Source: Candidatus Udaeobacter sp. (GTDB lineage: Bacteria; Verrucomicrobiota; Verrucomicrobiia; Chthoniobacterales; UBA10450). From it: a stretch of 42,089 bases of DNA. Shown piece by piece: positions 1 through 42,089 of the stretch. Location: positions 1 to 42,089 of the forward strand of contig JAALOD010000014.1 in the NCBI GenBank assembly GCA_013372845.1. The letters are read 5' to 3'. The notes beneath the pieces are model-generated. The model ran no database searches, was not told where the DNA came from, and saw only the letters and a list, made by a program, of their open reading frames with translations. Within the stretch, counting starts at the first letter, position 1. The number at the start of each line of letters is the position of its first letter. A program made the translations under genes and the position numbers.

Positions 1-143
1 CCCCGAAAGCGCGGGAAGGAAAGGGAACTGAATTGAACTCAGATCACCCTCTTCGTTGTCTTCGCTGCCTTCGGTAAAAGAGACCCCTGATTTCTGACCT
101 CTGGCCTCTGGTTTTCAGAACCGCGGATTGGGCAAAGGGACGA

Positions 144-224
144 GACACGAATTTCACGAATCCACACTAATTACATTGGTCCAAAAGCCTCATGCGATTG
201 GTGGCAATTCGTGGAATTCGTGTC
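144..224. repeat. Inverted repeat of the CACGAATT type
   Basis: The 18-base arm at 144-161 (GACACGAATTTCACGAAT) is matched in reverse complement by 207-224 with one mismatch. The spacer is 45 bases. Words of the same kind (ACCACGAATGGACACGAAT) recur at 800-820 and 1010-1030, so this belongs to a short dispersed non-coding repeat family. Bases 1-143 hold no gene that I can support. Confidence 0.7.
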
Positions 225-233
225 TTTGCCACG

Positions 234-505
234 TTAACCCTCGAACAGATTCCCGATGCGCGCTGCCAGCAATTCGTAAACCAGCTTCCGCTGTTCGGCG
301 AAGAACACTTCTATCCGGCCTTTATGGTGACGATAAACGAAGCGATGCGTGCCGACGCGAAGCCGATAATATCCCTCGTATTCCTCAACGAGCGCTTTCG
401 TGTCGCCGGCAGCGCGGCCCGCACGCGTTTTCTCGGTTCCGGCGCCAATGCGCGAATGTAATCCCAAACGGGTGGGCAATGAGAATTTCCTGTCTTTTCA
501 CCCGA
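234..505 (-). pseudogene. RelE/ParE-family toxin, frameshifted
   Basis: The C-terminal part reads cleanly (234 to about 410): residues such as YYRLRVGTHRFVYRHH and then VFFAEQRKLVYELL fit the β-strand core and C-terminal end of RelE/ParE mRNA-interferase toxins. The expected N-terminal helices (WDYIRALAPEPRKRVRAAL) are present just upstream but in another frame, with the break near 405-420. The 81-codon open frame that includes the C-terminal part is therefore not the original gene start. It lies directly downstream of the antitoxin gene on the same strand, the usual antitoxin-toxin order. The toxin is probably dead or truncated. A programmed shift is possible but there is no slippery site to support it. 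Confidence 0.6.
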
Positions 506-559
506 GGGCGGAAAGCGGGCGGAATTTGAGTCTCCCGGCGCGCAGTTTCTCGACCGTCT

Positions 560-742
560 TTAGGTATTGGGATTGGCGGCCGGATCCAACGTTTCCAACA
601 GCGCGCTGAGTCGCTCGTCTGAAATCACGTGCGCGACCGGCCGCTCATGCCGCGTGATAGTAACCAGGACGCCCGACTCCGCCGTCCGCACGGCGGCGGC
701 GGTCTCCCGCTGAAGCTCCTTGACGCTGTATGTATTTTTCAC
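560..742 (-). CDS. Phd/YefM-type antitoxin
   Basis: A 60-residue protein beginning NTYSVKELQRETAAAVRTAE and continuing with VLVTITRHERPVAHVIS. This is the Phd/YefM fold: a short β strand, helices that dimerise and bind DNA, and the conserved 'RxxPVAxVIS' strand. Family members repress their own operon and neutralise a RelE/Doc toxin with the C-terminal tail (here SALLETLDPAANPNT). The start is GTG at 742; a weak GGAGA lies about 13 bases upstream. The partner toxin downstream (234-505) is frameshifted, so this may be an orphan antitoxin kept after loss of the toxin. Confidence 0.75.
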   Translation of the reverse strand: MKNTYSVKELQRETAAAVRTAESGVLVTITRHERPVAHVISDERLSALLETLDPAANPNT

Positions 743-798
743 AGAAGAAAGGTGTCTCCATTTTCATTCGGGCGGCAAGTTGCTTAAGGCATTCTTCT

Positions 799-1206
799 AA
801 CCACGAATAAACATTAATAGAAACGAGCCAACGTCACTGCCAGCCGTTGCCCACTAAACACGCGAAAAAATCTTCCGAACCAAAAATCCGCCAGGCCTTT
901 TTCGCGTCTTTTGCTTGTTTCGTGGGCCGATCTTTAGCTCTCTTATTTGTGTCGACTCGTGTTGATTTGTGGTTTTCTCCGAAATGCGAACGACCCGTAC
1001 CGAATACCTAACCACGAATGGACACGAATAGACTAATCAAAACGAGCGAAGATCACTGCCAGGTATTGTCCCCAAATACTCGAAAATACGCGAAGAAATT
1101 CCGAGTCCGCAATCGCCACGCCCTTTTCGCATCTTTCGCTTGTTTCGTGGGCCGATCTGCTTAGCCCTCTTATTTGTGTCGATTCGTGTTGATTTGTGGT
1201 TTCTCT
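799..1206 (+). repeat. Two diverged tandem copies of a ~190 bp non-coding repeat
   Basis: Copy 1 spans about 799-978 and copy 2 about 1010-1206. Both start ACCACGAAT, share the block TTGTTTCGTGGGCCGATCT, and end with TTATTTGTGTCGA then TCGTGTTGATTTGTGGTTT. They differ by many substitutions and small indels, so the duplication is old or both copies were inserted from a dispersed family. There is no supported open frame. The 743-1209 interval contains nothing else I can identify. Confidence 0.75.
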
Positions 1207-1209
1207 TTA

Positions 1210-1631
1210 TTATTCCCGAGTCGCTTTGAACGTCCCGTGCTTTGACGGTCGCTCCCCAGCCAGCGAAGCGAATTCGACCTCGCCCGTGATCAAGCTCGCC
1301 GCTTCAAATTTTCCCTTGAACACCAGCGTTCCACATCGCGTCCGACGTTGCCGAGCATAAATTCCACCGGGCCGGAAAACGTCACGGAGTTGCCTTCGCC
1401 TGGAGTCCACTTTGCCTCAAAATGCGTGGCGGCTCCCAGACCTTCGCTCGTGGATCGACCACCTCAAAAGATCCTTTCCCTCGCCTTGCGCGTCAAAGTG
1501 CAATGATCGCTTGTTCCCGTCCCCGAAGGTAATCTCCACGTTCCATCTGCCGATCAGGTTCGAGATTGCGCCTGAGCCATGGCGGTGCAGCATATCCCGG
1601 CGATTAACATCACAATCAATGAGCGCCTCAT
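1210..1631 (-). pseudogene. Small exported protein, frameshifted (about 140 aa originally)
   Basis: Reading the minus strand from ATG at 1631 gives a signal peptide (MRRSLIVMLIAGICCTAMAQ). The protein then continues in shifting frames: LIGRWNVEITFGDGNKRSLHF, then EAKWTPGEGNSVTFSGPVEF, then GTLVFKGKFEAASLITGEVE ending GTFKATRE at 1210. At least three frame changes are needed, so it is a decayed gene. The β-rich 'GRWNVEI...GTLVFKGKF...GTFKATR' pattern suggests a small lipocalin-like or extracytoplasmic β-barrel protein, but I do not recognise a named family. Confidence 0.55.
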
Positions 1632-1682
1632 TCTCAAGTCTTCTCTAGCTCCAATTTAGTCCTCGGGCAAGCTGGGACGATC

Positions 1683-2110
1683 TTAATAACGAAGCCGCGT
1701 TAACATAGACTTGCTACGCGGCTTCGTGATTTGAATGGCACGATCAAGGTTCTGGTTATAGACGGCGTACTCGCAATGCCACACCCAGTCGAGGGGTTGG
1801 TCACCTTGTAGGCAACAGGCCAAAGCCATCGTTGCCCGGGTCGGGTTCGATCCGGCCAGGGCGTTCGCGCCGGCCAGGCCGAAATTGCAGGTGGATTGCA
1901 CGGTAGGTCCTACGGGCTAAACGTGAAATTGGTGATGCCAGTCACGCTATACTGACGGTAGGAAGCGTTGTTGCACTTGTTGCATTCCCGGGATGAGTCT
2001 GGCACCAGGCGTATTCGTGCGGGTGACATATTGCGCTTCGGCAAAATAGGTGGCGCCTTGGTTGAGCGCAGCGCTGTGGCAACGCGAATTCTTCGATCAC
2101 GTTCTTCGCT
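1683..2110 (-). pseudogene. Degraded secreted-protein family, copy A
   Basis: On the minus strand, in several frames, there is a recognisable order: GATYFAEAQYVT, PHEYAWCQTHPGNAT, then a broken middle, then WVWHCEYAVYNQNLDRAIQ. The same blocks occur at 7968-8395 (WHYEYALFNMNLDRAIQSFS) and 10426-10985 (GATCFAEAAHVSPHEYTWCQ), so these are paralogous remnants. No intact copy is present, and the function of the family is unknown to me. The flank at 2111-2290 has no clear coding signal. Confidence 0.5.
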
Positions 2111-2743
2111 CCAAATGAGAGCTACAGCGACAAATGGAATTGCGTTTTCGATAACCCGGTACGCGCTGGACCGGTTTCGACGAGGCAGGAATGGAAATAC
2201 GCCGGAGAGATTGAAACGCTAACGCTGTAGCCGCGTGTCGACGACCCCGGCAAGTTTGTGATTACATTCCCACGCTCGGCCGGGGTCAGCGACCCCAGCT
2301 ACCACAGCTAAACAACGGGCGACTCTTCCGTGACTGTTGGGCGTTGGACTTTCGTTGGCGCGCGGAGTCTGGGACTTGGGGCGTCGCTCCGCCACCTCGG
2401 CTGCACGTGGATTTTGTAGTGAACTCGGCGCTTTTGGTTAAAACGATGCAGATACGACAACAAGGAGGGCTGCGAGAGTTGCATCGCTTTTGGTGCTGGC
2501 CCCAGCGTTCCTCCCATGGCCAAGATCAACTTGGATATCGGCCATGCACTCTCACGCGAGGACCAGCGCCAAAATCGACGACAACCCTATTTTATCTCGC
2601 AGTCTCCTTCCTCTTATTCTTTCTCCGGAAATCGCGCGACGAAGTTCTCAAAAAAATAGGGACTGACACTTTTTAAGTGTTGAGCGTTGGACGCCTCGGC
2701 CCCTGGCTTAGCGCACAGATGGAACGGTCGCCGCGGCGACTCC

Positions 2744-3061
2744 TCAACGCGCTGGCAAAGTAACCGCAGCTTGCTGCCTGATAAATTTTCTCTGCAGCGG
2801 CCCAGTTGCCATCGGTCCGAGCCGGATTTGCATTTCCAGGAGAAGCCGATCCACAAGTGACTGCCAGTTCGTAGGTGCCCAGTAATCACTGGAGTTACCG
2901 CTAAAGATGGGCCCGGGTTGAAAGCGAATCACGGCCTCGCCATCGCTCCAAGGATCACCCGGATTTGTGAAGGTGTTGCGAGTGACAACAAACGGATCGT
3001 TTCCATCGCTGGCGATACCTCCTGTTGCCCATATTCCGCCGCCTAGGCAACCGGTGGCCAC
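2744..3061 (-). pseudogene. Remnant of a secreted β-propeller-like protein
   Basis: The minus strand encodes GGGIWATGGIASDGNDPFVV followed by NTFTNPGDPWSDGEAVIRFQ and SSDYWAPTNWQSL. The 'GGGIWxTGGIxSDG...GDGEAVIRF' pattern resembles repeats in PQQ-like β-propeller proteins of soil bacteria. The continuation is out of frame and there is no convincing start, so it is most likely a fragment. The surrounding stretches 2300-2743 and 3062-3301 contain no gene I can support. Confidence 0.35.
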
Positions 3062-3301
3062 GCCGTCACGCGCGTCGGATCATTCAGCGCTGAAATTGAG
3101 TTGGGTGTGAGGCGCGCTTTTCCGCAAAATCGCGCAAACATCTCAAGACAATTTTTTGAAAACATTGAGAAACCTTCGTGCGTAATCCCGGTAGCTCCGT
3201 CCAGAAAGATTTGAAGCGGTCGATCTCCCGATTACACTAATTAGAGAACAATGACGAAGTTTGAATGGGCCGCCTTCGCCAGGCCTTCGGCGTTCTCCAG
3301 G

Positions 3302-4834
3302 CTACGGGGTGACAGGCGTGGGCCCGCCCGTTTCCTGATCGAGCACAGTCACCGCGCGCTCGTACGTGGCCTTCGCATCCTCGTGTGAGTTGCCCACTGC
3401 GGTCAGCCCTGTCCTTCCCAACTCACCCAGGGCACTCATCATGTGAAAAACGACCCCCGTCTGGCGCGTCTGATCAAAGTGCAGATCGTGCCGCACCACG
3501 ATGTCGAAAAGATCGTCGGGGGTCAACGTTCGATACGACCGCGACTCGACATGATCGCTGGCAACAAAAAACTTCTGCTGGCCATTGGGCGCAGTGAAGA
3601 TGGCCGTCTCAGGGTCGTAGGTGCCGTCTGTAAGAAATTGCAGGGTCAAAAACGGATGTGTGGTGCCCCCCTTTCGCAAGTTAATCTCGATGGCATAGGG
3701 CTCCCATTTTCCATTCGAACGTACTACCACAAAATCCAAGGCGAAACGCCCGATGACTCCTTCTTTCGCGAGACGCCTGCCAACCTTGACAGCTTCGCGG
3801 GTGATGAGAGCCGCGTACCCAGGGTCGGCCGGAAATACGCAGCCGAGATAACTTTGACCTGATGGGCCGCCAAGGAGCTGGTCGTGAGTCGACAACAATT
3901 CCACTACGCCCAGCGGCGTAACGCGAAGCTGGACACTGGGGCTCCGGATTTCTTCTCCCATGATGCGTTCTTCGACTACTCCTTTTCGTTCCTGGAGTTT
4001 CTTCATGTAGCTGTCGTAGGTACCTCCAGCTAACTCGAACTTCATCGAGCGAAGGCGTTCCTCCAAGGCAGCTTTCTCCTTCGAGTCACCAAGAGCTGGC
4101 AGCCCGCTTAGATCGATAACAGCATTGCCTTCGCCAGAGACACCTTCGTTAAGCTTTACCAGCACTTGTTTTATCGAAGGCTTCCTTGCCCGCATTTGCG
4201 CGATGGCCTCGATTAAGTCTTCTTTGCTACCCAGATTCTCTACGCCCAGAGGATGCGGGACATTTTCTTCCATGAAAATTGTCCGGCAGCCGCTCTTTGT
4301 GCCGAGCGGGAAAAATTTCGGGTCTGCGCCGTACATGGGGATCCCGAGCCGCAACGCCAGTTCCTTCTCGCGATTGGTTGTGTTAAAGGGAACAAGGTGT
4401 GCGCGATCAGGATCCATGATCAACGAACGGATGCGCTCCATTAGCCTTGGCCGCTCAAGCAGCTTATCGCTTAGTGGACGCACCGAGAGATCGAGAGGCG
4501 AGATCAGGAAAAGGCGCTGGCGCGCATGACTCGGGATAACACCGGGCAGAAGACCGAGGTAATAATCGATGACGCTCGGTAGAATCGTTTGTGAAGTCAC
4601 ATAGATCAGCCGGGCCCGAGGCTGACGCAGCAGCAACAACAAGAACAGAAAACGTTCCTCGTACGCCTGCATCACCGCACCCGAGCTGATCGCGTCGATG
4701 GACATGGACGGAACAACCACGATCGTTTGCGGGTCCTGATTAAATCGCTCAATCGATTTCCATAGCGGCACCAGCTTCTTCTGGAGCTGGTCGAATTCAG
4801 CTTGTGAGTCGGTGGCAGCTTTTTGTTCAGACAT
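3302..4834 (-). CDS. ATP-grasp ligase, PGM1-like peptide/carboxylate-amine ligase
   Basis: A 510-residue protein from the ATG at 4834 (MSEQKAATDS). An in-frame ATG at 4864 would add ten residues; neither start has a clear ribosome site. The N-terminal ~190 residues resemble the pre-ATP-grasp domain of PGM1-type ligases (IVVVPSMSIDAISSGAVMQA, then ARLIYVTSQTILPSVIDYYL). The rest is an ATP-grasp fold: KQVLVKLNEGVSGEGNAVID is the nucleotide-binding Lys and Gly-rich loop, VEERIMGEEIRSPSVQLRV follows, and RFALDFVVVRS with AIEINLRKGGTTHP supplies the metal-binding Asp, Glu and Asn. Such enzymes join a carboxylate to an amine through an acyl phosphate. PGM1 itself ligates peptides in pheganomycin synthesis. 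No biosynthetic cluster surrounds it, so the substrate is unknown. Confidence 0.8.
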   Translation of the reverse strand: MSEQKAATDSQAEFDQLQKKLVPLWKSIERFNQDPQTIVVVPSMSIDAISSGAVMQAYEERFLFLLLLLRQPRARLIYVTSQTILPSVIDYYLGLLPGVIPSHARQRLFLISPLDLSVRPLSDKLLERPRLMERIRSLIMDPDRAHLVPFNTTNREKELALRLGIPMYGADPKFFPLGTKSGCRTIFMEENVPHPLGVENLGSKEDLIEAIAQMRARKPSIKQVLVKLNEGVSGEGNAVIDLSGLPALGDSKEKAALEERLRSMKFELAGGTYDSYMKKLQERKGVVEERIMGEEIRSPSVQLRVTPLGVVELLSTHDQLLGGPSGQSYLGCVFPADPGYAALITREAVKVGRRLAKEGVIGRFALDFVVVRSNGKWEPYAIEINLRKGGTTHPFLTLQFLTDGTYDPETAIFTAPNGQQKFFVASDHVESRSYRTLTPDDLFDIVVRHDLHFDQTRQTGVVFHMMSALGELGRTGLTAVGNSHEDAKATYERAVTVLDQETGGPTPVTP

Positions 4835-4943
4835 AGGCAGCCTATTAAAGCTTATACAGTGCACAAATCGAGCCGATTTGGTAGGGCGCGACCACAGCTT
4901 GCTCGCCGTGGCGAGAGCACGCCAAGCGGAGACAGGGCGGACA

Positions 4944-5050
4944 ATGACGAAGCACGAACGACGAAGGAATGAGGAAGCACGAACCCCAACACGCAGCGCT
5001 GCAAAAGTTCGTCATTCGAACATTAATTCGTGATTTGCCATTCGGCATTC
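4944..5050. repeat. ATGACGAA-type short repeat, copy 1
   Basis: A non-coding stretch made of the words ATGACGAA, AAGCACGAA and GAAGGAATGA at its left and GTTCGTCATTCG, CATTCGGCATTC at its right, giving a loosely palindromic element. A similar element in opposite orientation sits at 6345-6487. The two lie on either side of the helicase gene. Confidence 0.5.
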
Positions 5051-5052
5051 TT

Positions 5053-6267
5053 TCATCGCCTTCTTCCAAATGAATATCCGCGATGAGTCCTGCCACCGCC
5101 GATTGCTCGACGGCCACTAGTGGCTGACTCCGATTCAAAGAGCGCGGTGTACAGGTACGGAAAGTTCTCCAGCTTTAGTCGCGGTATTTTCTGGCCAATG
5201 AAATGTTCGATAGCCTGCAACGCGGGCAGTTCCTGGCCATTCATGAGCGTGAAGGCGTCGCCCACGTTCTGGGCGCGGCCCGTGCGCCCGATGCGGTGCA
5301 CATAATCTTCGGGATGCTCGGGCACATCGTAGTTGATCACATGACTCACACCGGCGATGTCGAGTCCGCGCGACGCGATATCGGTCGCCACCATCACTTC
5401 GTATTTGCCGCTCTTGAAGCCTTCGAGAGCTTCGATCCGTTCGCGCTGTGTCCGATTGGAATGCAACACAGCAACGGCATGCCTCGCGTGCTTCAAGGAA
5501 TGCGCAACGCGATCAGCGTTGACCTTCGTCCGGCAAAAAATCAGGACACTGTCGAAATTTGTCCGCTCCAACAGTGCCATGAGCAGGTCGAACTTTTGCT
5601 CGGCCGCTACCGGATACACCGCATGCGTGACCGTTTCCGCAGGCGAACGGCGTACGCCGATTTCCACCAGAGTGGGATCACGCAACACCCAGGCGGCCAG
5701 GCGTTCGATCTCCGGCGGCAACGTGGCTGAGAAAAGAAGAGTTTGTCGATCTGTTGGGATTTTCTCAACGATCCGGCGCACATCGGGCAGAAAACCCATG
5801 TCCAGCATCCGGTCCACTTCATCGAGCACAAGAATTTTTACGGATTTCAACGTGGTCGCGCGTTGTTCCAGCAGATCGAGCAGGCGTCCCGGCGTGGCGA
5901 CAAGAACATCCACGCCGCGCTTGAGTTCCTCGCGTTGTTTCCCGTAACCGACCCCACCATGCACGAGCGCGACTCGCAAATCTGTGAACCGCCCATAATC
6001 GCGAAACGCCGTTTCAACTTGTGCGGCGAGTTCGCGCGTTGGCTCGAGCACCAGACATCGGAACGCGCCGTGTTTTGCGAGCAACGTCAGGATGGGAAGG
6101 GCAAACGCCGCGGTCTTACCGGTGCCGGTCTGCGCGGTCCCGATCAAATCTTTACCACCAAGCACGATTGGAAACGCGCGAAGCTGAATTGGCGTTGGCT
6201 CGACAAAGCCCATCGCCTGCGTTCCGCGCACTACCTCAGGCGAAAGTCCAAACTTATTGAATGACAC
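5053..6267 (-). CDS. rhlE: DEAD-box ATP-dependent RNA helicase, RhlE type
   Basis: A 404-residue protein with the full motif set (numbered from GTG at 6267): AQTGTGKT 45-52 (motif I), PTRELA 76-81 (Ia), TPGR 125-128 (Ib), DEVD 149-152 (II), SAT 180-182 (III), TDIASRGLDI 295-304 (V) and HRIGRTGR 324-331 (VI). The order and the short tail ending RGYSFGRRR fit RhlE-like helicases, which unwind RNA duplexes in ribosome assembly and decay. Motif II reads DEVD instead of DEAD; the two acidic residues needed for ATP hydrolysis are kept. The start is GTG (VSFNKFGLSPEVV); an in-frame TTG six codons upstream is the alternative. It stands alone between two copies of a short repeat. Confidence 0.9.
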   Translation of the reverse strand: MSFNKFGLSPEVVRGTQAMGFVEPTPIQLRAFPIVLGGKDLIGTAQTGTGKTAAFALPILTLLAKHGAFRCLVLEPTRELAAQVETAFRDYGRFTDLRVALVHGGVGYGKQREELKRGVDVLVATPGRLLDLLEQRATTLKSVKILVLDEVDRMLDMGFLPDVRRIVEKIPTDRQTLLFSATLPPEIERLAAWVLRDPTLVEIGVRRSPAETVTHAVYPVAAEQKFDLLMALLERTNFDSVLIFCRTKVNADRVAHSLKHARHAVAVLHSNRTQRERIEALEGFKSGKYEVMVATDIASRGLDIAGVSHVINYDVPEHPEDYVHRIGRTGRAQNVGDAFTLMNGQELPALQAIEHFIGQKIPRLKLENFPYLYTALFESESATSGRRAIGGGRTHRGYSFGRRR

Positions 6268-6344
6268 GCGGCGAAGGTAGAACAAGGACGTAAGGAAGCA
6301 ATCGCTGTGTGGATATCAAAAGAGTTAAAGGGGCCACCAGCCTG

Positions 6345-6487
6345 AAATGACGAAATCCGAATGACGAATGAATTGCCGCGCCTATCGTGGCAACGTCCTT
6401 CCTTGAAGCTTTAAGGCTGGAGCGCAAACCGCGCGCCTTTCCTGCTGTCCTTCGTGCTTCGTCATTCTCTTCCATTCCTTCGTCATT
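6345..6487. repeat. ATGACGAA-type short repeat, copy 2
   Basis: Contains AATGACGAAATCCGAATGACG at the left and CCTTCGTGCTTCGTCATTC, CATTCCTTCGTCATTC at the right. The right end, read in reverse complement, resembles the left end of the element at 4944-5050. It fills most of the gap between the helicase and the transporter gene. Confidence 0.5.
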
Positions 6488-6621
6488 CTACACTCGAGCG
6501 TGGTAATTAGCGCTCGGTTCCGGAAAAATCCGAGAAATATGAAAAATGTTGACACGCGTCCGTCACACAGCTAGACGGGCACTCCTCAAACCCCACATTT
6601 GCCTCCTGTAAAAGGAATCGC

Positions 6622-7728
6622 ATGAAAGAATCCGATCACGAGAATCAGCACGCGCCGCTGAGTTATCAAGGCGCATGGCGCATCGTGTGGCTGGTTTTTC
6701 TGCTGATCATCCTCTGGTTGATCGTGCGCTCGCTGCAACCGGTGATATTGCTCTTCGCGCTCGTGTTTCTTCTCGCCATGGTCCTGAACCCGATCGTGGT
6801 CTGGCTCGAAAAACGTCATCTCCCGCGTTTTGTCAGTGTGATCCTGCTGATACTTGCCCTCGTTGCAATCACTGCCACGATCGTGATCTTTGCGATTCCG
6901 CCGTTGGCCAAGCAAACCCAGGAACTGGTGCGCAGCGCACCGACTATGTGGCACGGCATTCGCGTCCGCATCGAATCGCTCACGCAAAATTATCCGGCAG
7001 TCCGCGACGCGTTGCCGCGCACCGATGAAATCGCAGGGAAAGTTGGCGGAGCTGCCGGTACAGTCGGGAACATCTTGTTACGATCGACACTTGGGCTGGT
7101 CGGCGGCGTGGCCAGCTTTGTGTTCGCAGTTCTGTTACTGGTTTTTGCCCTGGCTAACCCGCGCCCACTCGTGGCGGCGTATCTCGCGCTGGCGCCCGAT
7201 CGTTACCGCGCGCAAGCGCATCGCACCCTCGCCCGGCTGATGCGACAAATGACCGCCTGGGCGCGTGGGGTAGCGATCAATGGCGTTATCACCGGGTCGT
7301 CGATCGGCGTGTTGCTTTGGCTAATCGGCGTGCAACCGGCGCTGATGTTCGGCGTGTTCGCGTTTCTCGGTGAATTTTTGCCAAACATCGGCGCATTTCT
7401 TGTCGCCATTCCCATTCTGCTGGTCGCGTTGAGCCTGGGCGCGACAAAATTCTGGTTAGCCCTCGGAGTGATTGTGGTGGTTTACCAGGTCGAGCTAAAC
7501 GTTCTTGTGCCGGGTGTGCTGGGCAAAGAGATGCGACTGCATCCGGTCAACATTTTGTTCTTTACCCTGGCGACCGCCACCATGTTTGGGTTGCTGGGAG
7601 TTTTTCTCGCTGTCCCGGCTGCGGCGCTGGTGCAGATCGTGATCGACGAATTTTATTTGCAGCCACGCAAACCGGATTACGCCGCGCTCGATCGAGAAGC
7701 AGCAGCGTTAGTGGAAGGAAAGAAGTAG
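6622..7728 (+). CDS. AI-2E family transporter (PerM/YdiK-like membrane protein)
   Basis: A 368-residue polytopic inner-membrane protein. Two hydrophobic helices open it (IVWLVFLLIILWLIV and ILLFALVFLLAMVLNPIVVW), a third follows near residues 70-95, and then comes the characteristic extracytoplasmic stretch. The C-terminal half has the family signature GEFLPNIGAFLVAIP and the 'VYQVELNVLVPGVLGKEMRL' segment typical of AI-2E/PerM proteins. Members are named after TqsA (autoinducer-2 export), but most have no proven substrate. Some are linked to Na+/H+ antiport or permease roles, so no substrate is claimed. The ATG has a reasonable AAAGGA upstream (about 6612-6617). It is monocistronic. Confidence 0.88.
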   Translation: MKESDHENQHAPLSYQGAWRIVWLVFLLIILWLIVRSLQPVILLFALVFLLAMVLNPIVVWLEKRHLPRFVSVILLILALVAITATIVIFAIPPLAKQTQELVRSAPTMWHGIRVRIESLTQNYPAVRDALPRTDEIAGKVGGAAGTVGNILLRSTLGLVGGVASFVFAVLLLVFALANPRPLVAAYLALAPDRYRAQAHRTLARLMRQMTAWARGVAINGVITGSSIGVLLWLIGVQPALMFGVFAFLGEFLPNIGAFLVAIPILLVALSLGATKFWLALGVIVVVYQVELNVLVPGVLGKEMRLHPVNILFFTLATATMFGLLGVFLAVPAAALVQIVIDEFYLQPRKPDYAALDREAAALVEGKK

Positions 7729-7890
7729 GGACTGTAGTGCCAGGCGTGTCAGGATGGTGCCGGCGACCTCACAGTCATGTTTGTGGACGATGTGCGTCTA
7801 TTAGTGTCGGGGCCATGCGCGACTCCTACGCCGAGACCTACTCCGGCACCCAGACTGCGGCGAGCCCGCATCCCGGCCGTGAGGGTAGTT

Positions 7891-7946
7891 GATTAGTGAT
7901 TAGTGATTAGTGATTAGTGATTAGTGATTAGCGATTAGCGATTAGT
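7891..7946 (+). repeat. Eight tandem copies of a 7-base repeat (GATTAGT)
   Basis: Eight consecutive heptads. Units 1-5 and 8 read GATTAGT and units 6-7 read GATTAGC. It is a simple tandem array that probably varies by slippage. It is non-coding, just upstream of degraded copy B. Confidence 0.9.
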
Positions 7947-7967
7947 GAAACGGGAACTCGCGAGTTC

Positions 7968-8395
7968 TTGCTTTGGTTTATAGGCTACAACATAACTAAC
8001 CCGTCTGCGGGAGTCTGGCACTACGAGTATGCGCTCTTCAACATGAACCTCGACCGCGCAATTCAATCCTTCAGCGGGCCCCTGGGCACCGGAGTTAACG
8101 TAAGTAACATTGGCTTTCACGCCACGCCTCAGCATCCGGGTTGGGCACATGATGGGACGCAGGGAGACGCTGGGTATAGCAGCACACCGTGGGATGTTAC
8201 CCCAGGACGCAAGCTCGATCACCTGGAACACGGAAACGTCTGCGACTAATCAGAACGCCAACGCGATTCGCTGGGGCACATAGTATAACTTCCGCTTCGA
8301 CGCCGACCAGCCGCCGCAGACCGCCAATGCGACAGTAGGCTTCTTTAAGACCGGCTCGCCGATGACGGTTGAAATCCAGGCGCCAGGCCATCAAA
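7968..8395 (+). pseudogene. Degraded secreted-protein family, copy B
   Basis: Reads WFIGYNITNPSAG, then VWHYEYALFNMNLDRAIQSF, NIGFHATPQHPGWAHDGT and SSTPWD. It is then frameshifted, and RWGT, a TAG stop, YNFRFDADQPPQTANAT and GFFKTGSPMTVEIQAPG follow. Both the frameshift and the in-frame TAG show that it is not functional. The middle and 3' blocks match copy C (10426-10985), and the YEYA...NLDRAIQ block matches copy A. It runs into the 3' end of the polyferredoxin gene on the other strand. Confidence 0.6.
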
Positions 8396-8421
8396 AAAAA
8401 CATCAATTACCGACTCGCGGC

Positions 8422-10317
8422 TCAATGCTCGCCAGGCAGACTGTTTCCGGGGTCTAGCTGGGTCGCGCGCTGGAAATGTTTTTCGGCCAGCTCGGTCATA
8501 CCAAGGTCCTGGAGGCGGCGTCCAATCATCCAATGGAAAAGTGGATCATTGGGCGTGAACTGATCGGCTTGCCTTTCATGATTATTGGCTTCTTCGACTT
8601 TACCTAACGACTGCTTTGCGCCGGCAAGCTCGTTATTCACCAGAGCCAGGCGCGGATTGCGCTGCACGGCATCGATCCACACCGAAATGGCTTCGTCCCT
8701 GCGGCCAAGCTGCCAGAGCGATTCGCCTTTTTCCTGGCGTGCCAGAATCAAGTTGTCTCGTTCTGTCAGAGCCTGATCCAGACTCACCTGTGCCTGATCG
8801 TAACGCCCCAGCCGATTCAAGATCGCGCCGCGATAATAGAGGCTCAAGGCCTTCCCCTCTCCTTTCTGGTAAGCCGCGGAGCGGTCGAGTAACTGGACGG
8901 ATTGTTCCGCATCACCGAGGAGATATTCAAACCATGCCAGCTTCGGCAAAGCTTCGCTGTTTACAAAGAGCCCCATCTTCGAAGCAGCTTGAAGATGTTC
9001 TTTTCCCGCGAGGATATTTTGCCGGTCAGTCGGGCTGAGCCAGCGAGCAGGATTGACTTGCGCGAGGGCGAGCTCGTCGGGCAGCTGGACTTTCTTAAAC
9101 GCGCGGCTGCCCAGAACCTCATGATAGCGGACCCAGCCGCTTTGTGTATTCAATCCAATCCAGACACAGGCGAAGGTTGCAAATGCCCAGCCCGCTTTTC
9201 GAATTTTGCCTCCGGACTTCAAATTGAAACGGTAAAAGGACAATTCTTTTGCCCGGAACAATCTCCACATTTTCAAGGTGAGAAACGTCGTGACCGTGGC
9301 GCAACCAAGCGCCATCAGGAACGGGACCAGAGCGTAAACGCCGCGAACAGCCAGGAAACTTCCAAGAAATACCAGTGCGCCAACGATTTCTTCCGGCCAT
9401 GTTAACGAATAGTTCCTCTTAATTGCGTCTGATTTGGGAACCAGGATCGACGGCTTGCCGAAACCAAAATACAAGGCGTCGTTCGGACAAACGCTGACGC
9501 AATCCATGCATTTCATGCAACCCGGATCGACCACCATTCCGTACTGTTTCACCTCCGCGTGCACCAGAACGTTTGAAGTGCAGGTCGCAGTGCAGTGGCC
9601 GCATTGGTTGCATGCGGGCGTGACGCGGATTTTGCCGGGCGAGAGCTTGTCAGCGAGACCGAAGAAACCGCCGTAAGGACAGGCATAGGTGCAAAAGCCT
9701 TTTTGCCCCAAAAAATACACCGTCATAAAACCGCAGACGAAAAGAAATGGGATGGCCACTGCTACGGAGGGAAACGTCTGCCAAAAATTGGTGGTCACCA
9801 GATGATTGGTGAATTTTGGAATAAGCGGTTCGTGTTGCGGGTCCGAGAACAGTCGAACCGCCGTGGGCCAGACGAACATGTACAGCGCGCCAATGAGCGG
9901 CACATACACCAACAATCGCGACCGGAACGGCTTTGGATGAAGCCCCACCTTTTTCAACAGCCAGCCGCAGAAATCCTGCAAAGCGAGAATGTGACAGCCC
10001 CAGCCGCAAACGTATCGCCCGAAAATCAACGTCGCTAAAATCGCCAGAGTAAAAAAGATGAATCCTGCGTTGACGAACCCCTTCTGCAACGTGTGCATGG
10101 TTTCCGAAGGCTCGATGGGTGAAACCGTCTTGCCCATGATGCGCCATTGAATGATGTGCGCGATCATGAACAAATTGAGAACAATCAACGCGGCGGCGCG
10201 CCACCGGCCGGTCTTTGACTTTCGAATCCCGGTTTTTTGAAGGGGCGAACTCTTGAAGATTCCACTCTTCCGGGAGATCGGTGTTTTTAGTTCTCGACTG
10301 ACGCAACCGCTTTTCAC
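8422..10317 (-). CDS. NapH-like membrane polyferredoxin with C-terminal TPR repeats
   Basis: A 631-residue protein. Membrane helices occur at about 38-58, 82-101, 136-150 and 185-203, with two more near 290-330. The CGWGCH motif at 104-109 and the CxxxCPY pair at 209-215 are typical of the NapH/NosR/CcoG-type membrane domain. Two [4Fe-4S] clusters follow: C236-C239-C242-C246 and C267-C270-C273-C277. Residues about 470-625 form TPR repeats (for example LSLYYRGAILNRLGRYDQAQ). Relatives pass electrons from quinol to periplasmic or membrane partners. The TPR tail suggests a protein partner, but no reductase is encoded nearby. The start is GTG with no obvious ribosome site, and a later start is possible. 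Confidence 0.82.
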   Translation of the reverse strand: MKSGCVSRELKTPISRKSGIFKSSPLQKTGIRKSKTGRWRAAALIVLNLFMIAHIIQWRIMGKTVSPIEPSETMHTLQKGFVNAGFIFFTLAILATLIFGRYVCGWGCHILALQDFCGWLLKKVGLHPKPFRSRLLVYVPLIGALYMFVWPTAVRLFSDPQHEPLIPKFTNHLVTTNFWQTFPSVAVAIPFLFVCGFMTVYFLGQKGFCTYACPYGGFFGLADKLSPGKIRVTPACNQCGHCTATCTSNVLVHAEVKQYGMVVDPGCMKCMDCVSVCPNDALYFGFGKPSILVPKSDAIKRNYSLTWPEEIVGALVFLGSFLAVRGVYALVPFLMALGCATVTTFLTLKMWRLFRAKELSFYRFNLKSGGKIRKAGWAFATFACVWIGLNTQSGWVRYHEVLGSRAFKKVQLPDELALAQVNPARWLSPTDRQNILAGKEHLQAASKMGLFVNSEALPKLAWFEYLLGDAEQSVQLLDRSAAYQKGEGKALSLYYRGAILNRLGRYDQAQVSLDQALTERDNLILARQEKGESLWQLGRRDEAISVWIDAVQRNPRLALVNNELAGAKQSLGKVEEANNHERQADQFTPNDPLFHWMIGRRLQDLGMTELAEKHFQRATQLDPGNSLPGEH

Positions 10318-10425
10318 GAGGTTGGCGAATTTACGCTAAAACAGGGCGCGCGCCAGCGAGCAGGCTGTATGGATTGGATACCGCACTGCGTCCCAGCCTA
10401 AATCCAAAAGGACGTCACCAAATTT

Positions 10426-10985
10426 TTGAAGATTTGCTTCCGCGTGGACGTCGATGACCTGAACACCACGACGAATCCGGGAGCGACCTGTTTTGCTGAG
10501 GCCGCCCACGTTAGCCCGCATGAATACACCTGGTGCCAGGCGCATCCTGGGAGTGTAACATGTTTAACAATTTCTCCTACCGTTAGTTCACTGTTAGTAA
10601 CATCGGATTTCACGCGCCGCCTCAGGAATCTGGCTGGCCAAACGACTGCACTTTTAATAACCATGGATGTAGCAGCACTCCCTGGACTGTCGATCAAACC
10701 GCTGGCTCCATAACCGGGGAGGCAGAAACGTTTGAGCAAAATCAGAATGCCAAGGCTATTCGCTGGGGCACGCTGTATAACTTCCGGTTCGATGCCGACC
10801 AGCCACGGCAGACTGCCAACGCGACACCAGGTTTCTTCAAGACCGGGTCACCCATGACGGTTGAAATCCAGGCGCCCGAGGGTAATGGCACCAACGCCGA
10901 CACCTACAGCTACCAAGTGCGACTCCGCGCGGCATACCCGATGCCGAGAGGCAGTCCAGTCCCGCGGTCTCGCCCGACGCAGTAG
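10426..10985 (+). pseudogene. Degraded secreted-protein family, copy C
   Basis: The first part (NPGATCFAEAAHVSPHEYTW) corresponds to the 5' block of copy A. It then jumps, in another frame, to NIGFHAPPQESGWPND, AIRWGTLYNFRFDADQPRQ and GFFKTGSPMTVEIQAPEGNG, ending at TAG 10983-10985. The block with YEYA...NLDRAIQ is missing, so there is an internal deletion as well as a frameshift. The last ~130 codons are open and preserve the native C-terminus better than copy B. Bases 10986-11089 show no feature. Confidence 0.6.
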
Positions 10986-11089
10986 CGGCGGGGAATGTGA
11001 TTGGTGATCAGTGACCAAGCGATCGGTAGCGCGCGACCGTCAGGCACGCCGAAAGCACTCCGTGTATCCGCGAAAGGGGACACTGGTGT

Positions 11090-11482
11090 TTATCGAATGC
11101 CTGAGTCGCATTGCCACTGGACCTTTGTTACTTGGCCAGCCACAACATCAACTTCGAACGGGCCGAAGTGACCGACGCCGGTTTTCTTGCCCTTTAGGGA
11201 AACGGTGTAGCGGCCGGGCGGCAGCGAGGTCTGAAATCGGCCTTGATCATCCGTGGTGAATTCTTTGGCCACGGCGCCTTTGTCGTTCTTCACCAACCAC
11301 GTGGCATTGGCAAGCGGCACGGAGGCGGGAGCATCAGCGCGCACTGCGCCGGGCGTAGCGGGAGCGATCGTGATCACGCCTTCGATCCCTGTTTGGGGTT
11401 CCGCTGGCATCTCTGTCGGCACAAAAATAGCGAACATGACTGTGATAAAAAGCAACGCCAGTCCGGCGCCTGGAAACTTCAT
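11090..11482 (-). CDS. Exported protein with carboxypeptidase-regulatory-like β-sandwich domain
   Basis: 130 residues. A hydrophobic N-terminus (GLALLFITVMFAIFV) looks like a signal peptide or anchor. The body has the Greek-key pattern of carboxypeptidase-regulatory-like domains: GIEGVITI at the start, FTTDDQGRFQTSLPPGRYTV in the middle and a final VDVVAGQVTKVQWQC strand. Such domains are periplasmic or surface adhesion/stability modules without catalysis. It is divergent from the dsbA-VKOR pair with a 134-base intergenic gap that must hold both promoters. Confidence 0.7.
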   Translation of the reverse strand: MKFPGAGLALLFITVMFAIFVPTEMPAEPQTGIEGVITIAPATPGAVRADAPASVPLANATWLVKNDKGAVAKEFTTDDQGRFQTSLPPGRYTVSLKGKKTGVGHFGPFEVDVVAGQVTKVQWQCDSGIR

Positions 11483-11616
11483 TATCGAAACTTACCCGCA
11501 CCCCCATTGGATGGTCAAAGATTTAGCTGCCCCGCGAATTACGTTCGTGTGATTAGCCTCGTCCACTTGACGACTGATTAGTTGCGTCGAAACTTTTCGC
11601 TCTCTGCTCGTACTTT

Positions 11617-12285
11617 ATGAAGCGATATCTGCCGTTCGTCATTGTTGCGCTAGTCGCATTGGCCACAATCGGAAGCGGTGCGATGCTCTACCGGGCAAAG
11701 CGACCGCATGTTTCATCTATTCCCGAGAACAAGACACTCTCCGCAAAAAGCGATGCAGAGGCACCGCACATTCGTGGTAACCCGGACGCGCCCGTAACGC
11801 TGGAAGAGTACGGCGATTTTCAATGCCCGCCGTGTGGTATGTTCTCGGCATTTCTTGCCCAGCTCGAGAAAGAGTACGATTCGCGTTTGCGCGTAGTCTT
11901 TCGGAATTTTCCGCTCACGATGCACGAGCACGCCCGCGAAGCGTCGCTGGCTGCGGAAGCGGCCGGACTGCAGGGCCGTTTTTGGGAGATGCACGACGTG
12001 CTCTATCGGGAACAAGAAACCTGGAGCAAGGCCCCTAATGCTCGCGAATTGTTTGAATCTTACGCCGGAACGATCGGACTCGATCTGGATAAGTTCAAAA
12101 AAGACATGGACGGCGAGCAGGCCAGGGCCCGGGTCGAAGCCGATCACCAGCGCGGCGAGTCACTTGGGATACAGATTACTCCAACTCTGTTCATTAATAA
12201 TCAGCCGCTGGACCCGAAAGACAAGAACCCGGAAGGCATTCGCGCCGAGATCAACGCTGCGCTGGAGAAAAAACCGCAGGCATGA
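11617..12285 (+). CDS. DsbA-family thiol-disulfide oxidoreductase
   Basis: 222 residues: an N-terminal membrane anchor or signal (about 4-25), then a thioredoxin fold with the helical insert of DsbA/BdbD-type proteins. The active site is C70-P-P-C73 in GDFQCPPCGMF, and the cis-proline loop is GIQITPTLFINNQ. Members of this 'Thioredoxin_4/DSBA_2' group oxidise cysteines of exported proteins. Its stop overlaps the VKOR start (ATGA at 12282-12285), so the two are translationally coupled; VKOR would reoxidise this protein. No clear ribosome site precedes the ATG. Confidence 0.9.
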   Translation: MKRYLPFVIVALVALATIGSGAMLYRAKRPHVSSIPENKTLSAKSDAEAPHIRGNPDAPVTLEEYGDFQCPPCGMFSAFLAQLEKEYDSRLRVVFRNFPLTMHEHAREASLAAEAAGLQGRFWEMHDVLYREQETWSKAPNARELFESYAGTIGLDLDKFKKDMDGEQARARVEADHQRGESLGIQITPTLFINNQPLDPKDKNPEGIRAEINAALEKKPQA

Positions 12286-12722
12286 CCGTATCGCGATTTC
12301 GCACGATCATTTACATCGTTGCCGCGATCGTTTCGCTGGCGGGGCTGGCAGATGCAACATATTTAACCGTGCAGGCGCTGACCGGCGAGACGCTGGGCTG
12401 TGGCGGATCAGCAGATTGTTTCAAAGTCCTCGGCAGTGCGTACGCCAGAGTAGCCGGAATTCCGGTCGCCTCGTTTGGAGTGCTTGCTTATTTCAGTGTG
12501 TTCACCTTCGCTACGTTCGCGGTGTTCGGCTACGCGCGCGCACGCATATTTCTGGTTCTAGCCGTCGGCGCGATGTTTCTCGGCACGCTCTGGCTGCTCT
12601 ACGTTCAGGCCTTCCTGCTGCACGCATACTGTCGTTATTGCCTGTTTTCTGCGGCAACCACGTTTCTGCTTGCAGGGCTGGTAATTGCTCTGCCGCCCGG
12701 ACGAGACAGATCTGTCTCATAA
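12282..12722 (+). CDS. Vitamin K epoxide reductase (VKOR) family protein
   Basis: 146 residues with four to five membrane helices. The loop cysteines C40 and C46 (CGGSADC) and the active-site pair C117-C120 (CRYC in the last helices) are all present, as is the conserved Ser/Ala-rich loop before helix 3. Bacterial VKOR replaces DsbB: it passes electrons from reduced DsbA to quinone. Overlap with the DsbA gene supports that pairing. The end is cleanly defined at TAA 12720-12722. Confidence 0.9.
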   Translation: MTVSRFRTIIYIVAAIVSLAGLADATYLTVQALTGETLGCGGSADCFKVLGSAYARVAGIPVASFGVLAYFSVFTFATFAVFGYARARIFLVLAVGAMFLGTLWLLYVQAFLLHAYCRYCLFSAATTFLLAGLVIALPPGRDRSVS

Positions 12723-12732
12723 GTCGTCCACT

Positions 12733-12808
12733 CTCTTGTCTTGCTCACGCTCTTGCTCTCGCTCACCAGAACGGATATTAGAGCAAGTGCAACGAGCGTG
12801 AGTAAGAG
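12733..12808. repeat. Imperfect inverted repeat after dsbA-VKOR
   Basis: The left arm (CTCTTGTCTTGCTCACGCTC then TTGCTC) is mirrored on the right by GAGCAAGTGCAACGAGCGTG then AGTAAGAG. The RNA could fold into a long hairpin between the VKOR gene and the response-regulator gene. It lacks a T tract, so it may be a repeat element, a Rho-independent-like structure, or both. Confidence 0.6.
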
Positions 12809-12830
12809 GTAGGAGCAGATTATCAAGCTT

Positions 12831-13499
12831 ATGCGAATTCTGGTGATCGAGGATGAAAAGAAGACGGCGGCTTTTCTGGCAAAGGGTCTGCGCGAAGCCG
12901 GTTTCGCCGTCGATCTCGCCCTTGATGGCGAGGCCGGGCTGGCAGCAGCGCGTGCGAGCAGGTTCGACCTTTTGATTGTCGATATCATGCTGCCGAAAAA
13001 AGACGGCTGGGCTCTCGTTGAAGAATTGCGCGCGGCCAAGGTGCAAACGCCGGTCATTTTTTTGACAGCCCGCGACAGCGTGCGCGATCGGGTAAAAGGG
13101 CTCGAGCTCGGCGCGGATGATTACGTGGTGAAACCATTCGCGTTTTCGGAATTGCTCGCCCGCGTGCGTTCGCTTCTGCGTCGTACTCCTTCGCGTCGCA
13201 GCAAGCTGCGCATCGACGATTTGGAAATCGATACGCGCCATCAACGCGCCGAACGCGGTGGCGTGCCACTAAATCTTACGCCGAAAGAGTTTCTCCTGCT
13301 CACCCACCTGGCGCATTCGGTGGGTGAAGTAGTATCGCGCGACGAAATTGCAGAGCATGTGTGGGACATAGGATTCAAAACCGATACGAACGTAGTCGAT
13401 GTGGTAGTGCGCCGCTTGCGGGCGAAGGTGGACGACCCGTTTAAGACTAAACTGGTCCACACCATCCGCGGCATGGGTTATGTTCTCAAAGCGCCCTGA
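12831..13499 (+). CDS. OmpR/PhoB-family response regulator (CusR-like)
   Basis: 222 residues. The receiver domain has the acidic pocket (IEDE at 6-9), phospho-acceptor D51 (LLIVDIMLPKKDG), a conserved T (FLTARD) and K101 (DDYVVKPF). The C-terminal winged helix has NLTPKEFLLLTHLAHSVGEV and VVRRLRAKVDDPF, typical of the CusR/CopR group. These regulators commonly respond to metal or envelope stress. The kinase gene overlaps its last 20 bases. Confidence 0.92.
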   Translation: MRILVIEDEKKTAAFLAKGLREAGFAVDLALDGEAGLAAARASRFDLLIVDIMLPKKDGWALVEELRAAKVQTPVIFLTARDSVRDRVKGLELGADDYVVKPFAFSELLARVRSLLRRTPSRRSKLRIDDLEIDTRHQRAERGGVPLNLTPKEFLLLTHLAHSVGEVVSRDEIAEHVWDIGFKTDTNVVDVVVRRLRAKVDDPFKTKLVHTIRGMGYVLKAP

Positions 13500-14862
13500 A
13501 CCGCGCTCCATTGCCTCCCAGCTCATCCTGCTTTTTACGCTGGCAGCGACCCTCCTGCTCGCCTGTGGGCTCGGCGTCTTCTACTGGATCGTTGTCCGGC
13601 ACGCGTTCGCGGAAGATAATGCGGTCCTCGCCGACAAAGTGGACGGGTTGCAAACGAGTTTTGAACAACGCGGCGGCTTCGCTGCGATCGCTGCGGAGAT
13701 CAACGCAGCAGGCAGCCGGCAGCGCGCTCCGTTTATGGTGCGCGTGCTCGATTCGGCAGGCGCAACCATCGGGCAGACAACCGGGATGGAAACGCTGTTG
13801 CCGCCAGACGTCTTTCCACCGGTCGCTTCACGGGACACTGCGACACCGAGTGAACATCGAGTCGCCGGAAAATTGTTTGCACTGACGACGAGAAACGCGC
13901 TTGCAGGTGGCCGGCAGTTTACGATCCAAGTGGCGCAAGACCGCTCCAGCGACGAGCAGGTGGGAGAGAAGATTTGGTATTCTAGTGCTGGTCGTTCTTT
14001 CAGGCAGCATTCTCGCCTCTATTCTGATTGCGATCCCAGTCACCAGACGCGGTCTGCGTCCATTGGAAGAAATGAAACGTTCACTGGAGCGAATTGGGCC
14101 GACGCACCTGAACGAGCGCGTCGCACCCGCCAGCTGGCCGCGCGAGCTTCAGCCGCTGGCCATCGCTTTCGATGAAATGCTCAAGCGCCTCGATGATTCC
14201 TTTACACGCCTTTCTCAATTCTCCGCTGACCTCGCGCATGAATTGCGAACTCCCATCGCAAATATGCTGGGTGAAGCGCAGGTCGCTCTATCGCGCGACC
14301 GCAGCTCTGCCGAGTATCGCGAAACCATCGAATCCGCGATCGGCGAGTGCGAACGGCTTTCTGGAATCGTGGACAACTTGCTTTTCGTTGCGCGCGCCGA
14401 TGCGGCACGCGAGCCGGTCGAGCGGAAGCAATTCGATGCGCGCGCGGCAGTGGAAAAATTGCGGCGTTCTATGAAACAATCGCGGAAGATCGTCATGTCG
14501 CGATCAATTGCAGCGGCCAGTACGATTTCTGCCGACCCGCCTTGTTCGAGCGCGCCGTGGGCAATCTGGTCGACAACGCGCTGCGTTTTACTCCTGAGAA
14601 CGGTTCAATTCAAATTGCGCTTGCCGAGCGCGCGAAGGATTTCGAGGTGGCCGTCAGCGATAATGGCTCTGGAATAGCTTCGGAACATTTGCCACGGGTG
14701 TTCGATCGATTTTACCGCGCAGAGTCATCGCGCGGATCGGATGGAGCAGGCCTGGGTCTGGCTCTGGTAAAGTCGATTGTCGATCTTCACGGGGCACCGC
14801 CAGGATTCAAAGCGAAACCGGTCGGTGCCACAGTCAGCATCACTTTTCCCAAGGGAGCATAA
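13480..14862 (+). pseudogene. CusS-like sensor histidine kinase, two compensating frameshifts
   Basis: Frame 1 from 13480 gives the first membrane helix (QLILLFTLAATLLLACGLGV) and the periplasmic sensor region. Near 13965-13980 the reading moves to the next frame, which holds the second helix (ILVLVVLSGSILASILIAIP), the HAMP region, the DHp helix with the phospho-histidine (FSADLAHELRTPIANML) and the first ATPase residues. At the A5 run near 14453-14457 it returns to frame 1 for the N box (VGNLVDNALRFTP), G1 (VSDNGSGIA), F box and G2 (GAGLGLALVKSIV) to the end at 14862. Each motif is intact, so two single-base indels explain the break. It may be a recent pseudogene or a pair of sequencing or assembly errors. 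Confidence 0.75.
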
Positions 14863-14934
14863 TCCCCACGTCCAGCCCGCGCGAGCGAGTTGATTGTCTC
14901 GAAAACACCGCCGGTTACGGCTAGCAGTTCCCGG

Positions 14935-15231
14935 TTATTTTTTCTCGCCGTGCGTCCTCAGGAGCTTTCCGTTCGGGTCGACCTCGAATCCCCATTCTTT
15001 CCCCTGCGATCTGACGACGACGTCGTAGTTCCATCTGCCATTCGCGTCGTCTTCCCTTTTCACCCGAACGATCTCTCCGCCAGCCGCCTTCTGGTTGATT
15101 GTTTGTTGAACGGAGGCGGGGAGCGACTTCACCTGGACCATTTCCCCGGGTTGCTCTCTTCCTTGCGCGGCCACCTCGCAAGCGAGACCCGCGCTGATCA
15201 CTGCTGTTAACAATAGGCTTTTTGTTTTCAT
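14935..15231 (-). CDS. Exported PepSY-like small protein
   Basis: 98 residues with a signal peptide (LLLTAVISAGLACEVAAQ). The mature part (LPASVQQTINQKAAGGEIVR, then RWNYDVVVRSQGKEWGFEVD and NGKLL) follows the PepSY-like α-β pattern found in periplasmic proteins that sit beside two-component systems. The start has GAGGATCCT before the ATG. It is convergent with the kinase gene, so it is not in the same operon but may be part of the same response. Confidence 0.7.
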   Translation of the reverse strand: MKTKSLLLTAVISAGLACEVAAQGREQPGEMVQVKSLPASVQQTINQKAAGGEIVRVKREDDANGRWNYDVVVRSQGKEWGFEVDPNGKLLRTHGEKK

Positions 15232-15347
15232 AGGATCCTCTTCATTATCGCCACTAGGCGAAGCCTATTGCTCGCAACAGCATTCCTCAATTGAGCAGGT
15301 AACTATTGGACGAAGGGCTGAGACCCGGTCTGCCGCTGCAGAAAAAT

Positions 15348-15381
15348 TTGTCTTGCCAATCATTACACTTTTGTAATGATT
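15348..15381 (+). promoter_or_regulatory. Palindromic operator over a putative promoter, site 1
   Basis: A perfect inverted repeat at 15358-15381: arms AATCATTACA and TGTAATGATT around CTTT. TTGTCT at 15348-15353 and TGTAAT at 15372-15377 are 18 bases apart and could be the -35 and -10 boxes, so a bound protein would cover the promoter. It is 93 bases before the regulator gene at 15474. The same core recurs at three other sites (see 16936, 17008, 17188). Confidence 0.6.
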
Positions 15382-15473
15382 GGGAATCGACCAATGAAAG
15401 CGACAGGTGAAAAAACCGCTCGGAATGCTTTCGGATCTGACCGCAGACCGGAAGAATCAATTTAAGAACCGCC

Positions 15474-16949
15474 ATGCCAGTGTTAGCTCTCCATTCATTT
15501 TCCAAGGCGATCGAGATTCCGGCAGGGCTTCACAATCAACCGTTGGATGGGTGGCAAACGTCAGCGCGTCTCAGCACTTTGTTAAGCCGCTTCGGTATTC
15601 GTGTGCTGGGCGACCTCCATGGACGAAAGGTGGTTGATTTCGCCTGGGAAAAGAACTGTGGACCAAAAACTTTATATGAACTGGATTTGCTTGCGCGTCG
15701 CGCACGATTCCGAAACGGGAAGGCGTTTTGTAATTGTCACCGGCGCGACTGCGTTCATGCTTCGCACGATTTCTCTGCGACAGACAGCGAAGGGGCGACT
15801 GCAAAGATGCAAGAAGATGCGGCCAGCTTTGCCATTCCGAAATCGATTTGCCATCTCGCTTTCAACGAATTGCCTATAACGACGCGTTTGGCCAACGTTG
15901 TCCGTTCAATGGGTGCTCGGAGTCTTGGCGATCTCAACGGACGCAGCGCTTTTGAATTGCTCCAACACAGAGCCTGTGGGTGGGGCACGATTAGCGAGAT
16001 CCAACAACTGATTGAGCGCGCAGTTTCCGGCGAATTTGATGTTGCGCAGATTGAAGAGGCCGCGGCGGCGGCCGAATTATTGAGTTTGCTTGAGCAAGCG
16101 CTGGCCAAGCTACCCCTTCGTGACAGACAATTTGTTCTTGCCAGAATCGGAGCACAAACAGGGAACGGCCGCAGTCCGGGCGCAGATCTTCTCTGCCTGA
16201 GCTACGCAGAAATCGGCCGACGATACGGACTGACGCGTGCCCGGGTACACAAGGTGTTTGGAAACACGCTTGATAGTTTGAGGAAAATCTGGGGTCCGCG
16301 AGTTCCGCGGCTCCTCGAAGTAATAAAGTGGCGCTGTCTCTCGACGATTTGTCCACTAACTCCCCAATTGCTCGAGAAGTGGGTCGGCTCCCGCGCAGTC
16401 TGCTCGTCGCGGCCAACAACGCGTGATTGTTTGAACAGCTTTCGATTGTCGATGGAAGCGTATGTGCGTTTGATCGCGGCGCTGGACAAAAATATTCCGT
16501 GTCGGCCGGAAACGAATCATAAATTGCCACGCATCGACGACCCTGTCGGCCAGTTCGATCTCACTCTGGCGCACGTTGTGCGCGAAGCTGGTGGGCAGAT
16601 CACTGTTGCCGAAGCTTATCGCAGGCTCTCACATCCCGGAGGACGGCATTATCGCCGGCTGACAGTCGAAAAGTTTCTGCAAATGCTCCGCTGCGTCGAG
16701 TGCACCGTAGTAGAGTTCAAAGATCCGGAAGTACCGATTGTCAGTCTCCGTCCATCGAATGGTGGAGTTCTCTTTCGCGATGTTGCAGGCCAAAATGGCA
16801 AATCGTCAACCGCTCGGAAAGTTCGTTCTAATTTACCTGCGATTCAGTTTTTAAGAACGGCTTCTGCGAACGCCAAGCAATCGGAAGGCGCTAAACTGAT
16901 GCCCGTCTGTCCGGGTTTAAAGGCTACCACCCCCGTTACAATGTTGTAA
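15474..16949 (+). CDS. Putative regulator: two RNAP α-CTD-like domains plus a sigma-region-4-like HTH
   Basis: 491 residues. Residues ~24-77 and ~128-183 each match the helix-hairpin-helix pattern of the RNA polymerase α C-terminal domain (LLSRFGIRVLGDLHG... and VVRSMGARSLGDLNG...). Between them is a Cys/His cluster (C86, C88, C93, H95) that could bind a metal. Residues ~205-275 (LPLRDRQFVLARIGA... LSYAEIGRRYGLTRARVHKV) look like sigma-70 region 4. Residues ~350-410 may be another winged helix (GGQITVAEAYRRLSHPGGRH). The protein could contact DNA and polymerase, but its function is not established. A palindrome sits over its likely promoter and another at its stop codon. An α-CTD/sigma-4 transcription factor is my inference. 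Confidence 0.65.
   Translation: MPVLALHSFSKAIEIPAGLHNQPLDGWQTSARLSTLLSRFGIRVLGDLHGRKVVDFAWEKNCGPKTLYELDLLARRARFRNGKAFCNCHRRDCVHASHDFSATDSEGATAKMQEDAASFAIPKSICHLAFNELPITTRLANVVRSMGARSLGDLNGRSAFELLQHRACGWGTISEIQQLIERAVSGEFDVAQIEEAAAAAELLSLLEQALAKLPLRDRQFVLARIGAQTGNGRSPGADLLCLSYAEIGRRYGLTRARVHKVFGNTLDSLRKIWGPRVPRLLEVIKWRCLSTICPLTPQLLEKWVGSRAVCSSRPTTRDCLNSFRLSMEAYVRLIAALDKNIPCRPETNHKLPRIDDPVGQFDLTLAHVVREAGGQITVAEAYRRLSHPGGRHYRRLTVEKFLQMLRCVECTVVEFKDPEVPIVSLRPSNGGVLFRDVAGQNGKSSTARKVRSNLPAIQFLRTASANAKQSEGAKLMPVCPGLKATTPVTML
16936..16949 (+). promoter_or_regulatory. Palindrome site 2 at the end of the regulator gene
   Basis: TTACA and TGTAA around ATGT. It is the weakest member of the ATTACA-N4-TGTAAT set and overlaps the stop codon of the regulator gene (TAA 16947-16949). 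Confidence 0.4.
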
Positions 16950-17007
16950 TAATAAAGCTGCGTCGCAAGCTGGCGCAAACAAAATCCGCGCGAAAATTTA
17001 TCTTGCT

Positions 17008-17027
17008 TCATTACAATTCTGTAATGA
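17008..17027 (+). promoter_or_regulatory. Palindrome site 3
   Basis: Perfect 8-base arms TCATTACA and TGTAATGA around ATTC. It is preceded by GAAAATTTATCTTGC, the same upstream context as sites 1 and 4 (GAAAAATTTGTCTTGCCAA). It lies in the 268-base gap before the outer-membrane protein gene. Confidence 0.6.
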
Positions 17028-17040
17028 TAGCGCAAATACC

Positions 17041-17095
17041 TGCAGGGCTGAAAACCCCGAAAGCCTTCGGGGTTGCTGAATGGGAGGCTTCCGCG
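17041..17095. repeat. GGGCTGA...CCCCGAA hairpin repeat, copy 1
   Basis: Contains a perfect hairpin: AACCCCGAA (17053-17061) and TTCGGGGTT (17066-17074) around AGCC. About 50 bases including CAGGGCTGA before it and GTTGCTGAA after it recur at 18971-19020. Confidence 0.7.
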
Positions 17096-17173
17096 TTACG
17101 TGCTAAGGGCGAGCGTGGAGCCCCACGGACCAATATCAAAGACGACGAGCGAGGTATCAGTTGGCCGAAAAAT

Positions 17174-17203
17174 TTGTCTTGCCAAGTATTACAGTTCTGT
17201 AAT
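17174..17203 (+). promoter_or_regulatory. Palindrome site 4 over the outer-membrane protein promoter
   Basis: ATTACA (17188-17193), GTTC, TGTAAT (17198-17203). TTGTCT at 17174-17179 is 18 bases before TGTAAT, exactly as at site 1. The palindrome ends only 14 bases before the ATG at 17218. If TGTAAT is the -10 box, the leader would be about 8-10 bases, so the mRNA might be nearly leaderless. Confidence 0.6.
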
Positions 17204-17217
17204 TATGCGCGGGATCT

Positions 17218-18921
17218 ATGACAAAAACGTCACTTTTCTGTGGAATTTCCCTGCGATGGTTAGTTCAGTTGATCGCATGTATATGTTTGATATTTCCCAC
17301 CGTTACTCATTCGGTCTCCGCGCAAGAAGTAACATTAAGAGAGGAGCGGCCAATTGTAATTACGGGTGAGGAAGTTCCTAGCGCCTACGGCGCCCCTCCG
17401 GGACTCTCGCGCAGCCGTTTTTCCAACACCACGCAAGCCTACGTTTTGCCGCCGTGGGCATTTTTCTTTGGCGAGCTTTTTGAGGGCCAGGGGCTTCGCC
17501 ATGGACCACCCGATTATCTTTTCACCCAAGAGATCGAAATGGGTTTGCCCTATCGTTTTAACATCGCGGCCGAAACAGAGTTGGAACGATTTAATGGCGG
17601 TGGCGGCGTGCAGACAGTGAGCCTGGAAGCACGATGGGCTCTTGCTGATTGGAACAAGATTCCGCTCAATCCAACTCTCTTCGCGGAATACAAATTCGGT
17701 GTCGGCACGATTCGACACGAAGAAGTTCCACCTCCTCCAGGGGGAGGAGGAGAGGAAGAGGAGGAAGAAGAGGGCGGCCCGCCCAAGGTTCCCGATGCCT
17801 ACGAAGTTCGTTTGCTCCTTGCTCAGGATTTCTTCGAGCGCGTCGAATGGGCGATGAACTGGTTCTTTGAAAAAGAGAATACCGGCGACCGTGGGCGTGA
17901 GTGGGGCTTCTCTCAGGCTGCGATGATGCCGGTTCTCTTGCCTAACGAACGTCTGAAAGTCGGCATAGAAATGCTATATAAGAATGTCACGACGAAAGAT
18001 ACGCGCGGCGATGCCGTGAACAGCTTCGTCATCGGCCCAACAGTCGCGTGGAAACCGACCGCGCAAACTCGCCTGGACATCTCACCTTTGTTTGGCTGCA
18101 CGCACGATTCGCCGGTGGCCGATGTCTTTGTTGCCTTTTCCTGGCTCTTTGGTGGCGAACGCGGCGAAGCTGAAGCGCCCGTGTCCTCACGGTTCCGTTA
18201 TCTCAGCAAGGTTTCCCCCTCTGATAAGGACGCAGATAAAGAAATGAAACAGGTTGCGCCGCCGCCGTGTCCCGAATGGTATGGCGACAATGAATGGAAT
18301 GTGAATATATGGGGCACCTATGCTTTCACCAACACTGAGTACAACCCCAATCTTTGGCTGGTCGACGTGGTACAAAGTACCAGTGAAGGCCATCCCGTGC
18401 TGGGCACCTACGACCGTTACATCGGTGGCGATCACGCGTGGGGCGGCGGCGGCGATATCAAATACTTTTTCCATCGCTACTTTGGTGTGGGTATTGAAGG
18501 ATTTGCCCTCGATGCCAGCAAAAATGGTTTTAATATCTTCGAGGACCCGACGATCCCGATTTTTACTACTGAAAAAATCAATCACGACCACACTATTGGC
18601 GCTGTTTTAGGAACCCTGACATTGCGTTATCCAATTCCGTGCACGCGTTTTGCGCCCTACGCATGGGCAGGCGGGGGTGCGATTTTTGGCGGCGGCGAAA
18701 GAGATGTCCTTCACACACAGGGCCCGCCGGATGCGTTCGCCGTCCATGCGCAGACTGATCACTTCGGCAGCGAAACCAAAGCGCTCGGTCAATTCGGAGC
18801 CGGTCTCGAAATCCGCTTCGCGCGGCATATCGGTTGGACTAACGACTTGAGCTTCGGCGTGATCGATGGTCCAAAAAACAATTTCGGAATGGTCCGCAGC
18901 GGTCTGAACTTCGCCTTCTAG
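17218..18921 (+). CDS. Outer-membrane β-barrel protein, two barrel-like halves
   Basis: 567 residues with a signal peptide (ending near VTHSVSAQE). The first half (to about residue 340) has alternating strands such as EIEMGLPYRFNIAAETELER and RLKVGIEMLYKNV. A very acidic linker of Pro4-Gly4-Glu7-Gly2 lies near residues 168-190. The second half resembles an OmpA-like 'outer membrane β-barrel' (GVGIEGFALDAS, PYAWAGGGAIFGGGE, GAGLEIRFARHIGWTNDL) and ends in Phe, as barrel proteins do. No substrate is evident. The start has a weak GGGAT about 5 bases upstream. A regulatory palindrome overlaps its promoter and is shared with the regulator gene upstream. Confidence 0.7.
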   Translation: MTKTSLFCGISLRWLVQLIACICLIFPTVTHSVSAQEVTLREERPIVITGEEVPSAYGAPPGLSRSRFSNTTQAYVLPPWAFFFGELFEGQGLRHGPPDYLFTQEIEMGLPYRFNIAAETELERFNGGGGVQTVSLEARWALADWNKIPLNPTLFAEYKFGVGTIRHEEVPPPPGGGGEEEEEEEGGPPKVPDAYEVRLLLAQDFFERVEWAMNWFFEKENTGDRGREWGFSQAAMMPVLLPNERLKVGIEMLYKNVTTKDTRGDAVNSFVIGPTVAWKPTAQTRLDISPLFGCTHDSPVADVFVAFSWLFGGERGEAEAPVSSRFRYLSKVSPSDKDADKEMKQVAPPPCPEWYGDNEWNVNIWGTYAFTNTEYNPNLWLVDVVQSTSEGHPVLGTYDRYIGGDHAWGGGGDIKYFFHRYFGVGIEGFALDASKNGFNIFEDPTIPIFTTEKINHDHTIGAVLGTLTLRYPIPCTRFAPYAWAGGGAIFGGGERDVLHTQGPPDAFAVHAQTDHFGSETKALGQFGAGLEIRFARHIGWTNDLSFGVIDGPKNNFGMVRSGLNFAF

Positions 18922-18970
18922 CATCAATTACTACAAAAGGCGTATTGGCCCGACGCCTCGAAGAACATCT

Positions 18971-19020
18971 TCAGGGCTGACAGCCCCGAAAGCGTTCGGG
19001 GTTGCTGAAGTGGAGAAGCC
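18971..19020. repeat. GGGCTGA...CCCCGAA hairpin repeat, copy 2
   Basis: CCCCGAA (18984-18990) and TTCGGGG (18995-19001) flank AGCG. The block matches 17041-17095 over about 50 bases (TCAGGGCTGA, CCCCGAAAGC, TTCGGGGTTGCTGAA). Confidence 0.7.
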
Positions 19021-19045
19021 GCAGCCCGGTGGAGCGGGCTGCGGC
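19018..19045 (+). terminator. Strong stem-loop after the outer-membrane protein gene
   Basis: A perfect 11-base stem: GCCGCAGCCCG (19018-19028) and CGGGCTGCGGC (19035-19045) with loop GTGGAG. It could end the outer-membrane protein transcript, but no T tract follows, so a repeat role is also possible. Confidence 0.45.
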
Positions 19046-19096
19046 AACACTTCCTTATTTGAACGGCTTGTGTCAAGCGCCTTGGTTTTTGAGATT

Positions 19097-19117
19097 CGGC
19101 GTTTGCCACAAACGCCG
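19097..19117. repeat. Short perfect hairpin before the selenoprotein gene
   Basis: CGGCGTTTG (19097-19105) and CAAACGCCG (19109-19117) around CCA. A 9-base perfect stem with a three-base loop, in the leader or promoter region of the selenium locus. Role unknown. Confidence 0.6.
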
Positions 19118-19187
19118 CTACAACAGCGAGCATTTCTTGACCTCATTTCATCGCACCGATAGTTTCATTTCGGAAAGGAGATTGTCG

Positions 19188-19424
19188 GTGAAGACCGAGG
19201 TGTCGATCGAATACTGCGTCGTTTGAAACTACACGCCGAAGGCCGTCAGTTTGGCGGCCAAAATTCTTGAGCTCGGCGAGCGCATCAAGTCGCTCACGCT
19301 AATTCCCTCGAGCGGCGGCGCTTTCGAGATTCGCTCCAATGGCAAATTACTCCATTCCAAGCTCGACACCGGCGATTGGCCGGACTTCGACGCCATTGTC
19401 ACGGCGATCAAGAAAGCAAAATAA
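19188..19424 (+). CDS. SelW/Rdx-family selenoprotein, in-frame UGA read as selenocysteine
   Basis: 78 codons from GTG 19188 to TAA 19422-19424, with UGA (19224-19226) as codon 13. It reads VSIEYCVV-U-NYTPKAVSLAAKILE, then SLTLIPSSGGAFEIRSNGKL. This is the Rdx/SelW thioredoxin-like fold, whose redox motif is CxxC or CxxU; here C10-V-V-U13. Reading stays in frame on both sides of UGA, and the domain matches the family to its end. The start is decided by AAGGAG at 19175-19180, seven bases before GTG. Family members are small redox proteins of uncertain partner. It lies directly before selC-selD-selA-selB. A possible SECIS hairpin follows UGA. An alternative view is a pseudogene, which the downstream locus makes unlikely. 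Confidence 0.9.
19241..19259 (+). promoter_or_regulatory. Candidate SECIS hairpin of the SelW-like gene
   Basis: GGCCG (19241-19245) pairs with CGGCC (19255-19259) around a 9-base loop (TCAGTTTGG) that contains the GU step expected at the tip. The stem begins 15 bases after UGA, within the range used by bacterial SECIS elements, which SelB binds. It is read in frame as coding sequence. Confidence 0.55.
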
Positions 19425-19459
19425 GCTCTCCGCAATCCGCATTTCGCAATCCACAATCT

Positions 19460-19559
19460 GGAGAGTGAAGGGTGCCTGGTGGTCCTCGCGGTCTTCAAAA
19501 CCGCTGTCGGTTCCGCATACCCGGAACCGAGGTAGGTTCGATTCCTATCCTCTCCGCCA
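19460..19559 (+). tRNA. selC: tRNA-Sec (UCA anticodon)
   Basis: About 100 bases with encoded CCA (19557-19559). The anticodon arm is GCGGT-CTTCAAA-ACCGC with TCA in the loop. The long variable arm is GGTTCCG-CATACC-CGGAACC, a perfect 7-base stem. The T arm is GTAGG-TTCGATT-CCTAT. The acceptor end GGAGAG pairs with CTCTCC before GCCA. These are the hallmarks of bacterial selenocysteine tRNA, charged with Ser and converted by SelA. The innermost acceptor positions (T7 and G8) pair poorly. It lies 35 bases after the SelW-like gene. Confidence 0.95.
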
Positions 19560-19564
19560 AATTT

Positions 19565-19675
19565 CTCTCGTCATCCTGAGCGGATCCCGCAGGCGCGGGA
19601 GGAGTCGAAGGATCCCGTGGCCGTATCTAAAGGCATCTCAGCGGGATTCCTCGGCTTGGCTGGGTATGACGAGAG
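19565..19675. repeat. 111-base GTCAT-ended palindromic element, copy 1
   Basis: Ends in perfect inverted 10-mers CTCTCGTCAT and ATGACGAGAG. Inside are TCATCCTGAGCGGATCC and GGAGTCGAAGGATCCCGTGG. A second element with GTCAT/ATGAC ends and related words (GAGCGGAGCGCAGCGGAGTC) lies between selA and selB (22194-22304) and is also about 111 bases. It looks like a MITE or REP-like unit inserted between selC and selD. Confidence 0.7.
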
Positions 19676-19694
19676 CCAAAGGAGGTGACTACAC

Positions 19695-20753
19695 ATGACA
19701 CGTGAGCAGGTCCGTAAACTGACTTCGCTTTCATCCTGCGCCGGGTGAGCTTCCAAATTGAGCCAACAGGCCCTGCGACAAGTTTTGCCGCAGCTTCCGC
19801 TTTCCCTGGATCCAAAAGTTCTCGTGAACTCGACCACGTTCGACGATGCCGGTGTTTATCGCCTGGATCGCCATCGCGCGCTCGTGCAAACCGTAGATTT
19901 TTTTACACCCATTGTGGACGACCCTTTCTCGTATGGACAAATCGCGGCCGCCAACTCGCTCTCGGACATCTTTGCGATGGGCGGGCGTCCCTTGACCGCG
20001 CTAAATATTGTTGGTTTCCCGGAGGACCTGGTCCGGCCAAGAGTGATTGCTGCGATTTTGCGCGGCGGCCTCGCCAAAGCGGCCGAGGTGGGCTGCGCCA
20101 TCATCGGCGGTCATTCCATTCGCAATCCGGAACCAATTTACGGACTGGCTGTCACCGGAATGATCGACGTTCGCCGCCTGACAACAAACGCAAATGCGCG
20201 CCCTGGCGATCTGCTTGTGCTGACCAAGCCGCTGGGCACAGGCATCGCCACTACTGCGATCAAGCGCGGGATTGCATCGCGCACACTGCAGAAAAGGGTT
20301 GTCGCCCTGATGTCGAAAGTAAACACCGTAGGCGCCGAACTGGCCGAGCTTCGCCTGGTGCGCGCAGCGACCGACATAACCGGCTACGGATTGATGGGCC
20401 ACTTGGTTTCGCTGTGTCGCGCCAGTGGCGTCTCCGCTGAAGTCGATTCGAGTGCAGTGCCCATGATTGATGAGGAGATTGCCGAGTTAATCGAACAAGC
20501 CTGTATTCCCGGGGGCAGTCGCGAAAATCTCGTCGCCACAACCGTAGCTGTCGATTGGGGAAGCACGGATGATTCGCGGCGAATTCTCCTAACCGACGCG
20601 CAAACCAGCGGCGGATTACTGCTGTGCGTCCCCGAGACAAAGCTCGAAAAAGTGCTTGGAATTTTGCGGCAAAGGCGAACGCCTTGCGCCGCTGTCATCG
20701 GAAGAATTATTGCCCATCGGCCTCGTGGTCCATTGATATGCGTGAAAGGATGA
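19695..20753 (+). CDS. selD: Selenide water dikinase (selenophosphate synthetase), itself a selenoprotein
   Basis: 352 residues from ATG 19695. The ribosome site AAAGGAGGTGA (19678-19688) is near perfect. Codon 18 is TGA (19746-19748), in frame: LTSLSSCAG-U-ASKLSQQA. In SelD the catalytic Cys or Sec is followed by a conserved Lys, here U18-A-S-K21. After it comes the SelD core: DFFTPIVDDPFSYGQIAAAN, LSDIFAMGGRPLTALNIVGF, GCAIIGGHSI (ATP and metal loops), ending in TDAQTSGGLLLC. SelD makes selenophosphate from selenide and ATP for tRNA-Sec synthesis. A start at TTG 19758 would omit the catalytic region, so it is rejected. Its stop overlaps selA. Confidence 0.95.
19773..19793 (+). promoter_or_regulatory. 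Candidate SECIS hairpin of selD
   Basis: CTGCG (19773-19777) pairs with CGCAG (19789-19793), then an A-C mismatch, then CAA pairs with TTG around a GTT loop. The stem starts 25 bases after UGA, near the far limit for bacterial SECIS. The GU in the tip loop is present. Confidence 0.45.
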
Positions 20754-22180
20754 AACCGCGCTCGCGCCGGGAAATTCCTGCCGTTAACAAGATCCTTGAT
20801 GCGCTGGGCGAATACGACCTCGCCACGGCGAGCAAGCTGCCGCGTCCACTGGTTGTCGATCTGGTCCGACGGGAACTGTCGAAGATACGGAGCAACAGAG
20901 AGATCCCAGAATTTGAATCCACGATTGAACACCTCCATCGATCGCTTGAGCTACTTCGCGCTAGCCGGCTGCAACAGGTCATCAACGGAACCGGGATTGT
21001 GATTCATACGAATCTGGGGCGCGCGCCGATTGCCCAGGCAGCGATCCGCGCTCTCACCGAAATCGGCTCAGGCTATTCCAATCTGGAATACGATCTGGCA
21101 ACAGGTGAACGCGGCCATCGCGGCGCGTATATCGAGAATGCGCTCGCGCTGCTTTGCGGAGCTGAAGCCGCTACCGCGGTCAACAATTGCGCGGCAGCTC
21201 TCGTTCTAATCGTTCACCATTTTGCGGCGAGAAATGGCAGAGCACGGCCACAGCCTGCCCGCCGTGGTCGGGGCGCGCCGTCTAAAAACGAAATCATCAT
21301 TTCGCGTGGTGAAATCGTCCAAATCGGGGGCGGTTTTCGAATTGGCGAAATAATCGAAGCCACGGGCGCCATATTTCGCGAGGTCGGAGCCACCAACAAA
21401 ACAACACTCGATGATTACAGGCGCGCGATTGATTCCAGGAGCGCAATGATTCTGAAAGTTCATCGCAGCAATTTTTTTATGAGCGGTTTTGTCGACTCGC
21501 CGCCCGCGGCGTCCATCGCGGCGCTCGCGCGAAAAAAGCGGATTCCTTTTGTGGAGGATTTGGGCAGCGGCGCGGTTGTGCCGACTGAGCAATTTGGGAT
21601 TGCCGAGCACGAACCGACACCCTCGGAAGCATTGAAAGCCGGACCGGATCTGGTGTGCTTTAGCGGCGACAAACTCTTTGGCGGACCGCAGGCGGGAATC
21701 ATCGTCGGGAAGAAGCGATTCGTGGCAGCCTTGAAACGCGAACCGCTTTTTCGCGCTTTGCGTTGTGACAAGCTTTGTTTCGCAGCGTTGCAAGCCTCGA
21801 TCGATCTTCACCTGAATCAAACCGCAGTGGAAATTCCGGCGATTGGCCTGTTGCTGGTTACCGAAGACGAGCTGCGCAATCGAGCTGCGGCTTTGAAGGA
21901 CCGTCTGAGCGAGTTGCCACTGCAGATTGCGGTTGGCCGCAGTACAGCAAAAGTCGGCGGCGGCACGCTGCCGAAATCAACGATGGCGTCCGTAACAATT
22001 GAAATGGTTCCGAAGAATTGTTCGCCACTCGATTTGGCGGCGCGTTTGCGTCACGCGACTCCACCGCTGATCGGTCATATTGCAAATGACCGCTTCAAAA
22101 TCGATCTGCGCACAGTTTTTCCACACCAGGACGATCTCCTGGTTGACGCAATTCGCAGTGCGTGCGCCGAAAGTCTTTGA
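20738..22180 (+). CDS. selA: L-seryl-tRNA(Sec) selenium transferase
   Basis: 480 residues from ATG 20738, which overlaps selD by 16 bases. A second ATG at 20750 overlaps selD's stop as ATGA and is a plausible alternative. It is a PLP-dependent enzyme that converts Ser-tRNA-Sec to Sec-tRNA-Sec using selenophosphate. Seen: VINGTGIVIHTNLGRAPIAQ near the N-terminal third (conserved 'GTGxxxHTNLGR'), SRGEIVQIGGGFRIGEI, VEDLGSGAV, and the PLP lysine K312 in CFSGDKLFGGPQAG. An insert of about 20 residues (HFAARNGRARPQPARRGRG, about 161-179) rich in Arg and Pro sits before SRGEIVQ. Confidence 0.95.
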   Translation: MRERMKPRSRREIPAVNKILDALGEYDLATASKLPRPLVVDLVRRELSKIRSNREIPEFESTIEHLHRSLELLRASRLQQVINGTGIVIHTNLGRAPIAQAAIRALTEIGSGYSNLEYDLATGERGHRGAYIENALALLCGAEAATAVNNCAAALVLIVHHFAARNGRARPQPARRGRGAPSKNEIIISRGEIVQIGGGFRIGEIIEATGAIFREVGATNKTTLDDYRRAIDSRSAMILKVHRSNFFMSGFVDSPPAASIAALARKKRIPFVEDLGSGAVVPTEQFGIAEHEPTPSEALKAGPDLVCFSGDKLFGGPQAGIIVGKKRFVAALKREPLFRALRCDKLCFAALQASIDLHLNQTAVEIPAIGLLLVTEDELRNRAAALKDRLSELPLQIAVGRSTAKVGGGTLPKSTMASVTIEMVPKNCSPLDLAARLRHATPPLIGHIANDRFKIDLRTVFPHQDDLLVDAIRSACAESL

Positions 22181-22193
22181 ATTTAACAGCATT

Positions 22194-22304
22194 GTCATCC
22201 CGAGCGGAGCGCAGCGGAGTCGAGGGACCCCGTCCAGTCACCTTTTGGTCATTCAACGGATTCTTCGACTTCGTTCCGCTTCGCTTCACTCCGCTCAGAA
22301 TGAC
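22194..22304. repeat. 111-base GTCAT-ended palindromic element, copy 2
   Basis: Starts GTCATCCCGAGCGGAGCGCA and ends CACTCCGCTCAGAATGAC. The ends are inverted (GTCAT/ATGAC), and the interior words (GGAGTCGAGGGACCCCGTC against GATTCTTCGACTTCG) are partly complementary. It separates selA from selB by 143 bases. Length and ends match 19565-19675. Confidence 0.7.
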
Positions 22305-22323
22305 GTGGTAAGCGAATGCCAGC

Positions 22324-24228
22324 GTGACAACGAAGCATTTCATCCTCGCGACTGCAGGGCATGTCGATCACGGTAAAAGTGCCCTGGTAAAAGCGTTGAC
22401 GGGAACCGATCCAGATCGGTTGCCCGAGGAAAAGCAGAGACAAATCACAATCGATCTCGGTTTCGCAGAGCTGAACCTTGCCGGGCCTGATGAGCAAGGT
22501 CTTCAAGTTGGAATCGTCGATGTGCCCGGTCACGAAGATTTTGTTCGAAACATGATTGCAGGTGTCGGCTCGATCGATCTCGGGCTTTTGGTTGTCGCCG
22601 CTGACGACGGCTGGATGCAGCAGACGGAAGAGCACCTGCAAATTCTAACTTACCTCGGAGTCGAACGAGCGGTGGTGGCCCTCACAAAAAGCGATCTCGG
22701 CGGGATCGACACTGCCACCCGGCAAATTCGTGATCGTTTGCGCCACAGTCCCTTCGCAAATGCGCAAATCATCGCGACCTCGGTTCGCAACGGTGATGGT
22801 ATCGAGACCTTGAAAAGAGCACTGGCGAGTGAGTTCGCCACCATGCATCCACCGCGCGACTACGGAAAACCGCGCTTGTTTATCGATCGAGTGTTTACCC
22901 TGCGCGGAATCGGCACCGTTGTTACGGGAACATTGACGGGCGGACAACTGCGCCGCGACCAGAAAATTGTTGTCCAACCCGGCAACCTCCACACGCGCAT
23001 TCGCTCAATTCAGAGTCACGGGCGCGATTTGGATGTCGCCGAACCGGGGACCCGAACAGCGATTAGCCTGCCGGATATCAGCGTGGACCAAATCAGACGG
23101 GGAAACATTGTCACCACCGCCGATTTTGCGCCTGCAAATTCGACTCTCATTGTTCTTCTCGAAAAATCAGCCCGACTTTCTCGCGAAAATCCCGGCGCGC
23201 GGCCGCTAAGAAGCGGTTCGTCGGTGTATCTTCATCATGGAACATCGCGTATCGCGGCGAAGATCACGCTCCTAAAAACTCGACTTCTTGAACCAGGTAA
23301 AAACGAGATCGCTCAGCTGAGACTCGTGTCGCCAATCTTTGCATTTGCCGGCGATCGTTTTGTTATTCGCGATGCGTCTGAACAACGTACCCTCGCTGGC
23401 GGAATGGTGCTTGATCCAAATGGCACGGAATTTCGTGATGAGACGAAACGCACATTGCTTATGGGTCGCGCCACTGCCCTGAACGACGTCCGTCGTTGGG
23501 TGCGCTCTGAAGTCGGACTGCGCGGATTTGTGCCGATTCCAGGTGTCCTTAGTCAATCTCACTTCAGCAACAGCGAGATCGCTGACGCCCTACTGGACCT
23601 GCAGCGCCATAAAGAGATTGTCATACATGAAAAAATCGCGGCTAGCCCCAGCAGCTGGCGGGCTTTGCGAGACCGCGCCACTCGTCTGATCGACAATACA
23701 CTGAGCAAGAATCCCGAACGCGTTGGTTACAACTTGAGCGATCTGCGCGCCGCGCTGCGCGACAAATCGACAGATGTTTTCGAGGCGCTGATGGCGGACC
23801 TGTGTTCGTCTGATTTCATCCGGAAAGAATCAGCCATTACACGACGCTCACATCGGCCAGCTTTGCCGGCAAAGCTGCAGCCTCTCGCAGCGAAAATTCA
23901 TGAAACCTTATCCAGGAAACCGTTCGATCCGCCGCCGCGCAAAGAACTTGAGCGGGACATGGACGAGCAACGAGCTCTCAAATTTTCGATAGAGAGCGGA
24001 AAAGTGATTGAAATCTCCTCGGACGTGGTGCTGTTGCGCGAGAACTTTGAGCGCATGAAAAGTGCAGTCGCTGATTTCATTTCCAAAAAGGGACCGGCAA
24101 CGGTGAGCGAACTGCGACAGGCGCTGGAGAGTTCGAGGCGAATCATGGTTCCATTTCTTGAACGACTCGATCGCGAAGGGTTCACACGACGCGTGGGCGA
24201 TAGGCGCACGCTTGGCAGAATCAAATAA
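22324..24228 (+). CDS. selB: Selenocysteine-specific elongation factor
   Basis: 634 residues from GTG 22324. The GTPase domain has G1 GHVDHGKS (12-19), EEKQRQITIDLGFA (the SelB switch I, often EEKKRGMTID), G3 DVPGHE (66-71) and G4 TKSD (121-124). Two β-barrel domains follow (for example FTLRGIGTVVTGTLTGG), then C-terminal winged-helix domains ending in ELRQALESSRRIMVPFLERL and RVGDRRTLGRIK. SelB delivers Sec-tRNA to UGA codons followed by a SECIS hairpin. G1, G3 and G4 are intact, so it should be active. It is separated from selA by a repeat but is on the same strand. Confidence 0.95.
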   Translation: MTTKHFILATAGHVDHGKSALVKALTGTDPDRLPEEKQRQITIDLGFAELNLAGPDEQGLQVGIVDVPGHEDFVRNMIAGVGSIDLGLLVVAADDGWMQQTEEHLQILTYLGVERAVVALTKSDLGGIDTATRQIRDRLRHSPFANAQIIATSVRNGDGIETLKRALASEFATMHPPRDYGKPRLFIDRVFTLRGIGTVVTGTLTGGQLRRDQKIVVQPGNLHTRIRSIQSHGRDLDVAEPGTRTAISLPDISVDQIRRGNIVTTADFAPANSTLIVLLEKSARLSRENPGARPLRSGSSVYLHHGTSRIAAKITLLKTRLLEPGKNEIAQLRLVSPIFAFAGDRFVIRDASEQRTLAGGMVLDPNGTEFRDETKRTLLMGRATALNDVRRWVRSEVGLRGFVPIPGVLSQSHFSNSEIADALLDLQRHKEIVIHEKIAASPSSWRALRDRATRLIDNTLSKNPERVGYNLSDLRAALRDKSTDVFEALMADLCSSDFIRKESAITRRSHRPALPAKLQPLAAKIHETLSRKPFDPPPRKELERDMDEQRALKFSIESGKVIEISSDVVLLRENFERMKSAVADFISKKGPATVSELRQALESSRRIMVPFLERLDREGFTRRVGDRRTLGRIK

Positions 24229-24231
24229 ACT

Positions 24232-27222
24232 ATGAAACGATCGCGGCCAGTCCTACTCGTTGCGCCGTCCGTTGAGGAAGCCTGGGACGATGCGATTGCG
24301 CCCTGGTTCGAACTAGTTGTGCCGGGAGCTTGGAAGCACCCGTTGCCTTCGCTGGTTGTCGTCCCAACGCGTGGACACGTCAACGATCTCAAGGCGCGTC
24401 TGATTGCAAAAGGCTTTTCGCATCTCGGTTTGCAGTTTGTAACGCCGGCAAGCTTGCGTGCTTTGCTCGCACGGGACGATGCAGCGCCTCCCGTCAAGCC
24501 GGAACACCTTCGTCTGCTCCTCGCAATTGCCGCGAACGAAATGGAAGATCGGCCTAACGAATCCGAAGCGCTCGCTGCCAAAGCCGTTGCTCGAGCGCCC
24601 GCGCTGCTGCTACGTGCATTGGATCGCCTTGAAACTGCCGGTTGGAAATTTGAAGAACTTGCGCTGCCGTCGTTTGCGCCAGTGGTTCAGCGTTTTAACG
24701 AGCTGCTGGAAAAATGCGGTTTTGTTCTTCCGGTCGAGATCGATCGAAGGCGCCTGCAAAAAGCCGCGGGCGGCGAGCGAAAGTTTTCCCATGTGCTTAT
24801 CACCGGTTTCGATGGAGCGCATTGGGGGGACTGGTTTCTCCTGCGCACCGTGGTCGAACTGGCGGAAAACACCACTATCGTGCTCGAGGAGCCGCGAGAG
24901 AATTTTTCCGACATCGATCTTTGCTGGATTGGCTCATGGGAAGAGGTCTGCGGTGAAGCGCAACGCGCGCTGAAACCGGCGCGGCTGCTTGGTGATTCGC
25001 TTTTTAGTGAAGCTGAAATGCGCGGAAGCGCGGAAACGACAAAGTGCTTCGATTTTCTGATCGGCACAAACTTTTCGGAACAAGCCGAAGCGATCACGCG
25101 GCAATGCGTTCGTTATTTGGCAGATGAGAAATGCACGCGGCTCGGCGTGGTCTTTACCGGCAAAGGGGCGTTGCCGCGGCTGGTCGCGAGCTCGCTAGAC
25201 CGGCTTGAAATCCCGCACAATGACGGACTCGGTCACATTGTTCCCGGCATTTTCGAATCGGCAGAGTGGCAGGCATGGATCGAATTGCAGCGCGCGGCAC
25301 GACTCTATTCCTTTCTGCGTTTTCTAAATGCGTTGCCCGATCCGGCGGTCGTATCGACTAAAATCAGCCGGCAAGTTTTCGAAAAAATTCTGCGCGAAAG
25401 TTACAAGGAGGTGTTGCTGGACGATCTCGAACTGCTGCGCGAATTCTGTGCCACGCACGCGGACGATAAATCTCAGTCGGCCGCCAAAGCTCTGCGCGAG
25501 CTGCCGCTTCTCCCGCCGCGCGCAACCCTTGCGGAGTTTCTCGAACAGACTCACGCCGCGCTTGCCCATCTCGACTGGAAGCAACACGCGCTCGAACTTG
25601 CCAACGTCGCGCGTGATTGGTCGCAGCGTCTCGATGCGAAATTTTCACGCGCGCTCTTTTTGCGGTGGCTGGAAGAAACAGCTGCGACCTCAGATGCCGC
25701 CCGCTCAGCCGCAGGCGATCATCCGTATGCGCGCGTGCAATTAGTCACGGTGGCGCGCGCACAAAATCAGGAATGGTCGCACTTGATTCTTGCCGGCTGG
25801 AACGAAGGGGCCTGGCCGCCGCCAGCCGGCGCGGAGTTCGCACGCCCCGACGAGATTCGCGCCTTTAATCGCAGCGTGCAACAGCTCAACAAGCGCGCCG
25901 CGCGCCAGGGAAGCCAGGGCGCAGGCCACACCAGTGTGCGTGAAAACCATTCGCTCTATCTCGGGCCGGGCGAGCAACGCGCGATCGCGTTGCGGCAATT
26001 CGATGCGCTCCTCGAATCGGCCATCGAAGGGGTGACGCTCGCGGCCAGTCTGGTGCAGGAAGATGCGCCGGAACGCTTCTGGAATCCGAGCGAATGTTTT
26101 ACCGAGATTTATCTCAAAACGCGGCGTGAGCCGCTCACTCAAACGACGTTGAAAAATCTGCAACGCGCCACTGCGTTGTTGCCGAAGCCTGCTGCGGCAG
26201 CGACGGATGTGCAGCAAACCCTGATCGCGTTCAACACGCGCCGCGACTCATCTAAAGCTGCCGGCGAATATGATTTCGCGTTGCGGTCCAACGAGTCGTA
26301 CCGACCGGTGCCGAAGCTGAGCGTGAGCGATCTCGAGCGAATGGTTTCGTCGCCAGCAATTATTTGGATGAAGCGTTATCTCGGCATGGAAGCACCGGAG
26401 GATGCTGCGAATCCCTGGGCTGCGACGACCGGTAAATGGGTGCACGACTGGCTGGCGAACATTATCGAAGCCCGGGACGAAAGGATTTTCTCGGCGTTTC
26501 CGTCCCTAATAAAGATCGACAAGCGCATCCGGCTTGCCGCGGACGAACGCTGTGCGACGCTTCGGCGTCTTTGCGACTTGTTAGGCAAAGTCGTCCCTGA
26601 TTGGTGGAACTCGGGTTGGTTGAACGCGCGCTATCTCGCGCGGCACCTCGGCGCCAAAATCGGAGGTGCGAAAGGATGGGAGTGGATGGCGACGGAGTTG
26701 TCCGTCGGTCGCGAAGGGGCGGTGAAAATTGCCGATGGCGTGGAGCTTGAACTGCACGGCCAAATCGATTTGGTGCTCGCGCAAAATGACGCGGCCAGTT
26801 TCGCCGGGCAAAAGATCTGGATTGTCGATTACAAAACCGGTTCGGCCAGGGAACTGAAGACCTCCGATTTGCACGACAATCTGGTCAAAGGCACAACCTT
26901 GCAGCTCGGTCTTTACGCGCTGGCCATGCGCGAGCTTGGCGCCGCCCAAGTGAGCGTGAGCATTATTTCGCTCGCGGTTAAAAACGTCGCGCCACAATTG
27001 TCCGTTGTCGATCTTGCACCGCATACCGACGTCTTTGCCGATCTCGCGGAAATGCAGCGCACCGGGGTTTTCGGAATGAAAGGTGAAATCCGTCCAGCGT
27101 TTGGTTACAGCGCGCCCTATCCGCTCGCCACGTTGCAAATCGATAACGATATTTTGGAAGATAAATGGGCGCTGACGCACCCCGCGCTCGTCCTTGAGAA
27201 AGAGGAGTGGGAAACATGGTGA
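24232..27222 (+). CDS. addB: AddB-like helicase-exonuclease subunit with C-terminal PD-(D/E)XK nuclease
   Basis: 996 residues, starting three bases after selB's stop. The N-terminus (VLLVAPSVEEAWDD, then LVVVPTRGHVNDLK) lacks a Walker A motif, as in the alphaproteobacterial type of AddB, where the helicase site is inactive. The middle has RVQLVTVARAQNQEWSHLIL and GWNEGAWPP, the usual AddB core. The nuclease lies at about residues 840-930: ELELHGQIDLVLA supplies the metal Asp, then IWIVDYKTGSA and LQLGLYALAM (the QxxxY motif). With AddA it forms a DNA end-processing enzyme for recombination. Its end overlaps addA by 7 bases (addA starts at 27216). Confidence 0.88.
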   Translation: MKRSRPVLLVAPSVEEAWDDAIAPWFELVVPGAWKHPLPSLVVVPTRGHVNDLKARLIAKGFSHLGLQFVTPASLRALLARDDAAPPVKPEHLRLLLAIAANEMEDRPNESEALAAKAVARAPALLLRALDRLETAGWKFEELALPSFAPVVQRFNELLEKCGFVLPVEIDRRRLQKAAGGERKFSHVLITGFDGAHWGDWFLLRTVVELAENTTIVLEEPRENFSDIDLCWIGSWEEVCGEAQRALKPARLLGDSLFSEAEMRGSAETTKCFDFLIGTNFSEQAEAITRQCVRYLADEKCTRLGVVFTGKGALPRLVASSLDRLEIPHNDGLGHIVPGIFESAEWQAWIELQRAARLYSFLRFLNALPDPAVVSTKISRQVFEKILRESYKEVLLDDLELLREFCATHADDKSQSAAKALRELPLLPPRATLAEFLEQTHAALAHLDWKQHALELANVARDWSQRLDAKFSRALFLRWLEETAATSDAARSAAGDHPYARVQLVTVARAQNQEWSHLILAGWNEGAWPPPAGAEFARPDEIRAFNRSVQQLNKRAARQGSQGAGHTSVRENHSLYLGPGEQRAIALRQFDALLESAIEGVTLAASLVQEDAPERFWNPSECFTEIYLKTRREPLTQTTLKNLQRATALLPKPAAAATDVQQTLIAFNTRRDSSKAAGEYDFALRSNESYRPVPKLSVSDLERMVSSPAIIWMKRYLGMEAPEDAANPWAATTGKWVHDWLANIIEARDERIFSAFPSLIKIDKRIRLAADERCATLRRLCDLLGKVVPDWWNSGWLNARYLARHLGAKIGGAKGWEWMATELSVGREGAVKIADGVELELHGQIDLVLAQNDAASFAGQKIWIVDYKTGSARELKTSDLHDNLVKGTTLQLGLYALAMRELGAAQVSVSIISLAVKNVAPQLSVVDLAPHTDVFADLAEMQRTGVFGMKGEIRPAFGYSAPYPLATLQIDNDILEDKWALTHPALVLEKEEWETW

Positions 27223-30200
27223 AGCCGCACGACGAGTCTGTGCGCGCTCGTTTTGCCAGCGATCTGGACCGCAATTTTTCTGTGGTCGCGTCGGCGGGCT
27301 CGGGCAAAACCACTGCGATCACGCAGCGCGTTTTGTCGATCGCGCGTTCACCGAACGCCGCGGAAACTCTGCCACGTCTGGTCGTCGTCACCTTCACCAA
27401 TCGTGCAGCGGACGAAATGCAACAGCGCACGCGGCAAGCTCTGCTCCAGGAAAATTTGCGAAAGGGAGTGCAGACCGCGTTTAATCACGCCTTCTTCGGC
27501 ACGATTCATTCTTTCTGCATGAAACTCCTAACGGACTTCGGTCATTATCTTGGCTTGCCAGCGCCGCTCGAGTTGGTCGAAGACGATGACGATCTCTGGC
27601 AGGAGTTTGCGCAGAATCAAACGCGCATCGGTCGTTCGCTGGGCGAAAAAGATCGCGCGACGCTTTTGCGCTTCGTACAGGCTCGGGATCTCATGGAACT
27701 GGCACGACGCGCGGCTTCGGCTGTTTTGCAGGTGCCAGGGCTTTCGCCGTGTCCGCCGCTCGATTTCACTGAGGTCCATCAACAGGTCGATCAAGCGGGC
27801 CGCGACAACATCAGCAAATCGCAGGCGGAGTTGCACGAATGGGAGACACGTCACGCCGGCGATTGGGAATACTTGCGCTGGCCGGTCTGTTTCACAGCGG
27901 CAAACGCCAGGTTCACTCAACTCTGGCAGGAGAAATTTGCGCCGCTTCGAAAATGGGTATGCGACGCGGCCGCCTGCGTGGCGGCGGAGGTGCAACGCGA
28001 TTATCTCAATTTTCGACTCGACCGCGGACTCGTCACGTACGGCGATCAAATCGCGCTCGCGGAACAGTTGCTGCAACATTCGGTCGCCGCGCAGAGGATT
28101 CGCGAAGAAAACTTTCGTGTCATTCTCGATGAGGCGCAGGACACCGAGCCGTTGCAATTTTCCGTGCTGCTGGAAGCGACGCGCCCGCCGGAAGCGAAGG
28201 GCCTTTGGTTGCATGATCGGCGATCGCCGCCGCGGCCCGGCCATTTCTGCATGGTAGGCGATTTCCAGCAATCAATCTACTGGGAGCGTGCGGACTTGAA
28301 TTATTACCGCGCTGTTCACGAAGCGCTCATTGCCGACAAGCACGGTGAGAGCCTGGAATTTGCCGTCACGTTTCGGCTCGACCAGAAGCAGCTCGATTTC
28401 GTTAACGAAACTTTCCGTGAGATTTTAAATAACAGGGACGGACAGGTGCGCTTCGTCGAATTGCAACCGCGCCCGAAAATTCTTCCCGGGAAAGTCATTC
28501 GGGTGCCGCTTGTCGCGAAGGAATTGTTGCCAGAAGGAAAAAAGCTCAAAGACTACCAAAAGGCACGCTTCGAGGCGGAATATCTGGCGCGATGGATCAA
28601 GGAGGCAGGACTGAAAAAACTTTCGGCCGATTCGTGGCGGGAGGTGGCGATCCTTTGTCCGCGTAAAGCCTGGCTGCAAACGATGGCCGCAGCGTTACGG
28701 CGCGTCGGCTTGCCGGTGTCGATCCAATCTGAACGCGATGTCAAAGGCGACAGCCCGGCTTATGCGTGGTTGACCGCGCTCCTCACCATCATGATCGACC
28801 CGCTCAACGCGTACGAAATTGTCGGCGTGCTCCGCGAGATCTTCGGCGCGTCCGATCACGATCTTGCCGTCTTTTCCGAAGGGCAGAAAGCGAGATTTCG
28901 CATCGACGAGATTTTGTCGGCGACCGGAAGAATTTCCTCGCTCATGCGGACGCTCGCAGAAATTCGCCCACGCGCAGAAGGTCTGGCGTTATTCGGCGCC
29001 GTTACTTTGATCATCGAGCAAACGCAATTGCGCGAGCGTCTGCTCCTATTGCCGGCCACGGAGTTCGGCGATCTTGCGCGTGAACTTGATGCCTTGCTCG
29101 CACAAGCGGCTGAAGCGGAAGCGAACGGAATGATCCTGGCAGAGTTTGCCGAACACCTGCGCAACGATTTCGCGACGCCGCGCGCCGTCCGTTTTTCCGC
29201 TGACGACAATGCGGTCCAACTCATTACTTCGCACAAGGCGAAAGGCTCGGAATGGCAAGCGGTGATCGTGCCATTCCTCGCGCGCGAGCTGCGGCCGCCC
29301 TCGCCGCGTTATCCGCATTTCGTGAAATCGCCCGTGAATGGCGAACTGATTATCGCGTTCGGCAAAGAAGACAAATCTAAGGATTTGAAAGACGCGACCG
29401 AGCGTGCCCAACAGCAGGAACTTGAACGCCTTCTCTATGTCGCAACAACGCGGGCGCGCCACGCGCTCGTAGTCGTGCTCGATCAGGAAATCTTCTCCAA
29501 TAGCGAGGGCAAACTGCCCCGAACAGCCCAACTTCGACGCCTGATTCGCGACAAGGACTCTTATTCCGGCGAATTCGATCAACACAGCAGTACGATCGAT
29601 GAAGTCCTCGAACCTTCCCCGACCGTGGGGCACCCACCGCAGAAAAACGGCGCCGAAATCGAGTCGTTAACTTCTCGCGAACTCAAGCGCGCCGCGAAAC
29701 GCGCTTCGGAATTCGTGCGCAAGATCACACCGAGCGCGCTCGATTCGGAAGTGCCGGCAGAAGTGCGGACGCGTTCGCGGCTCGATAACCTGGCCACGCT
29801 CTACGGCCGCTGGTGGCACAGATTTTTCCAGCGTCTGGATTGGAGGGGCGGAATCGACTCCGCGCAAAAGTTGTTCGACAAAGAATTGCCAATTTCTCCC
29901 GATGCAAAAGCCGCGGCGAAAGACTGGAAGGCAACACGCCAGAACTTGTTCAACGATGCCAGCATCGCTCGTTTTCTTGCGAGCGATGAAACGTTATTTT
30001 ATTCCGAGTTTCCGTTTTTGTGGCGCAGGAACGACCGCAGCGTGCTTGAAGGCTTGATCGATTCGATCATGATTAACCGCAAAGCTGGGCGGTGTCTTCT
30101 CCTTGATTGGAAAACAAACGATGTTTCATCAAGCGATGCCGAAATATTTCGGGCGCGTTACCGTCCGCAGTTGTCGGCCTACTGGAAAGTGGTCGAGGCA

Positions 30201-30362
30201 ATTACCGGTCTCGAGGTGGAAGCTGGCTTGTTTTCGACCGCCCTGGGACGTTCGCTGCCTTACTCTAAGGATGAACTGCAAAGCGAATGGCGCCGTCTGG
30301 AACAACTTGCGCCCGGACGACTCGAGAACGATATTCGACCGGACGCGCCCGATGACTTTTAA
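27216..30362 (+). CDS. addA: AddA-like UvrD-family helicase-nuclease subunit
   Basis: 1048 residues from ATG 27216, preceded by a GAGGAG ribosome site inside addB. Walker A is ASAGSGKTT (25-33), then VVTFTNRAADEMQ (Ia), ILDEAQDTEPLQ (motif II, DEAQ), MVGDFQQSIYWERAD (III), the motif IV-VI region including LITSHKAKGSEWQAVIVPFL, and YVATTRARHALVVVL (VI). The C-terminal nuclease has ILIDWKTN-type residues (LLLDWKTNDVS) and YRPQLSAYWKV. It is the motor and one nuclease of AddAB (equivalent to RexAB or RecBCD), which resects double-strand breaks. It is the terminal gene of the run and convergent with the inositol synthase gene. Confidence 0.9.
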   Translation: MVKPHDESVRARFASDLDRNFSVVASAGSGKTTAITQRVLSIARSPNAAETLPRLVVVTFTNRAADEMQQRTRQALLQENLRKGVQTAFNHAFFGTIHSFCMKLLTDFGHYLGLPAPLELVEDDDDLWQEFAQNQTRIGRSLGEKDRATLLRFVQARDLMELARRAASAVLQVPGLSPCPPLDFTEVHQQVDQAGRDNISKSQAELHEWETRHAGDWEYLRWPVCFTAANARFTQLWQEKFAPLRKWVCDAAACVAAEVQRDYLNFRLDRGLVTYGDQIALAEQLLQHSVAAQRIREENFRVILDEAQDTEPLQFSVLLEATRPPEAKGLWLHDRRSPPRPGHFCMVGDFQQSIYWERADLNYYRAVHEALIADKHGESLEFAVTFRLDQKQLDFVNETFREILNNRDGQVRFVELQPRPKILPGKVIRVPLVAKELLPEGKKLKDYQKARFEAEYLARWIKEAGLKKLSADSWREVAILCPRKAWLQTMAAALRRVGLPVSIQSERDVKGDSPAYAWLTALLTIMIDPLNAYEIVGVLREIFGASDHDLAVFSEGQKARFRIDEILSATGRISSLMRTLAEIRPRAEGLALFGAVTLIIEQTQLRERLLLLPATEFGDLARELDALLAQAAEAEANGMILAEFAEHLRNDFATPRAVRFSADDNAVQLITSHKAKGSEWQAVIVPFLARELRPPSPRYPHFVKSPVNGELIIAFGKEDKSKDLKDATERAQQQELERLLYVATTRARHALVVVLDQEIFSNSEGKLPRTAQLRRLIRDKDSYSGEFDQHSSTIDEVLEPSPTVGHPPQKNGAEIESLTSRELKRAAKRASEFVRKITPSALDSEVPAEVRTRSRLDNLATLYGRWWHRFFQRLDWRGGIDSAQKLFDKELPISPDAKAAAKDWKATRQNLFNDASIARFLASDETLFYSEFPFLWRRNDRSVLEGLIDSIMINRKAGRCLLLDWKTNDVSSSDAEIFRARYRPQLSAYWKVVEAITGLEVEAGLFSTALGRSLPYSKDELQSEWRRLEQLAPGRLENDIRPDAPDDF

Positions 30363-30374
30363 TTGAAGCACAAA

Positions 30375-30403
30375 AGCCACCAGGCAACGATGCGCAGGTG
30401 GCT
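30375..30403. repeat. Stem-loop between convergent genes
   Basis: AGCCACC (30375-30381) pairs with GGTGGCT (30397-30403), with a 15-base loop, between the end of addA and the end of the inositol synthase gene. It could act as a terminator in either direction but lacks a clear T tract. Confidence 0.35.
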
Positions 30404-30422
30404 GGCTCCGCGTCCGAACTGG

Positions 30423-31526
30423 CTAGCTCTCGCGTTCGCCGCGGATGAATTGCTCGACGCAGCGATACGCTTCGTCGTCGGTCATTTGAACCGGCGGATG
30501 CTTCGAGAAATAGGCAGACGGGGAATGCAACACGCCGCCGATGCCCCGATCCAGCGCAAGCTTGCAGCAACGGATGGCGTCGATCGCCACGCCGGCTGAG
30601 TTTGGCGAATCTTCGACGGAAAGTTTCACATCGATTTCCATCGGCACATCGCCGAAGAGCCGGCCTTCCACTCGGATAAAAGCAATCTTGTTATCGAGCT
30701 GCCAGGGCACGTAATCGCTCGGGCCGATGTGAATATTTTCGTCTGACAGACGTTCGCCGATCACAGATTGCACCGCTTCGGTTTTCGAGGTCTTCTTCGA
30801 CGCCAGCCGGGTGCGATTGAGCATGTTTAAGAAATCAGTGTTACCGCCAGTGTTCAGTTGATAGGTGCGGACAAGCTTCACGCCGCGCTTGCGAAAAAGG
30901 TCAACCAGCGCCCGATGCACGATCGTAGCGCCCATCTGCGCTTTGATGTCATCCCCTATGATCGGCAGATTCTTATCGGCAAATCGCCTTGCCCACTTTG
31001 GATCGCTGGCGATGAAAACAGGAATGTTATTGACGAACCCGAGTCCGGCTTCCAGGGCACAACCCGCGTAGAAGCGGGTCGCCTCTTCCGAACCGACTGG
31101 CAGATAATTGACCATCAACTCCGCGGAAGAGTCCTTTAGTTCGGCGATGATCTGTTCGCGGGTAGATTCTTTCTCCAAGGGAAGGAAGGTGCGGAGGGGA
31201 TCCTGATCGCGCATGTGCGCAGGGTACCCATCGAAAACGCAGCCCATTTTCACGATGGCACCGGTGAGCTTAACCTTTTCACAGAAGACCTTCGTGCAAT
31301 TGGGAGGCGAGAAGATGGCTTTGCTGACGTCCAGGCCCACCTTGCGCCGGTCGATGTCAAAAGCGGCAACTATTTCGATGTCGCCCGGCCGGTACGAACC
31401 GATTTGGCGGTGCATCAATCCGATGCCGGTGCTGTTGACGGAGGAGCCGTCATAAAAATTGATTCCCTGGACGAGAGAGCTGGCGCAGTTGCCAATGCCG
31501 ACAATGGCGATTCGTATTTTTCTCAT
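30423..31526 (-). CDS. ino1: Inositol-3-phosphate synthase (myo-inositol-1-phosphate synthase)
   Basis: 367 residues, the short prokaryotic form. The Rossmann-type N-terminus is VGIGNCASSLVQGI (NAD-binding 'GxGNCA'). LMVNYLPVGSEEATRFYA, FVNNIPVFIASDPKWAR and the catalytic-loop segment IIGDDIKAQMGATIVHRAL follow, then QLNTGGNTDFLNML and KIAFIRVEGRLFGDVPMEID. The enzyme isomerises glucose-6-phosphate to inositol-3-phosphate with NAD+. It is convergent with addA, and its product could feed the phosphatidyltransferase at 37889. The next 200 bases upstream (31527-31734) hold no gene, but carry an AAGGAG ribosome site for the broken tolC gene. Confidence 0.93.
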   Translation of the reverse strand: MRKIRIAIVGIGNCASSLVQGINFYDGSSVNSTGIGLMHRQIGSYRPGDIEIVAAFDIDRRKVGLDVSKAIFSPPNCTKVFCEKVKLTGAIVKMGCVFDGYPAHMRDQDPLRTFLPLEKESTREQIIAELKDSSAELMVNYLPVGSEEATRFYAGCALEAGLGFVNNIPVFIASDPKWARRFADKNLPIIGDDIKAQMGATIVHRALVDLFRKRGVKLVRTYQLNTGGNTDFLNMLNRTRLASKKTSKTEAVQSVIGERLSDENIHIGPSDYVPWQLDNKIAFIRVEGRLFGDVPMEIDVKLSVEDSPNSAGVAIDAIRCCKLALDRGIGGVLHSPSAYFSKHPPVQMTDDEAYRCVEQFIRGERES

Positions 31527-31734
31527 TTCTAAATTGTTAAAGCTAAACTACCTGAATTACATTATTCGGAGCAAGATACAAGTTAGGCCGCTTCAATGGA
31601 TGGTTGGCCTCCTGGCGACTCCAATATGCAACGCCGAATGTGTCCGAAGTCGCGCCGCTTGCAAGAACTGATATAAGGGCAACAGTCACGGGCATTCCTG
31701 GTGCAAGGAAGGCCCTGTTAAGGAGATATACGAA

Positions 31735-33052
31735 ATGCGTTCGAAGTTTGCGGCCATCGGCATACTGATTGCTGCTTTGTCCGCGTCGTCGCGAGCATTC
31801 GGGTTCCCATTTACACGATCGAACAAGCGGTCGCTCTCGCGCGCACAATCCGATATCGAGATTGCGCGGAAGAAGCAGCGCGCGGGCGGCTGGGTGGAAG
31901 CGCGGTCGGGATATCTTCCGTGGCTAAGCTCGACCGGACTGGTCGATAAACGACAGCAACAGAGTCAATCGGAACTCCGCCAGGAAGATTACAACGTAAT
32001 TTCAAGCTCGAACAGAATCTTTACACTGGCGGAGCAGTACCAGCCAGGTGGCCATCGCGCGGTTAAATATCGAGAAGCAGAACTATGAGTTGCAGGAGAT
32101 CGCCAGCCGAGTGGCGATGGATGTGCGAATCGCGTTCAACGAACTTCTGCTTAATCGGGCGAAGGTGGGTGTGCGGCAAAATTCGGTGAGGTCCTGGAGG
32201 AGGACTCAGAATCAGCAGCAAAGCTTCAGCGCGGCATTGTTGGTAATTTGAACGTACAGCGCGCTGAAGGGCTCTGGCCAACGAGCAGCCGGAACTTTTA
32301 ACGCGCAGACGCAATTGAAAATTCCTACCTCGGACTGGCGACCTTTTCGGCACGGAGGTCCGTCCCAGAGCGAGACAGCCCATTTGAGGTTTCTGGAGAA
32401 TTACAATATCAACCGAATCATCCTGATCTGAACGATTGCCTCGCACGCGCCGACGCAAATCGGCCGGTAATCAAAGCCCGGCAAAGGACATCGAGATCGA
32501 GGACCAGCAGTATATCTCGACCGGGCGCGATGCGGCCACATGTCCGCGCTTTTTCCGGCTACGAGGTTACAGCGAGCGACTCCGACGTCGGTCCGAATTT
32601 AATTACGGCGGCGTGGTGGGGATAAACGCGACGTGGAACATCTTTGATGGGTTTGCGACGAAGGGCCGCATGCAAGCCACCCGCGCCCGGCGCGAAGCAG
32701 GCGTGCAGCCCTAGCAGCCGCTCGCCGTGCCGTCGCCTCGAAGTGCGCAGCGCCTTCTTTGATCTCCAACAGGCTGACCGCGTGCTCGAAACGGAGACAA
32801 ATAATGTTCAGGCGGCAGATGAAGCTCTCGATATTGCGAAAAGCAATTTTGCGCTGGATTGGGAACCCAGCTGACATTCTGCAAGCCGCATCCGACGTGA
32901 CTCGGACTCGCACGACCCGACTCAGCGCGATTTATTTGCACAACGCGGCTCTTGCGCGTCTGACGCACGCCTGCGGGAGTTCTGCTGAAGAGCTAAATTT
33001 TGATCAAAAATCGAGGCGCACAGAAAGACAACCGCAGGGCGACGCAAGCTGC
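31735..33052 (+). pseudogene. TolC-family outer-membrane efflux protein, first copy, disrupted
   Basis: A strong AAGGAGATATACGAAATG opens the gene at 31735, followed by a signal peptide (FAAIGILIAALSASSRAFGF). Family blocks appear in changing frames: ARKKQRAGGWVEARSGYLP, IFTLAEQYQPGGH, EIASRVAMDVRIAFNELLL, then LILTADRVLETETNNVQAA-like text near 32760 and ADILQAASDVTRTRTTRLSA with IYLHNAALARL near the end. Many frameshifts and stops are needed to join them, so it cannot make a full-length TolC. The blocks identify it as an outer-membrane efflux channel relative. A second broken copy follows immediately. Confidence 0.75.
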
Positions 33053-33129
33053 TGATGTTGCACGTCCACCGAAAAGTTAGGCCAGCGATGAAGCGAAGAT
33101 TTGTGTGTTTGGAAAGCTTTGGAGCCGCA

Positions 33130-34410
33130 CGACGCCAAAGCTCCTAAGCATGATTTTGGTTGCTTGTTTCGCACATCCAACTCGTGCGGTCACATTGAAA
33201 CGATCCTCCAAACCGCACTGGAAAGAAATCCGGCCATCCAGGAAGCGAAATCAGATCTGGAAAAAGCTGCCGGGCAACGGCTGGTTTTTCGTTCGTCGCA
33301 TGGCCGACGAGAATGAGTGTGCCAGCGGGTGTTCAGTGGCCATCGCGCCGGTGAAAGCGGAGTAAAGGCTTTGGCGTGGACGCGGCGTCTTAACCCAGAC
33401 CCTGTTCAACTGGGGTCTGCCCGCTTCCATGCGGCGCGGCGATATCGAAGTCTTGATTGCGCAACAGCAATTGAACGTTGCCGTCGTGGACCAATTGCAC
33501 GCAGCGCGCCTCGCGTTTTACGCGGCCTCTACAATCGCTCGCTGGAATCATCCGCAGGGAACAACAACAAAGGCTGCAGGAGAACGTAACTACTCAAAGA
33601 ACCCGTTACGAGGCCGGGTTGCTGCAAGAGCGCACTTACAAGCGCAACTGTGCAAGCATCTGAGTTGGACACACAAGTTGAAGCGCGCATCGCGCCTATT
33701 TGACGCACAACTGCAATTGGCCTTAGCGATGGCGGTCGATCCGGGAAAGGCGTCGCTGCCCGAGCCTGAGGGCGAACTGCAATCGATCCCATGCGCGTCG
33801 ATCTCGATTCCGAAACAGCAGCGGCCTACAGCGCAGAGCCGATCTTAAACTTGCGCGGTTGTTCGTGCGCGCTGCCAACGAAGATCAGCGAATTATCGCA
33901 GAGACTACTATCCGATCGTAACGGGAAGCCTTCCGGGCGAATACGTTCCGGTAACGGGAATTCATCGCGAAGGCTCCACGAGCAAGAACAGGATTTTATT
34001 GGATCGGAAACCGCGAGAAGGCGGTATACGTGGCGGGTCATAGACAACGGCAAGGTGGGAGGCGCAGTTCTCAGGCGCTCGGCGCGGAGATAAACGAACT
34101 GACGCTGCGGAAACTGGAGGTGAATATTCCCGCGAACTCTCGCGTATCGCGAACGATCTTAAGACAACCGAGTCGCGAAAAATCTCTCCGCAGCAGCCGC
34201 GCGGGAGGAAAGCGCACACGCCGTGCAGGAAAACTGGCCAGTGGCCTGGCGTCGCCACTGAATACCGCGTTACACAAAATTTCTTTTGGAGACCAAGAGC
34301 GGACTATTGGAGGCGATCTATCAACACAATCTCGCTGTGGCTGAGTGGGACCGCGCCACTGGGCGCTATTTTCAATTTTCGGACGCAACACGAAATCGCG
34401 TAGATGCAGC
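33130..34410 (+). pseudogene. TolC-family outer-membrane efflux protein, second copy, disrupted
   Basis: In pieces: LETILQTALERNPAIQEAK-like text (about 33190-33250), NVTTQRTRYEAGLLQERTYK (near 33580-33645), KRASRLFDAQLQLALAMAVD (near 33690-33740), the VDLDSETAAA block near 33795, EINELTLRKLEVNIP (near 34088), and the C-terminal TKSGLLEAIYQHNLAVAEWD (near 34288-34347), which is the usual TolC-family C-terminal helix. Every block is in a different frame from the next or separated by stops. It is a decayed paralogue of the preceding gene. Bases 34411-34684 hold nothing I can assign. Confidence 0.75.
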
Positions 34411-34709
34411 GGTGCAGATGCGCGCGGCTTGTAGCCACACAGCCCGCGTGGTGTCGCCGTGCGCGGACCGCAACGCAGACGCCTCGACCCGCCTTCGCCC
34501 CGCACGGCGCGCAGGCAGCGAGGCAGCTACAAAAACTCGCCGTTATCCTCATGCAGTCTTAATTAGCTCTTCGCTGATCGAACGGACATTTCTGCTTCGG
34601 TGTCTTGGGAATAATGCTTTCGAATATCTGGCAAAAGGCAGGCGCGGACGATAACCGGTGGGCACCGTTTATTGAAAGAAGGGCATGGACACCACACTAG
34701 CTTTCAAAA

Positions 34710-35858
34710 TTGAAATTGCCGGAATCAAAGAGTTTTTCGGCGGTGGGCAGCACTCCTGCTCCTTTCGCGTGGTATTATTTCCTGATGCCGGTGGCGGAAG
34801 TGGTCACAGTCCGCCGTGGCACGGCCATCTCCGCGGTTTATGGAACTGTGCGGATCGAGCCTGCCTTTGTGGTGCGGGTTCGTGCGCAAAATGACGGGTT
34901 CCTTCGGTTGGCCGAAGCTTTCTCGGCTGGTCGTGGTGCAATCGGCAACAGCGTTGAGAAAGGACAGTTGTTGGCGACGATCGCCGATGAGGAGACATCC
35001 CGGGACCTGAAGCAGGCTCGAGGCGATTTGCAGGCGGCCATCGACCGCGCGGCTGTTCCGCTCCCTTCTTCGGAGCTGCTTAAAGCAGCTGAGGACAATC
35101 TGCAACGACTCGAAAAGGTTGTCGGCTCGGGCAATGTGCCCGCAGTCGAATATCAGAAGGCGAAGAGCGAAGCGAATCGCCTGCGTGGCGCAGTAGAATC
35201 GGAGCGGATTGAGCGCGATCGCAATCTCAATTCGCTTCGAGAAACAACGAAAAAACTCGAGGCCCAGATGAAGAACTCGGAGGTGCGCGCGCCAATCGAC
35301 GGTGTTCTCACCAACGTCCAGACAATTGATGGAGAGCTGGTTTCGGACGGCAACGAGCTTTTCACCGTTTCGTCGCACAAAAATTACGTTCGCGGTGAAG
35401 TAAACGAAGAAGATGTGGGTGAGGTAAAACCGCGAATGAAGGCAAAAGTGCAGTTGTACGCCTATCGGACCAAGACTTTCACCGCGCACGTTTCTTCAGT
35501 TCAACCTGCGGCCGATCCAACGACTCAGCGGTACACTGTTGTACTGGAGATGGAAGAACCCCCAGACAACTTGATGACTGGAATGACCGGCGAGATGAAC
35601 ATTATTACCGGGACGCACAAAAATGCTCTTCTGGTGCCCACGCGCGCACTTCTTGTCGATCAGGCGTTGGTCGTCAAGGGAGGCATTGTGCATTCTCGCA
35701 CGGTCGGCGTTGGATTTCGCACTCTCGATTTTGCAGAAGTGACCAGCGGCCTGACAGAAGGCAGCCGCGTGATCGTTTCCGACCAGGACAAATTCCACCC
35801 CGGCGAAGCAGTACGGCAACGGATGGTCAATTCACCGCCGCCCCCGAAAGAACCATGA
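34710..35858 (+). CDS. HlyD/MacA-family periplasmic adaptor, N-terminus uncertain
   Basis: About 380 residues. A β-barrel/lipoyl half (VRIEPAFVVRVRAQNDGFLR, VEKGQLLATIADEETSRDL), a coiled-coil hairpin (about 100-190: AEDNLQRLEKVV...NRLRGAVESERIERDRNL), the second lipoyl half (NSEVRAPIDGVLTNVQTIDG), then membrane-proximal domains (GMTGEMNIITGTHKNALLVP). Such adaptors link an inner-membrane ABC pump to TolC. The start is unclear: the usual N-terminal membrane helix (RRWAALLLLSRGII at 34738-34779) lies in another frame. The first ~30 codons are probably frameshifted, or translation begins at ATG 34785. The end overlaps the permease start (ATGA). Confidence 0.82.
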   Translation: MKLPESKSFSAVGSTPAPFAWYYFLMPVAEVVTVRRGTAISAVYGTVRIEPAFVVRVRAQNDGFLRLAEAFSAGRGAIGNSVEKGQLLATIADEETSRDLKQARGDLQAAIDRAAVPLPSSELLKAAEDNLQRLEKVVGSGNVPAVEYQKAKSEANRLRGAVESERIERDRNLNSLRETTKKLEAQMKNSEVRAPIDGVLTNVQTIDGELVSDGNELFTVSSHKNYVRGEVNEEDVGEVKPRMKAKVQLYAYRTKTFTAHVSSVQPAADPTTQRYTVVLEMEEPPDNLMTGMTGEMNIITGTHKNALLVPTRALLVDQALVVKGGIVHSRTVGVGFRTLDFAEVTSGLTEGSRVIVSDQDKFHPGEAVRQRMVNSPPPPKEP

Positions 35859-37093
35859 CCCCGCCGCTTTATATTGCCTTGCGTTTTCTGACGCATCGCA
35901 AGCGGGCATTACTTCTGAGCCTTAGCGGGGTCGTTTTCGGAGTCGCGATCTTTATCTGCACGCAGGCGCAAACCACGGGGTTTTCGCGCTATTTCATCGA
36001 CTCAACCATCGGGAGCAATGGCGCGCTGGTTATCAAATCGCGTTTTCGCCCGCGCTACGAACCGTTGATGGTTTCGGCGAAGAGCTCCAAGGGAACAACG
36101 GTCGGGCGTCGTCTCTATTTTGAAGGCATTACTAACGCCAATGAAATCATGCGGGTAAGCAGGCAATTCTCCAATGTCGTTTCCTGTTCGCCAGTCCTGC
36201 GCGGAACGGTCAGCGCTCGTGCGGGATTTGAGAACGCGACTGTCGAACTTTACGGCATCGATCCGGCTCTGCATGCGCGAACGACTGATCTTCTCCACCA
36301 GTTGATTGACGGCAACTTCGATGACTTTCGAAATAACACGAGCTCGATCATCATCGGTTCGCGCCTGGCGGAGTTACTGCAGGCTGGTGTCGGCGACACG
36401 GTGCAATTGCTCGCGCCCAACGGCGAGTACTGGCGATTCACCGTTGCAGCGATTGCTCGGGCAGGAATTGGTTCGATTGATTCAACCCGGGTCTATTCGC
36501 ATGCCAGGGTCGCGCAGGCTTTGCTGCAACAACCCTCCGGCGCGTCAATGATCATATACAAACTGCGAAATCCCAACCGGGCGCCTGCTTTGGCCAGCCG
36601 TTTCGAAGCGCTTTTTCAGCACAACGCTTCGAGTTGGCAGGAACGCGAGGAAAGCACACTGCAACTTTTTTTGACCCTGAGAATGTCCGTCGCGATTACG
36701 GTTTCTCTTATCATTCTACTCGCCGGATTCGGGATTTTTAATGTTCTTACCATGTCGGTCCTCGCGAAAATAAAGGAGATCGCCATTTTGCGTTCGATGG
36801 GTTACCGGCGGATCGACATTTCCTCCATTTTCTTGTGGCAGGGCGCCTTGATCGCCGCAGCGGGATCACTGCTCGGCTGCTTGCTTGGTGCGTTAATGAC
36901 CTGGGGCGTATCGCACATTCCCATTCGTCTCCGCGGCTTGCTATACACGAATTACTTTCTAGTGACCTGGGACTGGAGACACTACGTGTTTGCGACCTTG
37001 CTGGCGATCCTGGCAGTGTTCATCGCGAGTTATGTCCCTGCGCGTCGCGCTGCTGAATTGCCACCTGTAGTCACGATTCGAGGATCCAGATGA
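35855..37093 (+). CDS. ABC transporter permease (FtsX/MacB-like)
   Basis: 412 residues with the FtsX-like layout: helix 1 at about 15-36 (KRALLLSLSGVVFGVAIFIC), a long periplasmic domain (about 40-270), then three helices (SVAITVSLIILLAGFGIFNV, LIAAAGSLLGCLLGALMTWG, FATLLAILAVFIASYVPARR). KIKEIAILRSMGYRRIDI is the cytoplasmic coupling segment, and the protein ends VPARRAAELPPVVTIRG as in MacB/LolC-type permeases. With the adaptor upstream and ATPase downstream it forms a MacAB-like export module. Start and stop overlap the neighbours by ATGA (35855-35858 and 37090-37093). Confidence 0.88.
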   Translation: MTPPLYIALRFLTHRKRALLLSLSGVVFGVAIFICTQAQTTGFSRYFIDSTIGSNGALVIKSRFRPRYEPLMVSAKSSKGTTVGRRLYFEGITNANEIMRVSRQFSNVVSCSPVLRGTVSARAGFENATVELYGIDPALHARTTDLLHQLIDGNFDDFRNNTSSIIIGSRLAELLQAGVGDTVQLLAPNGEYWRFTVAAIARAGIGSIDSTRVYSHARVAQALLQQPSGASMIIYKLRNPNRAPALASRFEALFQHNASSWQEREESTLQLFLTLRMSVAITVSLIILLAGFGIFNVLTMSVLAKIKEIAILRSMGYRRIDISSIFLWQGALIAAAGSLLGCLLGALMTWGVSHIPIRLRGLLYTNYFLVTWDWRHYVFATLLAILAVFIASYVPARRAAELPPVVTIRGSR

Positions 37094-37806
37094 ACTCAGA
37101 GACCTGTCTCAGTTGCGAAGGGATAGAGCGTTATTTGGGCGAAGAAGAAGAACGCGTGCACGCTCTCCGCGGCGTATCGCTGGATATCGAGTCCCGCAGT
37201 GTCCACGCAGTTGTTGGGCCGTCGGGATGCGGCAAGAGCTCGTTGCTTTACATTCTCGGCCTGCTCGATCTGCCTGACGCCGGCAGCGTTTCAATCCAAT
37301 CGGAGTCGGTTTCGCAACTTAGCGACGACGAGCTCGCGCGAAGACGGAGCAAATTCATCGGTTTCATTTTTCAATTCCATTTTCTGATGGAGGATTTCAC
37401 CGCGCAGGAGAACGTGATGATTCCGATGCGCAAGCTCGGGGAGCTTTCCGACGGTGAGATGCGCGAACGCGCTGCCGGTCTGCTGGAAGCGGTTGGTTTG
37501 GGCGACAAATTACGGAGACCCAGTCGTCATCTTTCCGGAGGCGAGCAACAACGTGTGGCAATCGCCCGGGCGCTGGCAAATGATCCCAAAATCATTCTGG
37601 CGGATGAGCCCACAGGCAACCTTGATACTGCCAACTCCGAGCGCGCCTTTGAACTGCTTCAAAATATCGTCCAAGAAGGCGGCAAAGCTCTGCTCCTGGC
37701 CACGCACAATCCTGTCATCGCCGAAGCCTGCGATTGGACCCATGAGATGAAAGACGGCCGGATCACCGCCAGCCACCCGCGGGGCGCGGGAAGTTCGATT
37801 TCTTAA
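37090..37806 (+). CDS. ABC transporter ATP-binding protein (MacB/LolD-like)
   Basis: 238 residues. Walker [10 protein letters not shown] (43-51), Q loop [12 protein letters not shown], signature LSGGEQQ (148-154), Walker B IILADEP (168-174), D loop and H loop (LLLATHN, near 200). It follows the LolD/MacB subgroup that energises FtsX-type permeases for mechanical export rather than transmembrane transport. It overlaps the permease by ATGA and is the last gene of the adaptor-permease-ATPase run. Confidence 0.93.
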
Positions 37807-37888
37807 GTCGATCAAACGCAGAGGCACGCCCCAACTGAAAATCGCTGACAGTTGGCAGCTCGCCGCTCCACCGCTAATCTCGCGGGCG

Positions 37889-39166
37889 ATGGAGAATATC
37901 CTGCCAATCTTAATTGCGGATGCGCCCGAGGCTTTGACCGAATTGTGCGGCGTCAACTTACTGGAACGTTTGCTCCGCATTTTGCAGCGGCTCGGATTTC
38001 GCAGCGCGATCGTTTTTTCCACAACACCCGAAATCATCGGAGCTGAATTAGCGAAACGCTCGTGGGCGCGCCAACAAATAATTGTCCATCTTGCCTCGGG
38101 CAGAATTGGACCTCTTACTTCCCAACTCGTTTTAGACCAAAGCGCGTCCGAGCGTTTCTTAATAGTACCGGCAAACATTTATTGTGACTCTCGTTTGCTT
38201 GCCGCTCTCTCCGCGAAACAGTCTCCCGCCGCACTTGTCGATTCCGATCCACCAGAATTCGCACAGTCTCTAATCCGGAATCCGTGTGGGCCTGCATTGG
38301 TCACAAGGGATTTTCTCTTTGCGCTTTCGCCGGCGCCTTTTTTTGAGGAACTCAAAAAAAAGATCGACAACCGCGAGATCGATATCGTCGACGCGGCCGA
38401 GGAGGATGATTACGTCGTCAAGATGCGCCGGCGCGTGAGGCCAGTCTGTTTTTCAGCGCCGCCTGGGCGGAACCGTCGTGTAGCGGAGCGCGTGATTCTC
38501 GATTCCGCGCAAAATGGAACACTCGACTTGCCCGCTTACGTTCACGGACCAATCGAAACGGCAATCATCTCGCTTCTTTGCAAAACGCGAATCACGCCAA
38601 ACCAAATTACGATTGGAGGTTTCATTATCGGATGCAGCGCGACCGCGGCATTCGCGCTTGGCCACGTCGGGCTCGGAATCCTCGCTGCTCTCATATTTGG
38701 TATCGTCGATGGACTGGACGGAAAACAGGCGCGCGTCAAAATCGAAACGACCGAGAGCGGCAAATGGGAACATCATCTCGATTTTTTTATCGAGAACTCG
38801 TGGTGGGCGGCCATCGCTTTTCAATTGTGGCGGAGCGGTCAATTTCCCAACGCGTTTTACTTTTTCGCGTTGCTCGTCGGGTCGCGCTTATTGCATGAAT
38901 TCGCGAAACGCCGGGCGACGATGGCTAAAGGCCGCCTGCTGGATGACGTCGCGCCGTTCGACCGTGCTTTCCGACTGATCGCAGCTAGAAGAAACGTTTA
39001 CGTTTGGATCCTGGCGTGTGGTTTTTTGTTGGACGCTTTTCCGCAAAGTTACGCCGTTATCTGCGGATGGGCTGCGTTTAGTGCTGCGGTTCATCTCGCC
39101 CGTTCCATCTGGATTTGTCAGGACGCGGTGCGCCGCTTTGTCGGTATCCACAGCCGCCAGCGATAA
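37889..39166 (+). CDS. CDP-alcohol phosphatidyltransferase with degenerate nucleotidyltransferase-like N-terminus
   Basis: 425 residues in two halves. The N-terminal ~200 (ILIADAPEALTELCGVNLLE... RLGFRSAIVFSTT) has the fold pattern of a sugar-nucleotide transferase but no GxGxR nucleotide loop. The C-terminal half has membrane helices and the family motif DGLDGKQARVKI with G18 spaced residues (SGKWEHHLDFFIE). The first two acids and Gly are normal, but the last part reads G-x6-D-x3-E rather than the usual G-x3-D-x3-D. This fused layout resembles the bifunctional enzyme of di-myo-inositol-phosphate synthesis. An inositol or other polyol substrate is inferred from ino1 6 kb away. The start lacks a good ribosome site. 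Confidence 0.72.
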   Translation: MENILPILIADAPEALTELCGVNLLERLLRILQRLGFRSAIVFSTTPEIIGAELAKRSWARQQIIVHLASGRIGPLTSQLVLDQSASERFLIVPANIYCDSRLLAALSAKQSPAALVDSDPPEFAQSLIRNPCGPALVTRDFLFALSPAPFFEELKKKIDNREIDIVDAAEEDDYVVKMRRRVRPVCFSAPPGRNRRVAERVILDSAQNGTLDLPAYVHGPIETAIISLLCKTRITPNQITIGGFIIGCSATAAFALGHVGLGILAALIFGIVDGLDGKQARVKIETTESGKWEHHLDFFIENSWWAAIAFQLWRSGQFPNAFYFFALLVGSRLLHEFAKRRATMAKGRLLDDVAPFDRAFRLIAARRNVYVWILACGFLLDAFPQSYAVICGWAAFSAAVHLARSIWICQDAVRRFVGIHSRQR

Positions 39167-39418
39167 ATCGAACGTCGGACATACCTGCTGGGGCCAATTA
39201 ACTTCCTTTTCAACGGACGAAGCGATTTCAGCGCGACGAGCCGATATTTCCAAAAATGATCGCATTTTCAACCAGTTGGCCGAACCTAGCGCATCCGATA
39301 AATCACCCGCTTCGGCAGTGTGCGCCACGGCCTGGTATCGTTCCGCCAAAGAGTTTGGCCAGAATCGAAAAGTTTTCACCGGATACAGCACTTTTCGGAT
39401 CAGGTTGAACATCGACAA
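38888..39418 (-). other. Doubtful open frame antisense to the phosphatidyltransferase end
   Basis: A 176-codon open frame on the minus strand. Its first 80 codons (SMFNLIRKVLYPVKTFRFWP, NSLAERYQAVAHTAEAGDLS) lie in the otherwise empty 39167-39450 gap and look protein-like. The rest is antisense to the phosphatidyltransferase gene and has no recognisable motifs. The first part may be a remnant or a small gene downstream of the PIG-L gene. I cannot name it. Confidence 0.25.
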
Positions 39419-39450
39419 TGAAGTCGGCGTTAGGCGTCGCGTCTCGCCAT

Positions 39451-40587
39451 TCAGTGCAAGATCGAACCGCGAGTGAATGTGCGCTCAGCGGAAATCATAG
39501 AAAGAGCGATACTTGCCAGATTCGGCACACCCGGAATCGCGATCCAACCGGCTTCATCGAAGAACCACGAACGCCGATCGACTTTGATGAACAAGTCGTG
39601 GATCGGCGAAAACAGATGCAATGGAAGCGTAAACTCGCCGGCAAACGGATGGCCCCGGTAACGAGCGATGCCAATGCTGCAATTCGTTGCGCAATCCAAC
39701 ACCTGAAGATCGGCCGAGCGGCTGGGAAGACGGATCTGGCACGTGCGTGTTCGCTCAAGCGAATCGCGACCCAAAATGAAAAACTTGTTCCTCTGCATAC
39801 GAAGCGGATCAGCTGAAAAGCGAAGATCGACATCGAGGTTGTCCCGCGCTCGACAAACGGAATAAACGGCGCCATCGCGCCGGACAGCGCTCTCGCGGTC
39901 GACACGAAGAAAGCGCTCCGGGCGTGCGGCGTATCTAAGAAAACGTTGCCTCGACAGTTTGATTTGCGTTTGATGGCAGCGAATTGCTTCGCGCTTTTTG
40001 GCGGTCTCCAATTCGGATGATGATAATTCTGCGGCGCGGTCGAAGAACGCAGGGCTGTGGCCGTGCACCAAATAATTCCACTGCGAAACTCGCGGTGCCA
40101 AAGAGTCGGCGAAGATGAGCCGCATCATCACGGCAACGGCGTTGTGGTCTGGGTGAATGTCGAAGAGCGAAGGCGCAAAGATGTCTGTGGGTGACCAATC
40201 GTCGATCACTCGAGTGATTCGCGTGAGTGCTCTGTCGCAATCGCGCAACAAAAGATCGGTCAGGCCCTGGTCTGGCAGGCCAAGGAATTGAACGTCCGCA
40301 GGGCAGATATCGAGAACGCGCAGCGCCGCCAGGGCTTCGGCGCGCCGCAATTTTCCCCACCGTTTTCGATCCGATGGACTCAGGCTCCATTTTCTTTCGA
40401 ACGCTCGCTGCGGCCAGGGATTGTCATCCCCATCTGTGACGTAGACAATGCGAATGGCCGCTCCAGCGCGAACCGCTTGCTGGAGAATGACGCTACAAGC
40501 CAACGCTTCATCGTCAGGGTGTGGCGCGATCACCATTAACCTTGAGCGGATATCGAACGTCGGAGCAGTTAAAGTTAGAAATGACAC
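39451..40587 (-). CDS. PIG-L family deacetylase with extra C-terminal domain
   Basis: 378 residues from GTG 40587 (MSFLTLTAPT). The zinc site is APHPDDEALA (H23, D26 and the DDE residues), with the second histidine pair in LFDIHPDHNAV (H145, D147, H148). This fold removes N-acetyl groups from N-acetylglucosaminyl-inositol or related sugars (MshB, GlcNAc-PI deacetylase and relatives). Residues ~230-378 have no close match I recognise (for example SPIHDLFIKVDRRSWFFDEA). It follows the GT39-like gene on the same strand with a 61-base gap, so the two are likely co-transcribed. A later ATG (MVIAPHP) is possible but would shorten the N-terminal strand. Confidence 0.85.
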   Translation of the reverse strand: MSFLTLTAPTFDIRSRLMVIAPHPDDEALACSVILQQAVRAGAAIRIVYVTDGDDNPWPQRAFERKWSLSPSDRKRWGKLRRAEALAALRVLDICPADVQFLGLPDQGLTDLLLRDCDRALTRITRVIDDWSPTDIFAPSLFDIHPDHNAVAVMMRLIFADSLAPRVSQWNYLVHGHSPAFFDRAAELSSSELETAKKREAIRCHQTQIKLSRQRFLRYAARPERFLRVDRESAVRRDGAVYSVCRARDNLDVDLRFSADPLRMQRNKFFILGRDSLERTRTCQIRLPSRSADLQVLDCATNCSIGIARYRGHPFAGEFTLPLHLFSPIHDLFIKVDRRSWFFDEAGWIAIPGVPNLASIALSMISAERTFTRGSILH

Positions 40588-40648
40588 CCTAGTTAAGAGA
40601 AGAGAAAGCGAGAGAGCTGGAAATCTAATTCAGCTGTCAGGCGAGGTA

Positions 40649-42089
40649 CTACCACTCGATCGGTCTGAACTGGCGATCAACGGCCTGCGCCCAGAAGACC
40701 ACGAGGTCGTGTCCGGTGGAAGTTTGCACAAAGGTGTGAGTGCCCGGTGAAAGAAAGCGCTCCTCTCCTTCATACCGCTCGCCGTCGAGTACACCCATTA
40801 CAGTACCAACGTCGCGCGCGATGATTTTGTACGAGACCGGAATAACGGTTTCAAAAGCAAAGTGCTTCCCGTCCTTGGATGAATGCAACAGGACACCTGC
40901 CACCCGCAATCTGTTTCCAATCGGCAAATAATTCTGTTCGACGAACCGGAACGTGGCCGGTGGCATCTTGCCTGGCAAAACGGCGACACAGGTGCGTGTA
41001 TCAATGCAACGCTGGATCACATTGTCTGCCATCCATCCACGCCGAATGCGTTCCTCAGTAAACGTCTCAATAATGGGATAAAAGCAACGCTGCCGAAAAA
41101 CCGTTTCTCCTCTGCGATCAAAAACGAAGTCACCCGGTTCAGTAAGTTTGAGCGTGGTCCGCAAAAGATCGCTCTCCAGTTTCGCCTTGTCTTCCCAGAA
41201 AGGGTGAACCAACAAGGCCACCAATAATTCGCATACACCGAACAAGGCGGGCACCGGCATGACGCGCCAGATCTTCGCGATATTTCGATTCCGGGCCCAG
41301 CGGTCCGAAATCGTCAGAACTGCGCCCGTACAAATGACAAAGGCGAGCGGATAGAAGGGCAGGTAGTCCTCCCGCGACAGAATGGGCCAAAAGGAAACGA
41401 GCGCGGTAAAGAAGAAGCCGGCCGTGACGAAGACAAAACTCCGGCGCGCCGCCACCACGGCCTCGGGCGTCGCGGCGACAATCCGACGCGCCCCGAGAGT
41501 GACGAGTGGAAATCCGACGGCAAAGATAATCACCCACCATGCGGGATGGTCGGTCAAACCGGGCACGACGTTGTGATCGAAAACCCCATAGCGGAACTGC
41601 GGCCAAATGCCGTAGAGCGCAAACGCGCCCGCGATTGTAGCAGGAACAATCAACGCGCTGGCGAAGAACGCTGCCAACGCGCCGAGAATCTGCCCCCAAG
41701 CGATACCCAGTCGCTCGCGGCCAACGAAAATCAGAGTCGCCGAGCCTCCGACTAGGGTCGACATGGCGAGAAGCAATGTCTTCATGGAGACGCCAAAGCA
41801 AAGACCCATGAGGAAACCCGCGATCAGCGCGCGCCGCATTGTCAATGCGCCATTGAGCAACACCCACATGCACAACAACCAAAGCGGAGCCCAAAGATTG
41901 TCCGTCCGGAATTCAACCGAACAAAAAACATAATCGATGGAAAGTCCCACTAGAATGGCTGCCCAGACGCCGGCGCGCCGGGAAAAGAGCAGCGAGCCGA
42001 TCCGATAGGTGCACCAGAAGGCAACAACGTAGAGCGGTTGCAAGACGATCCGCATCCAGTAGAGGATCGTTGCGCGGTCGCCGATCAAC
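40649..42089 (-). CDS. Membrane glycosyltransferase, GT39/ArnT-like, partial
   Basis: 480 codons, open to the right edge, so the 5' end lies outside the window. It is mostly hydrophobic with many helices, for example AGVWAAILVGLSIDYVFCSV, ALIAGFLMGLCFGVS and FVFVTAGFFFTALVSFWPIL. The loop FRTDNLWAPLWLLCMW resembles the 'RTD/E' loop of dolichyl-phosphate-mannose protein mannosyltransferase and ArnT-like GT39 enzymes, which move a sugar from a lipid carrier. The C-terminal ~200 residues form a soluble domain (RGETVFRQRCFYPIIETFTE). The usual N-terminal catalytic Asp-Glu is not in view. It is upstream of the PIG-L gene in the same orientation. Confidence 0.75.
   Translation of the reverse strand, partial: LIGDRATILYWMRIVLQPLYVVAFWCTYRIGSLLFSRRAGVWAAILVGLSIDYVFCSVEFRTDNLWAPLWLLCMWVLLNGALTMRRALIAGFLMGLCFGVSMKTLLLAMSTLVGGSATLIFVGRERLGIAWGQILGALAAFFASALIVPATIAGAFALYGIWPQFRYGVFDHNVVPGLTDHPAWWVIIFAVGFPLVTLGARRIVAATPEAVVAARRSFVFVTAGFFFTALVSFWPILSREDYLPFYPLAFVICTGAVLTISDRWARNRNIAKIWRVMPVPALFGVCELLVALLVHPFWEDKAKLESDLLRTTLKLTEPGDFVFDRRGETVFRQRCFYPIIETFTEERIRRGWMADNVIQRCIDTRTCVAVLPGKMPPATFRFVEQNYLPIGNRLRVAGVLLHSSKDGKHFAFETVIPVSYKIIARDVGTVMGVLDGERYEGEERFLSPGTHTFVQTSTGHDLVVFWAQAVDRQFRPIEW

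Follow-up and report, generated by a model that had tools for sequence, protein, structure and literature searches.

SelW-like proteins have been known among bacterial selenoproteins since 2005 (PMC1088965), and they formed the most abundant family both in the Sargasso Sea set, with 48 genes (PMC1088965), and in the GOS set, with 427 (PMC2398784). A 2006 survey placed them among the families for which Sec-using organisms have hardly any Cys homologs, or none (PMC1794560). In Campylobacter jejuni, SelW (CJnc60) is a protein of 80-81 aa whose UGA is decoded as selenocysteine, its full length being supported by ribosome occupancy, a termination peak and proteomics (PMC11955535). The function of the family is described as unclear; the CxxU motif suggests a redox role, and an earlier report of an interaction with glutathione is mentioned (PMC1088965). 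The SECIS element of bacterial SelW-like genes lies right after the UGA (PMC1088965, PMC2398784), while that of eukaryotes sits in the 3' UTR (PMC1088965).

We herein analyze a stretch of 42,089 nucleotides from a Candidatus Udaeobacter metagenome-assembled genome (the window), in which a SelW-like gene precedes the selenocysteine machinery; selW and the sel genes described below lie on its forward strand. Like the marine genes, it encodes a SelW-like domain with CxxU and carries a bacterial SECIS-like hairpin directly behind the UGA. It differs from them in host lineage, since 37 of the 40 related loci that come from named genomes bear the titles Verrucomicrobia, Spartobacteria or Chthoniobacterales (the other three are titled Acidobacteria, Anaerolineales and Anaeromyxobacter, one each), and perhaps in its position before selC-selD-selA-selB. 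The encoded protein also matches the model of the Campylobacter group, NF041051 (SelTWH_Campy), from end to end, but with 71.7 bits against a cut-off of 88, and thus stands outside that equivalog group. A literature search, mostly outside subscription journals, yielded no paper on selenoproteins of the window's lineage; co-mentions of Chthoniobacter and selenoprotein exist, and a co-mention of Udaeobacter and selenocysteine concerns the pathways of a nematode symbiont (PMC7857533). Hence, what is new, as far as that search reaches, is the host lineage, together with the conserved gene cluster, whereas the SelW selenoprotein family itself has long been known; our findings add a Sec-using clade to a family that the cited papers report in marine data sets, Deltaproteobacteria and Epsilonproteobacteria.

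The gene occupies positions 19188-19424. It begins with GTG (19188-19190), runs for 78 codons to the stop codon TAA (19422-19424) and contains one in-frame stop before it, the UGA at codon 13 (19224-19226), which gives the motif C10-V-V-U13. The first-pass annotation, made from the sequence alone, had proposed exactly this arrangement, and the coordinates and motif proved correct to the nucleotide, as did the ribosome binding site that it had placed seven nucleotides before the GTG (AAGGAG, 19175-19180). Its assignment to SelW/Rdx was borne out by two family models: when Cys is put in for the UGA, the protein scores 64.5 bits (1e-17) against PF10262 (Pfam Rdx; cut-off 22.6) and 54.8 bits against TIGR02174 (NCBIfam; cut-off 34.2), and the predicted fold agrees. 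A six-frame search of the window's own genome, a MAG that is 83% complete, gave a single Rdx match (1e-14) with one TGA inside; given this, along with the Pfam score, the match is not a matter of chance. Genes as short as selW can escape annotation altogether, and SelW genes of Epsilonproteobacteria in particular are reported to have been wholly missed (PMC4607533). In the region 18900-19760, a scan for sigma-70 promoters found none, and two terminator-like sites were detected where 0.8 would be expected.

Comparison with relatives revealed that the UGA is a fixed feature of the gene. The loci were gathered by several overlapping routes, and one organism may stand behind more than one of them; where this bears on a result, we count distinct sequences. 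We searched 98 genomes, counting that of the window, and Rdx exceeded the cut-off in 43, each match containing exactly one stop, a TGA; in the family to which the window belongs, 43 of 61 genomes have SelW (its own genome counted). The stop falls in the same column in all 72 sequences read, i.e., the window and 71 loci, one of which (L001) is the window's own place, and the column is shared even by the loci titled Anaerolineales (L070, 54% identity) and Anaeromyxobacter (L071, 40%). Codon analysis was performed on 42 distinct coding sequences from 98 loci, leaving aside L002 and L088 (gap), L070 (partial) and L071 (which starts at residue 5). In all 42, codon 13 is TGA, codon 10 is TGC and a GGAG lies within 20 nt upstream of a start codon that keeps its place (GTG in 34, ATG in 6, TTG in 2). 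Since the TGA recurs in all 43 Rdx-positive genomes and all 42 coding sequences, it is not an assembly slip. The first reading had also held that the domain is preserved to the natural stop and had named frameshifts or other stops in close relatives as grounds for abandoning the gene; the Rdx match spans the UGA, the coding sequences run 77-79 codons throughout, and the loci read contain neither frameshifts nor further stops. Purifying selection acts on both sides of the UGA, with a pN/pS ratio of 0.104 before it (codons 2-12) and 0.170 after it (codons 14-70).

The aligned homologs without an in-frame stop carry Cys in place of the UGA. In a draw of 387 genomes from the phylum, Rdx was found in 48, with no stop in 40 and one TGA in 8. 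We fetched 30 of the stop-free, Cys-type loci; nine were aligned with SelW by tblastn, and all nine have Cys at the UGA column. Six of these entered an alignment of 18 sequences, in which C10 and residue 13 (U taken as C) are invariant.

Behind the UGA, positions 19241-19259 can form a hairpin, GGCCGUC-AGUUU-GGCGGCC, with a 7 bp stem, a loop at 19248-19252 and 21 nt between UGA and loop; in a variant favored by RNAfold, the A pairs with the last loop U, giving 8 bp and the loop GUU. A published bSECIS model specifies a loop of 3-9 nt, an upper stem of 4-16 bp, a G within the first two loop positions, a spacing of 16-37 nt and an MFE of -7.5 or lower (PMC13188914). Checked by hand, the selW hairpin lies within these bounds (G second, followed by U; 7 bp; 21 nt; MFE -14.1). 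Among the hairpins compared with shuffles for stability, it alone clearly exceeds them (z -2.38); four of its 200 shuffled sequences fold equally well. When 29 distinct sequences are read in one fixed register, pairing holds in 183 of 203 cells (90.1%), and four of the seven pairs show changes on both sides, a number reached by one of 500 shuffles. The covariation score of 0.207 exceeds all 500 shuffles (0.109) and every version with a slid register (0.083 at most); kinship alone can beat shuffles without any structure, while the slid versions retain the relatedness. All 29 sequences have G at the second loop position (AGUUU in 22, GGUCU in 4, and AGUCU, CGGGU and CGUGU in one each). Moreover, synonymous sites vary less around the hairpin: pS is 0.229 in codons 14-30, compared with 0.463 before (codons 2-12) and 0.393 beyond (codons 31-70). 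The structure is not uniform among relatives: the third pair is a C-A mismatch in 7 of the 29 distinct 42-nt sequences (38 of 107 loci), RNAfold favors another fold for six of the nine distinct 51-nt sequences with this mismatch, and the hairpins of four distant relatives do not stand out clearly from their shuffles in stability (z 0.43, -0.89, -0.61 and -1.57).

An internal control is provided by selD (selenide, water dikinase; 19695-20753), itself a selenoprotein gene by its sequence, with the motif SCAGU and its own predicted Sec codon 18 (UGA 19746-19748), an interruption that the first-pass annotation had not mentioned. Its putative hairpin (19773-19793) has one A-C mismatch and the same loop as that of selW, AGUUU, 32 nt after the UGA; in the window its stability does not exceed that of shuffled sequences (z -0.19). 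The SelD codon is covered in 97 of 100 loci, with TGA in 92 and TGC in five, the latter representing two distinct sequences from two lineages. In a fixed register, 220 of 240 cells pair in the 30 distinct TGA sequences, 28 of which have the AGUUU loop, whereas the two Cys sequences read AGUCC at the loop position and retain three of eight pairs each. The SelW genes beside these Cys-type SelD genes (L064, L072 and L123; L074 and L124) keep both UGA and AGUUU loop, with a mismatch at the third pair in L074. Hence, the hairpin tracks the use of Sec rather than the protein, and in selD the use of Sec, its replacement by Cys and the loss of the SECIS occur side by side in nature and can be compared within one bacterial family.

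The window also holds the rest of the machinery, and the order selC-selD-selA-selB downstream of selW, read earlier from the letters, was recovered with ARAGORN and Rfam for selC and with family matches for the others. The tRNA-Sec gene selC (anticodon UCA) lies at 19460-19559 according to ARAGORN and at 19460-19555 according to Rfam. The open frame of selA (L-seryl-tRNA(Sec) selenium transferase) spans 20624-22180; its first part runs within selD, and the family match sets in at residue 48-49, so that translation of selA probably begins near 20750. selB, the Sec-specific elongation factor with its C-terminal winged helix, follows at 22324-24228, so that all four sel genes are present in the genome. 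We examined 102 selW sequences, the window included, which are of unequal length, come from overlapping search routes and in many cases end before selA or selB. The order selW-selC-selD is found in 98, with selA next in 84 of them; in two, ARAGORN gave no tRNA-Sec (selW-selD-selA), in two, L070 and L071, selW stands alone, and one sequence has two tRNA-Sec genes. At the level of the 98 genomes, selB or selD was detected in 42 of the 43 with SelW, and neither in 46 of the 55 without it; these counts take SelB as present in G017, G026 and G034, where it falls below the cut-off, and otherwise the former is unchanged and the latter becomes 47 of 55. The Fisher value for this association is not to be read as a probability, since the relatives are not independent. 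One SelW genome, G035, has neither selB nor selD above the cut-off; in L065, a locus with the same SelW protein, selC and part of selD lie near the end of the contig, and the exception probably stems from the assembly. A DNA-level plasmid search matched 34 records; among the matches listed, all five fall in selD or selB stretches.

An AlphaFold2 model built from the 18 aligned sequences (pLDDT 91, pTM 0.78) predicts for SelW a small thioredoxin-like Rdx fold, with C10 and U13 in the turn between a strand (residues 3-10) and a helix (16-27). In a Foldseek search of the PDB, the first 21 rows are bacterial Rdx/SelW-related chains (2fa8 with TM 0.91), and row 22 is mouse SelW (2npb, TM 0.74); MIEN1 (2ljk) and then thioredoxin-like proteins are also found. 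The bacterial Rdx structures 2fa8, 2obk, 2p0g and 2oka, with TM 0.87-0.92 to the model and 26-31% identity, are presumably CxxC proteins without SECIS. Mammalian selenoprotein W has CxxU; mouse 2npb shares the Rdx fold with the window's protein but is weakly similar in sequence (phmmer E of 0.013). SelW most likely acts as a thiol/selenol redox protein, by selenenylsulfide-dithiol exchange, possibly with glutathione or another small thiol system.

Taken as a whole, the window gene almost certainly encodes a SelW-like selenoprotein of the Rdx family, and its product is very probably a genuine redox protein of small size that contains selenium, the UGA being read through. The gene, the conservation of its UGA, the SECIS-like hairpin and the Sec machinery are each borne out by sequence, and we infer that selenocysteine is inserted at codon 13 in the window's organism. 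Ribosomes would start at the GTG (19188) and meet the UGA at codon 13, where SelB, carrying Sec-tRNA(Sec) from the adjacent selC, would dock on the hairpin at 19241-19259; selenocysteine would be inserted and translation would proceed to the TAA at 19422, giving a 78-residue product with an Rdx domain and Cys10/Sec13 at the first strand-helix turn. TGA does serve as a stop in this DNA, as it ends seven of the 17 long open frames picked in the window and is the final stop in four of the 42 distinct selW coding sequences, and the UGA might accordingly be a plain stop that leaves a pseudogene or a 12-residue leader peptide with an untranslated downstream part. The conservation of the TGA and the codon analysis largely contradict this and make it highly improbable: codons 14-70 evolve under purifying selection (pN/pS 0.17), and all 42 coding sequences extend to 77-79 codons, with the Rdx domain lying across the UGA. 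The TGA codons that end long frames in the window also speak against codon 13 being read as some other amino acid, through genome-wide reassignment or near-cognate read-through. Any read-through would preserve the frame, but selW adjoins a tRNA-Sec(UCA) together with selA, selB and selD, homologs have Cys in the same column, a covarying hairpin follows the UGA, and in the two lineages where the SelD codon is TGC (Cys) the selD hairpin is gone; we consider the chance of such a reading close to negligible.

A further proposal adds to the selenoprotein explanation and does not exclude it, namely that SelW also serves the selenium pathway, e.g., by carrying or reducing selenium for SelD, and stays beside selC-selD-selA-selB for this reason. 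It would fit the conserved gene order and two distant loci from one other family, L155 and L156, where selW, tRNA-Sec, selA and selB stand in a row. On the other hand, fdhA adjoins sel genes in other bacteria, where the neighborhood is read as co-transfer (PMC1794560), and three other distant loci (L157-L159) contain no sel gene within the fetched 7-8 kb, so that, with L070 and L071, five of the seven distant SelW-Sec loci lack one in the fetched stretch. We regard this role as unlikely. It is likewise doubtful that a soil lineage has here a compact, co-inherited selenium module whose two Sec proteins, SelW and SelD, have the AGUUU loop in common and in which SelW supplies selenium to SelD beyond a general thiol redox function. 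Sample names giving depths in cm suggest a soil habitat for many of the relatives. The related locus titled Acidobacteria (L036) has the SelW cluster of Verrucomicrobia MAGs; it is probably a misplaced contig, and transfer may also account for it.

The notion that SelW and SelD are the genome's only Sec proteins was dropped when a peroxiredoxin-like gene with an in-frame TGA was found (L161, G000:C55:19647-20036, minus strand). It encodes an AhpC/TSA-like protein (PF00578, 3.3e-31) with the TGA in RGFW-U-PLC (UxxC), a hairpin loop AGUUG 16 nt after the UGA and an N-terminal part that by eye looks membrane-spanning; judged from these features, it is a probable third selenoprotein of the genome. 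TGA-bearing molybdopterin matches in the relatives were rejected as new proteins, 13 of 16 stretches (L107-L116, L119, L120 and L122) holding a Sec site of the type ARIUHSSTVPGLG, a motif which we take to be that of formate dehydrogenase; in the other three (L117, L118 and L121) frame picking found no such site. The 13 formate-dehydrogenase-like genes have the hairpin loop GGUCU, compared with AGUUU in SelW and SelD; GGUCU occurs in the formate dehydrogenase hairpin of E. coli. The alpha subunit of formate dehydrogenase was searched for in the 83% complete genome to which the window belongs, and no match was found. Within the window, a 491-aa frame at 15474-16949 shows an odd pairing of weak matches, both just below the Pfam cut-offs, to the RNA polymerase alpha C-terminal domain (residues 130-181) and to sigma-70 region 4 (209-271). 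Downstream of selB, a 996-aa frame with a PD-(D/E)XK nuclease domain (24232-27222) is followed by a 1051-aa frame (27207-30362), and the two are perhaps an AddB/AddA-type pair.
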